A DNA stretch of 64,000 nt from Chitinivorax sp. PXF-14. GTDB taxonomy: Bacteria; Pseudomonadota; Gammaproteobacteria; Burkholderiales; SCOH01. Position 1 is the first letter of the stretch, and every line of letters begins with the position of its first letter. The position numbers and the translations under genes were made by a program. The stretch is from the NCBI RefSeq assembly GCF_040812015.1, contig NZ_JBFNXJ010000017.1, positions 28,590-92,589 on the forward strand. The letters run 5' to 3'. The notes under the pieces are model-generated. The model was not told the origin of the DNA. It saw only the letters and a list, made by a program, of their open reading frames with translations, and searched no databases. Positions 1 to 64,000 of the stretch are shown piece after piece.

Positions 1-1245
1 CCGCACGGCCTGCACTTCGATGCCTACCGAAACAAGCTGGTACGGACGCATCTGCCCGGCGGCAACGGCAACCCCTTGCAGCGCATCAAGCTCGCGCTGG
101 CACGGCACATGCTGAAGGCAGCGGCTCAGCCCCGCCTGTCGTACCGCTCGGCGGGTGACGGTGCCAGCGTGCTGGAACAGATTCTGGACCTGGCGCGCTG
201 GGCGCCCAGTGGCGACAATACGCAGGTATGGCGTTTCGAAATTACCGGCGAATACCGCTTCACCATCCATACCTTCGATACGCGCGATGAGGTGGTGTAC
301 GACGTGGATGGCCGCCCGAGCCAGCTGTCTGTCGGCGCGCTGATCGAGACGCTCGACATCGCGGCCAGCCGCTTCGGCCTGGCCGTTCAATATGCGCGGC
401 GAGGGACGGCGGAGAACGAAACGAAAAGCCAGTACGACGTCACGCTGGTACCGGCCCCCACCCGCAGCACCAGCGAGCTGTTCGACCAGTTGACGGTACG
501 CAGCGTGCAGCGACGCCCGCTCAGCACGGCGCCGCTCGGCGCGCAGCAGAAACAAGCCCTGGAATCCGCTCTGGGCGGCCATTTTCGCGTCGAATGGATG
601 GAAGGCTCGGCGCAACGCTGGAAAGTCGCCCGCATCCTGTTCCGCAACGCCAAGATCCGGTTGACCATGCCGGAAGCCTACAAGGTACATAAGGCGATCA
701 TCGCCTGGGATGCGCAATACAGCGAAGACCGCCTGCCCGACCAGGCCGTCGGGCTCGACCCCATCGGCCTCAAGCTGATGCGCTGGGCCATGCACAGCTG
801 GGGCCGGGTGAAACTGCTGAACACCTATTTTGCTGGCACCTGGCTACCCCGCCTGCAGCTCGACCTGATCCCCGGCCTGGCTTGCGCCGCACACTTCATG
901 CTGGTGGCAGAGCAGGCCCCCCGCACGGTGGACGACTATGTTGAGGCAGGGCGTGCCGTGCAGCGCTTCTGGCTCACGGCCTGCAAGCTGGGCCTGCAGT
1001 TGCAGCCCGAAATGACGCCGCTGATCTTCGCCAGCTATGTGCGCGCCAACAAGCGCTTCTCGCAGGAAGCGGGGCTGTGGGAGCAAGCCGTCAAGCTGTC
1101 GGCCAGATTATCCGCCCACGTTGGCGAGCAGACCCTGAACCGGGCGGTGTTCATGGGCCGGATCGGCGCAGGCCCCGCCGCCACGGCCCGCTCGACGCGG
1201 CTGCCGCTGAGCAAGCTGCTCGTCACGCCCACGGCCCCTCGCTGA
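1..1245 (+). CDS. Nitroreductase-type protein, 5' end cut by window (possible ThiF/E1-nitroreductase fusion)
   Basis: The reading frame is open from base 1, so the start lies outside the window; a TTG at 76 has no ribosome binding site. From about 140 onward the product shows a nitroreductase-like FMN fold, beginning with LSYRSAGDGASVLEQILDL and the typical ARWAPSGDNTQ motif. Internal and C-terminal parts are consistent with the large, divergent nitroreductases associated with MoeY/ThiF-type proteins. The residues encoded by bases 1-75 (FDAYRNKLVRTHLPGG) resemble, from memory, the end of a ThiF-like adenylyltransferase domain, so the full gene may be an E1-nitroreductase fusion; that is inference. 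It ends 3 bases before the glycosyltransferase gene and is probably co-transcribed with it. Substrate unknown. Confidence 0.7.
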   Translation, partial: PHGLHFDAYRNKLVRTHLPGGNGNPLQRIKLALARHMLKAAAQPRLSYRSAGDGASVLEQILDLARWAPSGDNTQVWRFEITGEYRFTIHTFDTRDEVVYDVDGRPSQLSVGALIETLDIAASRFGLAVQYARRGTAENETKSQYDVTLVPAPTRSTSELFDQLTVRSVQRRPLSTAPLGAQQKQALESALGGHFRVEWMEGSAQRWKVARILFRNAKIRLTMPEAYKVHKAIIAWDAQYSEDRLPDQAVGLDPIGLKLMRWAMHSWGRVKLLNTYFAGTWLPRLQLDLIPGLACAAHFMLVAEQAPRTVDDYVEAGRAVQRFWLTACKLGLQLQPEMTPLIFASYVRANKRFSQEAGLWEQAVKLSARLSAHVGEQTLNRAVFMGRIGAGPAATARSTRLPLSKLLVTPTAPR

Positions 1246-1248
1246 TCC

Positions 1249-2466
1249 ATGATGTTGGACGCTCGCCGCCCCAGAATCCTGTTTGTCGCCGAAGCCGTCA
1301 CGCTGGCCCATGTCGGGCGCATGCTGGCGCTCGCCGAGACCCTCGATCGCAGCCGATACGAGCCACTGGTCGCCTGTGACCCGCGTTACCGCATGGCGAT
1401 CGGCACCCCCAGCGTTCCGCTGCATGATATCCACACCATTCCCAGCGAGCAGTTTTTCAACGCCCTGGATGGCGGCAAGCCGATCTACCGCAAGCAGGAT
1501 CTGATCACCTACGTCGAGGAAGACCTCAAGCTGATCGAATCCTTCCGGCCGGATGTCGTCGTCGGGGATTTCCGCCTGTCGCTGGCCGCCAGCGCCCGTC
1601 TGGCCAAGGTGCCCTATATCAGCCTCACCAACGCCTACTGGAGTCCGTTTGCGGACATCCGCTATGTCGTGCCGGACATCCCTCCCACACGGATTCTGGG
1701 TGTGCGCATGGCACAAAAGCTGTTCGACCTGGTCAGGCCCCTGGCCTTTGCCCAACACGCCGCCCCGATCAACGGCATGCTGCGCCATTTCAACCAGCCG
1801 CGCCTGCCGGCTGATTTGCGCCACGCCTATACCAACGCCGATTTCACGCTCTATTCGGACATCGCGGAGCTGGTGCCGACACGGCAGCTGCCATCGCACC
1901 ACCAGTTCATCGGTCCCGTCCAGTGGGCGCCCAATGTCGCAGCGCCGGCCTGGTGGGAGCGCATCCCGACCGACAAGCCAGTGGTCTACGTCAACCTGGG
2001 TAGCTCGGGGCATGGAAAATTGCTGCCGGAGGTCATGTCGGCGCTCAGCAATCTCCCCATGACGGTGGTCGGCGCAACCGCCGGCCGCGTCAAACTGGAG
2101 CGCCTGGCAGGAAACGAGTTCGTCGCCGATTTTCTGCCCGGTGATCAGGCTGTGGAGCGGGCCTCGCTGGTGATTTGCAATGGCGGCAGCCCAACCTGCT
2201 ATCAGGCCCTGGCCGCCGGCAAGCCGATAATCGGCATGCCGGTGAATCTCGACCAGTACCTCAACATGTCGCTGGTGGAAAATGCCGGTGCCGGTGTCAG
2301 CTTGCGCAGCGGCAAACACTCGATTGCCAATCTGGTCGAGGCGACCACCCGCATCATCGAAACTGGGCGACAGGGCGAGCAGGCTCGCAGGCTGAGCGGG
2401 TTGATACGGCAATACGATCCCGCCCAGGCCTTCGGTACGCTGCTGACGCGCCTGACCGGTGGGTGA
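1249..2466 (+). CDS. GT1-like (MGT/UGT-type) glycosyltransferase
   Basis: The 405-residue protein has the GT-B layout. The N-terminal acceptor half starts RPRILFVAEAVTLAHVGRML. The C-terminal donor half carries a VNLGSSGHGKLLP strand-loop, then FVADFLPGDQAVERASLVICNGGSPTCYQALAAGKP, which matches the GT1 signature region where the usual His-Gly-Gly is CNGGSPT. It should move a sugar from a nucleotide sugar to a small acceptor or lipid. The start at 1249 follows the previous stop by 3 bases and a second ATG follows at once. The stop is 2 bases before the flavoprotein ATG, so the row is tightly coupled. The acceptor cannot be read from sequence. Placement next to a GMC oxidoreductase and a methyltransferase suggests tailoring of one shared metabolite. 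Confidence 0.8.
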   Translation: MMLDARRPRILFVAEAVTLAHVGRMLALAETLDRSRYEPLVACDPRYRMAIGTPSVPLHDIHTIPSEQFFNALDGGKPIYRKQDLITYVEEDLKLIESFRPDVVVGDFRLSLAASARLAKVPYISLTNAYWSPFADIRYVVPDIPPTRILGVRMAQKLFDLVRPLAFAQHAAPINGMLRHFNQPRLPADLRHAYTNADFTLYSDIAELVPTRQLPSHHQFIGPVQWAPNVAAPAWWERIPTDKPVVYVNLGSSGHGKLLPEVMSALSNLPMTVVGATAGRVKLERLAGNEFVADFLPGDQAVERASLVICNGGSPTCYQALAAGKPIIGMPVNLDQYLNMSLVENAGAGVSLRSGKHSIANLVEATTRIIETGRQGEQARRLSGLIRQYDPAQAFGTLLTRLTGG

Positions 2467-2468
2467 TC

Positions 2469-4079
2469 ATGTCTGCGGACATCCTTCAACGCGAGTGGGA
2501 CTGCATCATCGTCGGCACCGGCATGGGGGGCGCCACCCTCGGCCATGCGCTGGCGCGTGCGGGTTGGCGCGTGCTGTTCTGCGAACAGGGTCGGGACACG
2601 ACACGAGGCGGGCGCTCTGGCGACTATGCGGAGACTTACTTCGATCGCCCCGACTATCCGCAGGACAAGCACGGCGAGATACTGCAACAGGCCGGCCGCT
2701 GGGCCGAGTCGCTGGTCATCGAGCAGAACGGCCGCAGCCACCGCCACATGCCGTTCATCGGCTGTGGCACCGGGGGCTCCAGTGCCCTGTACGGCATGGC
2801 GCTGGAGCGATTCTTCCCCGAAGATTTCGAGCCCGCACGGCACCATCCAGGGCACAACAGCACACTCCCGGAGCGCTGGCCCATCAGTTATCGGGAGCTG
2901 CTCCCCTTCTATGCCGAGGCCGAAGCGCTATTCGACGTGCGGGGCAGCGTCGACCCGCTGAAGGCGAACCATGGCGCCAGCTCGTTCGGCACGCCGCCAG
3001 CGCTGACCCCGCTGAACCAGGAGTTGTTCGAGCACTTTCAACACAAGGGCCTGCACCCTTACCAGATCCCGCTTGCCTGCCGCCTTGTCGAGGGTTGCGC
3101 GTGCTGCCAGGGCTATCTGTGTTCAAAGGGTTGCAAGATTGACGCGGCAACAGCCTGCCTGACCCCGGCGCTGCGCGACTTTGGCGCAGCCCTGCTCGAC
3201 CGTTGCACGGTCACCCGCCTTCATGCCGACACCCAACGGGTGAGTGGCGTGGAGTGCCTGCGCGACGGCGAGCGCTTTACCCTGCGGGCACCGCTCGTGA
3301 TACTGGCGGCCGGTGCATTGAACACCCCTCGCATCCTGCTGCAGTCGACGAGCGAGCAATGGCCGTCCGGCGTCGCCAACCACTCGGGCCTGGTCGGCCG
3401 CAACCTGATGCATCACTACACCGACCTGTACGTGCTCACGCCGCGAGGGCGTGGCGACAACCGGATGAAGCAGATCGCCTTCAACGACCTGTACCTGTCA
3501 CCCGCCGGCAAACTCGGCACGGTGCAATCGTTCGGCCGGCTACCGCCGCCTGGCATCCTGGCCGAATCGCTCAAGGCCGACATTGCCAAGAGCCGTTTCT
3601 CGGCCCTGCAACCCGTGTACGGCCTGGTCAAGCCGGGCCTCCGGCGGGCATTGGGCGGCATGGTCGAGCATAGCGTCGTGCTGGCCACGATCGTGGAAGA
3701 CCTGCCCTATGCCGACAACCAGGTACGGGTTGTCGACGGGAAAATCCACATCCGTTATCGGACCCGGCCCGAGGAGCTCGGCAGAATTCAGCTGATGCGG
3801 AGCAAGATGGCCGAGCTGCTCGCCCCTTACGCCTACAAGCTGATCAAGCAGGCCGAAAACCCCGAGTTGATCGCCCATGCCTGCGGCACCTGCCGTGCCG
3901 GCGATAAGCCCGGCGACAGCGTGGTCGACCGCAACAATCGTTGCCACGACCTGCCCAATCTCTATATCGTCGACAGCGCGTTTTTCCCGTCGAGCGGCGG
4001 CACCAACCCATCCCTGACCATCGCAGCCAACGCCCTGCGGGTTGCCCGCCACCTCATCGACAACGCCCGACAGCCCTAA
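2469..4079 (+). CDS. GMC-family FAD-dependent oxidoreductase
   Basis: 536 residues from the ATG at 2469, two bases after the glycosyltransferase stop; an open frame extends further upstream but overlaps that gene. An N-terminal FAD-binding motif (CIIVGTGMGGATLGHALARA, about residues 12-31) is followed by a flavin loop GCGTGGSSALYGMALERF. The C-terminal GMC module contains HACGTCRAGD and LYIVDSAFFPSSGGTNPSLT, the usual end of choline dehydrogenase-like enzymes. A cysteine-rich stretch (CRLVEGCACCQGYLCSKGC, about residues 203-221) is found in a subgroup of GMC proteins and could bind metal. Likely oxidation of an alcohol, possibly on a glycosylated product of the neighbouring transferase. Substrate unknown. 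Confidence 0.85.
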   Translation: MSADILQREWDCIIVGTGMGGATLGHALARAGWRVLFCEQGRDTTRGGRSGDYAETYFDRPDYPQDKHGEILQQAGRWAESLVIEQNGRSHRHMPFIGCGTGGSSALYGMALERFFPEDFEPARHHPGHNSTLPERWPISYRELLPFYAEAEALFDVRGSVDPLKANHGASSFGTPPALTPLNQELFEHFQHKGLHPYQIPLACRLVEGCACCQGYLCSKGCKIDAATACLTPALRDFGAALLDRCTVTRLHADTQRVSGVECLRDGERFTLRAPLVILAAGALNTPRILLQSTSEQWPSGVANHSGLVGRNLMHHYTDLYVLTPRGRGDNRMKQIAFNDLYLSPAGKLGTVQSFGRLPPPGILAESLKADIAKSRFSALQPVYGLVKPGLRRALGGMVEHSVVLATIVEDLPYADNQVRVVDGKIHIRYRTRPEELGRIQLMRSKMAELLAPYAYKLIKQAENPELIAHACGTCRAGDKPGDSVVDRNNRCHDLPNLYIVDSAFFPSSGGTNPSLTIAANALRVARHLIDNARQP

Positions 4080-4094
4080 GGGGAGACCCACATC

Positions 4095-4997
4095 ATGTCC
4101 AGCGAAGCTGCCACCCGCCCGACCTATCAATGCAAGATTTGCGGCTACCAGACGCAATCACCCGCTGCCAGCGAGTGCGGGCAGGCACGTGGCAATACCG
4201 AGCGTTTCAGGCAGCAGCAATTCAATCTGTGGCAATGCCCGAAGTGCCAGAGCATCCACAATGTGGACCCGGTCGATTTTCAGGACATCTACACCAACTA
4301 TCCGCTCAATATGCGGCGCCTGGACGTGTTTGCCAAAGGTACGCTGGCCAATCTGCTGAAGCGGCTGCAGTTCGCCGGCCTGCGCAAGGATGCGCGGATT
4401 CTCGACATGGGCTGCGGCAACGGCCTGATGCTCGAATACCTGCGTGAACAGGGGTATGGCGATGTTCACGGCTACGACCCCTACGTGCAGGGCTACGCAA
4501 CCCCGCCCACCGGCCAGCAGTTCGACTGCGTGATCGCCAATGACGTCATCGAGCATGTGCCCGACCCGCGGCAATTTGCCAAGGACTGTGCCGGCCTGGT
4601 CAAGCCTGGCGGCCTGCTGTACATCGGTACTGCAGACGTCGAGGGCGTCGACATGAGCAATCTCTCCAGTGAGCTGATGCGCTTGCACCAGCCCTTCCAC
4701 CGGGTGCTGTTCAACCAGCAGAGCCTCGAAAAGATCGGCCGCGACACAGGCCTGGCCCTGCTCAAAAGCTACCGCCGATCCTACATGGACACGCTGAAGC
4801 CATTCTCGAACTATCGCTTTCTCGACGAATTCAGCAAGGCCTTGGGCCATGTGGTGGACCGATCGCTGGCGCCAGATGCGGGCAAGGTCATCCTCAAAAA
4901 GCCCAGCCTGCTGTTCTATGCCTTTTTTGGCTATTTCCTGCCCTGCGCCTATGAACCGGCGATCGTGTTGAAGAAAGCCCCAGGGCAAGGCCTCTGA
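4095..4997 (+). CDS. Class I SAM-dependent methyltransferase with N-terminal zinc ribbon
   Basis: 300 residues. The N-terminus has two CxxC pairs (CKICGYQ near residue 11 and CPKCQS near residue 49), a likely zinc ribbon. The methyltransferase core follows with motif I ILDMGCGNGLMLEYL and a later FDCVIANDVIEHVPDPRQF segment, as in the UbiG/Methyltransf_23 type. It begins 15 bases after the flavoprotein stop, behind a GGGGAGAC ribosome site, so it closes the four-gene row. Such enzymes are common in polysaccharide and natural-product clusters. A role in O- or C-methylation of the row's product is inference. Confidence 0.8.
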   Translation: MSSEAATRPTYQCKICGYQTQSPAASECGQARGNTERFRQQQFNLWQCPKCQSIHNVDPVDFQDIYTNYPLNMRRLDVFAKGTLANLLKRLQFAGLRKDARILDMGCGNGLMLEYLREQGYGDVHGYDPYVQGYATPPTGQQFDCVIANDVIEHVPDPRQFAKDCAGLVKPGGLLYIGTADVEGVDMSNLSSELMRLHQPFHRVLFNQQSLEKIGRDTGLALLKSYRRSYMDTLKPFSNYRFLDEFSKALGHVVDRSLAPDAGKVILKKPSLLFYAFFGYFLPCAYEPAIVLKKAPGQGL

Positions 4998-5087
4998 AGC
5001 CCTTATGCCTGGCGGGCTGTGGCGCGATGGCAAGCCGTGTCCGCGTGTAATCGGCAGCCTTCTTCGCATATATCCCCGGCGTCAGAT

Positions 5088-5227
5088 AATTTGACACGCC
5101 GTCAGGCTGAGCAGGCTGGTGTGCCCCCCAATCCACCTGGGCTTCGCAAGCCGATTCGGGGTTTTGCCGGGAAGATGAGGGAAAACGCCAATCAAGCCTC
5201 CTGAGCAGATGTCGGCATTCTTTACAC
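5088..5227 (+). promoter_or_regulatory. Two TTT(G/A)ACAC half-sites upstream of the sigma-54 promoter (possible activator sites)
   Basis: The gap 4998-5370 holds no convincing gene. Within it TTTGACAC (5090-5097) and TTTACAC (5221-5227) share a half-site, about 205 and 75 bases upstream of the -24 element. Sigma-54 promoters need an enhancer-bound activator, and PrsR is encoded nearby. Two short matches can occur by chance, so this is only a candidate. Confidence 0.2.
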
Positions 5228-5301
5228 CCAGCCCACCCGGCCTACCGAACACCCGCCAAAACAACACGCAATATCATGATTTTAATAGATGTTATACAAG
5301 T

Positions 5302-5317
5302 TGGCACGGCCCATGCT
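5302..5317 (+). promoter_or_regulatory. Sigma-54 (RpoN) -24/-12 promoter of the PEP-CTERM gene
   Basis: TGGCACGGCCCATGCT matches the RpoN consensus TGGCACRNNNNTTGCW at every defined position except one (A for the first T of TTGC). The invariant GG (5303-5304) and GC (5315-5316) have the required 12-base separation. It lies 54 bases before the ATG at 5371. The neighbouring prsR encodes a sigma-54 activator, which fits the known PrsK/PrsR/RpoN control of PEP-CTERM genes. Confidence 0.8.
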
Positions 5318-5370
5318 TATGCTTAGGGCGTACAAAGAGTTTTTCAATATCGTTAACCCGAGGAGCAAAC

Positions 5371-6321
5371 ATGAAGCTCAACAAGCTATTTGCGCTGGCG
5401 CCCATCGCCGCAGCAATGGTTGCAGGGCAGGCCCATGCAGGTGCTTATGCCCTGTCGTACAACCACATCAAAGACCTGGTCATCACCTCGTCGCCAGCAT
5501 TCGCTGCTGCTGATATCCAGTCCAAGAGCACGACCCGTGCGGACTTGAACGCAGCAACCGTAAACCACACCGACAGCGGCTTCAATGCGACCGCTGACGC
5601 ACTGGCTTCGCAAATCAACGTTGCCAAGGCAGAAAACGACCTGACTCCGCAAGGCAAGACTGGCGTTAACTACGCTCGTGGCGACGCACAGATCGTTTCG
5701 ATTCAAACCCCGTTCCCGGGCAGCTCGACTCGTGCCTGGAACGTGGCCGAAGCCAACCTGGTAAGCACCGGCACTGCGCTGGGCCAGGCTGAAAACCAAT
5801 CGCTGTCGTCGCTGCAAACCAGCTTCGTTGCGACTAACAACACGACCGTCAGCTTCGACTTCTTCGCTGATCCGTACCTGCGCGCCATCGTTGATCCGGG
5901 CTCGATGCCCCCGACACTGGCTACAGCACGTCTGGCTGTTCAGATCTCCATCGTTGACGACGCAGGCAACACCGTCTTCTCGTGGACGCCCGATGGTCAG
6001 CTGGGTACTGGCATCACCGGTGGTACAGAATCGGCCGATGACACCAGCCTGAACCGCAGCGTTTCGCGTAGCCACATTGCTACCGGCACGGCTGACTACG
6101 ATCCGACTGGCGATGCTTCTGTCGGCGTGGACGTTGGTACTGGCAGCATGAAGCACTTCGCAGCCATCACCAATGCGCTGGCTAACGGCACTTACACCCT
6201 GTTCCTGTCCATGGACGAACGTGCTGACTTGCGTCTGACCGTTCCGGAACCTGGTTCGGCACTGTTGCTGGGTCTGGGTCTGGCTGGTCTGGGCCTGATT
6301 CGCCGCAAGTATGTAGGCTAA
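5371..6321 (+). CDS. Secreted PEP-CTERM sorting-domain protein
   Basis: 316 residues from the ATG at 5371, chosen because of the AGGAG at 5361-5365 and the signal peptide that follows (MKLNKLFALAPIAAAMVAG, cleavage after AHA near residue 26). The mature part is rich in Asn, Thr, Ala and Asp with no recognised enzyme motif. The C-terminus has the full exosortase signal: VPEP, a hydrophobic helix (GSALLLGLGLAGLGLI) and the basic end RRKYVG. Such proteins are exported, then processed by exosortase at the inner membrane, and are tied to exopolysaccharide and floc formation. It is a monocistronic unit with its own sigma-54 promoter and double hairpin after the stop. The exosortase gene itself is not in this window. 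Confidence 0.9.
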   Translation: MKLNKLFALAPIAAAMVAGQAHAGAYALSYNHIKDLVITSSPAFAAADIQSKSTTRADLNAATVNHTDSGFNATADALASQINVAKAENDLTPQGKTGVNYARGDAQIVSIQTPFPGSSTRAWNVAEANLVSTGTALGQAENQSLSSLQTSFVATNNTTVSFDFFADPYLRAIVDPGSMPPTLATARLAVQISIVDDAGNTVFSWTPDGQLGTGITGGTESADDTSLNRSVSRSHIATGTADYDPTGDASVGVDVGTGSMKHFAAITNALANGTYTLFLSMDERADLRLTVPEPGSALLLGLGLAGLGLIRRKYVG

Positions 6322-6383
6322 TACTGGCTTGCCAGTATTGATGACGGGCAAGTGCTGATGCACTTGCCCGTTGTCTTTTTTTG
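6320..6383 (+). terminator. Tandem hairpins and rho-independent terminator after the PEP-CTERM gene
   Basis: First a perfect 8-bp stem AATACTGG / CCAGTATT (6320-6339) starting within the stop codon. Then a 12-bp stem ACGGGCAAGTGC / GCACTTGCCCGT (6344-6355 and 6360-6371) with a TGAT loop, followed by TGTCTTTTTTT. Confidence 0.85.
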
Positions 6384-6558
6384 TCTGCCTATCGCATGCC
6401 AGCCCGATACCAGGCCCGACGATAGACATCCCCGTGCACCTCACCGGTACGGGCCTTCGCACACAGCGTGCCAGCGCATGCCGCCTCCTGGCCCAGGCAA
6501 TGCATTCGGTGTCGCAGCGGGCGGTGTTGCACCGGGATCGCCAGGCAGATTTCAAAGA

Positions 6559-6588
6559 AATGGCGCCAACCGAGAGGCTGGCGCCATT
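6559..6588 (-). terminator. Hairpin terminator between convergent genes, downstream of prsT
   Basis: A perfect 10-bp stem AATGGCGCCA / TGGCGCCATT (6559-6568, 6579-6588) lies 20 bases after the second prsT stop. Read on the minus strand it is followed by TTTCTTT; on the plus strand by TTTTTCC. It can act in both directions. Confidence 0.6.
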
Positions 6589-6608
6589 TTTCCGGGGAGT
6601 TGATCGGG

Positions 6609-9413
6609 CTAGCGCTGCAGGCTGAGCATCAGCGTCTCTGCCTCCGCCCGTTGCGGGAATGTGCCCTTGGCATCGAGTACCGGTTTCAGCACGCTCTTGG
6701 CCTTGGCCTTATCTCCCGACTTGGCCAGGACCGCCGCATAGTGATAACGCGTCTCCGGGTTATTCGGCAATTTGTCGGCTGCCGCGGTGAACACGTCCAA
6801 TGCCTTGCCGACCTTGCCTTGCTCGAAATACAGCCAGCCCAGGGTGTCGGCAATGGTGCCATCTTTTGGCAGCGCCGCATAAGCCTGCTGCGCAAGCATA
6901 AGTGCGCGTGCAGGGTCCTGCTTGCGCACGAGCCAGGCGATATTGTTCTTGAGCAGCGGGTCGCCTGCAGATACCTTCAAGCCACGCTCATAGGCCGCCA
7001 ATGCCTCCTTCTCGGCACCCTTGGACTGATACAGGGCGCCCAGGTAGGCGGAAGCCGCGACATCGGCCGTGTGGGCGCTGCTCCACGGCGCAAGCACGTT
7101 GATCGCCTTGTCCACGCTATTGGTGTTCTCGTACAGGCTGGCGAGTGTCATGACGGCCTGGGCCGAATTGGGGTTGCTCTTGCTCGTCTGTTCCATGATC
7201 ACAATCGCGTCTGCCGGCTTGTTCTGCTGAGCCAGCGTATTGGCCTCGAGCACCGCGTAGCTGACCGTCTTCGAGTCTACCTTGCGCACGGCGCGCACGA
7301 GGCGCAAGGCATCGTCGAACTTGCGCTGTTGGCGATACACACTCGCCAGGGAGAACTTGTAGTGTAGATTGCCGGGGTCGGCCTTCAGCGCTTCTTCCAG
7401 CAGCGGGAGACTCTTGTCGAAGTCGCCCTTGTCCGCATAGGCAGTCGCCAGCATGGCCTTCGCACTGGCATCCTTCGGGCGCCCCTTGACCAAGCGCTCG
7501 AGCGTCGTGGCGGCGGCATTGACGTCACCAGCCATGGTGTAGGCCGTGCCACGGATCTTGAGCAGATCGGGATCATCGGGAAAGGCCTGGCTCGCCAGCC
7601 GGGTCGCCTCAAGCGCTTTCAGAGGCTGATTCTCACGCAGGTAGTTGCTTGCCAGCAGCACACTCGGGCCGGGACGTTCCGGATATTTGGTGACGATTTC
7701 CGCCAACAGCTGCCTGGCCTCCTGATGGCGCCCGGCACGGTCTTCGATGGCGACCCAGGTCAGCATCAGCCGCATGCTGTCCTTGCTCGCGCCGACGGCC
7801 TTTCGCAACACTTCGCGTGCCTTGTCCAACTGGCCTTCGCTTTCATAAATGCGCGCGAGATACATCGATGCAAACGAGTCGCCGGGCTGCATGGTGTAGC
7901 TCTTCTCGAACTGCGCCTTGGCGTCAGCCACTTTCCCTTCTAGCAACAAGGTCAAGCCGCGGAAAGCGTAAGGCAGCGCGCTTTTCGGCTCGGCTGCCTG
8001 CATCTTCTCCACTACCTTGAGCGCCCCGGCATGATCGCCCTTGGACAGCAGCATCCAGATGACCTGCACCTGCTCCGTGGGTGCCTTCACCATGTCCTTG
8101 ATCTCGTCGATCTGGCGTGCGGCCTCGCTGTGCCGCCCCTGCGCCTCCAGCATGCGGGCCAGGCTCAGGCGGGTATGGGTAGCGTTGGCGCCGAGCGAGA
8201 CGGCGCGCTCCAGCGTCTTGGCCGCTTCATCCCCCTGATTGAGCAGGGTCTGGGTCTGTGCGATGACGCCCAATACCTGTGGATCGTCTACCTTGAGCCC
8301 TTTCAGGGCGGCAACCGATTTCTCCGATGCATCCTTGTCCCCAAGTCGGGCCAGCGCCAGCGCCCTCAGCGCGGCGATATTGGTGGCGTCGGGATGCTGC
8401 GTCAGATACTGACCAAACTGCGAGGTAGCCTGCTCGTAGTGCCCTTGGGCAAAATGCGAAAACCCGAGCCACAGGATTGCCTGATCATAGTTGGGCAGAA
8501 CCTTCAAGGTGGCATCGAACAGCGCCTGGGCTTCGCCATAGCGCTTTTCCTGGTATTTCATCTTCCCTTTCAGGAAAGAGCCGATCGGGTGCCCTGGCAA
8601 CAGCTTGAGCGCAGCGTCGATATCGCCGGCAGCTTCCTTCGTGTGCCCCGTCTCCAGCCGCATGGCGGCACGTTCCAGATAGGCGTTCACATTGCCGGGG
8701 TAGAGGGCTAGCGCCTTGGCATAGGCCTTCTCGGCAGCATCGTACTGCTTTTCCATACGCTCGAAATTGCCGGCGGTGATCCACACGCTCTGATTCTTGG
8801 GGTCGAGTTGCTGGGCTTTTTCCAGCAGCTTGCGCGCGGCCCCGGCACCATCCTTGAGCATCACGCAGGCAGCCTGCCCCAGATAGGATTCGGCAAATTC
8901 CGGGTCTTCCGCCAAGGCCTGCTCGTACAGCTTGCAGCCCTCATCCCACTGCCCCTTGCCCTGCGTGGCTTCCGCCCGCAAGGCAAGAATCCGCGCGCGG
9001 TTCGAACGTGAGCTGGCGGGAGAGACATCCACCTCCTTCAGCAGCTTGTCGTAGCTGTATTGCTGCAGCAGCGCCCGCCCCAGCTGAGGCTTGACCGTTT
9101 CGAGGCTGATGCCGAGTTCCACCGCGCGGCGCAGCTCCTTCTCTGCCTCGGGGCCGTTGCCGATGAACAGTTGCAGCTCGCCCAGCAGCTGACGCGCTTC
9201 CGCCAGCTTAGGGTCGGCCTGCAAGGCGTTCTTGGCTTCGATCGCGGCAGCGGATACCTTGCCTTGCTGGCTCAGTTTTCTGGCTTCGGCCAGGTGATCC
9301 TGCGCCGACCCGCCACTCTTACCGCACGCGACGACACCGCCGGTGAGAGTAAGCACCAGCACCAGCCGGGCAATGGGGCGCAGAGCAAAAGGGTGACTCA
9401 CATTGAACGACAT
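6609..9413 (-). CDS. prsT: PEP-CTERM system TPR-repeat lipoprotein PrsT (second copy)
   Basis: 934 residues, the usual size of the XrtA/PEP-CTERM TPR lipoprotein family (TIGR02917, recalled). It has a signal peptide with lipobox VVAC (Cys about residue 30) and then almost entirely tetratricopeptide repeats (for example AEARQLLGELQLFIGNGPEA). TPR lipoproteins of this kind are thought to support assembly or export of exopolysaccharide at the membrane. The ATG at 9413 follows an AGGAGCC site and starts 9 bases after the stop of the upstream paralogue, so the two are co-translated as one operon behind prsR. Having two full-length, equal-sized copies in tandem is unusual. Confidence 0.88.
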   Translation of the reverse strand: MSFNVSHPFALRPIARLVLVLTLTGGVVACGKSGGSAQDHLAEARKLSQQGKVSAAAIEAKNALQADPKLAEARQLLGELQLFIGNGPEAEKELRRAVELGISLETVKPQLGRALLQQYSYDKLLKEVDVSPASSRSNRARILALRAEATQGKGQWDEGCKLYEQALAEDPEFAESYLGQAACVMLKDGAGAARKLLEKAQQLDPKNQSVWITAGNFERMEKQYDAAEKAYAKALALYPGNVNAYLERAAMRLETGHTKEAAGDIDAALKLLPGHPIGSFLKGKMKYQEKRYGEAQALFDATLKVLPNYDQAILWLGFSHFAQGHYEQATSQFGQYLTQHPDATNIAALRALALARLGDKDASEKSVAALKGLKVDDPQVLGVIAQTQTLLNQGDEAAKTLERAVSLGANATHTRLSLARMLEAQGRHSEAARQIDEIKDMVKAPTEQVQVIWMLLSKGDHAGALKVVEKMQAAEPKSALPYAFRGLTLLLEGKVADAKAQFEKSYTMQPGDSFASMYLARIYESEGQLDKAREVLRKAVGASKDSMRLMLTWVAIEDRAGRHQEARQLLAEIVTKYPERPGPSVLLASNYLRENQPLKALEATRLASQAFPDDPDLLKIRGTAYTMAGDVNAAATTLERLVKGRPKDASAKAMLATAYADKGDFDKSLPLLEEALKADPGNLHYKFSLASVYRQQRKFDDALRLVRAVRKVDSKTVSYAVLEANTLAQQNKPADAIVIMEQTSKSNPNSAQAVMTLASLYENTNSVDKAINVLAPWSSAHTADVAASAYLGALYQSKGAEKEALAAYERGLKVSAGDPLLKNNIAWLVRKQDPARALMLAQQAYAALPKDGTIADTLGWLYFEQGKVGKALDVFTAAADKLPNNPETRYHYAAVLAKSGDKAKAKSVLKPVLDAKGTFPQRAEAETLMLSLQR

Positions 9414-9422
9414 GAAGGCTCC

Positions 9423-12221
9423 TTATTGACCAAGTTGCTTGAGTAGGGCTCGAGCTTCGGCCTCTTGGGAGAACGATGTGCCGGAAGAGTTGATCGCCTC
9501 CAATTCCTGCTTGGCCTTCTCTTTGTTGCCAGTCTTGAGATAGGCCTGGGCCAGGTGGTAGCGGATGTCGAGATTGTTCTTTTGCTGCGCGGACGCCTTC
9601 TGCAGGTTGTCGAGCGCGCTCTTGGTCTGCCCCGCATCGAGCTGGATCATCGCAACGGTGTCGAGCACCATCGGGTTCTGCGGGGCCAGCTTCAACGCCT
9701 GGTTGGCCACGTCGAGCGCACCCGGGTGCTTGAGCTGCTGGTAGGCAAAGGCCAGGTTATTGAGCACCAGCACATTGTTCGGCGACTGCTTGGAGACGGC
9801 TTCGTATTGCGCTGCGGCATCCTTGTATTTGCTGTCACGCAATTGGTCCTCGGCCAGATAGAGGCGGACGTTCAGCTCCTTCGGATGCTTGTCGATCCAC
9901 TTGAGCAGCAGGCTGTCTGCCTCATCCTTCGCACCACTGGCCTTCATCGCGGCATGCAGCTTCATCGAGATGACGGCGGTGTCAGCCAGCGACAGGGCCT
10001 GGCGATACACCTTGGCCGCATCGCCGTACTGCTTGTCGGCCATGTCGATATCCCCCTCCAGCACGAGGCCCAGGGGCTGCTTCGGCTCGGCCTGCTGGGT
10101 GCTACGGGCGATGGTCAGGGCTTCCTTGCTCTGTTTGTCGCGCACATACAGCTCGACCAGCGCGATCTTGGCATCGAGGAAGTCGGGCTGATTGGCGAGC
10201 GCCTCGCGCATGCTGGAAATCCCCGCACGCGTGTCGCCCAGCATGGCCTGCAGCGTACCGAGGCGGAACAGGGCCGGGGCGAACTTGGGACGCAGCTGCA
10301 CCAGCTTGGTATACGTCGCCAGCGCCTGGTTCTTGTCACCCGCAGCGAGCTGGGCCATGCCCAGATTATCCAGGGCTTCCGGGCTGTCGGCATGAGCTGC
10401 CGCGCCCTCCTGGGCATAGGCGACGGCCTTCTTGGTGTCGCCGCTGCGCATCGCGCGCTGGGTCAATGCCAGCACCGGCGGCAAGGCGGTCGGATCGGCC
10501 TTGCGGGCCTTCTCGAGCCAATTGCCAGCCTCTGCAGCGGTCTCTTTCCTGGCCGCCAGATAATCCGCCAGCGACAGCATGGCCTGCACGTTCTTCGGGT
10601 CCTTGGCCAGCAGGTTCTCGAAGCGCTTGCGGCCATCGTCGAATTTGCCGGCCTGGATATCCAGCCTGGCCAGGTTGATCGCCGCGGGCAGGTAGGTCGG
10701 TTGCAGCGCGATCGCCTTTTCCAGACTGGTGCGCGCCGCGGCAACGTCCTTCTTACCCAGGGCAACGGCAGCCTTCAGGTTGTAGGTCAGCGGGTTGTTC
10801 GGCTGCTTGGCTTCCAGCTCGGTGAGCGCCTTGCCGGCCTTGTCGAACTCCTGCCGGTTGAGCTGGGTCATGACCATCATGAGCTCGGCCTGGTAGCCGC
10901 TTCCCTCAAGCTCGGTTGCCGATTCGAGGTCGGCCAGACCGCGCTCGGCGTCGCCGCCGGCCATCTTGCTCAAGGCCAGCCGCGTCTTGGTCATTGCATC
11001 CTTGGGAGACAGCTCGGCCGCCTTGGCGTAGGCGTCGGTCGCCTTGGAATACTGCCGCTGCTGCATATAGGCCTCGCCGAGCAGCGAATACAGACCCGAG
11101 TCAGGCTTCTTCTCGACGGCCTGCTGCAGGGAGGTAATGGCCCGGTCAGCCTGGCCCTGCTTGAGCTGGCTGGCAGCCAGCAGGCGCCGCGCATAGAGGT
11201 TGTCGGGCACGGCCTCGGTCACCAGCACCAGGGAGTTCTCCGCCTGGGCATAGTTGCCCTTGGCAAACTCGATCGCCGCCGCCAGCAGATTGGTGGGCAC
11301 GTGCTTCGGGGCTACTTTAAGCAACTCCTGCACCAAGGTCCGTGCCTCGTCGAACTTCTTTTCGCGGAAGGCGACCAGCGCCAGCATGTAGCGCCCAAGG
11401 GGTGTGCCCGGTGCGACGCGGTGCAGGTCTGCCAGATGCTTGCGCGCCTCTTCAAACTGTCCCTTTTCAAGTGCCAGCGAGGTCAGGCTGAGATAGGGGG
11501 CTGGCTTGCCGATATCGGCGGCGATTGCCTTCTGGTAGTAAGCAGCGGCCTGCTCGCCCTGGCCCTGCATGCGCAGCAAATCACCCTTGAGGTTGAGCGC
11601 GGCCGCATCCGTCGGCACCTTGGCCAGGGCTTCGTCCACCTGGGCCTGCGCTTTCGTCATATCTCCCTCGACCACGGCCATGCGCGCCAGGCCCAACATG
11701 GCGGGCACATGATCAGGTTTGAGCTTGAGTGCTCCTTGCAGCGCAGCCCGCGCGTCCTCTGGCTTGCGCAGGCCAAAGTAGGCGGTAGACCGCGCCACCA
11801 GCACATCCGGGTTGGTATCGGCACCGCTAACCTTGCCCGGATCGAGCGCCGCAAGCGATTCCTCGAACTTGCCCTTGGCCTGCAACCCCTTGGCCTGCAA
11901 GAGCGCGACCTGCAGCGGATCGGCCTTCAGCGCACCCGCCTTGTCCAACTCGATCTGCGCCTGGTCGACCTCGCCGCTTTCGATGTAGAGCTTGCCAAGC
12001 ATCAGGCGCGCCGCCCCGCTGTCGGGCGTGTCCTGCAGCAGGCTCTTCAGCTGGATCATCGCGGTTTTTCTGTCACCTTTCGCTTCGGCCTGCTTGGCCT
12101 TGTCCAGCAGGACATCGGGTGAATCCTTGCGAGAGCAGCCGACGATGGACAACGCGGCGACAACGGCGGTTGCCACGAGCAAGCGGGAGAAGCGGCCTTC
12201 TGATTGGGCAGTCTGATGCAT
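9423..12221 (-). CDS. prsT: PEP-CTERM system TPR-repeat lipoprotein PrsT (first copy)
   Basis: 932 residues with a lipoprotein signal (RLLVATAVVAALSIVGC, Cys about residue 29) followed by TPR repeats to the end. Same architecture and length as the next gene but clearly divergent in sequence, so an old duplication or two co-inherited paralogues. It starts 37 bases after the prsR stop on the same strand. Role inferred from family: periplasm-facing scaffold of the exopolysaccharide / PEP-CTERM system. The opposite strand is also open for most of its length, which is a GC-rich shadow and not a gene. Confidence 0.88.
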   Translation of the reverse strand: MHQTAQSEGRFSRLLVATAVVAALSIVGCSRKDSPDVLLDKAKQAEAKGDRKTAMIQLKSLLQDTPDSGAARLMLGKLYIESGEVDQAQIELDKAGALKADPLQVALLQAKGLQAKGKFEESLAALDPGKVSGADTNPDVLVARSTAYFGLRKPEDARAALQGALKLKPDHVPAMLGLARMAVVEGDMTKAQAQVDEALAKVPTDAAALNLKGDLLRMQGQGEQAAAYYQKAIAADIGKPAPYLSLTSLALEKGQFEEARKHLADLHRVAPGTPLGRYMLALVAFREKKFDEARTLVQELLKVAPKHVPTNLLAAAIEFAKGNYAQAENSLVLVTEAVPDNLYARRLLAASQLKQGQADRAITSLQQAVEKKPDSGLYSLLGEAYMQQRQYSKATDAYAKAAELSPKDAMTKTRLALSKMAGGDAERGLADLESATELEGSGYQAELMMVMTQLNRQEFDKAGKALTELEAKQPNNPLTYNLKAAVALGKKDVAAARTSLEKAIALQPTYLPAAINLARLDIQAGKFDDGRKRFENLLAKDPKNVQAMLSLADYLAARKETAAEAGNWLEKARKADPTALPPVLALTQRAMRSGDTKKAVAYAQEGAAAHADSPEALDNLGMAQLAAGDKNQALATYTKLVQLRPKFAPALFRLGTLQAMLGDTRAGISSMREALANQPDFLDAKIALVELYVRDKQSKEALTIARSTQQAEPKQPLGLVLEGDIDMADKQYGDAAKVYRQALSLADTAVISMKLHAAMKASGAKDEADSLLLKWIDKHPKELNVRLYLAEDQLRDSKYKDAAAQYEAVSKQSPNNVLVLNNLAFAYQQLKHPGALDVANQALKLAPQNPMVLDTVAMIQLDAGQTKSALDNLQKASAQQKNNLDIRYHLAQAYLKTGNKEKAKQELEAINSSGTSFSQEAEARALLKQLGQ

Positions 12222-12258
12222 TGGAATATCCTAGGAAAAACGCGACACGTGGCCTGGC

Positions 12259-13611
12259 TTACTTCAAACCATATCGGTTCAGCAGGTCATACAGGGTGGG
12301 CCGGCTCACGCCGAGCAGATCGGCGGCCCGCGCGATATTGCCATCCACGCGGGCAATCGCCCTGACGATGGCCTTGCGCTCGGCCTCTTCGCGCACCTGC
12401 CGCAGGTTCAGCGGCTCGGGCTCGGCATCGGCTTGCGGCAGGCCCAGGTCTTCGAGCGTGATTTGTGCGCCATCGGCCATGACGACCGCACGCTTGATGC
12501 AGTTCTCCATCTCGCGCACATTGCCGGGCCAGCGATGGGTCTCGATGGCGCCCAGCGCCTCCTGCGAGAATGACAGCGGGCCCCGGCCTTCCTGCTGCCT
12601 GAACTTGTTGACGAAGGTGTGCGCCAGCAGCACGGCATCGCCATCTCGGTCACGCAAGGGCGGAATGTTGATGACGATTTCAGACAGGCGATAGTAGAGG
12701 TCCTCTCGGAACCGCCCTTCGCTGATCAGGTTGCGCAGGTTCTGGTGCGTGGCGCAGACGATCCGCACGTCCACGGGGATCTCTTCGCGCCCGCCTACCC
12801 GCTCCACCACGCGCTCCTGCAGGAAGCGCAGGAGCTTGGCCTGCAAGGGCAGCGGCAGATCGCCGATTTCATCGAGAAACAGCGTGCCGCCATCGGCGTA
12901 TTCGATCTTCCCCTTGGTCTGCTTGACCGCGCCGGTGAACGCGCCCTTCTCATAGCCGAACAGCTCCGACTCCAGCAGGTTTTCGGGGATGGCGGCACAG
13001 TTGATGGCGACGAACTTGTGATCGGCGCGGGGCGCCAGCTGGTGCAGCCCGCGCGCCAGCACTTCCTTGCCCGTGCCCGATTCGCCCAGCAGCATCACCG
13101 TGGCGGACGACGGCGCCACCCGCTCGATGGTGCGGCAGATCTTCTGCATGGCGCTGTCGCGCGAGATGATGCCTTGCAGCGGCGATTCCGCCACGCGCAT
13201 CTGCAGCTGGCGGTTTTCCTGCTGCAACGCATGGAGCCGGAATGCACGGTCGACCACGAGTTGCAGGATGTCCGGCTCGAAAGGCTTGAGGTAGAAGTCG
13301 TAGGCGCCATTGGCAATGGCGCGCACGGCATTTTCACGGTCCTGATTGCCGGTGACGATGATGATCTTAGTGTCAGGCGCCAGCTCCAGAATCTGTTCGA
13401 GCGTGGCGTGGCCTTCCGTCGCGCCGTCCGCGTCAGGCGGCAGACCCAGGTCGAGCGTGACGACCGGCGGCTCGTAGCGCCGGATCTGGGCCAACGCGGC
13501 TTCACGATCGCCGGCGACGATGACTTCGTAGCCATCAAAGCTCCAGCGCATCTGCTTCTGCAGGCCAGGATCGTCTTCAACGACCAGCAAGGTTCCCTTG
13601 GTTTGACTCAC
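12259..13611 (-). CDS. prsR: PEP-CTERM response regulator PrsR, sigma-54 dependent activator
   Basis: 450 residues. Receiver domain first (LLVVEDDPGLQKQMRW, phosphoacceptor Asp in TLDLGLPPDADG, conserved Lys in FYLKPFEP). Then an AAA+ sigma-54 interaction domain with Walker A GESGTGKE, the GAFTGA loop that contacts sigma-54, and FLDEIGDLP. A Fis-type helix-turn-helix ends the protein (ARAADLLGVSRPTLYDLL). I chose the GTG at 13611 because GGAGAG lies just upstream; the frame allows another GTG at 13623. It follows prsK by about 20 bases. Likely target: the sigma-54 promoter at 5302-5317 and other PEP-CTERM genes outside the window. Confidence 0.9.
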   Translation of the reverse strand: MSQTKGTLLVVEDDPGLQKQMRWSFDGYEVIVAGDREAALAQIRRYEPPVVTLDLGLPPDADGATEGHATLEQILELAPDTKIIIVTGNQDRENAVRAIANGAYDFYLKPFEPDILQLVVDRAFRLHALQQENRQLQMRVAESPLQGIISRDSAMQKICRTIERVAPSSATVMLLGESGTGKEVLARGLHQLAPRADHKFVAINCAAIPENLLESELFGYEKGAFTGAVKQTKGKIEYADGGTLFLDEIGDLPLPLQAKLLRFLQERVVERVGGREEIPVDVRIVCATHQNLRNLISEGRFREDLYYRLSEIVINIPPLRDRDGDAVLLAHTFVNKFRQQEGRGPLSFSQEALGAIETHRWPGNVREMENCIKRAVVMADGAQITLEDLGLPQADAEPEPLNLRQVREEAERKAIVRAIARVDGNIARAADLLGVSRPTLYDLLNRYGLK

Positions 13612-13631
13612 ACGACTCTCCACTTCACTGA

Positions 13632-15686
13632 TCAGGCTGCACTGGCAACCGGCAGGGTCACGACGAATGTCGTCCCCTTGCCCTCTTCACTCGTTACTTC
13701 GATATCGCCACCGAGCTGCTGAATATACTCGCGGCTCTCATAGGCGCCGATACCCATACCCATGCTCTTGGTCGATTCAAACGGCTTGAACAGCCGCTCG
13801 CGGACAAATTGGGCGCTCATGCCCCGCCCGGTGTCGCACACTTCGATCCGGGCCCGCCTGCCGGCGCACTCCAGCTTCACCGTGACGCGCCCGTCCGGCG
13901 GCGTCGCCTCCACCGCATTTTGTACCAGATGCCCCACCACCCGCTCCAGCCGCTCGCTGTCCGCATGCACCACCACACCCGACTGGTTGGCGGTGATCTC
14001 CGGCTGAGGCTGGGCACCGACTTTTGCTTCGACGGCCTTTGCCACCACCAACCCAAGTTCAACCAGATCGGGCTTGTCGATCGCCTGCGCGCCCTTGCGC
14101 AATTGCATCAGCAGGCGATTCATCTTGTCGATCGCATGCCCGACAGTTTCGAGCATGTCCTCCTGGAACTCGGGATTGTCCTTGTGCCTTGCCGCGTTCT
14201 TCAGCACCAGGGAGAGTTGTGCCACAACATTTTTCAGGTCGTGCACGACAAACGCCGACATGCGGTTGAAAGACTCGAACTGTCTCGCCACGATCAAGGC
14301 CTGCGCCGCCTCCAGCTGCGCGAGGAATCCGGCCGCCTGGCGGCTCGCAGTCTTGAGCAGGTCGTTCACCTCCCAGTTCAACGCCAGATTGCCGCGAAAG
14401 CGCGAGAGGATGACGAAGCCGAGCATCTTTTCATGCAGGATCAGCGGCACGATCAGCTTTGCCTGCGGCAGGATGGCCAGCCAGTCGGGCAAGGTGGCCA
14501 GCTCGGCGTAGTGGTCCTGCTGTTGTCGGTATTCGTCGACGTCGATCACCCACTGCTTCGACTCCAGGAATCGACACAACTCGCCTTCGGCGGGCTCGAC
14601 CTTGTCGAGCTCGGGCATGTTCCAGCGCGCAGCGCATACGAATTCGTCCTTCTCGTTACGCAGCCACAGCTGGCCACCGGGGCTCTCCACCAGCTCGGCA
14701 ATGGCGCGGATCGCGCGTTCGCGCAGATGCAGGCCAGGCTCGCCTTCAGACAGCATCCGGGTGAAACGCAACCATTCTTCACGGTAATCGTAGTGATAGT
14801 GGAAGAAATGCTTGCTGACGAAGACTTTCAAATAGGCACGGATCGTGCCCGAGAACAGGGCCAGCAACAGGGAGATCAGCGCCGCAAACAGCAGGACGGT
14901 CTGCAGCACGCCGCCCCAGCTCCCACCGAAATAACGGATGTAATAGCCAACACCAGCCATCAGCAACAGATAGAGCCCCGCAGCGAGCAAGGTGGCCGAC
15001 TGGAACATCAGGCGCCGCGACAGCGTGACACCGACCTTCCAGCCGGGATTGCGCTGGCACGAGACCCAGATCATTGGCGCGGTGAGCGCAACCACAAAAC
15101 CCCGCGCCTCGTATGCGCTTCGGTCGATGCCGCTGAACAGCAGGGCTTCGGCATAAAGATAGAAGTCGAATACATAGAGGCCCGCCAAGCCCAGGCACAG
15201 GAACTTGACCCCCCAGCGCTGCTCGGCCAGGGCGTTGCGGAACAGCTGTTCCAGCAGGATCAGGGCAATCACACACTGGATGATGTTGCCTGCCGCCCCG
15301 CCCAGCACGTGCAACGGCAGCCACTCGGCCAGCGCGGTATCCAGATGGGCCAGCAGTTGCGCCGTGGCCATCACCACGCACAGCAGATAGCTGCTCAGTT
15401 CGAGGTTCTTCAACCAGCGCCGATCCGCCTCGACGGCCACGCCACCGCGGAGCAGGCGGAACAGGAAATAGAACCAGCAGCCGTTGCGCACCGTCTCGAT
15501 CGGAAACAGCGGCAGGTAAGGCAGGGTCATGGCGGAGATCGCCGCCCACAGGACGGTCGCCAGCATGGCGAGCTGCATGGCGCGATTCTGGCTGTTCCTG
15601 ACGCCGATCAACAGCAAGCCAACTGCCAGCATGGTATAGGCTAGGCCCGCGCTGGCATAGCTGGTAACGCCAATGGTGGAGACCAT
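13632..15686 (-). CDS. prsK: PEP-CTERM system membrane histidine kinase PrsK
   Basis: 684 residues. The N-terminal third is a run of about eight membrane helices, the middle resembles a GAF sensor (residues about 300-440), and the C-terminus is a histidine kinase. The H-box is FVVHDLKNVVAQL (His about residue 470) and the ATPase has the N-box NAVEATPPDGRV, DTGRGMS and GMGIGAYESREY. This layout is that of XrtA/PEP-CTERM PrsK (TIGR02916, recalled). It phosphorylates PrsR, encoded directly downstream. It starts 9 bases after the stop of the sugar transferase gene, so sensor and EPS initiation enzyme share a transcript. Confidence 0.92.
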   Translation of the reverse strand: MVSTIGVTSYASAGLAYTMLAVGLLLIGVRNSQNRAMQLAMLATVLWAAISAMTLPYLPLFPIETVRNGCWFYFLFRLLRGGVAVEADRRWLKNLELSSYLLCVVMATAQLLAHLDTALAEWLPLHVLGGAAGNIIQCVIALILLEQLFRNALAEQRWGVKFLCLGLAGLYVFDFYLYAEALLFSGIDRSAYEARGFVVALTAPMIWVSCQRNPGWKVGVTLSRRLMFQSATLLAAGLYLLLMAGVGYYIRYFGGSWGGVLQTVLLFAALISLLLALFSGTIRAYLKVFVSKHFFHYHYDYREEWLRFTRMLSEGEPGLHLRERAIRAIAELVESPGGQLWLRNEKDEFVCAARWNMPELDKVEPAEGELCRFLESKQWVIDVDEYRQQQDHYAELATLPDWLAILPQAKLIVPLILHEKMLGFVILSRFRGNLALNWEVNDLLKTASRQAAGFLAQLEAAQALIVARQFESFNRMSAFVVHDLKNVVAQLSLVLKNAARHKDNPEFQEDMLETVGHAIDKMNRLLMQLRKGAQAIDKPDLVELGLVVAKAVEAKVGAQPQPEITANQSGVVVHADSERLERVVGHLVQNAVEATPPDGRVTVKLECAGRRARIEVCDTGRGMSAQFVRERLFKPFESTKSMGMGIGAYESREYIQQLGGDIEVTSEEGKGTTFVVTLPVASAA

Positions 15687-15695
15687 GATAAGCCG

Positions 15696-17099
15696 CTAAC
15701 GCGCGCCCTTCCCCCAGAGCACCACCTGAATCGTCTCGATCAGGATCAGCACATCAAGGAACAGGGAATGGTTCTTGACATAGTAAAGGTCGTACTGCAG
15801 CTTTTCGATCGCATCGTCGACCGTTGCGCCATAGGCGTAGCGCACCTGGGCCCACCCCGTGATACCCGGCTTCATGCAATGGCGCACCGAGTAGTAGGGA
15901 ATTTCACCTTCGAGCTTCTGCACAAAGTAAGGCCGCTCCGGCCGCGGGCCAACAAAGCTCATGTCGCCCTTGAGCACATTGAGTACCTGCGGCAGCTCGT
16001 CGATGCGCAACTTGCGGATGATGCGCCCCACACGGGTGATTCGATCGTCGTTGGTCAACGCCCAGCGCGGCTTGCCGTCCTTTTCCGAATCCACCCGCAT
16101 GCTGCGGAACTTGAAGATCGTGAAAACCGCATCGTTTTGTCCCACCCGCTCCTGGCTGTACAACACCGGCCCGCCATCCTCGATCTTGATCGCCAGCGCC
16201 GTCAGCAGTATGACCGGCGAGGTGATCAGCAACAGCAGCAGGCTGGACAGCAGATCGAAGGCGCGCTTCACCACATCGCGGCTTGCACTTTGATTGAAAC
16301 CTTCGTTGAACACCATCCAACTGGCGTTCAAGGAATCGAGCTTGACCTGGCCGCACTCCCGCTCGAAGAAAGTGGATAGCTCCAGCACACGGACGCCCAT
16401 CATGCGGCATTCGAGCAGCTCGTGTACCGGCAGATTGCCACCCCGCCGGTCGCGGATGGCGATCACGATCTCGTTGATCCCATAGCGCTGCACGGCCTCG
16501 ACCAGGCTGTCCTCCTGCGGCAAGATCCGCGATGCTGCCACGGCGTGCGGCGCAGCCGCCAGCGGTGGCATATACCCCACGATATCCAGGTTACCGCCGC
16601 CAAAGCGCTGCTGAGCCACCTCGTCCACCTTGACCGCGCGGCTCCCCGTGCCGAGCACCAGCACACGCGGCTTGAACACCCCAATATTGGTCCATTTGAA
16701 GAACAGCAGGCGGACAAGCGCAACAGCCAGCATCGCCACCAAGATCGACCAGAACATCTCGCGCGCACCGAAGCGCATCGCCTCCAGCCAGTACACCAGC
16801 AGGGTCATCAGGACGCCGGCAGCAGCGAATGCGATGAACAGGCGGACGGCAATTTCCCTGATCCCACCGACGAAATCGGACTGGTACAGGCCACAGGCGG
16901 CCATGATCGTCACCATGACGATCGCGATGAACGCTGCCTTCGGGAAGATCGGCGGCAGCAGCTGATGCATGCCGATCACGCCCAGATCGCGCCAAGGCAT
17001 ATATTCGACAACATATATGGAAACACCGATCACCAGCAGCTCGACGAGCAACAGCGCCAACGTAGCAACCGGGATGTAGTGGTTGAAAATCCGTAACAT
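15696..17099 (-). CDS. PEP-CTERM/EPS-type undecaprenyl-phosphate sugar phosphotransferase (EpsB-like)
   Basis: 467 residues from the ATG at 17099. This start gives MLRIFNHYIP, the usual beginning of the PEP-CTERM-associated sugar transferases (TIGR03013, recalled); a TTG at 17144 is less likely. N-terminal membrane helices and a CoA-binding-like region (VLVLGTGSRAVKV) precede the bacterial sugar transferase domain with KFRSMR, DELPQVLNVLKGDMSFVGPRPE and KPGITGWAQV. It attaches the first sugar phosphate to undecaprenyl phosphate on the inner membrane and so starts repeat-unit assembly of the exopolysaccharide. First gene of the operon epsB-like, prsK, prsR, prsT, prsT. Confidence 0.9.
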   Translation of the reverse strand: MLRIFNHYIPVATLALLLVELLVIGVSIYVVEYMPWRDLGVIGMHQLLPPIFPKAAFIAIVMVTIMAACGLYQSDFVGGIREIAVRLFIAFAAAGVLMTLLVYWLEAMRFGAREMFWSILVAMLAVALVRLLFFKWTNIGVFKPRVLVLGTGSRAVKVDEVAQQRFGGGNLDIVGYMPPLAAAPHAVAASRILPQEDSLVEAVQRYGINEIVIAIRDRRGGNLPVHELLECRMMGVRVLELSTFFERECGQVKLDSLNASWMVFNEGFNQSASRDVVKRAFDLLSSLLLLLITSPVILLTALAIKIEDGGPVLYSQERVGQNDAVFTIFKFRSMRVDSEKDGKPRWALTNDDRITRVGRIIRKLRIDELPQVLNVLKGDMSFVGPRPERPYFVQKLEGEIPYYSVRHCMKPGITGWAQVRYAYGATVDDAIEKLQYDLYYVKNHSLFLDVLILIETIQVVLWGKGAR

Positions 17100-17242
17100 G
17101 AGGTACTCGTCAAAGGTTGGGCGGTTTGTCGTTGCGCCCCTCAATTTGCCTACCGGCCACCGAGGCTTTCAGCGCACATGCACTCGAACCTGTCGCCTCG
17201 TCATAAATTAGACAACACTAATAATGACAATCGCATCTCACT

Positions 17243-17270
17243 ATTCTATCAAATCCCCTTCTCATATCAA
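17243..17270 (-). promoter_or_regulatory. Candidate sigma-70 promoter for the epsB-prsK-prsR-prsT operon
   Basis: The AT-rich divergent gap 17100-17388 has no gene. On the minus strand TTGATA (17270-17265), a 16-base spacer and TAGAAT (17248-17243) form a fair -35/-10 pair about 145 bases before the ATG at 17099. AT-rich DNA gives many such matches, so this is tentative. Confidence 0.3.
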
Positions 17271-17388
17271 TTAAAGCGTATTTCTAGCGACCCAAGGGGC
17301 AAACCGTTAAAATAGCAACATAATATTCATGAGCTGCCACCAGGCTACGTAACAGATCACGGCACCGTCAGCGCACATCCCTCATTTG

Positions 17389-18369
17389 ATGTCTTTACCG
17401 TCCTGGCTTCCCCCCCTCTTGGCGCTCGTCACCAGTTCGGCGTGGTCCTGTTTGGCAATCTGGCTATCCAACCATACGGGGCATGGCTTGGATCACCCAA
17501 ATCAGCGTTCGCTACACACCAAGCCAATCCCACGGCTAGGAGGTATCGGCATCATGCTTGGTACCGCCGTCGCATGGTGGCAGGGCAATGTTGCCGATAT
17601 GGCGGCCATCGGTGGCCCTGTCTCCCTGCTAATCCTTCTGTCACTGGCCGACGACCTACGACCGCTTCCCGCCAAGGTGCGACTGGCCTGCCACCTGCTT
17701 GCGGCACTGTGGCTGCTTTCCAGCTTGGGCGGCACCGGCCGGCCTTTGGTCAACCTGATGCTCATCGTAGGTTGCGCCTGGGCCGCCAACCTCTACAATT
17801 TTATGGACGGCGCCGATGGTTTGGCCGGCGGCATGGCGGCAATCGGCTTTGGGGGCCTGGGCCTCAGCGCCTTTTTGCACGGGGATGCCAACCTGGCGCT
17901 GGCGTGCCTGGCAATCGCCGCGGCGGCGGCAGGCTTTCTCCTATTCAACCTGGCACCAGCCAGGATATTCATGGGTGACGCCGGCTCCGTCCCATTGGGC
18001 TTTCTGGCGGCGGCAATCGGTTATCTGGGATGGCAGCACGGCATCTGGCCTGGCTGGTTACCCTTCGCCATCTTTTCGCCATTTGTCGTCGATGCATCGC
18101 TCACGCTGTTTGCACGAGCGAGACGCGGGGAGCGCCTGAGCGAGGCGCATCGGGAACACTTCTACCAAAGGCTGGTCAGGATGGGCTGGTCCCATCACAG
18201 GCTCGCCGTGCAGGAATACCTGCTGATGGTGAGCGTTACGGCCTGGGCCATTGCACTGACCCGGTTGAGCCCTGCCTGGCAGTGGCTTGGCCTGGGCATG
18301 CTCGCGGCAGGCTACTCGGTCATCGTGCTATCAATCAATTCTCGTTGGAATCACCGTGCCCAAGTCTGA
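17389..18369 (+). CDS. WecA/MraY-type polyprenyl-phosphate sugar-1-phosphate transferase
   Basis: About 326 residues, ten or so membrane helices. Family hallmarks are present: HPNQRSLHTKPIPRLGG near residue 36, a DD pair in SLADDLRPLPAK, NLYNFMDGADGLAGG, FMGDAGSVPLGFL and the cytoplasmic EAHREHFYQRL loop. It transfers a sugar-1-phosphate to a polyprenyl phosphate at the inner membrane. Together with the EpsB-like enzyme this gives the region two possible chain initiators of different families. ATG at 17389 is preferred over the TTG just before it. Its 3' end overlaps the next gene by 14 bases, so the two are co-expressed. Confidence 0.85.
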   Translation: MSLPSWLPPLLALVTSSAWSCLAIWLSNHTGHGLDHPNQRSLHTKPIPRLGGIGIMLGTAVAWWQGNVADMAAIGGPVSLLILLSLADDLRPLPAKVRLACHLLAALWLLSSLGGTGRPLVNLMLIVGCAWAANLYNFMDGADGLAGGMAAIGFGGLGLSAFLHGDANLALACLAIAAAAAGFLLFNLAPARIFMGDAGSVPLGFLAAAIGYLGWQHGIWPGWLPFAIFSPFVVDASLTLFARARRGERLSEAHREHFYQRLVRMGWSHHRLAVQEYLLMVSVTAWAIALTRLSPAWQWLGLGMLAAGYSVIVLSINSRWNHRAQV

Positions 18370-20206
18370 CACCTCGCCACTCAAATCTTTCAATCTGTTG
18401 GCGCTACTGGCGTTCGGCCATGATCTGGCCGCGGCCAGCCTGGCCTGGTACATGGCATTCTGGCTCAGATTCAATCTCGAGCTGCCTCCGCCCTATTCCT
18501 CCAGTGTATGGAGCACCATGCTGCTGTCCATGGCCGTCGGTGCGGTGTCGTTCTGGAAGTTCGGCCTCTATCGCGGCATCTGGCGCTACGCCAGCCTGCC
18601 CGATCTGAGGAATATCGTGGTCACGGTGTCAGTGTCGACCATGGCAAGTTTTCTGCTGATCTTCCTGCTGCAAATCAAGCATGTTCCCCGCTCCATCGCC
18701 ATCCTTTATCCCATCCTGCTGGTCTGCCTGATGGGGGGCAGCAGGGCGCTTTACCGCTCCTGGAAAGACCGGACGATGTATGACGTCAACCGCGAGCCCA
18801 TCCTGATACTGGGTGCCGGTGCGGCGGCGTCAAAACTGCTCTGGGACTTGGCGCGCAATCCAAAATGGCAAGTTGTCGGGCTCTTGGATGACGACCCCAG
18901 CAAGCAGCGGCGGGAGATGTATGGCGTCAAGGTATTGGGCAATATCGGCAGTCTCGCCCACTGGAGCAAGCAGCTCGCGGTAGGGACCTGCATCATCGCC
19001 ATGCCATCGGCTGACGCCACGCAGCGCCAACGCGTGCTTCGTTCCTGCGAGACAGCCGGTGTCAAGGTCCTGACGGTACCATCGCTGGACGACCTGATGC
19101 ACGACCGCATTGCCATCTCGGCCATACGGGAGATCGAGATCGACGAACTGCTCGGCCGGAATCCGGTGAGCCTCGACATTGCAGGGCTGAAACACCAGAT
19201 TACCGACCAGGTGGTGCTGGTCAGTGGCGCAGGGGGGTCTATCGGTTCCGAACTTTGCCGGCAGATACTGCGCTTCAAGCCAAGACGGCTCGTTCTGATC
19301 GAGCAGAGCGAATATGCGCTATACCGTATAGAACAGGAGTTCTCTGCAAACCATCCGACAGCTCTGGTGGACTATCTGGCGGGAGACGTCAAAAACAAGC
19401 AGCGTCTACAGGATATTTTCAGCCGTTTTCATCCTTCCCTCGTCTTCCATGCCGCGGCTTACAAGCATGTCCCGCTAATGGAAACCGAAAATGCCTGGGA
19501 GGCCATACAAAACAATGTCTTCGGCACCTACTGCCTGGCCATGGCCAGCCTGGAATACGACGTCGACAAGTTCGTACTGATCTCGACAGACAAAGCCGTC
19601 AACCCGACCAATGTCATGGGTGCCACCAAGCGCATGGCCGAGCTCGTATGCCAGGGCCTGCAGGGGCACCATGATACGGACTTTGTCATCGTCCGCTTTG
19701 GCAACGTCCTGGGCAGTAACGGCAGCGTCGTTCCCAAGTTCAGGGAACAGATCGAGCGTGGCGGCCCGGTAACCGTCACTCACCCCGATATCACGCGCTA
19801 CTTCATGTCCATTTCGGAAGCGGCCCAACTCGTGCTGCAGGCGGGCCTGATGGGTAAGCAGGGGCAGATTTTCGTACTCGACATGGGCACGCCGATCAAG
19901 ATCGTCGACTTGGCGCGGGAAATGATCCGGCTGTCCGGCTTTAGCGAAGACCAGATCGACATCGAGTTCACCGGATTACGCCCCGGTGAAAAATTGTTTG
20001 AAGAATTGCTGGCCGACGATGAACACACCCTACCCACCCCGCACCCAAAGCTGCGCATCGCCAGAGCAAGAGCGGCCGAAGCAAAATGGCTGGAGCTGGC
20101 AATCAGCTGGATCACGCAGGAACGCAAGCCGACCCAAAACGAGCTGCGAGCGACGCTGCAGGTTTTCGTCAACGAATACCAGCCAGCACCAGTACCCCAC
20201 GCCTGA
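18356..20206 (+). CDS. FlaA1/CapD/PglF-like membrane nucleotide-sugar 4,6-dehydratase/epimerase
   Basis: 616 residues from a GTG at 18356, which has GGAA five bases upstream and gives a product starting PKSDTSPLKSF after the initiator; it overlaps the upstream gene. Four N-terminal membrane helices, a CoA-binding-like Rossmann domain (LGAGAAASKLL, near residue 145) and a C-terminal extended SDR domain with GAGGSIGSE, AAAYKHVPLME and STDKAVNPTNVMGATKR. The active-site Tyr is replaced by Met in NVMGATK, as in the long PglF/WbpM/CapD dehydratases. Product would be a UDP-4-keto-6-deoxy-hexose feeding N-acetylated amino sugars such as QuiNAc or bacillosamine into the polysaccharide. Confidence 0.85.
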   Translation: MPKSDTSPLKSFNLLALLAFGHDLAAASLAWYMAFWLRFNLELPPPYSSSVWSTMLLSMAVGAVSFWKFGLYRGIWRYASLPDLRNIVVTVSVSTMASFLLIFLLQIKHVPRSIAILYPILLVCLMGGSRALYRSWKDRTMYDVNREPILILGAGAAASKLLWDLARNPKWQVVGLLDDDPSKQRREMYGVKVLGNIGSLAHWSKQLAVGTCIIAMPSADATQRQRVLRSCETAGVKVLTVPSLDDLMHDRIAISAIREIEIDELLGRNPVSLDIAGLKHQITDQVVLVSGAGGSIGSELCRQILRFKPRRLVLIEQSEYALYRIEQEFSANHPTALVDYLAGDVKNKQRLQDIFSRFHPSLVFHAAAYKHVPLMETENAWEAIQNNVFGTYCLAMASLEYDVDKFVLISTDKAVNPTNVMGATKRMAELVCQGLQGHHDTDFVIVRFGNVLGSNGSVVPKFREQIERGGPVTVTHPDITRYFMSISEAAQLVLQAGLMGKQGQIFVLDMGTPIKIVDLAREMIRLSGFSEDQIDIEFTGLRPGEKLFEELLADDEHTLPTPHPKLRIARARAAEAKWLELAISWITQERKPTQNELRATLQVFVNEYQPAPVPHA

Positions 20207-20225
20207 GCCACCAACACATGTACAG

Positions 20226-20254
20226 TTGGAAAAAACGGCCCAAGCCAGTATAAT
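20226..20254 (+). promoter_or_regulatory. Promoter of tRNA-Gly
   Basis: TTGGAA (20226-20231), 17-base spacer, TATAAT (20249-20254), ending 13 bases before the first tRNA base. Confidence 0.7.
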
Positions 20255-20267
20255 CAGCGCCCTCAGT

Positions 20268-20341
20268 GCGGGCGTCGTATAATGGTAATACCCAAGCTTC
20301 CCAAGCTTGTGCCGTGGGTTCGATTCCCATCGCCCGCTCCA
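20268..20341 (+). tRNA. tRNA-Gly (anticodon CCC)
   Basis: Full cloverleaf: acceptor GCGGGCG / CGCCCGC, D arm with TGGTA, anticodon stem CAAGC / GCTTG around the loop TTCCCAA (anticodon CCC), T arm GTGGG-TTCGATT-CCCAT, discriminator T and encoded CCA (20339-20341). The gene is intact although an integrative element starts at its 3' end. Confidence 0.97.
20320..20341 (+). other. Probable attL core (3' end of tRNA-Gly)
   Basis: ICEclc-type integrases recombine in the last roughly 18 bases of tRNA-Gly. The integrase starts 223 bases downstream in the same direction. The core would include TTCGATTCCCATCGCCCGCT; its true limits need the attR copy. Confidence 0.6.
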
Positions 20342-20349
20342 ATTTGGCT

Positions 20350-20461
20350 TCCATGGAAATCCACTGAGTTCCATAAGCTGTTGTCGGCAAAGATTTTTTC
20401 GCTAGACAACAATCCAGTGAGGTCCACCGAAATCCACCCACTGCTGGACTAAATTAGTCCA
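20350..20461 (+). repeat. Direct repeats and palindrome between attL and integrase (candidate arm-type sites)
   Basis: TCCATGGAAATCCAC (20350-20364) recurs as TCCACCGAAATCCAC (20423-20437), 13 of 15 identical. A perfect palindrome TGGACTAA-A-TTAGTCCA lies at 20445-20461, and GTTGTC / GACAAC form a looser inverted pair between. Such sites between att and int are typical of integrase or excisionase binding. Confidence 0.45.
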
Positions 20462-20564
20462 TCCGGCAGTCCATCAAAGCGGTTGGGTTCGAGTCCGGGA
20501 TGTTCCTGGGGTTGAGCGGGTGCCGGGATGAGCATCTGACTCCTGATTCTGTTCAGGAGCAGAC

Positions 20565-22421
20565 ATGGCACTCACCGACATGTTCGTCCGGCAGGCCAAG
20601 GCCACCGGAAAGGACTACACGATCCCCGATTTCGACGGCCTCTCGTTGGCCGTCTCGGAAAAGGGCACCAAGTCCTGGCACTTTCGTTACACTTGGCTGG
20701 GCCGACAAAAGCGGATGTCCCTGGGGACGTATCCGGAGATCAGCCTGCGCGAAGCACGCGAGCGCCGCGACTACGCGCGAGCTCTGGTGGCCAAGGGCAT
20801 CAACCCCCAGCGGCAGCGAGAGAAGGATCGGCGCATCGCCACCCAGGCCGAGCAGAACACCTTCGAGGCGGTGTACGACAAGTGGCTCGCCTTCCGGGCG
20901 CAGGGACGCCTCAAGAAGGGCCGGCAGACCACGCTGTCGATGATCCCGCGCATCTTCACGAACGACATCCTGCCGAGTCTACGTAAGCGTTCGATCTACG
21001 AGATCACCCGCGCCGACCTACTTGAAATCGTCGACCGCATCGAGAAGCGCGGCGCGCCGTCCATCGCCGAGAAGGTACGTACCTGGTTCAACCAGCTTTT
21101 CCGGTATGCCCTCGTGATCGTGACGGGCCTGGAACAAAACCCGGCCTCCGCCCTGGATGTGGTCGCCATGCCCCAGCCGCCGGTACGCCACAACCCCTTC
21201 CTGCGCATGCCCGAATTGCCCGAGTTCTTGCAGTTGCTGCGCAAGTATCCCGGCAAGCTGAAAACGCAGCTTGGCCTCCGCCTGCTGTTGCTGACCGGCG
21301 TGCGAACCGGGGAACTGCGGCTGGCGACGCCCGACCAATTCCACCTCGACGATGGCCTGTGGATCATCCCGCCGGAGGTGGTGAAGCAGTTGGAATTGAA
21401 GATGCAGAAGGAGAACGTTCGGCCGGAGGACATCCCGCCCTATGTTGTGCCGCTGTCCGTGCAAGCGATCGAGATCGTTCGGCACTTGCTCGACCAGTTC
21501 AAACCAGCCCAGACGTACCTGTTCCCGGGGGACAAAAGTCTGAAGCGGCGCATCAGCGAGAACACCCTCAACAAGGCACTGCATCGCTTGGGATACGAGG
21601 GCCGGCTGACCGGCCACGGCATCCGCGGAACCATCTCGACCGCACTCAACGAACTGGGGTATCCCGAGAAGTGGGTGGACGCACAGCTATCTCACGTCGA
21701 TCCCAACCAGGTTCGCGCGACCTACAACCACGCCAAGTATGTGGAGCAGCGCCGGCGCATGATGCAGGACTGGGCTGACCGGCTGGACCTGTTCGAGCAG
21801 GGCCAGGTCGAAGCGGCCAGTACGCTGCTGACCATTCAACTGGATGGCTTTCCCGTGGTCTCCGCCGAGACAGAGGAGCAACCGTTGTCCGCGGCCAGGG
21901 CCGCTCCCACGCTGGTGGTGTCACAGCCGCCCCACGGGGCCATGGCGCTGGCCACGGCTCCGGTGCAGCGCCTGTCCGCAGTGCGCGTGCCCAAGACCGA
22001 GCCGGCCATCTCCAACGTCCAGCGCGAGCGGATGATCCTGCTCGACATTCTGGAGGCTCCGCACAACCTGTCCGTCGCCGACTATGCCAAGCTCGCCGGC
22101 AAGTCCCGCCGCTGGATCACTTACGAAATCCAGGCGGGTAACCTCCTGTCGATCAGTTTGGGCAACCGGGGGCAGCGTGTGCCGGATTGGCAGCTTGATC
22201 CCCTCAAGCTCCGGCTGGTCCAGACCATCCTCAGGCAGATGCCCCCGGGAGTGGACACGTGGCATATCTACCACGCGCTCACGCGGCCGAGCGGTCTGTT
22301 CCAGGGGCAGTCCCCCATCGATACGGTGACGCCGGAGAACCTGCACTTCGCCGTGCATCTGGTATGCGGCGCGGTGGGCGAGAAGGTGATGCAACGCGAC
22401 GGTCCTGGCATGCGATCCTGA
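20565..22421 (+). CDS. int: Tyrosine recombinase (P4/ICEclc IntB13-type integrase)
   Basis: 618 residues. An N-terminal arm-binding domain of the DUF4102 type (KDYTIPDFDGLSLAVSEKG, SLGTYPEISLREARERR) is followed by a SAM-like core domain and the catalytic domain. Catalytic set: Arg in LTGVRTGELRL (about 246), HGIR (about 352-355), His in LSHVDPNQ and the nucleophile Tyr in RATYNHAKY (about 387). A C-terminal extension of roughly 200 residues beyond the usual 420 is like IntB13 of ICEclc. The AGGAG just upstream supports the ATG at 20565. It integrates and excises the element at tRNA-Gly. Confidence 0.92.
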   Translation: MALTDMFVRQAKATGKDYTIPDFDGLSLAVSEKGTKSWHFRYTWLGRQKRMSLGTYPEISLREARERRDYARALVAKGINPQRQREKDRRIATQAEQNTFEAVYDKWLAFRAQGRLKKGRQTTLSMIPRIFTNDILPSLRKRSIYEITRADLLEIVDRIEKRGAPSIAEKVRTWFNQLFRYALVIVTGLEQNPASALDVVAMPQPPVRHNPFLRMPELPEFLQLLRKYPGKLKTQLGLRLLLLTGVRTGELRLATPDQFHLDDGLWIIPPEVVKQLELKMQKENVRPEDIPPYVVPLSVQAIEIVRHLLDQFKPAQTYLFPGDKSLKRRISENTLNKALHRLGYEGRLTGHGIRGTISTALNELGYPEKWVDAQLSHVDPNQVRATYNHAKYVEQRRRMMQDWADRLDLFEQGQVEAASTLLTIQLDGFPVVSAETEEQPLSAARAAPTLVVSQPPHGAMALATAPVQRLSAVRVPKTEPAISNVQRERMILLDILEAPHNLSVADYAKLAGKSRRWITYEIQAGNLLSISLGNRGQRVPDWQLDPLKLRLVQTILRQMPPGVDTWHIYHALTRPSGLFQGQSPIDTVTPENLHFAVHLVCGAVGEKVMQRDGPGMRS

Positions 22422-22455
22422 AGCGCCCATACGGCAGGCCACTGACATGCGTCTT

Positions 22456-24273
22456 CTACACAGAGTCAGTATCGGCTAGCAGCGACAGGTAGGGATTGTT
22501 CGGCGGCGTGTTGATGAACAGGACCTGCGGGTCTTCCAGCAAGTAGCCGTGGAGACGCCGCGATTTCCGCAGCCCCGTGACTGTGCAGGTCCAGATGTTC
22601 AGACCGTTCCGTTGCTTGCGGTGCATTTGCAGCTTCTCGAATCGTTTCTGCACCCATTGCCAATCGGCCAACTGCTCTTGCTTGGCAAGGAAAGCCGTTG
22701 TGGGGTGTTCCTGGGCGTAGCGCTGGAACACGCCGGGGCTGACCAGATAGACGGTGTCGACGACCGTATGGACCAGCGCCTTGGCGTCGTTGATGATGAT
22801 CGTGCGCTCCTCGATGCGCCGGCGCAGCCAGGCGACGAAACGCTCGCCCGGCGGCATCTCCTCCAGCACTGGGGTCGAGGTCGGCGCCAGTGCTGTCGAG
22901 TCGGCCGGGGTTCTTGGGTCACCGGGCCCGAGGGTTCGACCTTCCATGGCGGGAAGGGGTGACTTGGTGGCCGATGAGGGGTCGGCCGACGCCATGCCGG
23001 GAGTGCTGAGCAGATCCAGTAGCGCTTCGACGCCATCGCCGGCTGGCTGCGCCGGCAAAGGCTCGGATGCGGCCGAATTCGCCACGGCGGGCAGGGACGC
23101 AGGAATGGTTGGATCACCTTCTTCCTGCACCACCGTCACCGTGCCGGCGAACGGCGGGGGGCGCTGCTCGCCTTCCCAGATCAGGGACGGCACGAGGCGC
23201 AGGAGCGTGAAGGTATGGGACCAGCCGACATCGCTGGTGACGGTGGCCTTCCAGATGGCCTTGCCTTCGGGCGTCGGCTGCGCAATGCCATGGTCCTGCA
23301 GCACGTTGAAGACGGCGGTGTTGCTGGACGGGATGCCATCGATGCCCTGGGCCAGCAGATGGGCGCGCAGCTTGTCCGAGACCGTCTTGCTGACCAGCCA
23401 CAGCGCGTCCTGGGTCAGCCATCCGTCCGACGCCTGGGGCTGGTTCAGTTTGAACTCTTCCTTGAGCAGGTAGCGCAATCCGTCGAGGAGCTTGCGTTGG
23501 AGCGCATGGCGGGGGGCCGCCAGCGCCTTGGCCGGATCACCGCCCAGCGCCTGGGCGACCGAGGCCTGATCGGCCTGCACGACCAGTTCCCCGAGCATGC
23601 CGGCATGCTCGTACTGGCCGGCCAGCACGTACAGGAGTGCCGACCAAAGGTCGGGATATCCGCTGAGCCAGTCGAAGATACCGGCATCGAGCAGTCGGGC
23701 GTAGAGCAGCCCGGTGGCGGCGCTGTGCAGCCGGTATTCGCGCGCCTTTTGGTAGCGGAAACGGTACGACTTCTGAAGCGGACCATGCCAGGGATGCCAG
23801 ATCGTGCCGTCGGCATACTCGACATGCAGGTCGACGGCGACCTTGCCTATGTCGTGCAGCAGTGCCGCGTAGGCGACGCCCGCAGTCCAGGCCTCGGCCT
23901 GGGCGGCCTGGGCTTCCGGCGTGGCGCCGGCCGGCAGCAGATGGGACTGTCGCAGCTTCAGCGCGTAGGCCACGATTTCCAGGCCGTGGTCCAGCATGCC
24001 ACCTGGATAGGCATGGTGGTGGCTCTCCGAGGCTGGGAAATGCTGGACCAGCTCGGCGTAGCGCTCCAGGGGCACGCGATACAACATAGCGAACTGCTCG
24101 CGGGATACGGACGTGCGCTGCCAGATGTGTTCCAGCAACTTCTGCCGGCGCGGTGTCGCCAGCAGCGACGCGGCCGATTCCGGCCGCGTCAGCCCTTTGG
24201 GGGGCTCGACTGAGGGAGTGTGCGCCGCCGCGGTGGTGGGCGACACCCGTTTGCGTTGGAACAGCGAGAGCAT
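22456..24273 (-). CDS. traI: MobH-family conjugative relaxase (TraI, PFGI-1 type)
   Basis: 605 residues from the ATG at 24273, giving MLSLFQRKRVSP; the open frame extends further upstream through repeat-rich DNA that is unlikely to be coding. The N-terminal half is the HD-hydrolase-like MobH domain with HHHAYPGGMLDHG and LLHDIGKVAVD, the metal-binding signature of this relaxase family (TIGR03760, recalled). The C-terminal part (about 490-600) is a winged domain with KRFEKLQMHRK. It nicks at oriT and leads the strand into the recipient. Its gene faces the integrase, with 34 bases between stops. Confidence 0.88.
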   Translation of the reverse strand: MLSLFQRKRVSPTTAAAHTPSVEPPKGLTRPESAASLLATPRRQKLLEHIWQRTSVSREQFAMLYRVPLERYAELVQHFPASESHHHAYPGGMLDHGLEIVAYALKLRQSHLLPAGATPEAQAAQAEAWTAGVAYAALLHDIGKVAVDLHVEYADGTIWHPWHGPLQKSYRFRYQKAREYRLHSAATGLLYARLLDAGIFDWLSGYPDLWSALLYVLAGQYEHAGMLGELVVQADQASVAQALGGDPAKALAAPRHALQRKLLDGLRYLLKEEFKLNQPQASDGWLTQDALWLVSKTVSDKLRAHLLAQGIDGIPSSNTAVFNVLQDHGIAQPTPEGKAIWKATVTSDVGWSHTFTLLRLVPSLIWEGEQRPPPFAGTVTVVQEEGDPTIPASLPAVANSAASEPLPAQPAGDGVEALLDLLSTPGMASADPSSATKSPLPAMEGRTLGPGDPRTPADSTALAPTSTPVLEEMPPGERFVAWLRRRIEERTIIINDAKALVHTVVDTVYLVSPGVFQRYAQEHPTTAFLAKQEQLADWQWVQKRFEKLQMHRKQRNGLNIWTCTVTGLRKSRRLHGYLLEDPQVLFINTPPNNPYLSLLADTDSV

Positions 24274-24299
24274 GGCGAATCCCGGATGATGGGCTGGCC

Positions 24300-24384
24300 G
24301 GGGAAACCTTTTGGCCTTTTCGGGTAGGGCCTTTCCCCTTGACCCCGTTCCCTTGCCCCTTCCCAACCCTTTGGCCTTTGTCGG
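24300..24384. other. Repeat-rich region upstream of the relaxase, candidate oriT
   Basis: AACCTTTTGGCCTTTTCGG (24305-24323) recurs as AACCCTTTGGCCTTTGTCGG (24365-24384), and GGGGAAA (24300-24306) pairs with TTTCCCC (24332-24338). A third partial copy AAAGCCTTTGG follows. The gap 24274-24588 has no gene. Closeness to the relaxase start and the repeats fit an origin of transfer, but no nic site is recognisable to me. Confidence 0.35.
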
Positions 24385-24532
24385 AAAGCCTTTGGTATAG
24401 GGCAGTAGAGGCGGCCGAACCACAGCCAATGCGGGACTGGCCCAAGTCGGATTCTGGCAGGAAGGCAGCCTGTGCCGAACCTACGATGGGACCTTCTCTT
24501 TCAACAGCACGGAGATCCCATGCTCAAGCAAA

Positions 24533-24561
24533 TTGACGGTGTAAGGAAAATTCCTTACAAT
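24533..24561 (+). promoter_or_regulatory. Toxin-antitoxin promoter with a palindromic operator in its spacer
   Basis: TTGACG (24533-24538), 17-base spacer, TACAAT (24556-24561). A perfect inverted repeat GTAAGGAA-AA-TTCCTTAC (24541-24558) fills the spacer and overlaps the -10, the classical place for autorepression by an AbrB/PrlF antitoxin complex. Confidence 0.75.
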
Positions 24562-24588
24562 ACAGGCATTGTCATCAGGAGAACATCC

Positions 24589-24906
24589 ATGCCTGAGATC
24601 CATGAAGTCGCCACGCTGACATCCAAGGGTCAGATCACGCTGCCCAAGCCCATCCGGCAGGCACTGGGCGTGGACGCCGGCGGAAAAGTGGCCTTCGACC
24701 TGCGCGGAGGCGAAGTCATCGTGACCCGCGCAGACGCCGATCACGAAGACCCGGCCATCGAGGCCTTCCTGGGCCTGCTGGAGGCCGACATTCGGGCCGG
24801 CCGGCACGTCCGGTCCCTGCCGGATGATCTGGCCCGGGCCATGTTGGCGAGTGCCGGCCACACGGTCGATCTCGATGAAGACATCGACGGCGAAGTGGCG
24901 CTCTGA
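24589..24906 (+). CDS. prlF: AbrB-fold antitoxin PrlF (SohA)
   Basis: 105 residues from the ATG at 24589, with TCAGGAGA upstream; longer frames would cross the promoter. N-terminal swapped-hairpin DNA-binding motif TLTSKGQITLPKPIRQALG, typical of AbrB/MazE antitoxins, then an acidic tail (DHEDPAIEAFLGLLEADI...LDEDIDGEV) expected to bind the toxin. The stop overlaps the toxin start by one base (TGATG). It neutralises YhaV and represses the operon, probably through the 24541-24558 palindrome. TA pairs of this type stabilise ICEs. Confidence 0.9.
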   Translation: MPEIHEVATLTSKGQITLPKPIRQALGVDAGGKVAFDLRGGEVIVTRADADHEDPAIEAFLGLLEADIRAGRHVRSLPDDLARAMLASAGHTVDLDEDIDGEVAL

Positions 24907-25367
24907 TGCAGCGGCACGGCTGGACGCTCTTGTTCCACGAGGGCGTGATCGAGCAGTTGCGCAAACTGCAGGCGGCCGCGGAACGGGCCGAACAGAACGA
25001 TCCGCAAGGGTTCGAGGGCAACGCCAACGTCAAGCTGTTTCGGGCGTTGAGCCAGTTGATCATGGAGGTCGTGCCGAGCGATCCCGCGCGCGACGAGTAT
25101 CGCCAGGGCAACACCCTGGGGCCGGCATATCGCCACTGGCGGCGCGCGAAGATCGGGCGGCGATTCCGTCTGTTCTTCCGCTACGACTCCAAGGCGAAGG
25201 CGATTGTGTTCGCCTGGGTCAACGACGAACAAACCCTGCGGTCGGCGGGCAGCAAATCCGACCCCTATGCGGTGTTCGAGAAGATGCTCGGACGTGGCAA
25301 TCCGCCCGACGACTGGGCGGCGCTTGTGGCAACGAGCCAGGGGGATTGGGCATCGAAGGAACGTTGA
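24906..25367 (+). CDS. yhaV: YhaV-family ribonuclease toxin
   Basis: 153 residues, complete. It matches the YhaV pattern: WTLLFHEGVIEQL at the start, SDPARDEYRQGNTLGPAYRHWRRAKI, RRFRLFFRYDSKAKAIVFAWVNDE and a C-terminal GSKSDPYAVFEKML. YhaV is a RelE-superfamily ribosome-associated endoribonuclease inhibited by PrlF. Translationally coupled to prlF. Confidence 0.9.
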   Translation: MQRHGWTLLFHEGVIEQLRKLQAAAERAEQNDPQGFEGNANVKLFRALSQLIMEVVPSDPARDEYRQGNTLGPAYRHWRRAKIGRRFRLFFRYDSKAKAIVFAWVNDEQTLRSAGSKSDPYAVFEKMLGRGNPPDDWAALVATSQGDWASKER

Positions 25368-25483
25368 TTGGATGTCGCACGAAAATTCAAACGATCTTTG
25401 AAAAATCCATGATGGATTCAATCGACGATACCTTGGAACAGGTGCCGAGTGAGAACCCATAGGACGCCCATGAGGTAGCCACC

Positions 25484-25855
25484 ATGAAACCCGCTGCACA
25501 GACCACCTTCGCGGAACGCGCTGGCCGGACGCTGGGCCGGATGTGGCGGGCTTGTGTGCGTCTGGACCGCCAAGCGCACGACTGGTTGGTGGCGCAAGGA
25601 TTGGCGCCTGGTGCCACCCGAGGGGTGTTGTTGATCGTCAAGCTCGTTGCATTCGGCGTGCTGATTTACGTCGCGTTCTGGCTGGCGCTGTTGATCATGT
25701 TCGCCGTGTTTGCGGGTTGGACGGCACGGAACACCGCTCCCGGCGAAGCGGAGGAATGGGCGATCGGCGATCAAGCGGATCACAAGCGCAGTGTTTTCTA
25801 CGATCCAATCAACTACGACGACGATCCAGACCCCCGCTTTGATGATGAGCGGTAG
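25484..25855 (+). CDS. DUF3742 ICE membrane protein
   Basis: 123 residues with one or two membrane helices (LLIVKLVAFGVLIYVAFWLALLIMFAVF, about 48-76) and the typical end YDPINYDDDPDPRFDDE, which marks the DUF3742 family found beside TraG in this ICE class. Function unknown. It runs toward the traG-like gene and the two stops are 5 bases apart. Confidence 0.8.
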   Translation: MKPAAQTTFAERAGRTLGRMWRACVRLDRQAHDWLVAQGLAPGATRGVLLIVKLVAFGVLIYVAFWLALLIMFAVFAGWTARNTAPGEAEEWAIGDQADHKRSVFYDPINYDDDPDPRFDDER

Positions 25856-25859
25856 GTAG

Positions 25860-27377
25860 TTACTTGGCTGCCCGAATCACGGTGCCTGCTCCTCTTGAGC
25901 CGGCTTGGCCTGCTGATTTCGTACCTTCCGACAGTCCCTGAAGTGCATTGCCGGCACGGATGCCCACCCACCCCAGTGCTGTCACCCAAAAACCCGGCAG
26001 CACGATGAACATCGTCGCCATGACGAAGTTCAGCAGCATGTCCCCGAAGGCATTGTTCAGGCCGATCAGGGGATCGAAATTGGTATGCGGCCGGCTCGCG
26101 CCGAACCCCCAGCCATAGAGCGCATCGAGGATCGTGCTGTCGAGCCAGCGCGCGAGCTGGAACCAGAAGTCCACGAAGAACAGCGCGAACTCGACGCAGC
26201 TCACCGCGACCAGGGCCTTCAGCTCGTAGGTGCCGAACAGCAGCACCAGCGGGATGCAGATGACGAGTGCCATCTTGAGCAGCGACAGCACCATGGGCAG
26301 CGCCTGACGGACCACATCCATTGCCGGAAAGAAGCCCAGCGAGCCGACGGCCATCCCGAGGTCGCCGGCACCGCGGGTCACGATGTTGGGCAGCGTCTTC
26401 TCGATCTGGCCGCCGTAGTCGGCATAGACCGCGCCCTGGTTCATCTTCTGCTGCCTGGGCGAGACGACGGCGCGGATCACCGAGTCGTTGACCTCGTTCT
26501 GCGACAGGAACCCCGCCCAGCGGCCGATGCGGGAGAGCAGATCGGGATCGACCTGGGCCAGCAGGCGGGCGCGCAGCCCGCTGTTGCCATCCGACCACCA
26601 CTGCCGGCAGCTCGGATAGCCGCCGCCGCTGTCCACCTGGGCCAGCCCCGCGTCGCGGGTGGCGTCGTAAGGCCAGGCCGTACGAGGCGTGCCCGAATGG
26701 TAAGTGTCGTAGAAGCCGGCTGTGTCGAGGAAATAGCTCGAACCGATCCAGGTGACGTCGTTCATCTGCTCGTCGGAGAGCGCCGGCCGGTTCATGAACA
26801 GCCTGGCGCGAGAAGGCCCATAGCAGTCGTGCACGAAATCGCCGACCTCCTGCGCCAGCACCGGGTCGTTGATGCGGGTGGAATCGACGTCCATGCGCAT
26901 CTGCCGCAGGTCGGTCCCGCAGGGGATCGCCGCCACCGCAGCGCCCGTGACGGCCTTCGAGATGGCGTGCATGAAGAACCACCACACCGGCACCAGCGCG
27001 CTCTGGTTGTTGAGCGTGGTGTAGGCGTTGGACCAGCCGGTGTCCGCCGGCTGCGGAACGCTGACCTGGCACTGGGTGGAGCGGCTCGTATCGAAGCGGA
27101 TCGTGCTCAGATCCACCGGAATGAAGGGGATGCCGGCGAACATGATGACCACGATTGCCACCCAGACGCGGTTCTCGATGCGCATCGAGGACAGCACGCC
27201 CTTGTTGCCCTCGTCCGCGCCTTCGGCCCTCGCCCGCAGCCATTCCTGGATGACGATGGCGACGAACGGCAGCGCGAACACACCGCTGGCGACGAGGATG
27301 TTCCAGATGCCGTTGTTGACCAGCCAGCCCACCAGGGTCAGGTAATACTCCAGGTAGTCGGTCGTGTAGAGGGTCAT
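25860..27377 (-). CDS. TraG-like conjugal transfer inner-membrane protein
   Basis: 505 residues with several membrane helices at the N-terminus (VASGVFALPFVAIVIQEWL, VWVAIVVIMFAGIPFI) and C-terminus (LKMALVICIPLVLLFGTYEL, MATMFIVLPGFWVTALGWVGI), and a long periplasmic middle with conserved Cys. This is the TraG N-terminal family, involved in mating-pair stabilisation. Compared with F TraG (over 900 residues) only the N-terminal domain is present, as usual in this ICE class. Last gene of the transfer run 30,532 to 25,860. Confidence 0.85.
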   Translation of the reverse strand: MTLYTTDYLEYYLTLVGWLVNNGIWNILVASGVFALPFVAIVIQEWLRARAEGADEGNKGVLSSMRIENRVWVAIVVIMFAGIPFIPVDLSTIRFDTSRSTQCQVSVPQPADTGWSNAYTTLNNQSALVPVWWFFMHAISKAVTGAAVAAIPCGTDLRQMRMDVDSTRINDPVLAQEVGDFVHDCYGPSRARLFMNRPALSDEQMNDVTWIGSSYFLDTAGFYDTYHSGTPRTAWPYDATRDAGLAQVDSGGGYPSCRQWWSDGNSGLRARLLAQVDPDLLSRIGRWAGFLSQNEVNDSVIRAVVSPRQQKMNQGAVYADYGGQIEKTLPNIVTRGAGDLGMAVGSLGFFPAMDVVRQALPMVLSLLKMALVICIPLVLLFGTYELKALVAVSCVEFALFFVDFWFQLARWLDSTILDALYGWGFGASRPHTNFDPLIGLNNAFGDMLLNFVMATMFIVLPGFWVTALGWVGIRAGNALQGLSEGTKSAGQAGSRGAGTVIRAAK

Positions 27378-27392
27378 GGCATCCTCCCCGCC

Positions 27393-27746
27393 TCAGCCAT
27401 GAAGCAGCAGCTGGCTGCCTTCGAGCAGTACGATGGTCGTCACGGCCGCGATCTCGACGCGTAGCAGGCGGTGATGCGTCTCGGCCTCCGGCTCGCGTTG
27501 CAGCAGGCGCCGACGCATCCACCACCACCCATAGGCCGTCGCTGCGTAGAGAAGCAACCGCCAGACGAGGAAGTGGGCGGAATGCGCGTGCAGCCAGCGC
27601 TCCCAGCCGTCGATGCTGCCGACGACATGAATGCCGGCGACGTTCACGGCGACTGCGATTCCGGCCACCAGCAGCGTCCACAGCAGGGCGATACCCACGC
27701 GACGATTGAACAGCCACGCGGGCCACAGCCAGGTCCGGCCTATCAT
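27393..27746 (-). CDS. Small ICE membrane protein of unknown function
   Basis: 117 residues, about three membrane helices (VGIALLWTLLVAGIAVAVNVAG; FLVWRLLLYAATAYGWWW; VEIAAVTTIVLLEGSQLLL). Its ATG overlaps the stop of the upstream TIGR03755-like gene (ATGA), so it is translationally coupled. I do not recognise a named family; conserved position between TIGR03755 and traG suggests an accessory of the transfer apparatus. Confidence 0.7.
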   Translation of the reverse strand: MIGRTWLWPAWLFNRRVGIALLWTLLVAGIAVAVNVAGIHVVGSIDGWERWLHAHSAHFLVWRLLLYAATAYGWWWMRRRLLQREPEAETHHRLLRVEIAAVTTIVLLEGSQLLLHG

Positions 27747-29143
27747 GGCGCACCCCGAGGTTTCTGAACCTCCTTGAGCCGGTCGCGCGTGGTGTCGCCC
27801 TCGAAGATGCCGCGCGAGCCGCCGGCGCGCGTGCCGTGGCGCTGGACGATGGCCATCGCGGAGTTGCCCGCCAGCGTGCGCCGCAATTCGAGTTCAGTCT
27901 TGAGATTGTTGATCTCCTGCTCCAGCGCGCCGTTCTCCTGATCGACCGCCTTCACGGCCAGCTCGTTGGCCGCGACGTTGGGCTCCTTCTTGCCGGTCAG
28001 CAGTGTCCGCTGCAACAGCAGGGCCTTCTCCAGCACGCTGGACAGCGCCGCCTCCGACGCCAGGCGCTTGCCCAGCAGATCCTGATCGGGCTCGTCGCGC
28101 AAAGCCTCGATCACGCCGCGGGTGATCGGCAGCGAGTTGCTGCCGGCCGCTTCCAGGTTCGCCACCGTCGTTGGCTTGGCGCCGGTCACCAGTTCCTGCA
28201 ACGCCTGCAGCTTGGTCTCGTACTCCTCCTGGATCACCGGAGTGAGCCCGACACCGGGCGTGGTCTGGGTCTTGGTGCAGCTTTCGCAGGTGCGCTGCTC
28301 ACGCTCGCCCAGCACGCGCGTCGCCCAGGCTGCAGCCGCACCAGGCGAGGACCAGGTCTGGCAGGTCAGCCGGTTGCCGCAGGTGGCGCGAGAGATCGAC
28401 GAGGTGTCCGTCACACTGCGCCCGTTGAGCAGGTTGTAGCCTGCGCGCGTCACGTCACCCACCACCTTGATCGACCCCTGGCCCGAGCCGCCCGCGTTGC
28501 CGCCGCCGACCCAGGGCACGCCGTTGTTGCCCCTGTTCGACTCGGCCTGTTCGACGGCCGACACGGCATCGGTGCTGTTGATCGCATCGCGCAGCGCCAT
28601 GCCCTCGGCAAGCTGGTCCCAGCCGGCCTGGCCGCCCGCCATGTCCGCCAGACGGTTGGCGATAGCCCGGCAGGTCATCTTCGAACGGTCGAAATCCAGG
28701 CGGGCCTGCAGGACACCGTTGGTGAGCAGGTTGTAGAGGCCCGGATCGGCGCGCTGGATGATCAGCGCCGGCAGCGACGCCACGGCACTGGTGGCGTTTT
28801 GGATCACGGTACTCATGATCGCCTGGAAGCCGTTGGTGATGCCGTTGAGCTGGTTCTGCAGCGTGGTCGTGATGCTCATGTTTCCGCAGATCAGGTTGCT
28901 GTTCCAGCCGATCCCGACGCCGATGCTCTGCATGTTCCCCGCGCCGCCCATGGACACGGCCCGGCCGCCACCGATGCTGTAGAGCACGTCGTCGCCGATG
29001 ACGCTGCCGTTCACGCTGACGCTGCTGGGATCGATGCGGGTCTGTGCCCAGGCGACACCGGCCGCCGTTACGGCACAGGCGAGCGCGACGGCCAGGGTGT
29101 TGGGCTTGGTCCGCCGAGCAAAGCGGGAAATGAGTGCTTTCAT
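27743..29143 (-). CDS. Integrating conjugative element protein, TIGR03755-like (TraH-like position)
   Basis: 466 residues from the ATG at 29143 (GAGGTG upstream). It has a Sec signal peptide (LAVALACAVTAAGVAWAQ) and a long secreted body with conserved Cys (LICGNMS, KMTCRA, ATCGNRLTCQTW, CESCTK) and a C-terminal coiled coil (KAVDQENGALEQEINNLKTE). Family assignment (TIGR03755, PFL_4711 type) is from memory of ICE gene order and features. Likely periplasmic pilus-assembly factor whose disulfides may depend on the DsbA-like protein at 36,740. Confidence 0.75.
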   Translation of the reverse strand: MKALISRFARRTKPNTLAVALACAVTAAGVAWAQTRIDPSSVSVNGSVIGDDVLYSIGGGRAVSMGGAGNMQSIGVGIGWNSNLICGNMSITTTLQNQLNGITNGFQAIMSTVIQNATSAVASLPALIIQRADPGLYNLLTNGVLQARLDFDRSKMTCRAIANRLADMAGGQAGWDQLAEGMALRDAINSTDAVSAVEQAESNRGNNGVPWVGGGNAGGSGQGSIKVVGDVTRAGYNLLNGRSVTDTSSISRATCGNRLTCQTWSSPGAAAAWATRVLGEREQRTCESCTKTQTTPGVGLTPVIQEEYETKLQALQELVTGAKPTTVANLEAAGSNSLPITRGVIEALRDEPDQDLLGKRLASEAALSSVLEKALLLQRTLLTGKKEPNVAANELAVKAVDQENGALEQEINNLKTELELRRTLAGNSAMAIVQRHGTRAGGSRGIFEGDTTRDRLKEVQKPRGAP

Positions 29144-29153
29144 CGGAGACACC

Positions 29154-30104
29154 TCACTGGAAATCAACGCTGCCAAGGAAGACCTGCCCCCGGCGCTGGC
29201 AACAGGCATAGGGCCGCCACAGTGCCCAGGCGTAGTCGCCCTGCCGGGCCTGCACCCGTGTATTGCTGTGCGGGAAGACCGCGCAGGAGGCCGAGAGCGT
29301 CGGCGTCAGCTCCTGCCACTTGCCGGTCGATGCGTCGGTCTCGACAAGCGCGCCGGCCGGCCAGTAGCCATCGCGCGCTGTCGCGAGCAGCGGCTGATAG
29401 ACGTGCGGCTGGGCGCGGCGGGTCACGATGTCGCCCGCACGCTGCGCGACCACGGCACCGCTCTTGTAGTCGTCGGTCTGGTGCAGGAAGCCACCGCGCG
29501 GATAGACGTTGCCCCACAGGTTCAGCGTCGTGCGGCCGCCGATCTCGCGCATGCCGGGGACCAGCGCCTCCGGGTACACCATCTCGGGGACGTTGTAGCG
29601 CCAGGCCAGCGTGTCGAGGGTGCTCAGCAAGTACGGCATGAAGGCCGTGCCTGCACCCTGGCAGGCATAGCCAGAAGCGCTGGCGAACTGGCTGAACACC
29701 GAACCGGCGGGATGCCCGATCACGTCGGCGTTCTTGAACTTGGCCAGGTTGTTCTCGTTGTCATGGTTGGTCGTGCCATCGCCACCGGCGCGGGCTGTGG
29801 GATTGGGCATGCTCATCGCCCGCACTTCCACCCACGGGTTCTCGCCGGTGTTCGAGTAGCTCGACACCACGGCATCGGGAACGTAGTGGCGGACCTTGAC
29901 CGAGGTGCGTACCGAGCAGCCGAACATGGTGCAGAACAACCAGTAGCAGATGCCGACGACGCGGTACTCCAGGCAATTCGGTGATGCGGCCGACGAGACG
30001 ATGGTGGCGGTGTTCAAGGCGAAGGTCGAAGTGGCGCCAGTCAGCAGCACCGAGGCGATGGCGAAGCGCGCGCGGCGTGAGGACGCCGACAGCAGGCGGT
30101 TCAT
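29154..30104 (-). CDS. Integrating conjugative element protein, TIGR03756 / TraU-like
   Basis: 316 residues from the ATG at 30104, which overlaps the upstream stop by 4 bases. Signal peptide (FAIASVLLTGATSTFALN) and Cys-rich secreted body (PNCLEYRVVGICYWLFCTMFGC, YACQGAG, CAVF, ACCQRRGQVF). The pattern matches the TraU-related pilus assembly and DNA transfer proteins of this ICE family (TIGR03756, recalled). Confidence 0.78.
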   Translation of the reverse strand: MNRLLSASSRRARFAIASVLLTGATSTFALNTATIVSSAASPNCLEYRVVGICYWLFCTMFGCSVRTSVKVRHYVPDAVVSSYSNTGENPWVEVRAMSMPNPTARAGGDGTTNHDNENNLAKFKNADVIGHPAGSVFSQFASASGYACQGAGTAFMPYLLSTLDTLAWRYNVPEMVYPEALVPGMREIGGRTTLNLWGNVYPRGGFLHQTDDYKSGAVVAQRAGDIVTRRAQPHVYQPLLATARDGYWPAGALVETDASTGKWQELTPTLSASCAVFPHSNTRVQARQGDYAWALWRPYACCQRRGQVFLGSVDFQ

Positions 30105-30532
30105 GGCTGCGCCCTCCGATGGGCTTCGATGCGTGCCACGGCCCGGGCGACGTCCGGTTCGCCGTAGACCACATAGCGTCGATCGACCACCACCGCAGGA
30201 ATCTTGGTGATGCCTATGCCCCACGCGTCGACAACGCCCTGGTAGGCCGTCCGGATCTGGCACTGCAGTTCGGTGCCGCCTTGTCTCAGGCGTAGCTGGA
30301 CGATGGGCGCGGCTTGGCTCGGGTCGGAAGGCAGCCCGGAGGCCAGTTCGGCTTCGAGTCGCGCGGGGGCGTCGAGCAGGATGCGCCGGTCCGCGTCACC
30401 GGCGACGGGATGTGCCCGGTCGGTGATGACCCAGGTTTCCGCAGCAGAAGTGCTCGGGAAGAAGATCTCCACAGCGACGGAAGCCGCGAGCAGTATCTGT
30501 CGGGAGGAAATGCGTAAAGGAAGGGGGTGCAT
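30101..30532 (-). CDS. Integrating conjugative element protein, TIGR03757-like (TrbC/TraW type)
   Basis: 143 residues. Signal peptide followed by a thioredoxin-like small domain with the IPAVVVDRRYVVYG strand pair characteristic of TrbC/TIGR03757 proteins of conjugative elements. First gene of the right-hand transfer run and directly next to cargo 1; its upstream region to 30,656 shows no gene. Confidence 0.75.
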   Translation of the reverse strand: MHPLPLRISSRQILLAASVAVEIFFPSTSAAETWVITDRAHPVAGDADRRILLDAPARLEAELASGLPSDPSQAAPIVQLRLRQGGTELQCQIRTAYQGVVDAWGIGITKIPAVVVDRRYVVYGEPDVARAVARIEAHRRAQP

Positions 30533-30656
30533 GGCACGCCACTCCGGAGTTCATGATTCCGGTAGTGCAGCGCATGCGATTCGCTGTGGCGACAAGGAAT
30601 GGGAAACGATACTTGCCCGGTTTCAACCGTTCTACTGGGTGAAGATGGCGTCCGAA

Positions 30657-31613
30657 TCAAGTGGAAACGGGCTCGGCATCATCGTCACCCGCTCCGCGAA
30701 ACGACTTCGGCGTACGTCCGAAATAACGACTAAAGGCAGCACTGAAATTGGCAGGATGTTCGTAGCCGACCGCATAGGCGGTCTGGGCCACGCGCACCCC
30801 GGATGCCAGCAGCGTCCATGCCTGCCGCATGCGCGACTGCAGCAGATACCGCGCGGGTGTGATCCCAAACAGTTTCCGGAAGCCATGCTTGAAGGCATGC
30901 TCGTTGAGCCCGACAGCCATCGACATGGAAGGGACCGTCAGGCGACGGTCCATGTGCGTGTGCATCAACTCACGGGCGCGTGTCAGTCTTTCGATGGTTG
31001 GACAATCAAGGCCGGAAGATGCGGACTGCGCCACTGCCGACAGTGGACGCAGGATCTCCGCAGCCAGGGTCAGCGCCGCGATCTGGCGATCCACCGGTGA
31101 CATGACCTCCAGCGTGAGCAAGGGGCGCAGCAAGGCCCGGCACCACGGCTCGATCGGTCGCTCACCCAAAAGTACAACGCCTTCTCCGCTGACGAACCTG
31201 CCTGCAGCATCGTCCCCCAGATAACGTTCGAGCGCCTGCGCAGAGAACACCAGGCGCAACTGCCGGGCGGTCACGCCCGCCAGAAAACGCCGCTCGCCCG
31301 TACTTGACGCGAATGCGGCAAGCGTGGCTCGGCCAGCACCGAACCGCAGTGCCGGCCCTCGGCGCGCCACGTAGCCGGATTCCCCGGCCAGGCCGAAGGT
31401 GGCCACGAGCGTCGTTCCGGAACCGCTTTGCGCCGCCTCCTCGGCCAGGTCGCGGTGCGGGCGGTATTCGGATCGCACCACGGTCAGTCCATCGCCCAGA
31501 GGCGTGTGATCTGCCCAGCATGTCCCGTAACCGGCGGGCAAGGCCACGCGGCTCGCTCCCGCTATCGCAGTCGGGGTGCGTGCCACCTCATCGATGCGCG
31601 CCCGGCAAAGCAT
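30657..31613 (-). CDS. AraC-family regulator, PchR-like
   Basis: 318 residues. A C-terminal double helix-turn-helix of the AraC type (LTVPSMSMAVGLNEHAFKHGFRKLFGITPARYLLQSRMRQAWTLL and ANFSAAFSRYFGRTPKSFR) is preceded by a ligand domain resembling PchR, the siderophore-responsive activator of the pyochelin system. Divergent from the TonB receptor gene with 126 bases between starts; a direct repeat there is its likely binding site. Probably activates the uptake operon when the ferric or metal ligand is present; ligand unknown. Confidence 0.85.
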   Translation of the reverse strand: MLCRARIDEVARTPTAIAGASRVALPAGYGTCWADHTPLGDGLTVVRSEYRPHRDLAEEAAQSGSGTTLVATFGLAGESGYVARRGPALRFGAGRATLAAFASSTGERRFLAGVTARQLRLVFSAQALERYLGDDAAGRFVSGEGVVLLGERPIEPWCRALLRPLLTLEVMSPVDRQIAALTLAAEILRPLSAVAQSASSGLDCPTIERLTRARELMHTHMDRRLTVPSMSMAVGLNEHAFKHGFRKLFGITPARYLLQSRMRQAWTLLASGVRVAQTAYAVGYEHPANFSAAFSRYFGRTPKSFRGAGDDDAEPVST

Positions 31614-31631
31614 CGCCCGACTCCTCCGGTA

Positions 31632-31669
31632 CTCCCGATCGCATACGAATTTCTCCCGATTTCATTCGA
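31632..31669 (+). promoter_or_regulatory. 17-bp direct repeat with 21-bp period, likely AraC/PchR-type operator
   Basis: CTCCCGATNNCATNCGA occurs at 31632-31648 and again at 31653-31669 with 14 of 17 bases identical. The 21-base period is two helical turns, as expected for tandem AraC-type half-sites, and the pair sits between the divergent starts just upstream of the receptor promoter. Confidence 0.65.
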
Positions 31670-31674
31670 TCCTA

Positions 31675-31693
31675 CATGAGATTAATTCTTATT
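31675..31693 (+). promoter_or_regulatory. Weak Fur-box-like sequence
   Basis: CATGAGATTAATTCTTATT matches 11 of 19 positions of the Fur consensus. It lies right after the direct repeat and over the likely receptor promoter, where Fur would act. An AT-rich promoter can match by chance. Confidence 0.3.
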
Positions 31694-31739
31694 TGGCCAT
31701 AACATGCCTGTCATTGCAAATGCTTGAAGGAATCGAGAA

Positions 31740-33737
31740 ATGCACAGACTCTCGCGTTGCGACGCCGGCCTGCTGGCGCTCCTTATGGGCGCCAGTCAGT
31801 CCGTCTGGTCGCAGGATGCCGTGGAGCTTCCCGCCGTCACGGTGACGGTCAACAAACAGTCCCAGGCGCTGGAGCGCGTACCCGCCAGCATCACCGTCTT
31901 CGATGGCGACGAGCTGGAGATGGTTGGAGCGCGCGGCCTGTCCGACGTCACTGCGATGACACCCGGCTTCGCAGCCCAGCCGATATTGGGGCAGTCTGGC
32001 GTGCAGCCGCCGGTAGTTCGTGGCCTGACCGCCAACGTCATCTCGTTTTCGTCGTCGGCCGTGCTCGCGGTGGATGGCGTGGCGACGCTCCGCGGCCAGG
32101 GCTTCGACGACGGCCTGCTCGGTGTCGAACGGGTCGAAATCCTGCGCGGGCCGCAATCCACGCTCTACGGGCGTAACGCGGAAGCCGGCGTGATCAATAT
32201 CGTCACGCGCAAGCCGGGCAACGACCCGTATGCCCTGGTCTCGCTCGACCTGGGCAGCCGCGACAAGCAGGCGCTGCGCTTCGACGCCAGCCGCGCGCTG
32301 GTGCAGGACACGCTCTATCTCGGCGTAGCCGGTGAGTTCGCACGGCAGGACGGATTCATCGACAACACCTATACCGGAAAGACCGAGGACGATCGCGAAC
32401 GCCACAGCGGCAGGCTCGTGCTGCGCTGGACACCGGATGCGCGCACCGACATCGCATTGCGCCTCGCCCAACGCGAATACGACGACGGCGGTTCGAACTG
32501 GGGACCCACGGGCGGCCCGCGCGAAACGGTCCGCTCCGGAACGGAGAGCTGGAACCGGACCAAGTCGCGTACCGCATCGCTGGATGTTTCGCATGAACTG
32601 GCCTCCGGCCTGCGCCTGCGTTCAATCACGGCCAACAACGAGCACTTCGACCGGATTCTGCAGGACTATGATTTCCAGCCGGCGGACCGGATGCACCTGG
32701 GCCGCGACCACCGATTCCAGACTCTCTCGCAGGAGTTCCGGCTCGAAGGCAAGCTGGGCGCCAGCACCTGGCTCGCCGGCCTTTACCTCGACCGCGACGA
32801 CAACGAGCTCAACTTCGAGAACAAGACGCCGCTGGCCCTGACGCGCGCCGCCTCGACGCAGAAGGGAAGTTCGGGCGCCTTGTTCACCCATTGGGCGATT
32901 CCGCTCGCCGAACACTGGTCGCTGGAGGCCGGCGCTCGCATCGAGCGCGACGAATTCCGCTTCAGGCTGGCCGAAGGGAACGAGCAGACGCGCGACTGGA
33001 CGCGGCTCTCCCCCAAGCTGGCCGTGCAGTACCAATGGCAGCCCCAGACGCAGATCTACGCCAGCGTGGCGGACGGTTTCCGCGCCGGCGGCTTCAACAC
33101 CTTCGCACCCGAAACCTACCGAAGCTATGAGCCGGAAAAGCTGCGCGCCTACGAACTGGGCATCAAGGGCACGCTCCTGAACCGCCGCCTGCGCTACAGC
33201 GCCGCCGTGTATCGCATGGACATCGACGACATGCAGGTGCAGCAGATGGGTCCGGTGCTTGGGCAAATATTCATTACCAATGCCGCCACGGCGCGATCGA
33301 CCGGCGCGGAGGCCGAGCTGCGCTGGCTCCTCGGCGCCGGCTGGCAGCTTCAGGCGGCGCTCGGGCTGAACCGCACCCGTTTCCGCGAATTCAAGGATGG
33401 CGCCAACGACTACGCCGGCAACCGGAATCCGTTCGCGCCCGACATCAACGGACACCTCGGCCTGCGCTACGACGCGCCGGGCGGCTGGTACGCGCAGGCG
33501 CAGGTCGCCGGTTACGGCAAGGTCTATGTAGATGCCGCCAACACGGCAGCCTACCGGCGGCCCGGTTACGGTGTCGTCAACCTGGCCGCCGGCTACGCGT
33601 GGGGGCACACGGAGCTAACTGCCTACGTCAACAACGCCGCCGACAAACAGTACGACACCGTCGGCTTTCCGAGCGGAACCATCACCATCTACAGTCCGCC
33701 GCGCGAATTCGGGTTGCGGCTGAACTGGCGTCTTTGA
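31740..33737 (+). CDS. TonB-dependent outer-membrane receptor (FyuA-like siderophore type)
   Basis: 665 residues: signal peptide, a TonB-box-like segment (LPAVTVTVNK), plug domain (RVPASITVFDGDELEMVGARGLSDV, GLLGVERVEILRGPQSTLYGRNAEAGVINIVTRKP) and a 22-strand barrel with the usual late motif GFRAGGFNTFAPETYRSYEPEKL. Similar in feel to the FyuA/pesticin receptor group that takes up yersiniabactin-like ligands. Start at 31740 is preceded by a weak site (GAGAA). First of three genes (receptor, methyltransferase, permease), all tightly spaced. Confidence 0.88.
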   Translation: MHRLSRCDAGLLALLMGASQSVWSQDAVELPAVTVTVNKQSQALERVPASITVFDGDELEMVGARGLSDVTAMTPGFAAQPILGQSGVQPPVVRGLTANVISFSSSAVLAVDGVATLRGQGFDDGLLGVERVEILRGPQSTLYGRNAEAGVINIVTRKPGNDPYALVSLDLGSRDKQALRFDASRALVQDTLYLGVAGEFARQDGFIDNTYTGKTEDDRERHSGRLVLRWTPDARTDIALRLAQREYDDGGSNWGPTGGPRETVRSGTESWNRTKSRTASLDVSHELASGLRLRSITANNEHFDRILQDYDFQPADRMHLGRDHRFQTLSQEFRLEGKLGASTWLAGLYLDRDDNELNFENKTPLALTRAASTQKGSSGALFTHWAIPLAEHWSLEAGARIERDEFRFRLAEGNEQTRDWTRLSPKLAVQYQWQPQTQIYASVADGFRAGGFNTFAPETYRSYEPEKLRAYELGIKGTLLNRRLRYSAAVYRMDIDDMQVQQMGPVLGQIFITNAATARSTGAEAELRWLLGAGWQLQAALGLNRTRFREFKDGANDYAGNRNPFAPDINGHLGLRYDAPGGWYAQAQVAGYGKVYVDAANTAAYRRPGYGVVNLAAGYAWGHTELTAYVNNAADKQYDTVGFPSGTITIYSPPREFGLRLNWRL

Positions 33738-33752
33738 AACGGGAACGACAAC

Positions 33753-34796
33753 ATGAACAACCATCCCCTGCAGGCCTATTGGAATCTGGCTGCCGCCGCC
33801 ATCCAGGCCGAGGCGCTCTCGACTGCTCTGACGCTGCGCATCTTCGAGCCACTGATCGAACTCCTGACGGCCGACGAACTGGCTGTCCGGCTTGGCTTGA
33901 ACGCCAGGAACACCGCCCACCTGCTCGATCTGCTGTGGAGCATGGGCCTGCTGGAGCGATCCACCCGCCCCGCCCTGGACCAGCTTGAATCCACCGAGCC
34001 GACCTATCGGCTCGGGGTCATCGCCCGCACCTACTTCCTACGCGCGTCGCCGGCGTGGTACGGAGACGCCTGGCTCTACCGCGAGGCCCGACTCAGGCAG
34101 GCAGCGGGACTGCTGCGGGATCAGGCGCGGCAGGGTACCCAAGCCGAAGGCGGGCAGGCCCTCGAACGCTTCGCCGAGCAGTGGGCCGCCGCTGCGCGCG
34201 GTCATCTGGCCCAGGATCAGTGCGCAGCCACCGTTCCGGCCGCGCTGGAGATCATGTCCCGGGTGCCGGAGTTCGCATCGGCGACCCGGCTGCTCGACCT
34301 GGGCGGTGGGCCGGGGTGGGTGGCCATCGAACTGGCGCGCCGACAGGATGGCATCTCCGGCGTGGTCTTCGATTTTCCGGAGGCCGTGGCCGTCGCGCAG
34401 GAGAACATCGCAACTGCGGGGCTCGCGCACCGTATCAAGGTGCTGGGCGGCGATCTGGCGATGGACGATATCGGCAGCGGCTACGACCTGATCTGGTGTT
34501 CCTCGGTGCTTCACTTCGTGCCCGATGTCGTAGCCGCGCTGCGCAAGATGCACGCGGCACTGCGGCCGGGCGGCACGCTGGTGTGCGCACACGCGGAAAT
34601 CGGCAATGATCCGTCCACCGCCGCTCAGATATTGCAGTACTACCTGCCGATGCTGATGCAGGGGCGGCATGTTGGACGGCAGGGGGACATGGGGGCGGCG
34701 ATGGCACGCGGCGGCTTCGCCCGCATCGAGAGCTTCGCCTGCGGCATGTTTCCGATGGCGCCGCTCACGGTCGTCGTCGGGCGCAAGGACGAATGA
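33753..34796 (+). CDS. O-methyltransferase of the winged-helix (COMT/HIOMT) type
   Basis: 347 residues. N-terminal dimerisation/winged-helix part (LTADELAVRLGLNARNTAHLLDLLWSMGLLERS) and a C-terminal Rossmann methyltransferase with motif I TRLLDLGGGPGWVAIELARR and a late LRKMHAALRPGGTLVCAH. This family methylates small molecules such as aromatic hydroxyls. It is 15 bases after the receptor gene and overlaps the permease start by 4 bases, so all three are one unit. No synthetase genes are present, so it may modify an imported compound. That is inference. Confidence 0.82.
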   Translation: MNNHPLQAYWNLAAAAIQAEALSTALTLRIFEPLIELLTADELAVRLGLNARNTAHLLDLLWSMGLLERSTRPALDQLESTEPTYRLGVIARTYFLRASPAWYGDAWLYREARLRQAAGLLRDQARQGTQAEGGQALERFAEQWAAAARGHLAQDQCAATVPAALEIMSRVPEFASATRLLDLGGGPGWVAIELARRQDGISGVVFDFPEAVAVAQENIATAGLAHRIKVLGGDLAMDDIGSGYDLIWCSSVLHFVPDVVAALRKMHAALRPGGTLVCAHAEIGNDPSTAAQILQYYLPMLMQGRHVGRQGDMGAAMARGGFARIESFACGMFPMAPLTVVVGRKDE

Positions 34797-35989
34797 GCAT
34801 GCCGCGATCCCTCATGCGCCAGGCCCTGTTCGGCTGGGTCAACTTTGCCCTGACGGCGCCGGGGATCTACCTCTGGGTGGGACTGCCGCTGGTCATGCGG
34901 CAGCACGGCTGGTCGGGCACCGAGATCGGCCTCTTTCAGCTCGCCGGCCTGCCGGCGGTGTTCAAGCTGTTCCTCGCCCTGCCCATCCAGCGCTGGCGGC
35001 CGGGGCGCCGCCCCGAACTGCACTGGGCATGGCTGACCGGCGCCGGCTACTTTCTGGCGCTCCTGGGTCTGGCCGCCCTGGGTGCCGACACCCACAAGGG
35101 TGCCCTCTTCGCGCTGACCTTCCTGGCGGCCCTGTGCGCCACCTGGGCGGACATCCCGGTCAATGCGCTGGCCATCCAGTTGTTTCGTCCCGAGGAGCGC
35201 CCGCTCGCCGGCGGTGTGCGCTCGGCGGTCACTTTCGCCGGTGCGGTCGTGGGCGGCGGCGTCATGCTGCTGGTCCAGCAGGCGCTCGGCTGGGCCGCGC
35301 CTTTCCTCATCCTGGGCGCCTGCCTGCTGGCGGCGCTTGCGCTGCTCGGTCTCGTGCGGGAAGAGACCCATGCGCAGAGCATGCAAGGCTTGCCGCCATT
35401 CGTCGTCTGGCGGGGGTTTTTCCGGCAGGCCGGCGCGAGAACATGGACGGTGGCGCTGCTCGGTTACTTCCCCTTCGTGGCCGCCGCCTGGCTCTACCTC
35501 AAGCCCTTGCTTCTCGACCGCGGCTTTCCCGCCAGCGAGGTCGCCTTGATCGCCGGTGTCGGCGGCGGGGCGCTCGGAGCGGCGGCGAGCCTGGCCGTCG
35601 GCTTCGTGCCGCGCACGCGCATGCCGGACGCCCTATCGCTGTCCGCCGGCGCCAATGCCGTCGCGCTCGCCCTGCTGGCCGTCGCAGCCGCGCTTGCGGC
35701 GGGGCCATGGCTGATTGGCGCCGCCGTGCTGCTGGCGGCCGCCATGGGCGTGGTCTCCTCGCTGGCCTTCGCGCTGATGATGGAATTCGCCCGCAGCGAT
35801 CTGCGAGCAGTGGACTACGGGCTGCAGGCCAGCCTGTTCACGCTCAGCCGCATTGCGGTCGCCCCGTTGGCCGGGCTGTTGCTCGACCGGCTGGGCCATC
35901 CTGGCATGCTGGGCGTGCTTGCCGTCGCCGCGCTGGTGGTTGTCTTGTCGATCTCCACACGGCGAAGATTCGGAATAGCACTGACGTGA
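34793..35989 (+). CDS. MFS permease of the RhtX/FptX siderophore type
   Basis: 398 residues, about 12 membrane helices. The start (GWVNFALTAPGIYLWVGLPLVMRQHGWSGTEIGLFQLAG) and the FKLFLALPIQR segment are like RhtX/FptX and AmpG-type permeases that move ferric siderophores across the inner membrane as single proteins. ATGA overlap with the methyltransferase. Replaces an ABC importer in this small module. Confidence 0.78.
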   Translation: MSMPRSLMRQALFGWVNFALTAPGIYLWVGLPLVMRQHGWSGTEIGLFQLAGLPAVFKLFLALPIQRWRPGRRPELHWAWLTGAGYFLALLGLAALGADTHKGALFALTFLAALCATWADIPVNALAIQLFRPEERPLAGGVRSAVTFAGAVVGGGVMLLVQQALGWAAPFLILGACLLAALALLGLVREETHAQSMQGLPPFVVWRGFFRQAGARTWTVALLGYFPFVAAAWLYLKPLLLDRGFPASEVALIAGVGGGALGAAASLAVGFVPRTRMPDALSLSAGANAVALALLAVAAALAAGPWLIGAAVLLAAAMGVVSSLAFALMMEFARSDLRAVDYGLQASLFTLSRIAVAPLAGLLLDRLGHPGMLGVLAVAALVVVLSISTRRRFGIALT

Positions 35990-36022
35990 ATTGCAGGTTC
36001 GTTGGATAAAGGGGAAGAAGCA

Positions 36023-36046
36023 CAGGCGCCCCGAAAGGGACGCCTG
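36023..36046 (+). terminator. Hairpin between convergent permease and radC genes
   Basis: CAGGCG-C-CCC GAAA GGG-A-CGCCTG, a stem of 9 pairs plus one mismatch with a GAAA tetraloop, 34 bases after the permease stop. No clear T-run on the plus strand; the minus side reads CTTCTTCCCCTTT. Confidence 0.45.
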
Positions 36047-36050
36047 CGGA

Positions 36051-36545
36051 TTACAACAAGCCAGCTTCGGCGAACGAGTACGGCGTGCCCTTGCCGACGA
36101 TGAAGTGATCCACCACACGCACATCGACGGTGTCCAGGGCGGCTCTCAGCCGGTCCGTGAGCGCACGGTCGGCGACCGAGGGCTCGGTCACCCCCGAGGG
36201 GTGCTGGTGCGCCAGGATCAGCGCCGAGGCGTTGAGCGCCAGCGCACGCTGGACAACCACCCGCGGATACACCGAAGTCTGGTCGATCGTGCCCTTGAAC
36301 AGCGGCTCGAAGGCGATCACCTGGTGCTGGCTGTCGAGGAACACGGCGGCGAAGACTTCGTTGGGTTCCGCGACCAGTTTCAGGCGCAGGTAATCACGCA
36401 CGGCGGCGGGACTGCCCAGCGACGGACCGGCCTTGAAGACGCGCGTCTCCAGCAAGGTGATGGCCTGCTGGATGATCCAGTCCTCGTGCTGGGTGGCGAT
36501 CAGGGTGAGCGACTCCGGGCGGGAGTCGGCGACGACACAAGACAT
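36051..36545 (-). CDS. radC: RadC-like JAB/MPN domain protein of ICEs
   Basis: 164 residues from the ATG at 36545 (GGAGG upstream). It is the JAB/MPN part only, without the N-terminal helix-hairpin-helix of chromosomal RadC (about 220 residues). The metal-binding motif is intact: [17 protein letters not shown] (H-x-H-P-S-G-x7-D), preceded by a [10 protein letters not shown] segment. Such short RadC proteins are common on conjugative elements. Their function is unknown; the old DNA-repair assignment is doubtful. Confidence 0.85.
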
Positions 36546-36739
36546 GGCGAACCTCCAATGGATGAGATCGGAGGGCGCCTGCCCCTGGAGGGCAAACCCT
36601 CCAGGGGACAACGGGGATGGAACAGTGGAAGAACAGGCATCCACCACCACAGGCGTGGCGGCTGTTCGCGGGCAAGGATGCGGAGCGAACGGGTTCGATC
36701 AGCGCGGTCGAGCCGTGCCGTAGCCTTGAAGATCGAGGG

Positions 36740-37501
36740 CTACCTGGGCATGTCGCCGACGGACGCGGCGGGCATGTCTGGGGTGCGCGACGGCTCTGCA
36801 CCGGCGGCGAGCAGATCGAGGGCCGATAGCAGGGCGTCACCTTCGACGGGGCCGTGCAGCAAGAGGGTCCTGCCGGTCTCGCGGTCGCGCAGTTGCAATG
36901 CCGGTGTGGCGGTGACGCCGTTCTTTGCCGCTTCCGCCGCCTGGGCGCGGATCATCGCGTCGGGCCGGTCGCTGTCGAGACACTGCTGCGTGGCAGGCGT
37001 GAGGTCGGGATAGTGCAGCCCTTCGGGCAGCCCCTGTCCGTCGCCGCGCGTGCGGGCATAGACCCAATCCACGGCCTGCCAGAACGCGGCGCCGCCGCCG
37101 GTTTCTCCGATGCACTCGACCAGGCGCGCTTCGGCGGAGGCCGCCGGTTCATGCATGGCCAGCGGCAGGTGGTGCCACTGCCAGTTCACCTCGGGATGCC
37201 CGTCGATCCAGCGCTTGAGCACCGGGAAATAGGTCCGGCAGAACGGACACTCCAAATCGGCGTACTCCACCACCGTGAAACGCGCGCCGGGCCGGCCATA
37301 GCGCCAGGGCGGTCCGGAAGGGGTCGCTGGAGGCGAAGGCGTCGATGGCGCTGCGTGTGTACGGTTCGGAGGGCGAACTTCAGCTTGTGCAATGGCATGC
37401 GGGCGCAGGAAGGTCCAGGCCGCAGCGCCAAGAAGCAAGGCGGCCGTCACCAACGCGAGCGGAACGAAACGGCGGGATCGAACGAATCCGGGCAGGTGCA
37501 T
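36740..37501 (-). CDS. DsbA/DsbG-like thioredoxin-fold protein of the transfer region
   Basis: 253 residues from the ATG at 37501. A membrane anchor or signal (FVPLALVTAALLLGAAAWTF) is followed by a thioredoxin fold with active site CPFC (VVEYADLECPFCRTYF, near residue 85) and a cis-Pro region (NGVTATPALQLRDRETGRTLLLHG). It likely forms disulfides in the Cys-rich periplasmic transfer proteins such as those at 27,743 and 29,154. It starts 14 bases after the VirB4-like gene in the same run. Confidence 0.85.
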   Translation of the reverse strand: MHLPGFVRSRRFVPLALVTAALLLGAAAWTFLRPHAIAQAEVRPPNRTHAAPSTPSPPATPSGPPWRYGRPGARFTVVEYADLECPFCRTYFPVLKRWIDGHPEVNWQWHHLPLAMHEPAASAEARLVECIGETGGGAAFWQAVDWVYARTRGDGQGLPEGLHYPDLTPATQQCLDSDRPDAMIRAQAAEAAKNGVTATPALQLRDRETGRTLLLHGPVEGDALLSALDLLAAGAEPSRTPDMPAASVGDMPR

Positions 37502-37514
37502 CGTCGCCTCCCCG

Positions 37515-40403
37515 TCACGCCAACGCGTCGAGCGCGAGCGACTCGATCCCGCGGGCACGGTCGATCTTCTCGGCCACCTTGAAGGCGGCATCCAGTTCGC
37601 CAATGCCGTACTGCTGCATCAACTGGTAGCGCTCTGCCTTCTCTTCCGGCTCGGTCTGGGCCAACGCCAAGTACAGGCTGGGCGGCACCGCGCGGAACAG
37701 CACTTCCATCGACTTGGACAGGATCACGCCCTCGCTGAACTTGCCGGCCTCCTTGCGGGCGGAGAGCATCAGCGCCTTCTGCGCCGGGTTCAGCTCGCGG
37801 AAGCGCGCGATCTTCTCCACCTCGTCCGGGGGCATCGACAGGCAGATCCACCACTCGATCATGTTGAGCATCGGTTCGGCCGCCTTGGGCAGGTCGTCGA
37901 TGTTCTGGGTCGCCAGCCAGTACCAGGCGCCGAGCTTGCGCCACATCTTGGTGATCTTGACCACGTAGGGGGCGAGCAGCGGATTCTTGGTGATGATGTG
38001 CCCCTCGTCGGTGACGTTGATGATCGGCCGGCCGAGGAACTGGTCGCGCTCAGCGATGTTGTTCACCGTGTTGATGAGGCTGATGTAGGCGATCGAGAGC
38101 TGGGCGTTGTAGCCCTCGCGGGCGAAGGTCGCCAGGTCCACGATCGTGATGTCGGCCTCGGGCCAGGGCGTGCCGGGCCGATCGAACATTTCGCCGTCGA
38201 CGCCTTGGCAGAACATGTCCATGGCGTCGGCCATCTCCAGCAGCCGGGTGCGCCGTGCCTCCGGCAACGTCGCATCGCGGGCGCGTTCGCGCAGCACATC
38301 GCGCACGTCGCGCGTGAGCACGGTGCGTTTCTCCGCCACGCAGCGCTGAGCCGCATCGAGAATGCACTGGCGGATCAGGCTGCGGTCGGCGCGCGTCATG
38401 CGCGCTTCTTCCTTGTCCTCGCCACCGGTGATCATCAGGCGCGCGGTGATCTCCAGCTCGCCGAGCACGTCGCGCTGTTCGTCAGCATCGGCGACACGCG
38501 CTGCCTCGTCGCGGTCCTCGTCCAGGTCATCGGCATCCAGCGTCTGCACCTGGCTGGGCGTCTCCACCAGGCGGTGTGCATCGGCAAACGGAGCGAGGCT
38601 GACCCCGGCGCCGGGGGCGAGCTTCACGCGATGCACTGTGAGGCCCAGCCGCGCGGCGAAATCGCCGAACAGGCCAAAGCTGTTGCCCGCCTCGACGATA
38701 AAGAGGCGCGGCCGGTAGATAGCCGTCACCTGGTTCAGGATGTTGTTGAGGGTCGCGCTCTTGCCCGAGCCGGTGGGGCCGAACAGGAACAGGTGCGCAT
38801 TCATCTGCCGGTCGAGGCGATTCAAGGGATCGAAGGTGATGGGACCGCCGCCGCGGTTGAAGAAGGTGATGCCCGGATGCCCCGTCCCCTGGCTGCGCCC
38901 CCAGACCGGCGCGAGGTTCGCGGCATGTTGCGCGAACATGAGCTGGGTGTACCACTGGCGCTTGTCGAGGGCCGGGTCGAACACGCAGGGCAGCCAACGC
39001 AGGTAGCTGTTGAGCGGCGCCACCTCGTCTTCTTCGCGCACCGGTTGCAGACCGGCGTTGAGCATGACGTTGACCAGTTGCAGGCCCCGGGCGTCGAGCT
39101 GCGCCAGATCGCGCCCGCGCAGGTAGAACGCCAGCGCGCCGCGATAGAGCTTGTGCGCGCTGCCGATCAAGGTGCGCGCCTGCTGCACGTCCTGGCGGGT
39201 CTGCTCCGAAGCGAGGGTCTCGCCGACCGACTTCCTGCTCAGGTGGTTCAGGTACGCTTCCAGCACGTCCTGGGGCGTGGCAACGAGCGTGAGGCACATC
39301 ACCGTGTCTTCCGGCATCTGGTCGAACAGCGCATTGACGGCATCACCGCCCTTGCGGGTCTCCCCGGTGATGTGGCCCGTTGGCGGAGGCATGCGCAGGC
39401 GGTCCATCACGACCACCCGGTGCGGCATGCCGTCGAAGAGCCAGGTGCCGTTGCCCACGTCCGAGCCCGGCTGGCCGAAGAACAGACGTTGCGCGAAGTC
39501 GCCGCTGGCCAGCTCGATTTCCCCCTCTTCCATCTCCTCGGGATAGCGGGTCAGCGCGTAGAAGCGCTCGCGATCTTCGGCGCCCGGCCCCAGCAGCGTC
39601 GGATGGGGGTTGAGCCACCGCAGCAGCCAGTCGTGGATGTCGGCGGCGTTCATGCGCCGCGCCTTCACGCCCGCGTTTGCGAGGCCGCCCACGAGCCGGT
39701 CGCAGATCGTCGCCAGCGCCTGCTCGGGGGACTGGCCGCGGCGGGGCGATGCGGAAATGGGCGTGCGCCGATAGACCACCATGCGCACGCGCCGAACCTG
39801 GCCGCGCCACTGCAGGCGCGTCACCGTGGTGTCCTCGAACAGGCCTCCGGGCTTGGCGATCGCGCGCAGGTGGTGGGTGAAGAAGCGCAGGTAGAACTCG
39901 CTGAAGGCGCTGCCCCGGGCGCGTGGCCGCACGTAGCTGGCCAGCCCGCGCAGATAGCCATCCCAGTTCGCCTCGTCCTGGGCGTAGAGCTGGACCACCC
40001 AGGGGTTCTCGTCGAGTTCGTCGAAGGAGTCCTGCAGGGCGTTCTCCAGCGCATCGCGCGCCTGCCACAGCCAGGTCAGTTCACGCCCCTCGGTGCCGAC
40101 CGGCGCCAACTCGAAGAAGGCCGCCACCGACTGGCCGTCTTCCAGCAGCATGCACTTCGACTCGGTCAGGTATTCGACCCAGGGCAACAGATCGGCGAAG
40201 GACGGGGCCACCCCGTAGAGCGCCTGGGCGTCCGCCTCGGTGGCCGGCTTGCGGCGGCGGACGGCCAGCGCACTGCCGGGCTCGCTGATGCCATGCGTAG
40301 CCAGCATCGACACGTGCCGTGTCCAGGCGTCGTCGGCAGCTGCTTCTGCGCCGGCTGGGGTTTCGGCCTGGCGCGCCCGCAGGAAGGGAACGGACCAGGC
40401 CAT
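37515..40403 (-). CDS. VirB4/TraC-type conjugative transfer ATPase (TIGR03744-like)
   Basis: 962 residues. The Walker A motif is FLFGPTGSGKSATLNNIL at about residue 545 and the Walker B region contains INVTDEGHIIT. The N-terminal CagE/VirB4 domain and the C-terminal RecA-like domain are both present (MIEWWICLSMPPDEVEKIARF near the end). It powers pilus biogenesis at the inner membrane. ATG at 40403 overlaps the stop of the upstream lipoprotein gene (TGATG); a TTG three bases earlier is also in frame. Confidence 0.92.
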   Translation of the reverse strand: MAWSVPFLRARQAETPAGAEAAADDAWTRHVSMLATHGISEPGSALAVRRRKPATEADAQALYGVAPSFADLLPWVEYLTESKCMLLEDGQSVAAFFELAPVGTEGRELTWLWQARDALENALQDSFDELDENPWVVQLYAQDEANWDGYLRGLASYVRPRARGSAFSEFYLRFFTHHLRAIAKPGGLFEDTTVTRLQWRGQVRRVRMVVYRRTPISASPRRGQSPEQALATICDRLVGGLANAGVKARRMNAADIHDWLLRWLNPHPTLLGPGAEDRERFYALTRYPEEMEEGEIELASGDFAQRLFFGQPGSDVGNGTWLFDGMPHRVVVMDRLRMPPPTGHITGETRKGGDAVNALFDQMPEDTVMCLTLVATPQDVLEAYLNHLSRKSVGETLASEQTRQDVQQARTLIGSAHKLYRGALAFYLRGRDLAQLDARGLQLVNVMLNAGLQPVREEDEVAPLNSYLRWLPCVFDPALDKRQWYTQLMFAQHAANLAPVWGRSQGTGHPGITFFNRGGGPITFDPLNRLDRQMNAHLFLFGPTGSGKSATLNNILNQVTAIYRPRLFIVEAGNSFGLFGDFAARLGLTVHRVKLAPGAGVSLAPFADAHRLVETPSQVQTLDADDLDEDRDEAARVADADEQRDVLGELEITARLMITGGEDKEEARMTRADRSLIRQCILDAAQRCVAEKRTVLTRDVRDVLRERARDATLPEARRTRLLEMADAMDMFCQGVDGEMFDRPGTPWPEADITIVDLATFAREGYNAQLSIAYISLINTVNNIAERDQFLGRPIINVTDEGHIITKNPLLAPYVVKITKMWRKLGAWYWLATQNIDDLPKAAEPMLNMIEWWICLSMPPDEVEKIARFRELNPAQKALMLSARKEAGKFSEGVILSKSMEVLFRAVPPSLYLALAQTEPEEKAERYQLMQQYGIGELDAAFKVAEKIDRARGIESLALDALA

Positions 40404-40837
40404 CAATAGTCCTCCAACCGTTCGCCCGGCATGGCGTACTGCACTCGCTGGTAGAGCGGAAACACCGTGGTGTAGCCGGGCACCGGCACGGGGTCGGTGC
40501 CGGCCAGGTGGGGGAAGACGTACATCACCAGGTCCGGGTTCGGCAGCCGGTGGAACTGGCGGTAGATTTCGTTGGCCGCCGTGCGGGTGTAGGCCGCGTT
40601 ATTCGCCGGCGCGGCCTGCGCGTCGGCCTCGGTCAGCGGCCGGCGCAGGCCCTGGCGCGCATCGAGCAGTTGCCGGGCAGGCTGGCCCCCGCCCGCGCTG
40701 CCGCCGGTCTCCTGGTTCCAGACATCTAGCATGGTGTGATCGCCATGCGGCAGCACCTTGTCCTTGCTGGTGGCACAGCCGCCCAGCGCCGTGGCCACGA
40801 GCATGGCCACGACCGTATCAGTCCAGTTCCGACGCAT
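40403..40837 (-). CDS. Conjugative transfer region lipoprotein (TIGR03751-like)
   Basis: 144 residues from the ATG at 40837. Signal peptide with lipobox LGGC (Cys about 21), then the conserved segment TMLDVWNQETGG and a C-terminal half ending PVPGYTTVFPLYQRVQYAMPGE. It overlaps the upstream gene by 20 bases. TraV-like outer-membrane channel lipoprotein by position and family memory. Confidence 0.82.
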   Translation of the reverse strand: MRRNWTDTVVAMLVATALGGCATSKDKVLPHGDHTMLDVWNQETGGSAGGGQPARQLLDARQGLRRPLTEADAQAAPANNAAYTRTAANEIYRQFHRLPNPDLVMYVFPHLAGTDPVPVPGYTTVFPLYQRVQYAMPGERLEDY

Positions 40838-42299
40838 GGGCTTCTCCGATGCGGTGATTGACCCGGCGCCCCTTGGCGTCGTAGTCGATGTTGAGGGGCT
40901 GCTCCAGATGGACGGCGACCTTCGCGCCGGGCTGCACGTAGATGGCGGCGAAGGCCTGGCCGTAGAGCTTGTTGACCCAATCGGCCATGTCGCGCACGCC
41001 ACCGGCCAGGATGCGGCCCATGGCTTCGTTGCCCGAGATGCCGACCGTGCCGAGCGAGCCGTTGCTGTTGGAGACGACGGCCACGCTGCCGTTGTCGGAC
41101 TTGATGAGCGACGCAGCGCCGGCACCGGCCGCGGTGATCAGCGCCTGCGAGCCGAGGTACTGCTGGGCGTTGCTGCGCCGCTCGCCGGAGACGCAGGGAA
41201 TGCCGTAGGGATCGCTGATCCAGCCCAGGCCGCCCTGAGTGGCACTGCCGCCCGCGCCGTTGCCGCCGGTTTGGCCGCCGTTGCCACCCTGGCTGCGCGC
41301 GCCGTTCTCCGGCACGGTGCGGATGGTCCCGTCATGGAACACGAAGGTCACGCTGCGGATCTGGCCGCGCACGCACGAGAGCGTCCAGTCGCCCGAGGCG
41401 GTGCCGCTGACCACGGCGCCGGCCACGTCAGGGATGTCGATGCCGTTGGCGGTGAGGTTGTCCGGCCCGATCAGCACCTTGAAGGGGTACGGGTCGTTCA
41501 CTGTGCCGTCGATCGGCACGCGCCCGATCAGCGCCGTCATGGCAATCGACCCCATTAGCGTCGAGTTCGACGGCACCGTATAGACCGGCTTGGCGGGAGC
41601 GTCTACCGCGCGGCTGCCCGCATCGGCGACGGTGCTCGCAACGCTGTCGGCCGTATTGCTCAGGGTCTTCTGCGCGGGTCCGAAGCTGGTGGGAAATGTT
41701 GGGCTGCTGCTTGCGCCGCTGTTCCTGGAGGGTTTGGCGTCGTCCGGCTCCACCCAGCGCGTGCCGCTGCTGCCGCGAGCAACGCTGCCCTGGCTGCCGC
41801 CGAAGTTCTTGCCGTCGCCTTCCTCCAGGCCCAGCCCGACGGGCAAATCGGCCTGGCCGCCCTTGCCGGTGAGGCCATCGAGGCGCCGCTGCAGGTCCTG
41901 CAGCAGACTCTGCGTCTGCTGGCGGTCGCTGGCGACCTGGTCACGGTCCTGCTGCAGGCGGCCGCGCTCGCCGTCCAGGGCGGTCTGGATGCGCTGGTCG
42001 ACCGCGCTCTCGCGGGCACGCATGCGTTCGTTCTCGGCCTTCTGATTCTTGTTGTCGGTGAGCGCGGTCTGCAGCTCGTTGCGCAACTGCTTGACCTGGG
42101 CGACCAGCGTGGCAACGGTGTCGCGCGGTGTGTCGCCCTCGATGCCCAGAGCCTTCATCTCCTCGGGCGTGAGCGGATTGGCGGCGCCGGGTTGTGCGGG
42201 TTTGGCACCGCGGTCGCCCGAGAAGAGCTTGATGCCGACGAAGATCACCAGCAGCACCATCGGAATCAGCAGCCACTTGAGGAGGGGGTTACTCTTCAT
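40818..42299 (-). CDS. TraB-like transfer protein (TIGR03752-like)
   Basis: 493 residues. One N-terminal membrane helix (LLKWLLIPMVLLVIFVGIKLF), a coiled coil (VAQVKQLRNELQTALTDNKNQKAENERMRARE), a low-complexity linker, then a VirB10/TraB-like beta domain (SNSTLMGSIAMTALIGRVPIDGTVNDPYPFKVLIGPDNL) and the C-terminal VNKLYGQAFAAIYVQPGAKVAVHLEQPLNIDY. It spans inner membrane to outer-membrane core of the secretion channel. Confidence 0.87.
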   Translation of the reverse strand: MKSNPLLKWLLIPMVLLVIFVGIKLFSGDRGAKPAQPGAANPLTPEEMKALGIEGDTPRDTVATLVAQVKQLRNELQTALTDNKNQKAENERMRARESAVDQRIQTALDGERGRLQQDRDQVASDRQQTQSLLQDLQRRLDGLTGKGGQADLPVGLGLEEGDGKNFGGSQGSVARGSSGTRWVEPDDAKPSRNSGASSSPTFPTSFGPAQKTLSNTADSVASTVADAGSRAVDAPAKPVYTVPSNSTLMGSIAMTALIGRVPIDGTVNDPYPFKVLIGPDNLTANGIDIPDVAGAVVSGTASGDWTLSCVRGQIRSVTFVFHDGTIRTVPENGARSQGGNGGQTGGNGAGGSATQGGLGWISDPYGIPCVSGERRSNAQQYLGSQALITAAGAGAASLIKSDNGSVAVVSNSNGSLGTVGISGNEAMGRILAGGVRDMADWVNKLYGQAFAAIYVQPGAKVAVHLEQPLNIDYDAKGRRVNHRIGEAHASELD

Positions 42300-43209
42300 C
42301 GCGAGCGCCTCCTCCTTCGGCCTGGCCGGCCGCGGCTGCCGGCGGCAGATTCACCGCCGCGTCGATTGGCGCGACCTTCGGCAGCAGCGACTCGGCCAGG
42401 CCATGGCCACGGGTAACGAGGTAGACCACGGTGGTGTCGGCCGATTGGCCGGCGGGCCCCAGGGTCGCATGCTGGAAGGCCGCCGCGACGAAATCGCCTT
42501 GGAGCGCGCGCGGATCGAGGTTCAGCCAGCGTGCGGAGGTGTTGGTGAGTTTCACGGCCGTCACCCACTGGTCTTCGAGCCGCCACGCGGCCAGCGCCTG
42601 CGCACGCACCGGCAGCGTGAGCAGCAAGGTGTCCAGGGCCAGATTACGGCGCAGGTTTACACGGCCGATGCCGGCCACTGGCTCCACGGTCCGCAGCGGC
42701 GCATAGAGGTTCTGTGCCGCGTAGCGCGTCAACACCACGGGCACCGGGGTCGCGCGCCGCGCGGCTGCGCTGGCCGTGTCGCGGGGCTCCTCCTCGCCTG
42801 CGCTGGTGCCGGCCGGGTCGGCGGCGCGGGACGGCGGCCCGTCGCCCTCTACGATGCGCACGGGCTCCAGCGCGGGCTGGCCCGCCTTGGCCGGCTCGGC
42901 GGTGATGTCGAGCAGGATCAGCGCCCCGGATTCGGCGTCCTGCAGTTGCAGCCGCGACGGGGGAATCGGCTCGCTTGCGCGCAGGTAGATCGCACCGCCC
43001 GCGCTCTGCACCCGCAGGTGTGATCCGATGCTCTCCGGTACGCCGATGCGCATATTACGGTCGATGAAGATCACGCGCTCCTGGCCGACCACCAGGGGCA
43101 CGGCCAGGGGCAGACGCTCCCAGCGCAGGATCTCCACGGCCTGGCTGGTGGAGACGAGCCCCATGCTGAGCAGGAAGCCGGCCAGGGCCGGCAGGACAAG
43201 GCGCTTCAT
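42289..43209 (-). CDS. TraK-like transfer protein (TIGR03749-like)
   Basis: 306 residues. Signal peptide (VLPALAGFLLSMGLVSTSQAVE) then a secreted beta-rich domain (ILRWERLPLAVPLVVGQERVIFIDRNMRIGVP) and a C-terminal TraK/VirB9-like part (AWRLEDQWVTAVKLTNTSARWLNLDPRALQGDF). Overlaps the next gene by 11 bases. Periplasmic core-complex component. Confidence 0.83.
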   Translation of the reverse strand: MKRLVLPALAGFLLSMGLVSTSQAVEILRWERLPLAVPLVVGQERVIFIDRNMRIGVPESIGSHLRVQSAGGAIYLRASEPIPPSRLQLQDAESGALILLDITAEPAKAGQPALEPVRIVEGDGPPSRAADPAGTSAGEEEPRDTASAAARRATPVPVVLTRYAAQNLYAPLRTVEPVAGIGRVNLRRNLALDTLLLTLPVRAQALAAWRLEDQWVTAVKLTNTSARWLNLDPRALQGDFVAAAFQHATLGPAGQSADTTVVYLVTRGHGLAESLLPKVAPIDAAVNLPPAAAAGQAEGGGARDEE

Positions 43210-43895
43210 GGGGCTCCTCCTTGCAAGTGGTTGGCTGCGGCGGGCTGGCTGGCCGGCGCAGGTGCTGGCGCCGGTTCAATGCGCTGCGGCGCGCTCGCAT
43301 AGCAGTCCAGGGCCAGGCCGAAGGGGTTGTGCTCCGGATCGACATCCATGCGCTCGACCTTCAAGGCGTAGCGCACCAGTGCCCGCTTTACCTGCTCGGA
43401 GCCCAGGTACTCGTCGGCACTCACGTCGAGCGTGACGATCCAGTTGTTCGGCGACACGACCTGGACGCGCGACGTGGGATCGTCGCCGTAGCCACGGCCG
43501 GGAATCTCGTAGATGCCGCGCACGCGCTGGCGCAGCTCACCGTTGCTGCGCCGGAATTCGTAATCCTGCTGCAGGAAGGACCGGCAACTCGGCGTGAGGT
43601 AGGCGGACAGCGCCTTGAGGTTGCGCGGGTAGTCTTCCTCGCCGTTGGTTGGCCAGCGCTGGGCCTGCTGCCAGATGTAGAAGGTGAAGGCGTAGACGCT
43701 TTCCGGAGGCACGTCCCACCACTTTCGGGTGCTGCCCGAGCGCAGGTCCGGGGGCACGTGGATGGTCAGGCTCTTCGGCGCGCTCCACCAGCCGAACCCG
43801 AGCAGCAGCGCCACGACGAAGAGCGCGGCAGCGCCGAGGCGCAAGGTCTTGACGTGCGCCTGCAGGTGCATGACTTCGTTCTTGAACCGGCTCAC
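43206..43895 (-). CDS. TraE-like transfer protein (TIGR03746-like)
   Basis: 229 residues. One N-terminal membrane helix (LGAAALFVVALLLGFGWW) and a VirB8/TraE-like periplasmic domain (SVYAFTFYIWQQAQRWPTNGEEDYPRNLKALSAYLTPSC, QVVSPNNWIVTLDVSADEYLG). The start at 43895 is GTG, overlapping the upstream stop (GTGA); an ATG lies 8 codons in. Confidence 0.83.
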   Translation of the reverse strand: MSRFKNEVMHLQAHVKTLRLGAAALFVVALLLGFGWWSAPKSLTIHVPPDLRSGSTRKWWDVPPESVYAFTFYIWQQAQRWPTNGEEDYPRNLKALSAYLTPSCRSFLQQDYEFRRSNGELRQRVRGIYEIPGRGYGDDPTSRVQVVSPNNWIVTLDVSADEYLGSEQVKRALVRYALKVERMDVDPEHNPFGLALDCYASAPQRIEPAPAPAPASQPAAANHLQGGAP

Positions 43896-44365
43896 TGTAC
43901 GACCCTCCCGTCACTGCGTGACATCCTCCCCGAGGGAGCATGGGCAGCACCTCGACGGATGGACGCGGAAGACCGGTGGCGCCGCGTGGCCCACCATCCC
44001 GAGCGCGTGATGAGCTGCCGTCCCCCCGCGTGGGCCGCCAGCGCGGGATAGCGCAGCGCGAGCCGCCACTGGAGCTGGCGGTACAGCCAGGTGTCGGGCC
44101 GGCTGCGCTTCTGCCGGCGCAGGAAGCCGCCACCCACAAAGACGCCGATCCCGACGCCGGCGACGACCAGCGTCGGCACCATGGCGATGCTCTGGGTCAG
44201 CCAAGCCAATGGCACGCCGCTCAGGAAGCCGGCCACGGCCGACAGACTGGCGCAGATCCACAACTCGTCGGCGGTCAGTCCGCGCACGACCACCGGGTGG
44301 CGGTTCAGGCGATGCGGCAGGAAGGTCACGAGCCCGTCGCGCGGACTCTCCGGGGCGCCGGCCAT
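43892..44365 (-). CDS. TraL-like transfer protein (TIGR03750-like)
   Basis: 157 residues. The motif LPHRLNRHPVVVRGLTADELWICASLSAVAGFLSGVPLAWL is typical, with two membrane helices (about 30-75) and a basic cytoplasmic C-terminus. Its stop overlaps the traE-like GTG. Inner-membrane pilus assembly protein by family memory. Confidence 0.82.
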   Translation of the reverse strand: MAGAPESPRDGLVTFLPHRLNRHPVVVRGLTADELWICASLSAVAGFLSGVPLAWLTQSIAMVPTLVVAGVGIGVFVGGGFLRRQKRSRPDTWLYRQLQWRLALRYPALAAHAGGRQLITRSGWWATRRHRSSASIRRGAAHAPSGRMSRSDGRVVQ

Positions 44366-44377
44366 CGGTGCCGGCTC

Positions 44378-44743
44378 TCAGAGCACGCCGGTGGCCTTGG
44401 TCAGCAGCCAGATGCCGACGACCAGCAGGATGGCGCCCACCGCCACCGTGAGGCCGAACTGGCCCCAGGTGGCGCGGCCGGTGTGGATTTCGGCATAGCG
44501 TGTATAGGCGTGGTAGCAGACACCGACGAACATCGAAGCGACCACGAGCAGCGCGATCAGCAGCACGATGTCGTAGCCGTAGTTCTGCAGTGTCTGCATG
44601 ATGCCGCTGCCCGCGCCGCGCGACGGGTCCTCCATGGTCGGCAGGCCGGCAGCGGACGAAGCCAGCGGCGTGGCCGCGATGGCCAGCGGAGCGAGTACGG
44701 CGGCAATGCGCGCGGCGCGATGAGAAGTCGAAGAAGGGTTCAT
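44378..44743 (-). CDS. TraA/pilin-like small membrane protein (TIGR03745-like)
   Basis: 121 residues with a long signal peptide (RIAAVLAPLAIAATPLASSAAG) and two membrane helices in the mature part (YDIVLLIALLVVASMFVGVCYHAY and WGQFGLTVAVGAILLVVGIWLL). Such small two-helix proteins are candidate pilin subunits of this ICE class. Confidence 0.8.
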   Translation of the reverse strand: MNPSSTSHRAARIAAVLAPLAIAATPLASSAAGLPTMEDPSRGAGSGIMQTLQNYGYDIVLLIALLVVASMFVGVCYHAYTRYAEIHTGRATWGQFGLTVAVGAILLVVGIWLLTKATGVL

Positions 44744-44766
44744 GGCGATTCAACCTTTCGTAGTGG

Positions 44767-45006
44767 TCAGGACAGGAGGAAAAAACTCAGCACCAGGTAC
44801 ATCGCGACGAAGCGCACAACAACGCCGAGGAACTGGCGCTGGGTCAGTCGGTTCTCGGCCCAACCGACATAGGCGGTACGCATCGCCCACACGCCCCACA
44901 GCAGCAGGACGGCGAAGACGAAGCCGAGAACGACGGTGGAGACGGTCGCGGGCGTGAAACCGCCGTTGGCCTGGAAGGCGGCGACCTGATCGGCGGAGGG
45001 CGTCAT
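44767..45006 (-). CDS. Small transfer membrane protein (TIGR03758-like)
   Basis: 79 residues, two membrane helices (VSTVVLGFVFAVLLLWGVWAM and FLGVVVRFVAMYLVLSFFLL). ATG overlaps the stop of the upstream RAQPRD gene. Conserved in this position between the RAQPRD protein and the pilin-like gene. Confidence 0.8.
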   Translation of the reverse strand: MTPSADQVAAFQANGGFTPATVSTVVLGFVFAVLLLWGVWAMRTAYVGWAENRLTQRQFLGVVVRFVAMYLVLSFFLLS

Positions 45007-45371
45007 GGCAACGGCTCCTGCCGTTCATCGCGGCGGACGTAGTCGCCGGTCAGCGGCACGGGGTCGCGCGGCTGGGCGCGCGGCGGGACGAGGTAGTCCT
45101 GCACGCCGGCGCGGACGCGCTTGAGGTCGGTGCGCAGCCGGGCGTAGTCGAAGTGGTAGCGGGCACGTTCCCGCGGCGCGTAGTTGGCGGCGTGTTCGAC
45201 CAGGCGGTCGGTCAGGTCGAGTTGACGTGCGAGTGCTGCGAGGCGCTCACGCTCCGGCGTGTCATCACCGGCATGGACGGGACGCGGGAGCGAGAACGAG
45301 ACGGCCAATGCCAATGGCAGTACTGCCATCGAGCGAAGCCATATGGATGTGCGTCGGCAGGTCTGTCCCAT
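45003..45371 (-). CDS. RAQPRD-family ICE protein (TIGR01690-like)
   Basis: 122 residues with a signal peptide (AVLPLALAVSFSLPRPVHA), a helical body and the signature RAQPRDPVPLTGDYV near the C-terminus that names the family. First gene of the transfer operon 45,371 to 36,051. Function unknown; periplasmic. Confidence 0.9.
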   Translation of the reverse strand: MGQTCRRTSIWLRSMAVLPLALAVSFSLPRPVHAGDDTPERERLAALARQLDLTDRLVEHAANYAPRERARYHFDYARLRTDLKRVRAGVQDYLVPPRAQPRDPVPLTGDYVRRDERQEPLP

Positions 45372-45584
45372 CGTGCCATTCCCTGTGAAGCGAATGGCGT
45401 TGATGCTGCGGCTGGCGCTGGGCGAGCGCCGCAGGGAATGGGAACTCCTGCACCACCGGATTGATGAGACTTCGGTTCCTGCTCCAGGCCGAAGGCATAG
45501 CGATCTTTCGCTGGCTCGGGTTCGTCCCGAACGAAGTGTTCGTGTCAGCCCTTTGCGTTTATTTCGTTTTTCGATTGCTTCGCA

Positions 45585-45590
45585 TAAAAT
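45585..45590 (+). promoter_or_regulatory. Candidate -10 of the helix-turn-helix gene
   Basis: TAAAAT lies about 35 bases before the ATG at 45625 in an AT-rich island of the otherwise GC-rich gap 45372-45624. No good -35 is seen, so this is tentative. The same gap must also hold the promoter of the opposing transfer operon; I see no clear box for it. Confidence 0.3.
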
Positions 45591-45624
45591 GCGCCGTCAT
45601 GCATTTCAACTGCCTGAGACTCCC

Positions 45625-46089
45625 ATGAACACTTCAGTCCAAACCCGGATGAAGCTGCCCGACGAACGGGAAGTGCAAATGGCTTTGCAGGGGCTGCGCG
45701 CTCTTGTGCCCTGCCTTTCCGGCCGGCGCAAAACCCAGCGCATACAGGTCTTCGATGAAAGGAGCCAGGCCCACGAGGTGGAGTTGCCCACTTTGGCACT
45801 GCGTCTGCTGGAGGAGGTGCTCGCCGGGCTTGCCGGCGGCAATGCGATCAAGGTCGTGCCGATACATGCCGAGCTGACTACACAGGAGGCTGCCGACCTG
45901 CTCAACGTGTCCAGACCCCATCTGATCAAGCTTCTGGAGGAAGGAGAGCTGCCATTCCACTGGACAGGCAAGCATCGCCGTGTGCGGCTTGCAGACCTGA
46001 TGCAGTTCAGGGAGACGCGGGAACGCTCCAGCGAACAGGCCTTGGACGAGTTGAGTCGCCAGGCCCAGGAACTGGGGATGGGTTACTAA
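45625..46089 (+). CDS. Excisionase-type helix-turn-helix protein, antitoxin-like
   Basis: 154 residues from the ATG at 45625 with GAGAC just upstream. A C-terminal helix-turn-helix of the excisionase/MerR kind (TTQEAADLLNVSRPHLIKLLEEGELPFHWTGKHRRVRLADL) follows an N-terminal helical part. Proteins of this sort usually precede a PIN-domain toxin gene and act as antitoxin. No PIN gene follows here: the next gene is the cytosine methyltransferase 65 bases on. It may be an orphan left when the restriction island was inserted, or a regulator of that island. Confidence 0.75.
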   Translation: MNTSVQTRMKLPDEREVQMALQGLRALVPCLSGRRKTQRIQVFDERSQAHEVELPTLALRLLEEVLAGLAGGNAIKVVPIHAELTTQEAADLLNVSRPHLIKLLEEGELPFHWTGKHRRVRLADLMQFRETRERSSEQALDELSRQAQELGMGY

Positions 46090-46154
46090 TGAATCTTTCC
46101 GCGACGGGAGCTGCGAGCCCTGCGCTCAATGACGGATATTCAAGAGGGTAAGGC

Positions 46155-47780
46155 ATGCCAGTTCCCATAATCGATCTCTTTGCGGGTCCGGGAGGGCTCG
46201 GCGAGGGATTTGCCTCTCTGAGGGGCCACAAGAAGCAGCCATTCTTCGAGATCGGACTTTCCATCGAAAAGGACGCTGTTGCACATCGCACGCTCACGCT
46301 CAGGGCAGTGTTCAGGCGCCTGCGCGGCTGCAAGGACGTCAAGCACTACTACAGCTACATACGGGGCGAGATCGATGAGGCAACTTTCCGCGGAATTCCT
46401 GCCGTGGCCAGTGCCTTCGAGCATGCTGCCGCCGAGGCGAGGTGCCTGGAGCTGGGAAAGGCCGATGAAGCCAGCATCGACAGGGAAATCCGTGCTGCAC
46501 TGAAGGGGCAGGAAACATGGGTGCTGATCGGCGGCCCGCCCTGCCAGGCCTATTCCCTGGCAGGACGCTCCCGACGCGCCAACGACAAGGACTTTCACAA
46601 GGACGTAAAGCACTTTCTCTACAGGGAGTACCTGAGGATCATCCAGGTGCACAAGCCCACCATCTTCGTGATGGAGAACGTCAAGGGGTTGCTCTCTTCG
46701 AAGCACTCCGGCAACCCGATGTTCGAGAAGATCATTGCGGATCTGTCGGCACCTGCCGAGGGCCTCGAGTATGAAATCCGCTCCTTCACCAAGAGGCGGG
46801 ACAGTGGTTCGCTGGAGCCCACCGACTACATCATCCATTCGGAGCGCTATGGGATACCACAGAGCCGGCATCGGGTGATCCTGCTTGGGGTAAGGAAGGG
46901 GTTGGGCATGCCGCAACATCAGTTGCTGACGCCCATATCCAGGCCTGTCACCGTCAGGCAAACCATTGACGATCTCCCCCGAATCCGCAGCCGACTGTCG
47001 CGAGGCGACTCATTGGAGGCCTGGCGCAAGGCTGTTCAGGCTGCCCCGTCTTACGTCAGGGGATGGCGGACAGAAAACGAGTCCACCATGATCGAAACGA
47101 TGCGTGCCTTTGCCGCTGCGGCAACAAGCACCACGACCGGAGGGGCCTTCATTTCACGGAACTACAGAAGGCCGAGGAAGCCGACCGAACTTGAGCAGTG
47201 GCTGCATGACCGCAGCCTGGGCGGAGTCTGCCAGCATGAGGCACGCGCGCACATGGCATCTGACCTCGCCCGCTATCTTTTCTCGGCCAGCTTTGCTCAT
47301 CTGTGGGGGTATTTCCCTCGGCTGGACATGTTTCCCCCCAAGCTGCTTCCCGATCACATCAATGTGCACGCAGAACGGGAATCCGAGGCCATCCCGTTCA
47401 AGGATCGGTTCCGGGTGCAATGCAGGAACGAACCGGCCTCCACGGTGGTGGCACACATTGCCAAGGACGGCCACTACTACATTCATTACGACCCCTCCCA
47501 GTGCAGGAGCCTCACGGTCAGGGAGGCTGCACGGCTCCAGACATTCCCCGACAACTATTTCTTCGCGGGCAACCGCACGGAGCAGTACACCCAGGTCGGC
47601 AATGCCGTGCCTCCACTGCTTGCCCACAAGCTGGCCGGGATCGTGCGCAGCCTCCTGAACGAGATGCGCAGAAGGAAGCGAAGGCAAGCGAGCGGTTCTG
47701 TACAGACGAGGCTGGCGGGGAACAAGTGGCGGAACCCGCCCCACGAGATTCAGGTTCCGATGCTTGCCGAAGTTGATTAG
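46155..47780 (+). CDS. C5-cytosine DNA methyltransferase
   Basis: 541 residues with the ordered C5-MTase motifs: IIDLFAGPGGLGEGF (I), GGPPCQAYSLAG with the catalytic Cys (IV), FVMENVKG (VI), QSRHRVILLGVR (VIII), the variable target-recognition region, LTVREAARLQTFPDNYFF (IX) and QVGNAVPPLLAHKLA (X). A ribosome site AGAGGG precedes the ATG. It protects host DNA in a restriction-type system; sequence specificity cannot be read. It converges with vsr, the two coding ends overlapping by 4 bases. Confidence 0.93.
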   Translation: MPVPIIDLFAGPGGLGEGFASLRGHKKQPFFEIGLSIEKDAVAHRTLTLRAVFRRLRGCKDVKHYYSYIRGEIDEATFRGIPAVASAFEHAAAEARCLELGKADEASIDREIRAALKGQETWVLIGGPPCQAYSLAGRSRRANDKDFHKDVKHFLYREYLRIIQVHKPTIFVMENVKGLLSSKHSGNPMFEKIIADLSAPAEGLEYEIRSFTKRRDSGSLEPTDYIIHSERYGIPQSRHRVILLGVRKGLGMPQHQLLTPISRPVTVRQTIDDLPRIRSRLSRGDSLEAWRKAVQAAPSYVRGWRTENESTMIETMRAFAAAATSTTTGGAFISRNYRRPRKPTELEQWLHDRSLGGVCQHEARAHMASDLARYLFSASFAHLWGYFPRLDMFPPKLLPDHINVHAERESEAIPFKDRFRVQCRNEPASTVVAHIAKDGHYYIHYDPSQCRSLTVREAARLQTFPDNYFFAGNRTEQYTQVGNAVPPLLAHKLAGIVRSLLNEMRRRKRRQASGSVQTRLAGNKWRNPPHEIQVPMLAEVD

Positions 47781-48223
47781 CCAGTGGTCTGAGCAATCAC
47801 CAGAACATCCTCATTGCCATGCAGCCACTTCTCAACCGTTTGTGCAGTGTCCTCGACCGAATGCTTCAGGGCGCATTCCCAGATGACAGCCACGCGCCAG
47901 CCAAGAGCGTGGAGCATCTCCGCATGGCGCCTGTCGCGATCGACATTCCCCTGGAATTTCTGCCGCCAGAACTCCTCGTTGGTCCTGGGCGTGGTTGTGT
48001 AGCGGCAGCCCTCATGCCGGTGCCAGAAACAACCGTGGACGAACACCACCGCCCTGTGCTTCGGGAACACAAGGTCGGGGGAACCGGGCAGCTTCCGCAC
48101 ATGAAGCCGATATCGAAACCCTCTGGCGAAAAGAAGGGAGCGAAGCGTTCGTTCCGGCCAGGTGTTCTTTCCGCGAATGCTCGACATCATCCGGCTGCGC
48201 TGCGGAGTGGTCGGGACACGCAT
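47777..48223 (-). CDS. vsr: Vsr-family endonuclease
   Basis: 148 residues from the ATG at 48223 (MRVPTTPQRSRMM); the frame also allows an ATG at 48310. The full Vsr fold is visible: TPQRSRMMSSIRGKNT, the catalytic Asp in GSPDLVFPKHRAVVF, FVHGCFWHRHEGC with both catalytic His and zinc-binding Cys, and GWRVAVIWEC. Classical Vsr repairs T:G mismatches next to a 5mC methyltransferase. In operons with MutL-like and Z1 proteins it is thought to act as the restriction nuclease. Confidence 0.9.
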   Translation of the reverse strand: MRVPTTPQRSRMMSSIRGKNTWPERTLRSLLFARGFRYRLHVRKLPGSPDLVFPKHRAVVFVHGCFWHRHEGCRYTTTPRTNEEFWRQKFQGNVDRDRRHAEMLHALGWRVAVIWECALKHSVEDTAQTVEKWLHGNEDVLVIAQTTG

Positions 48224-48371
48224 GGTCTTGAAGGCATTCCGCCTGGATGTCTGCAGAAACAGCAGCTCCGCGCGTCTGCCAGGAAATCCGAACGAATGAA
48301 GGCAGCGCACGAGGCTATGTTGGGGAGCTTAGCATGCGGCTGATTCACGAGAAATCGCGATAGGGAGATTG

Positions 48372-49850
48372 ATGGCTCGCGAACACAAGCATCCACCGAG
48401 TGCTGCCTGCCTTTCGGCGTCGATGAGGGATCTCGGTTACTCGCTCGAGACGGCCATCGCCGATCTGATCGACAACAGCATTTCCGCCGATGCGGACACC
48501 ATCGACACCATCTGCGACGTGTCCGGTGAGCAGCCCGTGGTGGTCATCCTCGACAATGGCAGAGGCATGACAGAGGTCGAGTTGCTGGATGCAATGCGCC
48601 ATGGGACCGGCAACCCTCGGCAGGATCGGTCGCCGCAGGATCTCGGGCGCTTTGGACTTGGCCTGAAGACAGCCTCGTTTTCCCAGTGCCGTTCGCTGAC
48701 GGTCGTGAGCACAAGGGACGGCGCCATCTGCGGAGCCGAGTGGAATCTCGATTGCATCGATGCCGCCGACGACTGGATCCTGTCCATCCTGGACGAAGTG
48801 GACATCCGTGGGTTGCCCTATGTCGAACGACTCGGCAGCCGAGGTACAGCCGTCATCTGGAGGAAGCTCGACCGGTTGATGGAGGATGAGGCCGGGGATC
48901 GTCGGGACGAGATCGTCAACGAGAAGCTGGAAGCCGTGGGCAGACATCTGTCTCTTGTCTTCCATCGATTCCTCTCGGGCGAGGTCAAGGGACATCCCAG
49001 GATTTCGCTCACCATCAACGGTCACCCGATCGCGGCATTCGACCCTTTCTGCAGAAAGAATCCAGCCACTCAGGTACTTCCGGAGGAGATCGTCCGCATC
49101 GGCGAGGCCGAGGTGCGCCTGCAGCCCTATGTCCTGCCACACCACAGTCGCCTGTCTGCGTCCGAGTATGACTATTACCAGGATCGCAGTGATTTCATCT
49201 CCAATCAGGGCGGCTACGTCTATCGAAACGGTCGCCTGATGGCCTGGGGCGACTGGTTCAGACTGGTGCCGAAGGGCGAGGCCACCAAGCTGGCGCGGGT
49301 TCAGATCGACTTCCCCAACAGCCTGGACGAAGCCTGGACCATCGACATCAAGAAGTCGCGCGCCCGCCCGCCGCATGCCGTACGCGAGCGCCTGCGCCAG
49401 ATCATCGCCAGGATCACCGGTCGCAGCGTGACGGTACATCGAGGGCGGGGGCAGAAGCTGTTTCAGGAAAGTCGGGCTCCGTTCTGGGAGCGCTATGTCG
49501 ATCATGACCGCATCCGCTTCGCAATCAATGGGCAGCACCCGCTCATCGCATCCCTTGTCACAAGACTCTCGCAAGAGGATGCCGATCTGCTTCGCGTCCT
49601 GCTCGATTCGATTGCCGCTTCCCTGCCGGTGGAGATGATCTATTCCGATTACTCGACCCATCCACGCGAGGTCAACCAGAAGTCGATGGATGAAAGCCAG
49701 GCTCTGGAGCGACTGAAGAGCCTCCGGCAGGCGCTCTATGGCGATGGGCCAGGCGATCCGAGTGCCTTTCTCCAGATTGTCCGCTCGACGCATCTTTTCG
49801 ATGCCCAGATTGAGTTGGCCGAAAAATTCACCAGCGAGGCCTTTGCATGA
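48372..49850 (+). CDS. MutL-like GHKL ATPase of restriction/defence islands (MzaB-like)
   Basis: 492 residues from the ATG at 48372 behind GGGAGA. The ATPase core carries the Bergerat motifs: N-box AIADLIDNSISADAD (Asn about 35), DNGRGM and GLGLKTASFSQC. The rest matches the MutL/MORC-related proteins found in restriction islands together with a methyltransferase, Vsr and Z1 proteins. It is divergent from vsr and overlaps the Z1 gene by 4 bases (ATGA), so both are one translation unit. Confidence 0.85.
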   Translation: MAREHKHPPSAACLSASMRDLGYSLETAIADLIDNSISADADTIDTICDVSGEQPVVVILDNGRGMTEVELLDAMRHGTGNPRQDRSPQDLGRFGLGLKTASFSQCRSLTVVSTRDGAICGAEWNLDCIDAADDWILSILDEVDIRGLPYVERLGSRGTAVIWRKLDRLMEDEAGDRRDEIVNEKLEAVGRHLSLVFHRFLSGEVKGHPRISLTINGHPIAAFDPFCRKNPATQVLPEEIVRIGEAEVRLQPYVLPHHSRLSASEYDYYQDRSDFISNQGGYVYRNGRLMAWGDWFRLVPKGEATKLARVQIDFPNSLDEAWTIDIKKSRARPPHAVRERLRQIIARITGRSVTVHRGRGQKLFQESRAPFWERYVDHDRIRFAINGQHPLIASLVTRLSQEDADLLRVLLDSIAASLPVEMIYSDYSTHPREVNQKSMDESQALERLKSLRQALYGDGPGDPSAFLQIVRSTHLFDAQIELAEKFTSEAFA

Positions 49851-50638
49851 GCATCACAGTCATCACTGAAGAACGGAATATCGCCAACGCGCTCATCTCG
49901 GGCCTGGCCAACATGACCGAGACGCCGACGCGCGAACAGGTGGAAGAGAAGGCGAAACAGATAGCCACGATATTTGGCTTTACGGGCGACCTCCGCAATA
50001 TCGTTACCGAGGCGATGATCTCGGTCGACACGCGCATGGGGGCCGGCGTTTCGCTGGTGGATGTCGCTGCGAAGCATGACGATCAGTGGGTCCACAAGCG
50101 TGAGGACATCGCCTGGACTTATGCGGATTCCTATGGCAACTTCCTTCTCAAGGAAGGCTGGCCCCCGCGGATGGTCCAGTCGCTGAGCGACGTGACGACC
50201 CGCATTCTCGGCCACCTGCAGGATCCGTTGAGCGACGGGACGACCTGGAACCGTCGCGGCCTTGTCATCGGCCATGTGCAGTCGGGCAAGACAGCCAACT
50301 ACACCGGCCTGATAGCACGCGCAGCCGATGCCGGCTACAAGTTCATCATCGTCATTGCCGGGATTCACAACAATCTGCGCAAGCAGACGCAGCAACGCAT
50401 AGACGAAGCCTTCATCGGTCGCTCAAGCGATCCCGAGGACCGTCGAAATATCGGCGTCGGCCTCGCGCCAGGATATCCGCATCCGGCAACGCTCACCAAC
50501 GTCAACGAGGATTTCAACAAGAACACGGCTGCCAAGAGCGGCTGGAAGATCAACGACTTCAGCAAGCCGATCATTCTGGTCATCAAGAAGAACGTCACGA
50601 CGCTCACGGCACTGCACAAGTGGCTGCCTGCTCAATGA
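49847..50638 (+). pseudogene. Z1-domain ATPase, truncated at the C-terminus
   Basis: 263 residues. It starts like full-length Z1 superfamily ATPases of the Mza type, with Walker A GLVIGHVQSGKTANYTGLIA near residue 143 and FSKPIILVIKKNVTTLTALHKWL. Such proteins are normally about 900 residues, with a DEAD-like Walker B and motor domains after this point. Here the frame ends after LPAQ and the following 600 bases show no continuation in any frame. The motor is therefore lost and the protein is almost certainly inactive as an ATPase. Confidence 0.8.
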
Positions 50639-51234
50639 GCATGTGAGCTCCATGGACCGAACCAAGTTGCAGAAACCAGATGCACTTGACCACCGAGTCC
50701 ACTGCAACGTGACCACACGTTCCACATCTACTTGACCGATCGGACCAGGGTACGACGCCAGTTGTAATTGCCAATGCGTGGCGATGCCCCCCACCTCAGG
50801 CACATTTCAGTTCTATGGCGGGGCTACTTTGTGGAGACGAAGCCGCTATGTCATCAAGCGGTGTTCGGACTGAAAAAGACAGGTAACTGGGGACTTCCTT
50901 GATCACTCAGCTTGACAGGCTTGCCACCGATTCGACCACTCAACTATGAGATTTGGCGCGCTGGATTGGTGCGTGTCAGCGACCAATATCGAGCCACTTC
51001 CTTGCTTGGTACAGGGACGCGAAAAGTCGGTTTGACCAGTGGCAAATTGAAGTCAGACTAGATGCTGCTTTTCCACCCGCAGCCGTTGAACGACTTTCGC
51101 CACCAAGAGCGGACGTTGGAAAACATCGCTGGGGCCGTTTGTGACCCCGTACTCCCGCCTCAGCCAACATGGATTTGGGGGTTGAACCGCCCGGTTGGAT
51201 CCACCGTATTTAGTAGTTGTTCACCGACGCTTCC
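50639..51234. other. Gene-free gap at the broken end of the Z1 gene
   Basis: No open frame here looks like a protein, the composition drops toward 50-55 percent GC, and I recognise no repeat or insertion-sequence end. It is probably scar DNA from the event that removed the 3' part of the Z1 gene and its partners. Confidence 0.5.
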
Positions 51235-51933
51235 TCATGGGGACGTGGTAGAACCACCAAGAGAAGGGGACTTCGACATAGTCGTAGTCCTCGGTGTAAC
51301 GACCTTCTTGGTCGAGTGCACGGCTAGCACGTTGCACACAAAACGCTCACCGGCGTTTCGAGCGCTGACCGCAGTCAGCACATACTGCACGACGAACATC
51401 ACGGCACCGACCCACATGGCCTTCAGGCTTGCATCGGCGATAAATAGACCGAGCGGCGCGATGACCGTGAGCGGCAGCGACAGCGCGGCCATATCGCGGT
51501 ACATAAGGAAGTCTTTCTGAGCGTAAGCCACCTCAGGAATTGTCTCGACCTGTTTGTACAGTTTGTACCACTTCGAGTTCTGTTCTTTAGGCTCGTCCGT
51601 CCATGCACCGGCGTTCTTCTTTAGCTGAACCATGTCCACACGGTGATCTGCCGGCCCGTATTTCGTGAACGCCTCGCATCCCGGCAGCCAGCCGTAGGGT
51701 TTCCAGTACACGAGCATGGCCTTGAAGTTCGATGACATCACGTTCATCAGCAGGAGCACGACAATCGGCAACACTGCAGCGCCGAGCGCGCGATATACGC
51801 CGAGCTGCGTAGTGGTGGCGCTGGTGATTAGCTCGGGCGCAACGAAGAGGGCTAGTACGATGGCATCAGCCGTCGCGAGAGCTACGTGCCAAGCGAAGTT
51901 TAGCGACTTCAAGGATCGTTCAGTGCCTCTCAT
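51235..51933 (-). CDS. Four-helix membrane protein partner of an MBL-fold protein
   Basis: 232 residues, four predicted membrane helices at about 14-33, 46-66, 148-166 and 172-190, with a large soluble loop of about 80 residues between helices 2 and 3 (including KWYKLYKQVETIPEVAYAQKDF) and a conserved-looking stretch after helix 4 (SARNAGERFVCNVLA). Layout resembles the four-helix effectors linked to nucleotide-signalling defence systems (S-4TM/SLATT type) but I cannot assign a family. ATG overlaps the MBL stop (ATGA), so its dose is tied to that protein. A membrane-damaging effector is a reasonable guess, no more. Confidence 0.7.
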   Translation of the reverse strand: MRGTERSLKSLNFAWHVALATADAIVLALFVAPELITSATTTQLGVYRALGAAVLPIVVLLLMNVMSSNFKAMLVYWKPYGWLPGCEAFTKYGPADHRVDMVQLKKNAGAWTDEPKEQNSKWYKLYKQVETIPEVAYAQKDFLMYRDMAALSLPLTVIAPLGLFIADASLKAMWVGAVMFVVQYVLTAVSARNAGERFVCNVLAVHSTKKVVTPRTTTMSKSPSLGGSTTSP

Positions 51934-52811
51934 CCGTGGTACTCCGTGTCGATGGTGTAGCCCTGATCATCCACGTCGATTACGATCCAGCCGTCCCTGC
52001 GTGTCGTTAGCACGTGCCTATCCTTCATTGTTGTTCGCACTCGTACACCACCTTGCCGGACTACCTTGCGGTAGTCCGGCACCATCTCTTGCGTCTTGTA
52101 CACCTTGCGCTTGTCGGAGATCACCACACACGAAGGAGTGAAGTACTTGAAAATGTCTTCGCAGTATCCGCTCTCGCGTCCGTGGTGCGACGCCATCAGG
52201 ATCTCAGTGTCTGACAGTTCAGCCCGGAAGTCAGCCCGTTGTAGCAAGGCGGCCCAGCCTGGTTTTTCCAGATCGCCGGGGAATAGCATCTTGAAGTTCG
52301 CGTACTTGATGAACGTTGAGAAGCTCAGGTTGTTCGTGTCCTTGAACTGGCCGTACCCACTGCCATACGAGTTGTAGAACGCTTTGTATGTGATGCCATT
52401 CATGCTGGTGTTAAACGGTGCGGTGACATTCTCGGTGAATGTGCCGAGCGCGTTCACGTACCATGTGGCATCTTTGGTGAGTGGGCCACTCACTAGCTTA
52501 ATGCGGCGCATCTCCTCTCTGGTGTACGTCGGATTTCGTAGCAGTGTGACTACTTGAATGCCGGCGTCTTCCAAACCTTTCAAGTCGGACATGTGGTCTT
52601 GGTCAGCGTTGGTGATGAAGAGGTAGTCGAGCTTGTCGCGGCCCATTGCCTTGATTGCAGTACTCGGCTTGAAGTCAGCCGATGAGCCGGAATCGATCAT
52701 GGCAATTCGGCCACCAATCTCGTGGTTCAGGCCAACTTTGGTCACGTGTTGGAGCATCACGCAGCATCCGTGCTCGACATCTTCCACCCGTATTCGCATA
52801 AACCCTGGCAT
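51930..52811 (-). CDS. ComEC/Rec2-like MBL-fold protein
   Basis: About 293 residues from the ATG at 52811 (GTG at 52817 and ATG at 52799 are alternatives). The metallo-beta-lactamase fold is seen in AMIDSGSSADFKPS, LFITNADQDHMSDLKGL (N-x-D-x-D-H, where the first His of the ComEC-type H-x-D-x-D-H is Asn), LLFPGDLEK and LMASHHGRESGYC. Metal binding at the second site is likely kept. No membrane segments, so a cytosolic hydrolase, possibly of nucleic acid or cyclic nucleotide. It is separated by 112 bases from the WYL gene on the same strand. Confidence 0.8.
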   Translation of the reverse strand: MPGFMRIRVEDVEHGCCVMLQHVTKVGLNHEIGGRIAMIDSGSSADFKPSTAIKAMGRDKLDYLFITNADQDHMSDLKGLEDAGIQVVTLLRNPTYTREEMRRIKLVSGPLTKDATWYVNALGTFTENVTAPFNTSMNGITYKAFYNSYGSGYGQFKDTNNLSFSTFIKYANFKMLFPGDLEKPGWAALLQRADFRAELSDTEILMASHHGRESGYCEDIFKYFTPSCVVISDKRKVYKTQEMVPDYRKVVRQGGVRVRTTMKDRHVLTTRRDGWIVIDVDDQGYTIDTEYHG

Positions 52812-52923
52812 CCTCACCTCACCGCGACACCAGCGTCGGCAACGCTAAAAGCAGTCCGGTGACCAAGCGGACATCGCGCAAGCATAAACCTTTGAACTGA
52901 TCAACAGTGCTTGTCATGTGAAG

Positions 52924-53826
52924 TCAGGCCTGTACCGTCAATGCATCGATATAAGGTTGGATTTCATCGCGATTCTTGAGCGTGATTTGCTGCGCGAGCG
53001 GGTCCGGCGCTTCCTTGGTATGCAAGCCCAGACGCCTCAGCGTGTAGTACAGAAACGCTTGGCGGCATGGAAGTTTGACCTGCCCGTCTTCCATGCCGTA
53101 GTCCAGCTCCAAGACTCGCTTCTTGGCCGGGGGCAATTCAGGGTGCGGCGTAAGGACCAGCATCAGCACAGTATGCCAATGCGCATCCTGGCTGAAGTCC
53201 ACTTCACTTGGCTCGAAACCGTCGATGCGAAGGATACGGGCAAGAACAAAATCGCTGAAGCGTTGGCGCTTGTGGCAAAACGCGCGCACGTGCCAACGAA
53301 AACCGTCGTTGCCAAGGGCGTGCGGTGACAGCATGCGAATCGATTCGTCCAGGGACGTCATGGACTGGTAGCTCACCCGAATGGCTTCCCGCTGCCGGAT
53401 TGCCCGAACCACCGCTTCGACGGTCTGCTCATTGATCGTGCGCCAAGGGGAAGGTGCCCAATCTGTCTCTGGCGCAGAGCCGATGAAGCTGGCAGCCGGT
53501 TCGACAACCCCCATCTTGGTTGCAAGCAACTCTGCCAGATAGCGCTGTGCCGAGCTTCGTTGATACAGCGGCTGGAAGCCCGGCGCAGCCGTGTAGGTCC
53601 TGGAGCTGCGGTCGTAGACCAAATTGCCCGGTGCCAACTCTGTGTACTTGGCAATGTCCAGTGAAGCCTGGGGAACAGAGATGCCGAAGTGCTCAGTGAG
53701 ATCCATTCGATTGATGCGCCGCTCCCAGCGCAAACGGAAATCGATGAATTGAAGTCTGCTCTCCAACCCCCAACTTAATCCCTTGGGTTCAGTGGGCTCG
53801 GCGGCAGTGACAGGGGACTCTTGCAT
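52924..53826 (-). CDS. WYL-domain transcriptional regulator, CapW/BrxR-like
   Basis: 300 residues from the ATG at 53826. The N-terminal winged helix (LESRLQFIDFRLRWERRINRMDLTEHFGISVPQASLDIAKYTELAPGNLVYDRSSRTYTA) is nearly the pattern of CapW/BrxR repressors. A WYL domain follows (REAIRVSYQSMTS, SPHALGNDGFRWHVRAFC) and a C-terminal WCX-like domain. Such regulators control CBASS, BREX and other phage-defence operons and release when DNA damage or ligand is sensed. It divides two operons, and a 17-bp palindrome lies in the gap to the plus-strand operon. Confidence 0.9.
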   Translation of the reverse strand: MQESPVTAAEPTEPKGLSWGLESRLQFIDFRLRWERRINRMDLTEHFGISVPQASLDIAKYTELAPGNLVYDRSSRTYTAAPGFQPLYQRSSAQRYLAELLATKMGVVEPAASFIGSAPETDWAPSPWRTINEQTVEAVVRAIRQREAIRVSYQSMTSLDESIRMLSPHALGNDGFRWHVRAFCHKRQRFSDFVLARILRIDGFEPSEVDFSQDAHWHTVLMLVLTPHPELPPAKKRVLELDYGMEDGQVKLPCRQAFLYYTLRRLGLHTKEAPDPLAQQITLKNRDEIQPYIDALTVQA

Positions 53827-53864
53827 CAATATCGCCTAAAAAGTAGACGGGCGTAAAAAATAGT

Positions 53865-53881
53865 CGTATATTAACTATACG
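53865..53881 (+). promoter_or_regulatory. 17-bp palindrome in the divergent promoter, likely WYL-regulator operator
   Basis: CGTATA-TTAAC-TATACG, perfect 6-bp arms, lies between the divergent starts at 53826 and 53916 in AT-rich DNA that must contain the promoters. Dimeric CapW/BrxR repressors bind inverted repeats at such places. Confidence 0.6.
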
Positions 53882-53915
53882 CGATCATCCTTCGGTCGTC
53901 TACCCGGAGACTCCC

Positions 53916-55109
53916 ATGCCCACCACCATCACGTTTTTCCCCGTCGATAACGGGGACATGACGCTCATCAAGTTCGGCGACCTCGACGCAACGACGCTGC
54001 TGATCGACATCAACATCCGGCAGGACGCCGACGACCCCGGAAAGGACGTGCGCGACGTTGCCAAGGACTTGCGCGAGCGGCTGAAAAAGGATGAGAACGG
54101 TAGGCCATACGTCGATGCCTTCCTGTTGAGCCACCCGGACCAAGACCATTGCCGAGGCCTGACGCGGCATTTCCACCTGGGGCCGCTGGACAAGTATCCG
54201 GATGACAAGAAGGACGACAAGGACAAGAAGATCGTGATCCGCGAGATGTGGTCGTCCCCGATCGTGTTTCGACGCGCCAGCAAGACGCACACCTTGAGCG
54301 ACGACGCCAAGGCATTCAACACGGAGGCGCGTCGGCGCGTACAGCTGAACCGCGACAAGAATTTCGCCGTCGGAAACGGTGACCGCATCCAGATCATGGG
54401 CGAAGACATCGACGGAAAAACCGATGACCTCACCTCGATTGTGCGGAAGGTGGACACGCGCTTCTCGACGATCAATGGCAAGAGTTCTGCATTCTTCTCT
54501 GCGTTTCTTTTGGCACCCCTGGATGCCCAGGACGACGAAGAAGAGGAAGAGTGCCTGGTCAAGAACCAGTCCAGCGTGATCCTGAACATCACATTGGCCG
54601 CTGATGCACAGACGCCGGATGGCGCGAAGTTCCTTACTGGTGGCGATGCCGAGGTATTCATCTGGAACCGCCAGTGGCAGCGCCACAAGGCCGAAGCCGA
54701 TGTGCTTGGGTACGACATCATGCAGGCACCGCATCACTGTTCCTGGCATTCGCTGTCCTATGACAGTTGGTCGGACTACCGTGAAAAGGCCAAACTCGAT
54801 GCCGATGCCCGCAAGGCGCTTTCGCAGACCCGCGACGGCGCCGTTATCGTCGCCAGTTGCAAGCCGATCGCAGACGACGACAGCGATCCGCCCTGCATCC
54901 GCGCAAAGCGTGAGTACGTAGCAATCGTGGACGAAGCAAAAGGCGAGTTCTACTGCACGGGCGAATATCCGAGCGAAAAGTCCGTGGAGCCCCTCGTTTT
55001 CACCGTCACCGCTCAGGGTGTGCAGCCACCCTCGAAGAAGGAAGCCGGATCGAAGGCCGCCGCCGTCATCACCTCCGCGCGCACGCCCATGCCGCACGGG
55101 GCATCATGA
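53916..55109 (+). CDS. MBL-fold hydrolase coupled to the E2-E1-JAB enzyme
   Basis: 397 residues. MBL fold with FFPVDNGDMTLIKFGDLDATTLLIDINI, the metal motif LLSHPDQDHCRGL (H73-x-D75-x-D77-H78, ComEC-like), LTGGDAEVF and the late MQAPHHCSWHS (about 270-278). A charged insert (KYPDDKKDDKDKKIVI and QDDEEEEECLVK) is unusual. No signal or membrane helix, so cytosolic. Start follows a CGGAGAC site. Its stop overlaps the next ATG by 4 bases, so MBL and conjugation enzyme are made together. Substrate unknown: it could cut a nucleic acid or act on the conjugated target. Confidence 0.85.
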   Translation: MPTTITFFPVDNGDMTLIKFGDLDATTLLIDINIRQDADDPGKDVRDVAKDLRERLKKDENGRPYVDAFLLSHPDQDHCRGLTRHFHLGPLDKYPDDKKDDKDKKIVIREMWSSPIVFRRASKTHTLSDDAKAFNTEARRRVQLNRDKNFAVGNGDRIQIMGEDIDGKTDDLTSIVRKVDTRFSTINGKSSAFFSAFLLAPLDAQDDEEEEECLVKNQSSVILNITLAADAQTPDGAKFLTGGDAEVFIWNRQWQRHKAEADVLGYDIMQAPHHCSWHSLSYDSWSDYREKAKLDADARKALSQTRDGAVIVASCKPIADDDSDPPCIRAKREYVAIVDEAKGEFYCTGEYPSEKSVEPLVFTVTAQGVQPPSKKEAGSKAAAVITSARTPMPHGAS

Positions 55110-57361
55110 CCGGCACCATCGCGGACGCACTGCATCAACTTCAGCGGCATCGAGGCCTTGTCCGCGTTGGCGAGCCAAGGAAAAGTGGTGAATCGACGCT
55201 GATTGAAGTCGATGTTGCTGTTGAACTGCCGAGCAGGTCTCGGCGCAATGGCGTATCCGAGACCGGAGTGCGCTCGGTCGAGACATGCGTTCTGGTATTC
55301 GGCCGTGGCTGGCCCATGTCCGCACCCAAGCCTTTTTTGCGTGCGGACTTCCCGCTCAACTTGCCGCACATCAATCCCCATCGTGAAGGCGAGTTGGTCT
55401 CGCCTTGCCTGTTCGAGGGGTCGTTGGACGAGCTGCTGCATCGATTTGGTCTGGACGCCATTGTCGATCAGTTGATCGTTTGGCTGCACAAGGCCGCAGC
55501 CGGGACGTTGCTGGACCTTGAACAGGGGTGGGAGCCGACGCGGCGAGACAGTTGTCCTTCGACCGTGGTATTCAGTGCCGAAAAGGTCGCTGCCGCTGCT
55601 CCCGCTGATGGCACGATTTTGGTAGTCCCCGCAGGCTACGTGACGATTGATGGCGGTCTGTACGCCATCGTCAACGCCGAACTGACCGCGCAAGTCGATC
55701 TTGTGTTTTCCCAAGACGTTCACAACGACAAGCTGGGTAAATGGGGGAATGGACATGTTGCGGCCTTCATCGCACGCGCTCCAATGACCGGGGGGCATCC
55801 GCATGTGGTTGGCCACTATCAACCAGAGACGGTTGTCGATCTCGCGACGTTGCTCGATCGAGCAGGGGAACTCGGCATCGATCGCGATGCTTTGACCCAG
55901 GGTTTAGACGGCTACTACGGGCGCTCGATCCTGGACACGCAGCAGGACTCGCGTGGCTGGGTGCATGGCTTGTACGCGATTGTGATTCTGGCTGTACAAA
56001 GGCCTGCGTCGCTGGTGGGTTCCCCAGGGAGAAGTGTCGAGGTATTGCCCTACGTGGTGCGCTATGAACTGAACGCTCAATCGCTCTTGGAGCGAAACGC
56101 CACGGTTCACCCGGCATTTCACGCGCATGCGTTGTCTCCCGAATTGCTGGCTAGGACGTCCGGCATTCCATCCGCTGCCACATCGCAGTCCCTGGTCGTG
56201 CTTGGCTGCGGAAGTCTTGGCTCGAAAATTGCCATGCAACTGGGGCGAGCAGGTTTCGGCTCAATGACTTTCATCGATAACGAATCCATGTCGCCTCACA
56301 ATGCAGCGCGGCATGCGCTCATTGAGCGGGCGTCGGTGCTGGTCCCGCCACGGAAGTCCGCGCTGATGAAGACGGCCTTTGAATCGCTGTCGCATCCTCA
56401 GTCGCGGGCGTTCGACATTGATGCAGTGACTCTCCTGGTCGATTCAGCACAGTTTGCGGCAACCGTTCCGCAGGATGCGGCTCTCATTGTGGATACTACG
56501 GCATCGCTTCAGGTGCTGGCCGCCGAATCACAATCAGCGGCACTGAATCAATCCCCTGCTCGGCTGGCTCGGGTCGTGATGTACGGTCAGGGGCGCTGTG
56601 TTGCGGTTCTGCTCGAAGGAGCTGGTCGCGCCGGCCGGGTTGATGACCTCACGGCCTTTTTGTTCGAGTGCTGCAGGTTTGTGCCGGAACTGCGTGCCTC
56701 GATTGCCGGTGATACGTCTGAGCCGACGCGCATCTTTGTGGGCGACAACTGCCGTTCACTGACGATGCCAATGTCCGATGCCGTTGTTTCGCGTTCTGCA
56801 TCTCTGGCCGGGTTGCAACTGGAGCGCTGGCTCGTTGATGGGCTTCCGAAGGAGGCGACGCTTTGCGCCGGAGTCTCGGATGCCGAAGGCCTCGGCATGG
56901 CATGGACCCGCAGCAGTCTTGGCCCGACCACTGTGCTCGAGGTGGCAGACGACGGTGGCTGGAGCATTCGGATTCTGTACCCGGTTGCGCAAGCGATCCA
57001 TGCTGATGCGCTGCACTGGGGCGCACGGGAAACAGGTGGGGCCTTGGTCGGTCGCATCTCATTTGAAAATCGAACCATCACCATTGCGGGCCTTGTTGAA
57101 GCCCCGCCCGATAGCGTTCGAGAAGCCGCTCGCTTCGTCCTCGGAACCAATGGGCTTGTTCAAAACTTGCGCGCCGCAAACGCGGTCTCTTTGGGGTATC
57201 TCGCTTTTATCGGCACCTGGCACAGTCACCCAAAAGGCGGCGCACATTCGGGCATAGACCGAAATACATTGCGAGGCATCGCGGAGGATGCAGGCGGTCT
57301 TCCCGCCGTGTCGTTGGTATGGACTCCGACGGGACTCACGTGTGCGGTTGATCGCTGGTAA
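55106..57361 (+). CDS. Single-chain E2-E1-JAB ubiquitin-like conjugation/deconjugation enzyme
   Basis: 751 residues, three modules. E2-like (about 1-145): FPLNLPHINPHREGELVSPCLFEG with likely catalytic Cys101, then WLHKAAAGTLLDLEQGWEP, as in CBASS Cap2. A linker (150-360) follows. E1/ThiF (about 360-580): nucleotide loop VVLGCGSLGSKIA (367-374) and Cys549 as a candidate catalytic thiol (DNCRSL). JAB/JAMM (about 625-751): ETGGALVGR (Glu642) and WHSHPKGGAHSGID (His706, His708, Asp718), a complete metal set. Cap2 joins the CD-NTase C-terminus to targets and Cap3 removes it; here both activities are fused and no CD-NTase or ubiquitin-like gene is visible nearby. Confidence 0.9.
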   Translation: MTGTIADALHQLQRHRGLVRVGEPRKSGESTLIEVDVAVELPSRSRRNGVSETGVRSVETCVLVFGRGWPMSAPKPFLRADFPLNLPHINPHREGELVSPCLFEGSLDELLHRFGLDAIVDQLIVWLHKAAAGTLLDLEQGWEPTRRDSCPSTVVFSAEKVAAAAPADGTILVVPAGYVTIDGGLYAIVNAELTAQVDLVFSQDVHNDKLGKWGNGHVAAFIARAPMTGGHPHVVGHYQPETVVDLATLLDRAGELGIDRDALTQGLDGYYGRSILDTQQDSRGWVHGLYAIVILAVQRPASLVGSPGRSVEVLPYVVRYELNAQSLLERNATVHPAFHAHALSPELLARTSGIPSAATSQSLVVLGCGSLGSKIAMQLGRAGFGSMTFIDNESMSPHNAARHALIERASVLVPPRKSALMKTAFESLSHPQSRAFDIDAVTLLVDSAQFAATVPQDAALIVDTTASLQVLAAESQSAALNQSPARLARVVMYGQGRCVAVLLEGAGRAGRVDDLTAFLFECCRFVPELRASIAGDTSEPTRIFVGDNCRSLTMPMSDAVVSRSASLAGLQLERWLVDGLPKEATLCAGVSDAEGLGMAWTRSSLGPTTVLEVADDGGWSIRILYPVAQAIHADALHWGARETGGALVGRISFENRTITIAGLVEAPPDSVREAARFVLGTNGLVQNLRAANAVSLGYLAFIGTWHSHPKGGAHSGIDRNTLRGIAEDAGGLPAVSLVWTPTGLTCAVDRW

Positions 57362-57601
57362 ATACGGAGCTACCGGCTCTTAACTGGCGTAACGCAAGAA
57401 AATTGGTTTGGCTCGTGCCCATCAAGATGCAAGATATGCAGTTCCATGATGACACGCTTCGCCAACCAGCGCGGTCTTTGCATGGTTCCACATGGACTAC
57501 TGCAATCGTTGTAAGAGTGCCTTTGGCTGAGGTGAAGCGACGGAATTTGACACCCGCTCTTGCAGGACTCCCATCCCCTACCAACTGCTTGCTTTAAGAA
57601 A
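57362..57601. other. Gap downstream of the E2-E1-JAB gene without recognised features
   Basis: 240 bases between convergent genes. Short open frames in several phases have no protein-like content, and no clear hairpin with a T-run was found. Confidence 0.5.
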
Positions 57602-58186
57602 CTACAAGGATTTGGCGGGCAAAGCCTCAAGGCAGCAGCGCAACTTCTCCCTCAGTTCCTGTTGGACATCGGGGTTGGACAAGCCTGTAGTGCCATCGCA
57701 TGCAACCAGATTTTGCAAACAGGAGTCTGGCCAACCTTCCAAATCGTCATCGAGAGCTATCCACTGCCGGGGTTTTCTGCGCTGAGCGTCTTGTTGAACT
57801 TGCACCCCCCGGGGGGTGGAGCGGAACATGGACAGGTTCCAGGGGTCCACACCATGCACACGCCCGTGGTACGTTCCACCAATAAACCGAACACGCAAGG
57901 AGGCCGGAAGGCGTTTTAGGGTTGCGCTGTATCCGGGACGGATGCACCAGGTGCTACTGAGTACCAAAGCGACTGTTGGGTAAGGTTCAAGAACCGACTC
58001 CAGGATAGGAACCCATTCGAAAAGAGCATGTCCTACAGCCTCATACGGGCTCATGTAGATACCCTTGCTGGGATGCCAGAGTACTTTTTCGTGGTGGACC
58101 ACACCATCAAGGTCCAAATACAGAACGACGTCCGCACTGCGCGGAGTAGATGCCGGGAGATATGGGGAATTCTGGCCAGGGGGCAT
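57602..58186 (-). CDS. HAD-fold protein of the Swiss-army-knife RNA-repair type
   Basis: 194 residues. HAD motifs are present: LYLDLDGVVHHE with the nucleophile Asp and second Asp (about 24-26), the Ser/Thr motif VALVLSSTWC and the acidic motif QWIALDDDLEGWP. The pattern of a cap-less HAD with STWC is that of HAD domains found with RNA-repair and defence loci (HAD_SAK, recalled). Convergent with the E2-E1-JAB gene, so not in that operon, but inside the defence island. Phosphatase on nucleic acid ends is the likely activity. Confidence 0.75.
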   Translation of the reverse strand: MPPGQNSPYLPASTPRSADVVLYLDLDGVVHHEKVLWHPSKGIYMSPYEAVGHALFEWVPILESVLEPYPTVALVLSSTWCIRPGYSATLKRLPASLRVRFIGGTYHGRVHGVDPWNLSMFRSTPRGVQVQQDAQRRKPRQWIALDDDLEGWPDSCLQNLVACDGTTGLSNPDVQQELREKLRCCLEALPAKSL

Positions 58187-58428
58187 TGCCGTAGGGGTTT
58201 TGCTTGGTGCTATTTGGTCTTCGGGGACGACGGGATGGCCAGAGCGAGCTCAGGTCATTCAAACTAACTCCCTCGGGATGATGGTGCGATCCCCGGTGTT
58301 AAGCGGCAGATTTTGGCCTTGGCCGATGGTTGGTCAGATGGAAAGGCTCCATTGGTCACGTTGCTAGCAATGATGGTCAAGGTGCTGAAAACACTGTACT
58401 CGCTGGCAAACCAGCACCCTGACCACCA

Positions 58429-59181
58429 TTACATCGCTTGCATCCGCTTTGCGGCGCGAAGCTTCCGCATGGATTCTCCCTTTAGCTGCAGCCGATGAGC
58501 TTGATGAACAACCCTGTCAAGAATCGCGTCGGCAATTGTCGGATCAGGAAATAGCCCATGCCATTGATCTGTCGGGTACTGGCTCGTAATCAAGATGGAA
58601 CCGGACCGCATGCGTCTATCTACAACGTCCAACAGCACGTGAGCAGCTTGTGCGTTCAGGTTGCCGATGCCAAAGTCATCCAAGATGAGCAACTGCGGCT
58701 TGATCAGCGCCGCCTTTAACTTTGGCAAGGAGCCATCGAGCATCGCAGAGCCAATATCTGCGTACAGATCAGAGGCTCGGTAAAACACTACCGAGAGCTT
58801 GAGCCTGCAGGCCTGGGTTCCGAACGCGCATGCCAGCCACGTTTTCCCGACTCCTGTCGCGCCCAGGATGATGAGGTTCTGGTGACGATGAATCCACTCA
58901 CAACTAGATAGCGATGAAACGAGGGAGCGATCAAGCTGCCGACTAGCACGCGAGTCCAGGTCTTCGAGGTTTGCTGGCTCAGGAAGTGCTGCGCCTTTAA
59001 TCAAGCGCTTCAACTTTTTGTTTTCGCGCTCTGCCCACTCCCTTTCAACCAGCATGCCGAGCCTGTCTTCAAAGCTGAACTGCTGTAAGGATGGCGTGTC
59101 CATTTGAGTGCTCAAAGCGTCAGCCATGGCTCCCATGCGCAACTCCCGCAGGCGTGTGATGGTCTGATGAATGCCACTCAT
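58429..59181 (-). CDS. istB: IS21 helper ATPase IstB
   Basis: 250 residues, AAA+ of the DnaC/IstB type: Walker A LIILGATGVGKTWLACAFG (about 104-122), Walker B LLILDDFGIG and sensor ILITSQYPTDQWHGLF. It assists the transposase in target choice and assembly. Its ATG overlaps the istA stop (ATGA). Confidence 0.93.
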   Translation of the reverse strand: MSGIHQTITRLRELRMGAMADALSTQMDTPSLQQFSFEDRLGMLVEREWAERENKKLKRLIKGAALPEPANLEDLDSRASRQLDRSLVSSLSSCEWIHRHQNLIILGATGVGKTWLACAFGTQACRLKLSVVFYRASDLYADIGSAMLDGSLPKLKAALIKPQLLILDDFGIGNLNAQAAHVLLDVVDRRMRSGSILITSQYPTDQWHGLFPDPTIADAILDRVVHQAHRLQLKGESMRKLRAAKRMQAM

Positions 59182-60752
59182 GGATTGCCTCCGTAGTAGG
59201 AAGGTCCGCGCAGATTTTCATGTTGTGCGACAGGTGAAATTAGTGGGGGCGCCTGCCGGTCCGGTTGATTGCGAAAGATTGACTGAATGCTTCGTAGCGC
59301 CGTGATGTTTAACGGCAGCGAGTATGAGCAAACCTCTTCAAGACGAGACTCCCCATGCAGTCGCGCCAACTCGCGGAGTCGCTTGGCCGCGCGAATGCCA
59401 TTCACCATGTCAGAGCGGTCTTGCAAATGGTGGCTCAGCATGGCGTGCGTATTCGCACCGACGGTCTTTGCCCATTCAAGGAGGGCTTTAGGTTCAGCGT
59501 CAAGCACGCGTTGGTGTGCGATCGGGCGATGTTCCTGCAAGGTGACCATCGCGACGGAAGTCAGTTCCAATGCATGAAATGCCACCCGCTTACCCGACTC
59601 AAAAATTTCGAGCGTCTTTTCTGTGAATCTAGTATCGACCTTCTTCCCAATCAGATGGTACGGGACAGAGTAAAAGACCCCCCCATGTTCGACGTGGTAG
59701 TCGGCGTTGACGCGAATAGAGCGTTTCCAGTGGCATGGTTCAAATGCTGCGCTCGGCAGGGGTTTCAATGCAGCTTCCTCGACCTCTTTGAATCGCTGAA
59801 TGCGGCTGCCTGTCATTTTTTTGAATGGATGCGCATTCATGTCGGCAGTGAGCCGCCGTAGCTCTTGATTGAGCTCTTCGTAGCTGAAAAACACCCGGTC
59901 TCTCAAACGGAACAGCACCCAACGCTGCGCTATCTGAACGCCCACCTCAACCTTCCCTTTGTCCTGGGGCTTCCGCGCTCTGGTGGGCAGCACCGCCGAG
60001 TCATAGTGAGCGAGGCATTCGCGATATGCTGGATTCAAATCAATGTGGTCGCGGCCTCGCCGAAGCACTGCGGATTTCAGGTTGTCACAGACAATCCACT
60101 GGGGCACTCCGCCCAATGCAGAAAAGCAGTTGATATGACACTGCTGCCAGTGTTCAACCTTTTGGCTCGGAACTGCTTCCAGATAGGTGAGATTTGAGTA
60201 GCCGAGGACGGCCACAAAAATCTGTGCAAATGAGGATGGCCCTCCATGGGGGTCTCGAACCTCTACTGTTCTGCCCGCGAAGTCCACAAATAGTTTGTCG
60301 CCGGGAGCATGGTGCTGCCGCATGACTATGTGTAGTGACCTTCGCCAACGTCGATAGTGTTCTGTGAAAGCGCTATAGCCGACCCCATCGGGGCACCCCT
60401 CGCGCCACTCGCACCAGATGACCTCCAGCGTGCCGTCCTCGCGCTGCATTTGTTCGTGGACCCAGTTCCAATCGGGAGTGATCTTTTTCTGAGCCACCGA
60501 TTTGTCATGGTTGTTAAGTACCGATCTCCACTGATGATCATCGAGCAAGGACAGCTCGGGCCAGAGTCGGCCACTCTCCGCCAAGACCTGCCTGAGAGCT
60601 TTGACGCTGTTGTGCGAAACGCCAACCATCCTGCCGATTGCTCGGCTGGATTGGCGTTTGTCGTAAAAATGAAGGCGAGCGATCTCTCGCTGCAAATGAA
60701 TTGAAAGCCTCAAGGGCATGCTCCTGGATGTACTGCGCGATGAGACGCGCAT
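59178..60752 (-). CDS. istA: IS21 transposase IstA
   Basis: 524 residues (513 from an inner ATG at 60719 that follows AGGAG closely). N-terminal helix-turn-helix (QSSRAIGRMVGVSHNSVKALRQ), then a DDE integrase core with FVDFAGRTVEV, WIVCDNLKSAV and KGKVEVGVQ (the D, D and E positions), and a C-terminal beta-barrel. Length is typical for IstA, so the element is probably active or recently so. Confidence 0.92.
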   Translation of the reverse strand: MRVSSRSTSRSMPLRLSIHLQREIARLHFYDKRQSSRAIGRMVGVSHNSVKALRQVLAESGRLWPELSLLDDHQWRSVLNNHDKSVAQKKITPDWNWVHEQMQREDGTLEVIWCEWREGCPDGVGYSAFTEHYRRWRRSLHIVMRQHHAPGDKLFVDFAGRTVEVRDPHGGPSSFAQIFVAVLGYSNLTYLEAVPSQKVEHWQQCHINCFSALGGVPQWIVCDNLKSAVLRRGRDHIDLNPAYRECLAHYDSAVLPTRARKPQDKGKVEVGVQIAQRWVLFRLRDRVFFSYEELNQELRRLTADMNAHPFKKMTGSRIQRFKEVEEAALKPLPSAAFEPCHWKRSIRVNADYHVEHGGVFYSVPYHLIGKKVDTRFTEKTLEIFESGKRVAFHALELTSVAMVTLQEHRPIAHQRVLDAEPKALLEWAKTVGANTHAMLSHHLQDRSDMVNGIRAAKRLRELARLHGESRLEEVCSYSLPLNITALRSIQSIFRNQPDRQAPPLISPVAQHENLRGPSYYGGNP

Positions 60753-60851
60753 GGGACGGGGTCACCCAATCACGCCTGCTATTGACGAGCAAGCGTGTCT
60801 GTCCGATACTCCAGCACACAAGTACGTACTTGACTGGCTAACGGCTAGTTG

Positions 60852-60890
60852 CAAAAGCCTGAGGTTGCCGCCTCAGGCTTTTGTCTTTTT
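60852..60890 (+). terminator. Strong rho-independent terminator without an upstream plus-strand gene
   Basis: CAAAAGCCTGAGG / CCTCAGGCTTTTG, a perfect 13-bp stem (60852-60864, 60871-60883) with loop TTGCCG and then TCTTTTT. It lies just outside the IS21 element on the plus strand, with no plus-strand gene before it in the flank, so its gene was probably lost or separated by the IS. Confidence 0.8.
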
Positions 60891-61307
60891 GGATGACGGG
60901 AATTGGGGTACGGGTTCTTGAATTCGGGCTGAACTCTCCTCTCTCTATCTACTTTTGGGTTCAACAGGACCCTCTGAACGCATGCTGCGTCTGGGTCTTG
61001 ACGGCTAGGCGCCAGAACTGTGTGGCCGATTCATTGCGTGTGCAGTTCACGCCCCATCTCACTGCGATACGCGGGAATCCCTGTTGCTAAGTCATCGTTT
61101 GACCCTGAACGATGAGATCTGTTTGGTGCAGTGTTTTGAGACGACACATCGCGATGCTTCCATAGCCATTGGGCGATGTCCGTCGCTGCTGCAAATCTGC
61201 CCCTGCGGCCTGCCAACTCGAACGTGTGCACAGGCAATCTATTGCGTTGATGCGCTTTCCTAAAAGCATCTTGTGAACGGTAAGGGACACTTCCACATGA
61301 TGATTCG

Positions 61308-61865
61308 TTGACCCACGTGGAGGCTCGAACTGCTGGGTCGGTTCGCTTAAGGTATTGGCGTGATTTGCCCTTGTGGCAAATCATGTCCCCCGACCTCCCT
61401 CCAATCTCAGGTCTGCACCAAGTTATTGAGCAGATGCCGAGGAATATTCGCAAGATCCTCCTCCACGATACGGACCCAGCTCGCGAAAGTCGCTTTCATC
61501 ACACTATTCCTGGCAGATCGCAGATCCTGGCCGTGCGAAACCAGCGTTCCCTGGATGCATTCATAGCGCTGGTGTGTCTTGCACGCAAAGGTGAAGTGCT
61601 GGAGAACGATCCCCTCCACTTCTTGCCGGCAGCATGTGCTTATGAGATTTTTCCCAGAATTTTGTACTCTCATAGGCCGCTCCGGTACCGATGGGAAGGG
61701 CTTTTTGAATGTCTTCATAAAGTGCTCTGGTGCCGCGTTTACTCCAACGGCGCCTCGTGCCGTTTCCCTATTGAGACGGTTCGCCGTAGTCTTGCTGTAC
61801 TTGACGCTGACCCTGCATCCACTCTGCCGAACTTGACCGGTTTGCGAGTCGCAATTAGTTCGTAG
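61308..61865 (+). CDS. Possible uncharacterised protein or gene remnant
   Basis: A 185-residue frame starting at TTG, with a believable composition in its middle and end (SLDAFIALVCLARKGEVLENDPLHFLPAACAYEIFPRILYSHRPLRYRWEGLFECLHKVLW). No family recognised and no clear ribosome site; the true start may have been lost upstream. A perfect hairpin TGATTTGCC / GGCAAATCA (61361-61383) falls inside it. The minus strand is also open here with no protein-like content. The stretch 60891-61307 before it shows nothing I can support. Confidence 0.3.
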   Translation: MTHVEARTAGSVRLRYWRDLPLWQIMSPDLPPISGLHQVIEQMPRNIRKILLHDTDPARESRFHHTIPGRSQILAVRNQRSLDAFIALVCLARKGEVLENDPLHFLPAACAYEIFPRILYSHRPLRYRWEGLFECLHKVLWCRVYSNGASCRFPIETVRRSLAVLDADPASTLPNLTGLRVAISS

Positions 61866-61915
61866 CGCAACTGAACACAATGACTTCTTTTCTTGGGACT
61901 TAGCGCTTTAAAAAT

Positions 61916-62446
61916 ATGTCAAAAAGAAAAGACAGCCGCAGCAGCACAAGGCATGCACCGCAGTTTTCGGGATTGATCCGGCCGAATGGTCGAATCTGGG
62001 TGTCAGCCGAGCAGTTCTACAGAGCAGCAGAGCAGATTTGGACAACCGAGGGCGTCGACCTGAATACATTTGTCTTCCCGCTCATCGTCAACTATGCGCT
62101 CTGTGCTGAACTCAGCTTGAAGGCCGCAGAAGGTGGGGCAGTAGGTGGTGGCCTGACCCCGGACGGTCTTGTGAAGGCTGCCAAGATCATGTCCACGGCA
62201 CATGGGCACAACTTATCGGATGTGTTTGCGTCTCTTGAACTGCCCACACAGGCTGCCATTGAGTCAGCGTTCCTGGCCATGTCAGGAGAACAGCTAGCAC
62301 CGCTTCTTACCAAGTGCTCGAACTACTTCATTCAAGCCCGCTATGCCTACGAACAGATCGGCGGCAGCTATGACTTGACAGGCGTTCGCACACTCGCGAA
62401 GGGCTTGCTTGATGCCATCAAAGCCTTCGGCACCAAGAATCTGTGA
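61916..62446 (+). CDS. Small helical protein of unknown function (HEPN-like segment)
   Basis: 176 residues, mostly helical, with a basic N-terminus. The segment VFPLIVNYALCAELSLKAAEGG followed by HNLSDVFASLELPTQ resembles the start of HEPN-type proteins, but the Rx4-6H RNase motif is not clearly present. Located in a defence island, next to a type I restriction subunit on the other strand. Function not assigned. Confidence 0.6.
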   Translation: MSKRKDSRSSTRHAPQFSGLIRPNGRIWVSAEQFYRAAEQIWTTEGVDLNTFVFPLIVNYALCAELSLKAAEGGAVGGGLTPDGLVKAAKIMSTAHGHNLSDVFASLELPTQAAIESAFLAMSGEQLAPLLTKCSNYFIQARYAYEQIGGSYDLTGVRTLAKGLLDAIKAFGTKNL

Positions 62447-62458
62447 GCGAAGCGCTCA
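62444..62458. terminator. Short hairpin between convergent genes
   Basis: TGAGCG-AAG-CGCTCA, a perfect 6-bp stem that begins with the stop codon of the 61916 gene and lies 35 bases from the hsdR stop. No T-run; termination function uncertain. Confidence 0.35.
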
Positions 62459-62493
62459 TCAATATTGGCGCGTCGGTTCGCCCCGTAGTCAGG

Positions 62494-64000
62494 CTAGGTG
62501 CCGCCCCAGTTGTCCCCAAACACCTGCGCCTGCCGCAGCACCAAGTCCACAGCCTCTTCCTGCAAGTCCGGCGGGTACTTGTACTTACGCAAGACCCGCT
62601 TGACCATCAGCCGCAGCTTGGCCCGCACGCTCTCACGCTCAGACCAGTCCACCGTTAGGTTCTGGCGCAGGTTCTCGGTCAGCTCGTGGGCGATCTTCTT
62701 GAGGGTTTCGTCGGTAAGCTCTCGGACCGCCGATTCATTGGTGGCCAGGGCGTCGTAGAACCGCACCTCGTCTTCGGAGAGGCCCAGCAATTCGCCCCGG
62801 CTGGCTGCCTCCCGGAACTTCTTGGCCATCTCGACCAGTTCTTCCATCACCTGCGCGGTTTCAATCGAGCGGTTCTGATAGCGCTTGATCACGTTGCCCA
62901 GCAGGTCGGAGAACTTCTTTTCCTGCACCACGTTGCTGCCGAAGCGACTCTTGATTTCGCCTTCGAGCAGGCGTTCGAGCAGTTCCACCGCCAGGTTCTT
63001 CTCGGGCAGGTTCTTCACCTGGGCCAGGAATTCGTCATCCAGCAGCCCAATGTTGGGTTTGTCCAGGCCCACGGCATCAAAGATGTCCACCACCTGGTCG
63101 GACACGACGGCGTTGCTGATGATTTGGCGGATAGCCTCGTCGCGCTGTTCGTCGGTGCGCTTCTTGGCGGTGATGTCCCGCTTGGTCAGAATGACCTTCA
63201 CGGCCTGCATGAAGGCGACTTCCTCCCGCACTGCCTTGGCTTCGTCCAGTGTGCAGCACAGGGAGAAGGCTTGGGTCAGTGCCAGCGTGGTGTCGGCAAA
63301 TCGGCGTTTGCCATCCTTGCCGCCTTCTTCACGCAGGCCCAAGATATGGTTGGCAGCTCTGGCCAGGGTTTGGTGGCCCCCGGTGAGGAAGTCGCTGTAA
63401 TCGCAGCCATGCAGCATGGATTGCAGGACATCGAGCTTTTCCATGAGGACGCTGTACGCCTCGCGGGCATCCACGGTGGGAGTACCCCGGCCTTTGCTGG
63501 CGGTGTACTCCTTCATGGCGGCTTTCAGCTCGTTGCCAATGCCGATGTAGTCCACCACCAGGCCGCCTTGCTTGCCCTTGAAGACGCGGTTCACGCGGGC
63601 GATGGCCTGCATGAGGTTGTGGCCCTTCATGGGCTTGTCTACGTACAGGGTGTGCACGCAGGGGGCGTCGAAGCCGGTGAGCCACATGTCGCGCACGATC
63701 ACCAGGCGCAGTGGGTCGGCGGGGTCTTTGAAGCGCTTTTCCAAGCGCTTTTTGACCTTGCCGTCATAGATGTGGGGGCGCAGAAGGGCTTTGTCGCTGG
63801 CTGAGCCGGTCATCACAATCTTGATGGCGCCTTTCTCGGGGTCTGGGTCGTGCCAGTCGGGGCGCAGCTTGATGATCTCGTTGTACAGGTGAACGCAGAT
63901 TTCACGGCTCATGGCTACTACCATGGCTTTGCCCGATTGGGCGGTACTGCGCTCTTCAAAGTGCGCCACCAGGTCAGCGGCCACGCTGGCCACACGGGGT
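62494..64000 (-). CDS. hsdR: Type I restriction enzyme R subunit HsdR, C-terminal part (5' end outside window)
   Basis: The frame is open to the right edge, so only the last 501 or so residues are present. They cover the second RecA-like motor domain ([73 protein letters not shown], the motif V/VI region) and the helical C-terminal domain that binds the methyltransferase core ([32 protein letters not shown]). It translocates DNA and cuts unmodified sites. The nuclease and Walker A parts, and hsdM/hsdS, must lie to the right. Confidence 0.93.

What the first reader, a model, noticed from the sequence alone, without database searches (positions are those of the whole stretch)
53826..57361. WYL-controlled MBL + single-chain E2-E1-JAB operon without a CD-NTase: candidate stand-alone ubiquitin-like defence system
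Seen: the MBL gene (53916-55109) and E2-E1-JAB gene (55106-57361) overlap by ATGA. The 751-residue enzyme keeps all likely catalytic groups (Cys101; Cys549; Glu642, His706, His708, Asp718). A CapW/BrxR-like repressor is divergent. Known: in type II CBASS, Cap2 (E2-E1) and Cap3 (JAB) act on the CD-NTase; other bacterial systems (Bil, Bub) use separate E1, E2, JAB and a ubiquitin-like protein. E2/E1/JAB combinations have been noted in comparative genomics. Inference: here conjugation and removal are one chain and the MBL protein replaces the cyclase, either as the modified effector or as a nuclease. No ubiquitin-like gene is visible, so what is conjugated is open; a C-terminal tail of the MBL protein is possible.
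Basis: partly seen in the sequence, partly recalled or inferred. Interest (0 to 1): 0.85.

Follow-up and report, generated by a model that had tools for sequence, protein, structure and literature searches.

The report
Nuclease used as ubiquitin-like tag
This stretch holds a known kind of bacterial operon (6A-MBL, which NCBI lists as anti-phage) whose nuclease-like protein ends in a glycine tail kept in nearly all relatives examined, so the neighbouring ubiquitin-type enzyme would likely attach that protein itself, not a separate ubiquitin, to a target.

Summary
In detail: MBL gene 53916-55109 and E2-E1-JAB gene 55106-57361 overlap by ATGA, beside a divergent CapW-type gene. The architecture is not new. 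It is row 6a of Iyer, Burroughs and Aravind 2006, and both proteins exceed NCBIfam's '6A-MBL' equivalog cut-offs.

The MBL proteins keep a glycine at or within eight residues of the C-terminus: 351 of 352 listed homologues whose core reaches the end. It survives at 20-26% identity and in a Bacteroidota copy, on a disordered tail. Where residues follow it, they come in 60 versions, as if trimmed. In type II CBASS, Cap2 charges the cyclase's C-terminal Gly/Ala (PMC10097602). I infer that JAB exposes Gly395, E1-E2 conjugates the MBL protein, and JAB reverses it.

Beyond the finding: a membrane-protein gene sits beside the core in most loci (a patatin phospholipase in one distant copy), often with a second MBL hydrolase (PADLOC PDC-M48B). 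The window has both (51235-52817).

Acceptor, trigger, MBL activity and phage resistance are untested. Verdict: new member of a known kind, with a directly testable mechanism.

The parts
53916..55109 (+). 6A-MBL hydrolase, 397 aa: ComEC-type MBL core (1-375) with metal residues H73 D75 D77 H78 D244 H273 H274, disordered tail 376-397
55080..55106 (+). C-terminal tail of the MBL protein ending ...TPMPHG-AS; Gly395 (codon 55098-55100) is the proposed conjugation residue, Ala396-Ser397 the proposed trimmed extension
   Evidence: G395 invariant in 55 of 55 chosen proteins; [HAS]G within last 10 residues in 351 of 352 homologues
55106..57361 (+). E2-E1-JAB single-chain enzyme, 751 aa (Cap2-Cap3-like): E2 Cys101, E1 Cys549, JAB E642/H706/H708/S715/D718
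52924..53829 (-). CapW/BrxR-type WYL protein, predicted repressor, divergent to the MBL gene
   Evidence: PDB 7tb6 CapW 3.5e-75, BrxR 3.5e-44; present in 30 of 30 close loci with flank
53843..53903 (.). shared promoter region: 17-bp palindrome CGTATA-TTAAC-TATACG (53865-53881), candidate CapW operator, inside a wider GTAGACG...CGTCTAC pair
   Evidence: arms pair at 5-6 of 6 positions in 17 of 18 distinct intergenic sequences (8 different 17-mers, best register taken, no shuffled control), with paired changes in L020/L021
51930..52817 (-). second MBL-fold hydrolase (295 aa), behind the CapW-type gene on the same strand
   Evidence: PADLOC PDC-M48B 6.6e-49; homologues in other 6A-MBL loci
51235..51933 (-). 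membrane protein, 232 aa, about 4 predicted TM segments; candidate effector or acceptor
   Evidence: hydropathy; homologues at 28-32% identity in five other 6A-MBL loci

Best explanation
This is a 6A-MBL operon in which the ComEC-like MBL protein, whose homologues examined here nearly all keep a C-terminal glycine, is likely itself the ubiquitin-like partner: the fused E2-E1-JAB enzyme would trim its tail, activate Gly395 and attach it to a target protein. Shown here: the gene unit, its recurrence, intact catalytic residues, the conserved glycine on a disordered tail with variable extensions, the Cap2-like E1 and the CapW-like regulator. Inferred, in order: (1) a CapW-type repressor holds the operon down and is released by single-stranded DNA (known for CapW, not tested here). 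(2) The JAB domain removes the 0-8 residues after the glycine. (3) E1 adenylates the glycine and passes it to Cys549, then E2 Cys101. (4) E2 joins the MBL protein by an isopeptide bond to a lysine of an acceptor. (5) JAB reverses the bond. (6) Conjugation primes, restrains or localises the MBL hydrolase, probably a DNase, whose action limits the phage or kills the cell. The linked membrane protein, often with a second MBL hydrolase, is probably a membrane-directed effector of the same regulated unit.
For: Gly at or within 8 residues of the end: 114 of 114, 117 of 118 and 120 of 120 homologues in three searches. These are the best 120 listed of 3389, 2016 and 2585 hits; 8 of 360 were dropped beforehand because my filter did not see the core reach the C-terminus, and 3 of those 8 also end in PHG or PHG+2. 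238 of 352 end exactly in G; 114 carry 1-8 residues after the motif glycine, in 60 versions. One representative per 60% identity: 16 of 16, against 21 of 163 control ORF clusters of the same loci (binomial P 6e-15, treating the 16 as independent). Negative controls in the same loci: E2-E1-JAB ends W in 29 of 31, the second MBL of cluster 3 ends G in 1 of 26. The tail is otherwise the least conserved part: mean top-residue frequency 0.35 at 371-392 against 0.55-0.59 in the four blocks of 1-370, and 1.0 at G395; it is disordered in the model. The E1 part is nearest to Cap2 solved with a cyclase C-terminus. In CBASS the C-terminal Gly/Ala is what Cap2 charges, and Cap3 cuts after it (PMC10097602, passages). 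The same genome carries a CBASS with a Cap2-like protein whose cyclase ends ...RTKAG, a parallel case.
Against: No biochemistry. P0214, a 564-aa protein, lacks the motif. By [HAS]G the 14-protein set gives 13 of 14 (L038 has YG), and there the glycine column is not invariant because MAFFT places tails with extensions out of register. The proteins are related, so 351 of 352 is not 351 independent events. The window's own protein ends in AS, so it needs trimming, unproven for this JAB. The AF2 model of E2-E1-JAB is moderate (pLDDT 71.9); whole-chain superposition on Cap2 (7to3) gives rmsd 23.4, so only the E1 part supports the likeness. No complex was modelled.
Confidence: 0.77

Rival explanations
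1. The E2-E1-JAB enzyme uses an unlinked ubiquitin-like protein (host ThiS/MoaD or other) and conjugates it onto the MBL protein, which is the target and not the donor.
For: Iyer et al. 2006 proposed use of an endogenous ThiS/MoaD or a linked Ub-like protein for such systems; other operon types of that paper (6d, 6e) encode their own Ub-like proteins.
Against: A pure target would not need a glycine fixed at the C-terminus with a variable extension. The E1 part is closest to Cap2, which takes a cyclase C-terminus directly. No small ORF recurs near the unit in more than 11 of 30 loci.
Confidence: 0.12
2. The JAB domain, or conjugation, acts as the on-switch of a gated pro-nuclease, as proteases do for the related HamM and Avs1a nucleases; the glycine tail matters only for docking.
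For: The MBL matches LmuA (4.2e-12) and RTasMBL (8.8e-7) models of PADLOC and Avs1a of NCBIfam (4e-5). Related defence MBLs are pro-nucleases cut by partner proteases (PMC12799240, parts 1-3 of 6 read). The window protein has an acidic, lower-confidence loop at 203-216.
Against: Cap3, the nearest characterised JAB, cut at the cyclase C-terminus; that JAB enzymes do not cut loops is recalled. Whether the insertions cover the active site was not measured, and no cleavage site was established.
Confidence: 0.08
3. The unit is not a defence system but a stress or damage response carried by mobile elements.
For: CapW-type regulation responds to single-stranded DNA (PMC13373217, passages); no phage test exists here.
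Against: NCBI lists it as anti-phage. It lies beside remains of an MZA-like defence system and conjugation genes, and relatives occur on many plasmids.
Confidence: 0.1

Closest known systems
6A-MBL system (NCBIfam NF058523, NF058524; operon type 6a of Iyer, Burroughs and Aravind 2006, PMC1779556)
   Same: Same core: triple-module E2-E1-JAB gene next to an MBL gene; both proteins over the curated cut-offs.
   Different: The parts of the 2006 paper that I read (sections 14 and 16, table row 6a, passages) give usually two genes and say nothing of the MBL C-terminus. Here a CapW-type gene, a membrane protein and often a second MBL belong to the unit.
Type II CBASS (Cap2, Cap3, CD-NTase)
   Same: Cap2-like E1-E2 plus JAB; enzyme partner with a small C-terminal residue (charged and conjugated in CBASS, inferred here).
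   Different: No cyclase; the partner is an MBL hydrolase; Cap2- and Cap3-like parts are one chain.
Bil and Bub pathways
   Same: Bacterial E1/E2/JAB-type systems; 219 of 544 Bub operons are linked to CapW or CapH+CapP (PMC13373217, passages).
   Different: They use ubiquitin-like proteins (recalled); none is found as a constant partner here.
Gated MBL nucleases of Hachiman, AVAST, Lamassu, DRT and Canu (PMC12799240)
   Same: ComEC-like MBL fold in a defence operon with a peptidase partner.
   Different: Partner is a JAB domain in an E2-E1 chain, not a trypsin or caspase; proteolytic gating not shown.

Membership tests
6A-MBL system | MBL protein over NF058524 cut-off | tested here: met
   442.9 bits vs 220
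6A-MBL system | E2-E1-JAB single chain over NF058523 cut-off, adjacent to the MBL gene | tested here: met
   556.6 bits vs 320; 4-bp overlap
6A-MBL system | anti-phage activity | not testable with these tools
   label from NCBIfam only
Type II CBASS | CD-NTase in the operon | tested here: not met
   none among ORFs of 80 aa or more beside the unit, read by eye; the neighbours shared by over 11 of 31 loci are MBL, E2-E1-JAB, CapW-type, membrane protein and second MBL only
Type II CBASS | Cap2-like E1-E2 charging a C-terminal Gly/Ala of the partner | tested here: inconclusive
   fold and residues fit, conserved Gly present; chemistry not testable
Bil / Bub | ubiquitin-like protein gene in the operon | tested here: not met
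   the unit's genes overlap or nearly abut; no ORF of 40-150 aa within 2 kb is shared by more than 11 of 30 loci
CapW regulators | WYL protein related to CapW, divergent to an immune-type operon, with a palindrome in the shared promoter | tested here: met
   DNA binding not tested
Gated pro-nucleases (HamM/Avs1a) | ComEC-like MBL nuclease fold | tested here: met
   [not shown]
Gated pro-nucleases (HamM/Avs1a) | active-site-blocking insertions cut by an operon-encoded endopeptidase | not tested
   insertion geometry not measured; no trypsin or caspase seen in the unit

The most novel reading that the evidence does not exclude
A 397-residue metal-dependent nuclease is its own ubiquitin: JAB unmasks its C-terminal glycine, E1-E2 welds the whole enzyme onto the membrane protein encoded in the same regulated unit, and infection releases it through JAB as a tethered-then-freed DNase. 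It would be a second case, after CD-NTases, of a catalytic enzyme serving as the ubiquitin-like modifier, with acceptor and eraser in one cassette.
Probability: 0.16. Interest if true: 0.78.

Novelty: new member of a known kind. Interest (0 to 1): 0.55.

Why it matters
What the 6a enzymes conjugate was left open in 2006, and I found no held paper that answers it. The conserved glycine names the candidate residue (Gly395 here) and reduces the question to one deletion and one western blot. If right, using a working enzyme as the ubiquitin-like modifier is not peculiar to cyclases but a general way in which Cap2-type enzymes control immune effectors. The recurring membrane protein (a patatin in one distant copy) and second MBL hydrolase give a first list of partners to test.

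Tried and rejected
Print: '6A-MBL' in 0 held papers. At least four of MBL, Cap2, Cap3, CBASS, ubiquitin: 11 papers, none with the word MBL. Further term searches (listings seen) showed no title or abstract on the MBL C-terminus. [quoted passage not shown] Four works likely to matter are not held (Ye 2026, Chambers 2024, Ledvina 2023, Burroughs 2015), so the glycine may already be in print there or in preprints.

A solved structure of either protein: only distant relatives.

The first counting script dropped nearly all rows through a faulty alignment filter; replaced. Its wider control ([HASKRY]G in the last ten) was 45 of 170 ORFs; the matched control ([HAS]G, one per cluster) is 21 of 163; some control ORFs are spurious frames. 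An Avs1a control search found one weak match in 143 genomes and was not used. P0004, the window's second MBL, also ends in HG, but its relatives L025, L027, L030 end RG, VY, VW, so I do not count it as a conjugation tail.

No membrane protein tested matched a PADLOC model named PDC-M48A, and the 307-aa ORF behind that of L065 matched nothing. Lysines invariant in the membrane proteins (one in A3, two in A4) are too few to argue for an acceptor site.
Full report
Observation. The named catalytic residues are correct and invariant in 10 of 10 aligned E2-E1-JAB proteins, nine of which are 21-75% identical to the window's. The WYL protein is a CapW/BrxR relative (PDB 7tb6, 3.5e-75; 7t8k, 3.5e-44).

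Identity. Both proteins exceed NCBIfam's curated cut-offs for the 'anti-phage 6A-MBL system'. The two-gene core is operon type 6a of Iyer, Burroughs and Aravind 2006: a triple-module E2-E1-JAB protein, in most operons almost always next to a metallo-beta-lactamase (sections 14 and 16 and passages read).

Recurrence. One scan of genome contigs gave 31 loci. In 30 of 30 that reach upstream of the E2-E1-JAB gene (L016 is too short) the MBL and CapW-type genes sit in the same arrangement. The E2-E1-JAB match is 85-93% identical to the window in 27 of 31 and 60-75% in four (L025, L027, L029, L030); L031, among the 27, has lost its middle. Record titles include Acinetobacter, Stutzerimonas, Bordetella, Azospirillum and Halomonas, so transfer must be recent and wide. 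Of 398 genomes of the phylum searched with NF058523, 6 exceed the cut-off, the window's own included. Six plasmid records that I chose to read (E. coli, Acinetobacter ursingii, Xanthomonas citri, Methylobacter, Hymenobacter, Vibrio parahaemolyticus) all carry MBL + E2-E1-JAB, five with a WYL gene; the Hymenobacter WYL protein has WYL and WCX domains but no BLASTP match to the window's.

A larger unit. Next to the core a membrane protein is nearly constant: cluster 2 in 28 of 31 genome loci plus a different family in L029, that is 29 of the 30 loci with flank; L024 has none. In L067, the sixth, a patatin-like phospholipase (2.9e-16) takes that place, which suggests that the slot holds membrane-directed effectors. 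By best BLASTP match four groups are used (cross-matches not examined); the window's P0005 aligns with those of L029, L036, L070, L071 and L072 (28-32% identity). A second MBL hydrolase accompanies 29 of 31 genome loci (26 cluster 3, one of them a fragment in L019; 3 cluster 26; not L001 or L029) and L062-L064, but I saw none in L066 or in the six plasmid loci. It matches PADLOC candidate PDC-M48B at 189-511 bits in five tested and at 164.6 bits for the window's P0004. In the window both genes sit behind the CapW-type gene (51235-52817). No small ORF (40-150 aa, within 2 kb) is shared by more than 11 of 30 loci, so a constant ubiquitin-like gene is absent.

The C-terminal glycine. The MBL proteins were read from the C-terminus. 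Three searches listed their best 120 of 3389, 2016 and 2585 hits. My filter for a core that reaches the C-terminus kept 352 of 360 and dropped 8. [HAS]G lies within the last ten residues in 351 of 352; 238 end exactly in G; 114 have 1-8 residues after the motif, in 60 versions. One per 60% identity leaves 16, of which 16 have the motif and 12 end in G, against 21 and 15 of 163 control ORF clusters from the same loci (binomial P 6e-15 and 5e-10, independence assumed). In an alignment of 55 chosen proteins (20-92% identity to the window) the glycine (G395) is invariant together with H73, D75, D77, H78, D244, H273 and H274, the metal residues as I recall the fold, while residues 371-392 are the least conserved part. 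In a second alignment of 14 the column is not invariant because extensions shift the register; read from the end, 13 of 14 have [HAS]G within ten residues and L038 has YG. The model shows the tail 376-397 as disordered.

Mechanism. In type II CBASS, Cap2 forms a thioester with the cyclase's C-terminal Gly (or Ala), and Cap3 cuts at that terminus (PMC10097602, passages). In a Bacillus CBASS the cyclase is joined to PspA and released by Cap3 (PMC11153139, abstract and passages). The 6A-MBL unit has the same domains in one chain and the same C-terminal mark on its MBL. I conclude that the MBL protein is most likely the conjugated species, that the JAB domain both trims the extension and reverses the bond, and that the CapW-type protein controls expression here. 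The 17-bp palindrome at 53865-53881 pairs at 5-6 of 6 positions in 17 of 18 distinct intergenic sequences (8 different 17-mers; L029 fails), with paired changes in L020 and L021 (best register taken, no shuffled control). That fits the roughly 20-bp palindromes bound by CapW (PMC9122588, passages). Acceptor, trigger and output remain open.

Internal comparison. The same genome carries a CBASS (phospholipase, cGAMP synthase ending ...RTKAG, E1-E2 protein), so two Cap2-type enzymes with glycine-marked partners coexist. Two further CBASS-like loci (L039, L040; SMODS nucleotidyltransferases) end in ...RFA, the alanine form.

Verdict. Real, already classified, with one strong inference and one fuller description of the locus that I did not find in the held papers. 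Interest 0.55.

Noticed in passing
[not shown]
   Followed up: partly
20565-46089: Integrase-like protein (20565-22421; 200 bits, under the cut-off), TraC of the PFL_4706 type (37515-40406, -; over the cut-off) and an excisionase-type DNA-binding protein (45259-46089): probably an integrating conjugative element with the operon as cargo.
   Followed up: partly
58429-60752: IS21-type pair on the minus strand: IstB (1.4e-69) and a transposase with rve and Mu-C domains.
   Followed up: partly
57602-58186: HAD_SAK_2 domain protein (1.4e-30), convergent with the E2-E1-JAB gene.
   Followed up: no
L068 (G000:C3:5383-16108): CBASS in the window's own genome: lipase, cGAMP synthase ending in RTKAG, E1-E2 protein; I saw no JAB gene among the ORFs listed.
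   Followed up: partly
L039, L040: E1-E2 plus separate JAB protein beside SMODS nucleotidyltransferases that end in ...RFA, the alanine variant of the same C-terminal mark.
   Followed up: partly
L067: A distant relative of the operon: its E2-E1-JAB gene is split by an IS66-type transposase unit, and a patatin-like phospholipase gene follows where others have a membrane protein.
   Followed up: partly
51930-52817: The window's second MBL also ends in HG, but its relatives do not share HG; left unexplained.
   Followed up: partly
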